From: Pseudomonadota bacterium
GTDB lineage: Bacteria > Pseudomonadota > Gammaproteobacteria > Burkholderiales > SG8-39
Length of the DNA: 7,309 bases
Assembly: GCA_021848555.1 (NCBI GenBank)
Contig: JAJZUN010000127.1
Location: 1 to 7,309, forward strand
Direction: 5' to 3'
Positions 1 to 7,309 of this stretch are shown in pieces. A model generated the notes under the pieces. That model saw only the letters and a program-made list of their open reading frames with translations. It did no database searches and had not been told where the DNA came from. The first letter of the stretch is position 1. Each line of letters starts with the position of its first letter. The position numbers were made by a program, and so were the translations under genes.

Positions 1-502
1 CGCCGGCATGCGCGGCAAGCGCTTCGCCTTTGTCGAGAAAGCCACGTCGGCCGGATACCTCTTCCCGCTCGCCTATCTCCACGCTCGCGGGATCAAGGAC
101 GTCGATGCGTTTCTGGGTGCATCGTATTTCACCGGCAGCCACGATGCCGCCATCTACGAGGTGCTGCAGGGTGCGGCCAACATAGGCGCGGCGAAGGACA
201 CAATCTACGACTGGCTGCGGACCGTGGAGCCGCGGATCGACAAAGAGCTGGTAGTGCTGGCCAAGTCGGCGGAGTTCGCTTCCAACGGGCTGGGCGTGAG
301 GAAAGACATGGACCCCTCCCTGAAGGCAAAGCTTAAATCGCTGCTGCTGCACTTGCACGAAAGTGCGGAAGGCCGGAAGGTCCTGGAATCGCTGCGCGCG
401 AAACATTTCATCGAGACTCGCGTGGAGGACTATCAGAGCGTTTTCGACGAGGCCGGAAAAGCCGGCGTCGACATCAGGAAATACGAATATCGCAACGAAT
501 GA
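1..502 (+). CDS. PhnD-like phosphate/phosphonate ABC transporter substrate-binding protein (C-terminal part)
   Basis: This is the C-terminal half of a periplasmic binding protein of the PhnD / phosphate-phosphite-phosphonate family, which captures the oxyanion for an ABC importer. The frame is open to the left edge (bases 2-7 read Ala-Gly before the first Met at 8), so the Met at 8 is probably internal. About 166 residues are visible, against roughly 300 for the family. Family hallmarks seen are the 'GKRFAFVEKATSAGYLFP' segment at the start, the 'GASYFTGSHDAAIYEVLQG' segment that normally contributes to the ligand pocket, a following 'ANIGAAKD', and a C-terminal region ending in 'AGVDIRKYEYRNE'. 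TGA stop at 500-502. The gene converges on the minus-strand block with a 47-base gap and is probably unrelated to it. The bound ligand cannot be deduced; some PhnD-like proteins act as sensors rather than transporter parts, and no permease or ATPase gene is in view. Confidence 0.8.
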   Translation, partial: AGMRGKRFAFVEKATSAGYLFPLAYLHARGIKDVDAFLGASYFTGSHDAAIYEVLQGAANIGAAKDTIYDWLRTVEPRIDKELVVLAKSAEFASNGLGVRKDMDPSLKAKLKSLLLHLHESAEGRKVLESLRAKHFIETRVEDYQSVFDEAGKAGVDIRKYEYRNE

Positions 503-549
503 GACCGGGTCGGCCCTTCTGTGAGATGCGGCAGACGCGCACCCTGCTG

Positions 550-2124
550 TCAGAGCAGCAGATCGAACTCAGTCGCAGCCAGGATATTCCCGCGCAGCCA
601 CTCTTTCAGCCACAGGTCGCGCACGTCGATCGGGTTGTAGTTGTCGGTCAGGATCGCGCCGGGTAACCGGTCGGGAAGCTGCAGGGGATGGCGTAGCGCC
701 TGCCGCGCCAGGGTCTCCGCCATCGGGTGTATCGCCATGCGTTCGAGTTCGCCGGCGTCGGGCGAGCGCTGCGCGCCGTCATAGGCGATCAGCACCAGGT
801 TGCCGGCGGCATCGCGCCCGTTGGGGGCAAACAACGGATAAACCGCTACATTGGCGAACACCGCACGCAGCGTGTTGATCACGGCATGCGTCATGTCCGA
901 GTGCTTTCCCAGACTGCCGATCAGATTGATCGCGACCACGCCCTGGCCGGTCAGCCGCGCTTTGGCCAGGCGCACCGCCTCCAGGCTGAGCAGGTGACCC
1001 GGCGTGGTGTCGCCGCTGAATACGTCGAGGATCAGGTAGTCGTAGCGATCAAAGTCGCGGGCGAGAAAGGCGCGCGCATCCTCGACGAACACGCGCGTGC
1101 CCGGGTCCAGGCCGAAGTATTGTTGCGCCAGCGCGACCACCTCCGGGTCGATATCGACGGCGTCGGTTGCGATGCCGCGCGCCTGGTACCAGCGCGGCAC
1201 GACGCCCGTGCCGAGTCCGATCACCAGGCAGCGCCTGCCTTCGGCGTGCAGGGCCACGGGCAGCGCCTGCAGCAGGTAAGGGTATTCGTAGACCGAAAGC
1301 GCGTTTGCCAGGTCGACCCCTCCCTGTATTTGGCCGTCGATAACGAGTTCGCGCGTACGCCTGGCACCATAGCGGTATTCGACCACCTTCAGATTGCCGT
1401 AAAAGGAGTCGCGGTTGAGGAGCACGCTGGCGCGAGTGCCGCCGGCCAGGGTCACCTGCGGCAGTCTGGTCGGCGGAAGGGCTATCAGGGGCAGGAATGC
1501 GGCGAGCGCCAGCCATTTGCCGCGCCACAGCGCGAAGTAGGCCGCGCCCAGAGCGAGCAGCAAGGCGCCGGATAGCCAGAAAATCCTGTCGACGCCGAGG
1601 GTGGGAATAAGAAAGAAGCCGGTAACGATGGTGCCGACGACGCTGCCCGCAGTCGAAGCCGCATAATACGCGCCCACGGTTTTTCCGAGGTGCTGCATTT
1701 CGCGCGCCGCGAGCTTGATCACCCAGGGAGAAACGCAGCCGAGCAGAAACAGCGCCGGGCCGAACAAGAGCAGCGCGCTCGCGAGCGCGCCCCAGCGCAG
1801 CCCCAGCGGCAGCGACAGCTTGAGTACCAGCGGTTTCAGCCAGGGCACGAGCACCACCAGAGCGCCGGCCGCGATCAGGATCAGGTAAAGCGCGTCGGGG
1901 GAATCGCGGCGATCGGACCAGCGCCCGCCGATGGCATAGCCTGCCGCCAGCGCCACCAGCGTGACTGTGATGAGCGAAGTCCAGACGAACAGGCTGACCC
2001 CGAAAAACGGCCCCAGGACCCGGGAACCGAGCACCTCGATCACCATCACCAGCGCGCCGCAGAGCACGGTGGTGGCGACGAGATAATAGCCGAACCAGCG
2101 CTGGGGGCGCGTCGCGCCGCTCAT
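550..2124 (-). CDS. Membrane-fused spermidine synthase-like (PABS-domain) protein
   Basis: A 524-residue protein with an N-terminal multi-pass membrane domain (roughly residues 10-220, hydrophobic segments near 14-35, 45-67, 78-98, 113-137, 155-175 and 180-215), followed by a Rossmann aminopropyltransferase/methyltransferase-like domain (about 235-450). Visible motifs: 'GLGTG' (303-307) for decarboxylated-SAM-type nucleotide binding, 'DIDPEV' (324-329), 'VEDAR' (347-351), 'LDVFSGD' (366-372) at the position of the catalytic Asp loop, and a C-terminal 'LTDNYNP' (492-498) typical of the fused membrane/spermidine synthase family. Most members of this fused family have no proven product, so true spermidine synthesis is uncertain. 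The gene starts 31 bases after the heptahaem cytochrome gene on the same strand, suggesting co-transcription. No strong Shine-Dalgarno sequence precedes the ATG at 2124; that start is preferred because the membrane helices begin soon after it. Confidence 0.85.
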   Translation of the reverse strand: MSGATRPQRWFGYYLVATTVLCGALVMVIEVLGSRVLGPFFGVSLFVWTSLITVTLVALAAGYAIGGRWSDRRDSPDALYLILIAAGALVVLVPWLKPLVLKLSLPLGLRWGALASALLLFGPALFLLGCVSPWVIKLAAREMQHLGKTVGAYYAASTAGSVVGTIVTGFFLIPTLGVDRIFWLSGALLLALGAAYFALWRGKWLALAAFLPLIALPPTRLPQVTLAGGTRASVLLNRDSFYGNLKVVEYRYGARRTRELVIDGQIQGGVDLANALSVYEYPYLLQALPVALHAEGRRCLVIGLGTGVVPRWYQARGIATDAVDIDPEVVALAQQYFGLDPGTRVFVEDARAFLARDFDRYDYLILDVFSGDTTPGHLLSLEAVRLAKARLTGQGVVAINLIGSLGKHSDMTHAVINTLRAVFANVAVYPLFAPNGRDAAGNLVLIAYDGAQRSPDAGELERMAIHPMAETLARQALRHPLQLPDRLPGAILTDNYNPIDVRDLWLKEWLRGNILAATEFDLLL

Positions 2125-2155
2125 TGCCGGGCCCGCTGCGTGGACGGCGCAGGCC

Positions 2156-2764
2156 TCACATCTTGTGGCATTGTTGGCAGCTCGCCATGCCTTTGCCGAA
2201 ACGTGTCAGTTTGGCATTTACCGACCTGTGCGGTTCATGGCAGGCGGCGCAGTAGAATTTTTTCCCCGGCCGCAGCGGGTCCGCACGCGCCTTGCCGTCG
2301 TCGCCCAGGGGGTGTCCGCCGCGCGGAAAACCGGCATGGGGCTTTTTCGGAACCTCCGCATGGCAGTCCAGGCACACCTTCACGGGCTCCTTGGTCAACA
2401 GGCCCTGGTTGTCCGAGGCATGCGGGTTGTGACAGCCGAGACACATGCCGCCCGCAACCGGTGCGTGGACGACCTTGCCCTCGAACAATTTCTTTTCATG
2501 GCAATTGATGCACAGATCGGGCGGCTCGGCCGACAGCCCTTTTTCGATCTTGCCCTTCACCTTGTGCGGCAGGACGCTGGTGTCGAGGTCGGTATGGCAG
2601 CTCACGCAGCCCATCTGCACCGCAGGGTGCACTACTTTCTTGTCCACCAGCGCAGCATGGCATAGAAGACAGGGATTGTCCTGTGCCTGAGCCGGCCCCA
2701 CATATGCCAGTGCGAGGACCACTGCGCCGGTCAGCCGCGCAAGCAAATTTCGTTGGGCTTTCAT
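2156..2764 (-). CDS. Secreted heptahaem c-type cytochrome (doubled CXXCH family)
   Basis: A 202-residue periplasmic multihaem cytochrome. An N-terminal signal peptide (residues 1-27; basic MKAQR, hydrophobic core, likely cleavage after AQA at 25-27) is followed by seven CXXCH haem-attachment sites with Cys at 32, 53, 85, 108, 131, 172 and 196. Besides the seven CXXCH histidines there are exactly seven others (H46, H67, H100, H115, H143, H151, H179), enough for bis-His ligation of every haem. Paired motifs such as 'KVVHPAVQMGCVSCH' and 'KVVHAPVAGGMCLGCH' mark the doubled-CXXCH repeat typical of low-potential electron-transfer cytochromes. The frame stays open upstream to 3115, but that stretch overlaps the TPR part of the preceding gene and lacks a signal peptide; the ATG at 2764 has a strong ribosome binding site. 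System II genes (ccsA, resB) that could mature it lie upstream on the same strand. Redox partner unknown; the adjacent oxidase-like membrane protein is the obvious candidate. Confidence 0.92.
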   Translation of the reverse strand: MKAQRNLLARLTGAVVLALAYVGPAQAQDNPCLLCHAALVDKKVVHPAVQMGCVSCHTDLDTSVLPHKVKGKIEKGLSAEPPDLCINCHEKKLFEGKVVHAPVAGGMCLGCHNPHASDNQGLLTKEPVKVCLDCHAEVPKKPHAGFPRGGHPLGDDGKARADPLRPGKKFYCAACHEPHRSVNAKLTRFGKGMASCQQCHKM

Positions 2765-2770
2765 CCTGTT

Positions 2771-2778
2771 TCTCCTCT
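2771..2778 (-). promoter_or_regulatory. Ribosome binding site of the heptahaem cytochrome gene
   Basis: On the minus strand the sequence AGAGGAGA lies about 6 bases before the ATG at 2764. This strong Shine-Dalgarno match fixes the start at the signal peptide rather than at in-frame upstream codons reaching 3115. Confidence 0.8.
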
Positions 2779-2828
2779 CTGAGATCCTGCGTCTACCCGC
2801 TGTGTCGATGATCAATGCGATGGCGATT

Positions 2829-4784
2829 CTAGCGCGCCTTCGGTTTGCCGCGCGCGGCCTGCTGCGCGAGTTCGGTTTCCCATTCCGATATCTTGCCTTC
2901 CGCTCTGCGCCGGAACGGGTCCTCTGCCTTGCTGCGGTGGACGAAGGTGCGCATCGCCTCGCGCGCGCCACGCAGATTGCCGCTTTTTTCGAGCGCGATC
3001 GCCAGCCCCCAATAGGCGTTCGCCTGATCCGGGCGCAGCGTGGTCGCGCTGTCGAAGAAATCGGCCGCCGCGGCGTAGCGCTCCAGGCCGAGCAGCGCAA
3101 ACCCCATGTTGACATGGGCTTCGGGCATGTCCGGCGCGAGCTTGAGCACGCGGTGAAACGCGGTCAGTGCATGCTCGTATTGTTTCGCGTGCAGCATGAC
3201 CACGCCTTGCTGGAAGCGCTGGGCGATTTCGGCTTTGCGCTGTTGATCGGCGTGCCCGCCCGGGTCGAGTTTCGGATCGGCAATCGGCGGCGGCGTAGTG
3301 AATACGCTACTGTCGCGCGGCAGCCACGCGATCGCCAGTCCGCCCAATACGACCGAGACCAGCATCAGCCCGAGCGCCTTGATGCGGTTGTCGACTCGAG
3401 CGCGCGCGCCTCGCGCCGCCGCCGCGCCGCGCAGCAGGGAGGCGAGCACCGGCAGGGCGCAGCCCAGCATGCCGATGAAAGCGATCAGTCCGCCGGCGCC
3501 GACCACGGCGAGCGTCACCAGGGTGGCCGGGTCGGCGCCGAGCAGACCGCTGCCGGGCACTTTGCGCTGCACGTTGTACAGCCCCGACCAGACCAGGCCC
3601 AGCGCCATCAGCATCAGCCCCAGGCCATAGACCGCCGGCTGCCAGCGTGCAAAGCGCGAGCTGGGCAGTTCGAACCCCAGTTGCGGCAGCAGGTGGATCG
3701 CGATGCCCATCAGCGCCAGGGCCACCGCGCCGACGGTGCCGTGGTAGTGCCCGGTGATCATCACGTTGTTGCTCGAGATCGCCGCGCCAGCGATGCAGCC
3801 GAACATGAACAGCGTCACCGACAGCATCAGGCTGGCGCGCGCCGAATCATAGACGCGGTTCTTGCGCTGGGCGCGCAGCGCGCTGGCGAGCAGATGCAGG
3901 CCGAGCCAGGCCGCCGCCGGCCAGGAGGCGAGCGCCATCAGCCCGGTATACGCGTCGCGCAGCTCGCTGCCGCCGGCCGGAAACGCGAGGTGTATGCCGG
4001 GGGCGAGCAGCACCGGTGCGGCGGTCAGCGCGAACGAGGCGAGCACCGCGCGCGGCGACACCGGCACCGGCACCTTGCCGGCGGCGGCGAGGATCAGCCA
4101 GGACACCATCATGATCAGCACGTAGCCGAACTGCATCAGATGGCCCGGCGCCCACATCAGTTTCTCGAAATAGGCTTCCCGCGCAAGCGGCTGCGGCAGC
4201 GCGAAGCGCATCCAGGCGAGCGCGGCGAGCGCCATCAGCATCGGCAGGATAGACAGCTTGATGCCCCAGTGCATGGCCGCATCGGGCGTGACGTTCAGCG
4301 CGAGCCGCGGCCAGGCGCGCGCGAGCGCCGTGACGCCGGCGAGCGCCAGCGCCAGCGCGAAAGCGCCTATCCCGGCGAGAAACACCGGGTTGTTGAGCAG
4401 GGGCACGTAATTGCTCATCAGCGCCGGGCCGTTCGAGACAAACGGCGACAGCGCCATCGCCACGGTGCCCGCAGCGGCGCAGGTGAAGGCCGCCCACGGC
4501 ACGTAGGCGATGCGGGCGCTGGCGCGCACGCCGACGGCGCTCCACAGCAGCGCCGCATGCGCGAGGAACAGGATCAGCACCGCGAGGTCCACATGCAGCA
4601 CCAGCGCGGTGCGGTAAAAATCCACGCCGGGCAGCAAGCGCCCGACGAACGGGGTGCGCGCGATCGACAAGGACAGCGCGAAGACGGTGGACAGAGCCAG
4701 CGAACTCACCGCCAGCGCGAGCCAGGCCGTGACCAATCGCCGCGGCTGTCCCTGCGGAATCTCCAGTTCGTAATGTCCGCTCAT
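2829..4784 (-). CDS. B-family haem-copper oxidase subunit I-like protein with altered active site and C-terminal TPR domain
   Basis: A 651-residue protein with about 13 predicted membrane helices (residues 17-488) and a soluble tail with three TPR-like repeats (about 518-551, 554-585, 588-618). The membrane part resembles ba3-type subunit I: 'LHVDLAVL' in helix 2 (H64, low-spin haem ligand), 'MWAPGHLMQF' in helix 6 (H215, CuB ligand position), 'PGIHLAF' in helix 7 (H265), 'TGHYHGTVGAVALALMG' in helix 10 (H346 and H348, haem ligands) and 'MLMALGLVWSGLYNV' in helix 11. Compared with the remembered ba3 pattern, the cross-linked Tyr of helix 6 is Phe219 and one of the paired CuB histidines in helix 7 is missing (His-Leu rather than His-His). 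Arg/Lys-rich loops alternate as expected for a cytoplasmic N-terminus, which puts the TPR tail in the periplasm. The gene starts 4 bases after ccsA ends, so translation is probably coupled. It may be a divergent NO reductase or other reductase, or a dihaem electron carrier; ordinary oxygen reduction is doubtful. Confidence 0.8.
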   Translation of the reverse strand: MSGHYELEIPQGQPRRLVTAWLALAVSSLALSTVFALSLSIARTPFVGRLLPGVDFYRTALVLHVDLAVLILFLAHAALLWSAVGVRASARIAYVPWAAFTCAAAGTVAMALSPFVSNGPALMSNYVPLLNNPVFLAGIGAFALALALAGVTALARAWPRLALNVTPDAAMHWGIKLSILPMLMALAALAWMRFALPQPLAREAYFEKLMWAPGHLMQFGYVLIMMVSWLILAAAGKVPVPVSPRAVLASFALTAAPVLLAPGIHLAFPAGGSELRDAYTGLMALASWPAAAWLGLHLLASALRAQRKNRVYDSARASLMLSVTLFMFGCIAGAAISSNNVMITGHYHGTVGAVALALMGIAIHLLPQLGFELPSSRFARWQPAVYGLGLMLMALGLVWSGLYNVQRKVPGSGLLGADPATLVTLAVVGAGGLIAFIGMLGCALPVLASLLRGAAAARGARARVDNRIKALGLMLVSVVLGGLAIAWLPRDSSVFTTPPPIADPKLDPGGHADQQRKAEIAQRFQQGVVMLHAKQYEHALTAFHRVLKLAPDMPEAHVNMGFALLGLERYAAAADFFDSATTLRPDQANAYWGLAIALEKSGNLRGAREAMRTFVHRSKAEDPFRRRAEGKISEWETELAQQAARGKPKAR

Positions 4785-4788
4785 CGGA

Positions 4789-5601
4789 CTACACGGCGCC
4801 CTGATGCACGGCCGTGGTAACGAAAGGCACGCCGAAGAAAGTGAAGAAAGCCAGCACGAACACCACCAGGATCAGCAGCGCCCCGGTGCGCGGCGTGGCT
4901 TTCATTGCATAGCGCCAATGCAGCGCGAACGCGAGCGTGAGCCAGGTGATGAAGGACCAGGTTTCCAGCGGATCCCAGGCCCAGTAGCGGCCCCAGGCGT
5001 CCTGCGCCCAGATCGCGCCGGTGATCAGCATCAGGGTCTCGAAAATAATCCCCAGCGCCATGAAGCGGTAGGCGAGATCATCGAGCCGCTCGTCGTTTGG
5101 CAGCCGCGTCAGGCGCAGCGTGCCTATGCCCGCGTCGCGCAGCAGGATCACTCCTGCGATGCCCACCGCCACCAGCACCGTGCCGGAAAAGAGCTTGGCG
5201 AAACCGATATGGATGAACAGCCACACCGTATGGTAGGTCGCCGGGAGATGCCCTTTGTCCGGATCGTTCATCAACATCCAGCCCAGCAGGATGAACAGGA
5301 TCGGCATGACGATGGCGGCGATCGGCCGTACCGGTTTGTAGCGCCAGTAGGCGAGCGTGAACACGCATGCGAGGCTCCAGGCGTTGCTCGAGAGGAATTC
5401 GAACAGGGTGATGTAGGGGCCATGGCCGAGCCGCTCCCATCTGAGGCCGATCGAGCCGCCGTGCAGCGCCAGGGCGAGCAGCAGCAGGCCGAGCACCGTG
5501 CGCTCGGGCCGCTTGTCGAGCACCACGCCGAAAATCGCCACTGCGCCGGCGACGACGTAGGCGACCACCGCCGCCCATAACAGTTGCATCTCAAAAGCCA
5601 T
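4789..5601 (-). CDS. ccsA: System II cytochrome c synthetase component CcsA (CcmC/CcsA family)
   Basis: A 270-residue multi-pass membrane protein that, with ResB/CcsB, exports haem and attaches it to CXXCH motifs of periplasmic apocytochromes. The tryptophan-rich WWD signature is clear ('WAQDAWGRYWAWDPLETW', residues 198-215), flanked by the expected periplasmic histidines H131 ('FIHIGFAKL') and H266 near the C-terminus ('TTAVHQG'). H47 in 'LALALHGGS' matches the conserved membrane histidine, followed by 'GPYITLFEFLSSNAW' (61-75). Length is normal for free-standing CcsA. The frame has two upstream in-frame TTG codons (5607, 5604), but the GAGGA at 5608-5612 is spaced 6 bases from the ATG at 5601, so that start is chosen. 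The partner resB lies upstream on the same strand but is separated by vapBC. The gene leads into the oxidase-like gene with a 4-base gap. Confidence 0.92.
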   Translation of the reverse strand: MAFEMQLLWAAVVAYVVAGAVAIFGVVLDKRPERTVLGLLLLALALHGGSIGLRWERLGHGPYITLFEFLSSNAWSLACVFTLAYWRYKPVRPIAAIVMPILFILLGWMLMNDPDKGHLPATYHTVWLFIHIGFAKLFSGTVLVAVGIAGVILLRDAGIGTLRLTRLPNDERLDDLAYRFMALGIIFETLMLITGAIWAQDAWGRYWAWDPLETWSFITWLTLAFALHWRYAMKATPRTGALLILVVFVLAFFTFFGVPFVTTAVHQGAV

Positions 5602-5607
5602 CAACAA

Positions 5608-5612
5608 TCCTC
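5608..5612 (-). promoter_or_regulatory. Ribosome binding site of ccsA
   Basis: GAGGA on the minus strand, 6 bases before the ATG at 5601. It abuts the in-frame TTG at 5607 with no spacing, which argues for the ATG as the true start. Confidence 0.7.
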
Positions 5613-5654
5613 GAATTTGGTCACATCAATTTTGAAATCGCTTTGAACCTTCAA

Positions 5655-5682
5655 CCGCCGCGACGCCGGGCGCGTCAGGCGG
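5655..5682 (-). terminator. GC-rich hairpin downstream of vapC, possible weak terminator
   Basis: On the minus strand CCGCC-T-GACGC-GCCCG-GCGTC-GC-GGCGG folds into two 5-bp stems separated by a small 1x2 internal loop, with a 5-base loop. It begins 8 bases after the vapC stop and lies in the 89-base gap before ccsA. The bases that follow (TTGAAGGTTCAA) are only mildly T-rich, so it is not a canonical rho-independent terminator. It could attenuate vapBC transcription, stabilise the upstream mRNA end, or mean nothing in GC-rich DNA. Confidence 0.35.
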
Positions 5683-5690
5683 CCATCGCC

Positions 5691-6095
5691 TTATACAGAC
5701 CAGTTCTCCACTTTCAATGCCTTGACCCGGCGGAACTCGCGCACATTGTTCGTCACCAGAACCGCCTTGAGGCTGCGCGCGTGAGCCGCGATCAACAGGT
5801 CGTTGGCGCCTATCATTGCGCCACGGAGTTTGAGGTTTGCGCGGATGTCCGCATAGTGTTCGGCAGCCGCGGCCGACCAGTCGATGACTTCCAGATGCCG
5901 GATGAACGCATCGAATGCGGCACGCACCTGTTTTGGCCGGGCTGACAACTTGACGCCGTACAGCAATTCGGCCACGGTCACAACGGATACGGCCTGGTCC
6001 GTGATGGGTATCGAGCGAATCCGGTCCAGCAGGGCCGGATGGGAGCGCTTCATGATGTAGGAGCAGATATCGGCGTCCAGAATGTAACGCGCCAT
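5691..6095 (-). CDS. vapC: VapC-family PIN-domain toxin (RNase)
   Basis: A 134-residue PIN-domain ribonuclease of the VapC/FitB group. The acidic metal-binding residues are in place: D7 in 'YILDADICSYIM', E43 in 'VTVAELLYGV', D99 in 'IGANDLLIAAHA', with N116/N117 in 'LVTNNVREF' at the fourth active-site position. Family members cleave RNAs such as initiator tRNA or rRNA and are neutralised by VapB; the target here is unknown. The start ATG shares one base with the vapB stop (TGATG), the usual translationally coupled arrangement. Length and motifs are intact, so the toxin is probably functional. It lies between resB and ccsA, an unusual place for a toxin gene. Confidence 0.93.
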   Translation of the reverse strand: MARYILDADICSYIMKRSHPALLDRIRSIPITDQAVSVVTVAELLYGVKLSARPKQVRAAFDAFIRHLEVIDWSAAAAEHYADIRANLKLRGAMIGANDLLIAAHARSLKAVLVTNNVREFRRVKALKVENWSV

Positions 6096-6322
6096 CAGAA
6101 ATCCCGCTCCTGCAGCGGCAAATCCTCGACCCCGTCCATGAAATCGGCGGCAGCCACCGGGCCGTCCGCCAGGTAGGCGTCCCAGTTCGGAGGGCGCGGC
6201 GACAGCACCACCTCGTTGCCCTGTTTGCGTATGAACACCTCATCCACGCCGAACTGAAAGTCCTTGGGCAAGCGGACAGCCTGGCTGCGGTTGTTGAGGA
6301 AAATTCTGGCGGTACGGTCCAT
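6095..6322 (-). CDS. vapB: VapB-family antitoxin (AbrB/SpoVT-type DNA-binding)
   Basis: A 75-residue antitoxin. Residues 1-45 ('TARIFLNNRSQAVRLPKDF', then 'EVFIRKQGNEVVLSPRP') form the swapped-hairpin AbrB/SpoVT DNA-binding domain. The acidic C-terminus (about 47-75, with 'WDAYLADGP' and 'FMDGVEDLP') is the part that normally occupies the VapC active-site groove. The frame is open upstream to 6490, but that extension would run through the promoter and into resB. The ATG at 6322 has an AGGAG ribosome binding site 6 bases upstream (6329-6333). It overlaps vapC by one base. Expected to repress its own promoter together with VapC through the inverted repeat at 6366-6389. Confidence 0.92.
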   Translation of the reverse strand: MDRTARIFLNNRSQAVRLPKDFQFGVDEVFIRKQGNEVVLSPRPPNWDAYLADGPVAAADFMDGVEDLPLQERDF

Positions 6323-6328
6323 GGTGTG

Positions 6329-6333
6329 CTCCT
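6329..6333 (-). promoter_or_regulatory. Ribosome binding site of vapB
   Basis: AGGAG on the minus strand, 6 bases before the ATG at 6322. This fixes the vapB start and rejects the in-frame extension to 6490. Confidence 0.8.
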
Positions 6334-6350
6334 GCTCAACGGGAGGCGTC

Positions 6351-6378
6351 AGTATACGCCCTCCGTTGTATATGTCAA
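6351..6378 (-). promoter_or_regulatory. Sigma-70-type promoter of vapBC
   Basis: Read on the minus strand, a perfect -35 box TTGACA (6378-6373) is followed by 16 bases and a -10 box TATACT (6356-6351, one mismatch to TATAAT). Transcription would start near 6344, giving a leader of about 20 bases that contains the vapB ribosome binding site. It is the only clear promoter seen inside the minus-strand block, so it may also feed ccsA and the genes beyond if transcription passes the hairpin at 5655-5682. Confidence 0.75.
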
Positions 6379-6389
6379 AGTATATACAA
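6366..6389. promoter_or_regulatory. Inverted-repeat operator for VapB/VapBC
   Basis: TTGTATAT (6366-6373) and ATATACAA (6382-6389) are perfect 8-bp inverted arms separated by 8 bases. The repeat covers the -35 box of the vapB promoter, so a bound VapBC complex would block RNA polymerase. This is the usual autoregulatory arrangement of vapBC operons. It is AT-rich in an otherwise GC-rich neighbourhood. Confidence 0.75.
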
Positions 6390-6411
6390 TGGGCGGAGGT
6401 CACCCAGCCGT

Positions 6412-7309
6412 CTACCCGCCTTCCAGCCACGGCCGCGAGGCGAACTTTGCCCAGAAATGCCACGCGAGGCTCATCACTGCCACGATGCACGCGGCGAGCA
6501 GCCAGGGCATGGTCCTGTCGTAGAACACCTCATAGCCCATCCATTTGCGCAGACCCTCGTACACCAGCGTGCCCCCGGCGAGTTGCACCCGTGCGCCCGG
6601 GACGAGTTCGTGCACCGCGTCGCCCGAGCGCAGGAGGATCGCGTGCCGCCGCGGAACGCGGAATTCCGAGGGCCGCGCGGGATCGAGTATCAGCTCGTCG
6701 ATGCGCAGCGCGAGCGAGAGCTTGAGGCTGCTGCCCGGCGGGGTCCACTCCTGCACCTGGCGGTTCTCGTTGGCCGGATACGCCGGCAGATGCACGCCGC
6801 CGCGCACGGGCGTTCCATCTGCCGGCAGCCACAGGAATACGGGGGCGTAGCCCTTGTTGACGGTGGTGGAGAAGCGGTAGCCCTGGCGCACCAGCGGATC
6901 CATGTCGCTGACGATCGCCTCGCGCGGGGTGCCGTTGTCCTCTACCCAGCGCACCCGGTTGCGGGTCTGGCCGCGGCGGATGCCCGGGGCGTAGTCGATG
7001 GTGAAACCCAGGTTCTGGAACGACGCCCGGTCGAGCCGCCACCGATGCCAGGGACCCGCTTCGAATCCTGCCAAGCGGCCGTCGAAGATCTGCCCTTCGG
7101 CGAGTTCGAGCCCGCCCTTGAGGTAGGTGAGCCGCCCGGCGGCCACCAGCAACACGATGGCGATCAGCGCCAGATGAAACAGCAGCAAGGCGCTCTGGCG
7201 CCGGAACACGGCGTTGGTCGCGACGGCGGCGCCGAGGTTGGCGGCGAACAGCGCGAGCGGCAGCGCGAGCGGCCAGGTCATCTGCTCGCGGCTTTCGAGC
7301 GCCACCGCC
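6412..7309 (-). CDS. resB: System II cytochrome c biogenesis protein ResB/CcsB (N-terminus cut by the window edge)
   Basis: About 299 residues of a ResB-family membrane protein, the partner of CcsA in delivering and ligating haem to apocytochromes c. The visible order is a helix ('WPLALPLALFAANLGAAVATN'), a second helix carrying the conserved membrane histidine ('SALLLFHLALIAIVLL', His codon at 7174-7176), a periplasmic domain of about 190 residues, and a final helix ('PWLLAACIVAVMSLAWHFW') with a short tail. ResB proteins normally have three helices before the periplasmic domain. Only two are seen and the frame is open to the right edge, so the start lies outside; the GTG at 7305 and ATG at 7281 are probably internal. 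TAG stop at 6412-6414. The vapB start is 89 bases downstream; ccsA, its usual direct neighbour, is displaced by vapBC. Confidence 0.8.
   Translation of the reverse strand, partial: AVALESREQMTWPLALPLALFAANLGAAVATNAVFRRQSALLLFHLALIAIVLLVAAGRLTYLKGGLELAEGQIFDGRLAGFEAGPWHRWRLDRASFQNLGFTIDYAPGIRRGQTRNRVRWVEDNGTPREAIVSDMDPLVRQGYRFSTTVNKGYAPVFLWLPADGTPVRGGVHLPAYPANENRQVQEWTPPGSSLKLSLALRIDELILDPARPSEFRVPRRHAILLRSGDAVHELVPGARVQLAGGTLVYEGLRKWMGYEVFYDRTMPWLLAACIVAVMSLAWHFWAKFASRPWLEGG

Follow-up and report, generated by a model that had tools for sequence, protein, structure and literature searches.

COX1*, an oxidase subunit I homologue without the CuB histidine pair that is encoded beside cytochrome c maturation genes

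Introduction

The window, i.e. the whole analysed stretch of 7,309 nucleotides, encodes on its minus strand a homologue of haem-copper oxidase subunit I (COX1) whose haem ligands are present and whose copper site is altered, which raises the question of what such a protein does. A preliminary description of the gene proposed that it is not an ordinary oxygen reductase and offered three options, namely a divergent NO reductase, a reductase with another active-site metal or a haem-only electron carrier. Here we refer to the protein and its relatives as COX1*. The open-licence literature contained no description of this family that we could find, and, judged from its sequences, COX1* appears to be a variant of the haem-copper fold that has not previously been described.

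Fold and active site of the window protein

The window protein consists of a COX1 fold, followed by a 13th transmembrane helix and a TPR domain. Its features, all of them on the minus strand, are the following:

2829..4784, minus strand: COX1*-TPR fusion protein of 651 aa (ORF call; PF00115 and TPR families; structure model)
3408..4784, minus strand: COX1* domain, residues 1-459, with 12 transmembrane helices (helix ends from the model)
3324..3386, minus strand: 13th helix, residues 467-487, predicted to take the chain to the periplasm (model; loop charges)
2850..3263, minus strand: TPR domain, residues 508-645, predicted to be periplasmic (families, model, loop charges)
4593..4595, minus strand: H64, low-spin haem ligand (ba3 H72), in 168/168 sequences
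4140..4142, minus strand: H215, helix-6 His (ba3 CuB ligand H233), in 168/168
4131..4133, minus strand: Q218, near the high-spin haem (ba3 position 236), a Gln shared with eNOR, in 168/168
4128..4130, minus strand: F219, at the position of the cross-linked Tyr (ba3 Y237; diagnostic Gln in eNOR), F in 161/168
3990..3995, minus strand: I264-H265, at the position of the CuB His-His pair (ba3 H282-H283), from alignments
3741..3749, minus strand: H346-Y347-H348, high-spin and low-spin haem ligands, both His in 168/168

The 12-helix subunit I fold and the three haem-ligand histidines place the protein in the haem-copper oxidase superfamily by fold and ancestry, and descent from a subunit I of the B-family is the best explanation of its origin. 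The loop charges favour the periplasmic side for the TPR domain, but the number of Arg and Lys residues in loops 1-2 and 11-12 exceeds the expectation of a simple positive-inside rule and counts against this assignment. A comparison of the TPR domain with TPR_CcmH_CycH resulted in an E-value of 0.011, which is under the cut-off, and the NCBIfam matches are TPR models under their respective cut-offs.

The residues H64, H215, F219, H346 and H348 had been named correctly in the preliminary description. Its helix-7 pair H265-L266 has to be replaced by I264-H265, because these two residues were aligned to the CuB His-His pair by an HMM profile comparison with ba3, by MAFFT with eNOR and by MAFFT with ba3 plus eNOR. 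The alignment check that had been proposed there recovered neither a Tyr nor a second His of the CuB pair against ba3 and eNOR. The window protein retains both haem sites and basic residues at the two positions of ba3 R449-R450, with Arg at the first of them, and the ba3 residues Y237, Y244, Y248, S309 and T312, which we take to be the proton path of this B-family oxidase, correspond to F219, M226, L230, A291 and L294. None of the proton-path residues of ba3 represents the majority among the 38 other COX1* rows.

The window protein accordingly falls short of an O2-reducing haem-copper oxidase, for which we looked for three CuB histidines, a cross-linked Tyr in helix 6 and the B-family proton path; in cbb3 oxidases the active-site Tyr is located on another helix. 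It also deviates from eNOR (F219 for Gln, I264-H265 for His-His) and from cNOR and qNOR, which combine a helix-6 His-x3-Glu motif with a His-His pair (F219 for Glu, I264-H265 for the pair). The proposal that oxygen is not reduced in the usual way is well supported, since H215 is the only invariant CuB ligand and the proton path is lost.

Conservation and phylogeny of the COX1* family

A database search retrieved 95 homologues, a few of which are named 'cbb3-type cytochrome c oxidase subunit I'. Our comparative analysis is based on 168 distinct sequences from 80 genome loci and later genome searches; 194 of the 252 matched ORFs were within the score and length limits, and 168 of these were distinct. 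The residues H64, W211, H215, Q218, W229, H346 and H348 are identical in 168/168, and the Arg at ba3 R449 is kept in 167/168, the remaining sequence having a gap. Position 219 harbors F in 161, Y in four, I in two and L in one of the 168 sequences, and the His pair is absent in all four that have Tyr. A His-His pair at 264-265 occurs in 0/168; residue 265 is His in six and Tyr in 139 sequences, and a full CuB site was seen in none of the COX1* homologues examined. The held-out set from a later search, comprising ten new fused matches and two COX1*/TPR pairs, retains H64, W211, H215, Q218, W229, H346, H348 and R407 in 12/12, and His is present at 264 or 265 in 0/12. Residue 219 is variable in these 12 sequences (L 4, F 3, N 2, H 2, W 1), thus indicating that the Tyr position is not under strong constraint.

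A haem pocket without variation next to a drifting CuB side is the pattern expected of a copper-free haem protein, and the retention of the three haem histidines together with the loss of the CuB pair and the proton path argues for a copper-free protein with two haems. This pattern is common to the 95 homologues and the 168 sequences, so a sequencing variant or local decay was rejected as its cause; COX1* is a family with a defined residue signature and gene context, not an oddity. One protein with 55% identity (P0010) has Tyr at position 215 and no listed COX1 domain and may be a decaying copy.

Matches are found in 26/300 genomes of the order of G003 (E <=1e-30; five with a COX1*-TPR fusion, three with TPR without COX1*), in 58/299 genomes of the phylum (E <=1e-30), and, at E <=1e-20, in 78/369 genomes of the class of G003 and 63/199 of the family of G001, all of which are counts that mix both branches of COX1*, TPR-only genes and some eNOR matches.

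In the phylogenetic tree (75 rows, quick search, SH-aLRT support), COX1* forms one clade (100) that is the sister group of eNOR (97), with ba3 outside (94). Because the tree includes a row derived from a wrong-strand ORF (L232, branch length 3.42) and a single ba3 row, this placement is tentative. Two NORs with the motif HLWVE are placed outside the COX1*-eNOR clade. Within COX1*, the branch located in eNOR operons (clade A; 96) separates from the branch located in cytochrome clusters (clade B; 91), which is the branch of the window.

The comparison within clade B also bears on the residues that might replace the lost ligands. Q218 was a good guess as a pocket residue, being invariant in the 168 sequences and in the 12 held-out ones. 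H364 is His in only 3/24 sequences of the window's branch, which speaks against its proposed use as a replacement ligand, and both H364 and L266 were rejected as functional residues since conservation is absent. Another active-site metal is not supported for the window's branch, where residue 265 varies (A, Y, H, S, P or other). A metal held by H215 and Tyr265 was rejected for this branch, with Tyr265 in 5/24 sequences; the idea stems from clade A, in which residue 265 is Tyr in 134/144 and such a metal is conceivable.

COX1* in eNOR operons

The COX1* proteins of branch A are stand-alone proteins of about 460 aa. We counted their neighbours in 40 loci with both flanks of at least 8 kb, on the same strand and within 12 kb, so that the numbers are lower bounds: eNOR (over 300 bits) is located nearby in at least 35, CtaB in at least 34, SCO in at least 36, a cytochrome b-ferredoxin-FlpD protein in at least 35 and NirS in at least eight loci. 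CcsB, ResB and the 11-haem protein were detected in 0/40 of these loci by the probes used. The partner genes were assigned to eNOR on the basis of their HSSQQ motif, and of the Gln at the Tyr position that is described as diagnostic of eNOR (PMC8756737).

Three further observations concern the composition of these operons. In the eNOR operon, cytochrome b carries fused 4Fe-4S and FlpD (MvhD) domains (L018:7308-8888), an unusual link of an NO reductase operon to ferredoxin-type electron transfer. The gene preceding COX1* (L018:9366-9911; cluster 5, median 171 aa, in 34/80 loci) has no Pfam family at E 1e-3. A Nitrospirota MAG harbors COX1* after an A-type oxidase subunit I and CtaB, with eNOR replaced (L032:7509-11365).

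Two alternative functions may be weighed here. The view of COX1* as a genuine NO or O2 reductase whose active site has diverged would agree with its grouping with eNOR and with the invariance of one CuB His and the pocket Gln, but the His-His pair is missing throughout, the ba3 proton-path positions are lost and residue 219 can be any of F, Y, I, L, W, N and H. Moreover, the clade A operons already contain an eNOR subunit I with HSSQQ, His-His and HFH, which argues against the divergent NO reductase of the preliminary description. This already disfavoured explanation is very improbable; of the three initial options, the haem-only electron carrier fits best.

The second alternative is that COX1* guards against, or senses, NO or O2 by means of its haem; the open high-spin haem together with H215 and Q218 would bind the gas and protect, or signal to, the haem-handling machinery. 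The sister branch lives with NO reduction (eNOR in at least 35/40 loci, nirS in at least 8/40), the pocket formed by W211, H215 and Q218 is invariant, and NO and nitrite are reported (PMC9697910) to impair CcmE and cytochrome c synthesis; the first and the last of these points are what makes a gas guard conceivable. However, no signalling domain is fused to COX1*, the TPR domain not counting as one, and CcmE was not seen nearby in many clade B clusters, so that we consider a gas guard or sensor improbable.

COX1* in cytochrome clusters

The genes of the window are arranged in the order ResB, toxin-antitoxin pair, CcsB, COX1*-TPR and seven-haem cytochrome. The neighbours that are relevant for the cluster are:

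6412..7308, minus strand: short ResB-like protein, open at the end of the window (PF05140, E 1e-9)
4789..5607, minus strand: CcsB (ResC), haem export/lyase subunit (PF01578, E 2.7e-29)
2156..2764, minus strand: c-type cytochrome with seven CXXCH motifs, directly downstream of COX1*-TPR (PF09699, E 9.6e-29)

Directly upstream of COX1* is the ccsB gene, whose stop is separated from the start of COX1* by 4 bp; its product matches TIGR03144 with E 2.2e-42 yet remains below the cut-off of that model. The window is cut at the ResB gene, before the expected place of the 11-haem gene. A tblastn search at E 1e-5 in 57 clade B and TPR-only loci revealed no match for the seven-CXXCH cytochrome, suggesting that the cluster of the window may serve a different cytochrome than the 11-haem one.

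The remaining genes of the window are the toxin-antitoxin pair (5691-6490, minus strand), which separates ccsB from the ResB-like gene, shares their strand and comprises a PIN toxin (PF01850, 5691-6095) and a MazE-like antitoxin (PF04014) just upstream of it, a fused MFS/spermidine synthase (550-2124, minus strand; NF037959, E 3e-65) after the seven-CXXCH cytochrome, and a partial phosphonate-type ABC substrate-binding protein (2-502, plus strand; PF12974, E 1.3e-31). A 50% identical match to the MFS/spermidine synthase is located between ResB and CcsB in L197 (12627-14183).

The typical cluster of branch B consists of c7 trihaem cytochromes, NHL proteins, an undecahaem cytochrome, ResB, CcsB, COX1* and TPR. 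We examined a set of 26 loci, made up of 11 of the 80 genome loci, three further loci and 12 split regions, from which L132 was left out as a repeat of L007. In 25/26 the end of the ccsB match lies 6 to 219 bp ahead of the COX1* match (distances between tblastn matches); the exception is L011 (Magnetococcales), in which none of the searched neighbours is present. The TPR follows COX1* in 26/26 loci, within one reading frame in 13 and as a separate downstream frame in 13; 12 of the 16 COX1*/TPR neighbour pairs were taken by choice as the split regions, and L199 has a redoxin between COX1* and TPR. Locus L004, from Noviherbaspirillum denitrificans TSA40, likewise encodes a COX1*-TPR protein. ResB, the 11-CXXCH protein, NHL proteins and c7 trihaem cytochromes are located upstream in most branch B loci. 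The held-out loci exhibit the same organization: CcsB is directly upstream of COX1* in 11/11 of those that have upstream DNA, ResB is present in ten and the 11-haem gene in eight of them, the others lying on contigs or stretches that end early. The place next to ccsB is thus conserved in 25/26 loci, in 11/11 held-out loci and in the window.

Other clusters harbor the TPR gene without COX1*. From about 33 TPR-only matches we picked such loci by hand, and in 15/15 a gap of 114 to 204 bp separates the end of the ccsB match from the TPR match; L219 to L221 were left out of this count owing to the order ResB, TPR, CcsB or a TPR beside CcsB alone. The existence of these TPR-only clusters indicates that COX1* is dispensable, and together with the fusion and the place of COX1* between ccsB and the TPR gene it points to a unit ResB-CcsB-(COX1*)-TPR with COX1* as an optional member. 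Given that ResB and CcsB are established cytochrome c maturation proteins, this unit most likely functions in cytochrome c maturation.

Additional maturation genes after the TPR argue for an assembly role. CcmABCEFGH and CcmI follow in L131 (Pfam, NCBIfam), with the same order in L129, CcmF-G-H-I in L001, L197, L198, L201 and L202, and a full ResB plus a CcsB-like gene in L196 and in the TPR-only loci L128 and L133. Since L131 carries its own CcmI beside COX1*-TPR, the TPR does not appear to be simply a CcmI. By contrast, a match to Ccm, a second ResB or a CcsB-like protein after the TPR was found in 0/12 held-out loci (0.1 to about 10 kb downstream), on which evidence COX1* could equally belong to an electron pathway. 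The dispensability of COX1*, the isolated locus L011 and the lack of CcsB and ResB in the clade A loci likewise weigh against the assembly role.

The main rival explanation is such a pathway, i.e. an inner-membrane conduit in which COX1* passes electrons between the periplasmic trihaem and undecahaem cytochromes and the membrane chain, with the TPR domain docking the holo-cytochromes. It derives its standing from the surrounding cytochromes, whose genes (c7 trihaem, NHL, 11-haem) are located on the COX1* strand in most clade B loci and match the Uet electron-uptake pathway by composition, as the latter is described in PMC10734462. The retained haem sites, and likewise the basic residues at ba3 R449-R450, would suit this task, as would the missing maturation genes of the held-out loci, and a different TPR gene of Tenderia, apparently co-transcribed with trihaem cytochromes, is proposed as a cytochrome aligner (PMC5371394). 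Yet the place of COX1* is fixed between ccsB and the TPR gene and not among the cytochromes, the TPR-only clusters lack COX1* without an obvious replacement carrier (by eye, in the listed ORFs of six clusters), and neither a quinone site nor a partner subunit was identified. We therefore regard a conduit as rather unlikely.

A tentative model and its meaning

Our direct observations are the residue pattern across the family, a fold predicted by modelling, the order of the genes and the occurrence of COX1* and TPR as fused, adjacent and TPR-only forms. They lead us to propose, with some hesitation, that COX1* is a copper-free di-haem membrane protein and that in the window's branch, fused to or next to a TPR domain, it belongs to a ResB-CcsB-COX1*-TPR unit that matures and assembles the adjoining multihaem c-type cytochromes. 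In this assembly model ResB and CcsB would export and attach the haem, and the TPR domain would bind and hold the unfolded or newly made cytochrome. COX1* putatively binds a low-spin haem (H64/H348) and a high-spin haem (H346), the latter under a distal pocket of H215, Q218 and W211. We infer a redox or haem-handling role for it: its domain at the assembly site may supply or take electrons, or hold haem, and would thereby deliver electrons to haem or thiols, or offer a place where haem is held. A broader scenario, in which an oxidase subunit that lost its copper site was recruited via fusion with a TPR chaperone to a machine that assembles multihaem 'wires' (or reduces haem) and in which the second branch serves eNOR likewise, is conceivable but doubtful.

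Since some database entries of COX1* carry the name 'cbb3-type cytochrome c oxidase subunit I', the family can inflate counts of O2 and NO reductases in metagenomes; an H-x-x-Q motif in helix 6 without a His-His pair in helix 7 would separate COX1* from the reductases. If the assembly role is true, the haem-copper fold has acquired a new use here, and the family offers a way to study how many haems are loaded into conductive cytochromes. If the conduit is true, COX1* is a candidate for the inner-membrane link of a Uet-type electron-uptake pathway. The natural occurrence of fused, split and COX1*-free clusters makes the choice between assembly and conduit directly testable.

Comparison with known systems

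Among the known systems, eNOR shares with COX1* all three haem histidines and, counted from the helix-6 His, a Gln at +3 and a Trp at +14. At the position mostly occupied by Phe in COX1*, eNOR has its diagnostic Gln; it also differs in retaining the His-His pair, Y248, S261 and S309 in 12/12 rows, and is preceded by a subunit-II-like gene (PF00116 just under the cut-off). The subunit I of Thermus ba3 resembles COX1* in its fold and haem ligands: the COX1* profile retrieved 18 sequences of solved structures (E 1.2e-9 to 4.6e-7) that are named cytochrome c oxidase subunit 1 or ba3, and those also found in other structure searches are Thermus ba3. It differs from COX1*, which lacks the CuB triad, the Tyr and the proton-path residues, and to which the window's branch adds a TPR domain; in the clade B clusters, the COX2 probe detected no oxidase subunit II.

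The ResB-CcsB system (System II) and CcmF-G-H-I/NrfEFG (System I type) are comparable in their neighbourhood and in a membrane-anchored, predicted periplasmic TPR protein; to our knowledge, no known cytochrome c maturation unit contains an oxidase-derived di-haem protein. Most clade B loci, with their 11-CXXCH protein, one or two NHL proteins and several c7 trihaem matches, are likened by composition to Uet, the undecahaem electron transfer cluster of Tenderia and Gallionella (UetJ undecahaem, UetHI NHL, UetDEG trihaem; accessible part of PMC10734462). The same part of this source names UetA to UetJ and does not mention ResB, CcsB, COX1* or the TPR protein, in which the clade B clusters differ from Uet as described there.
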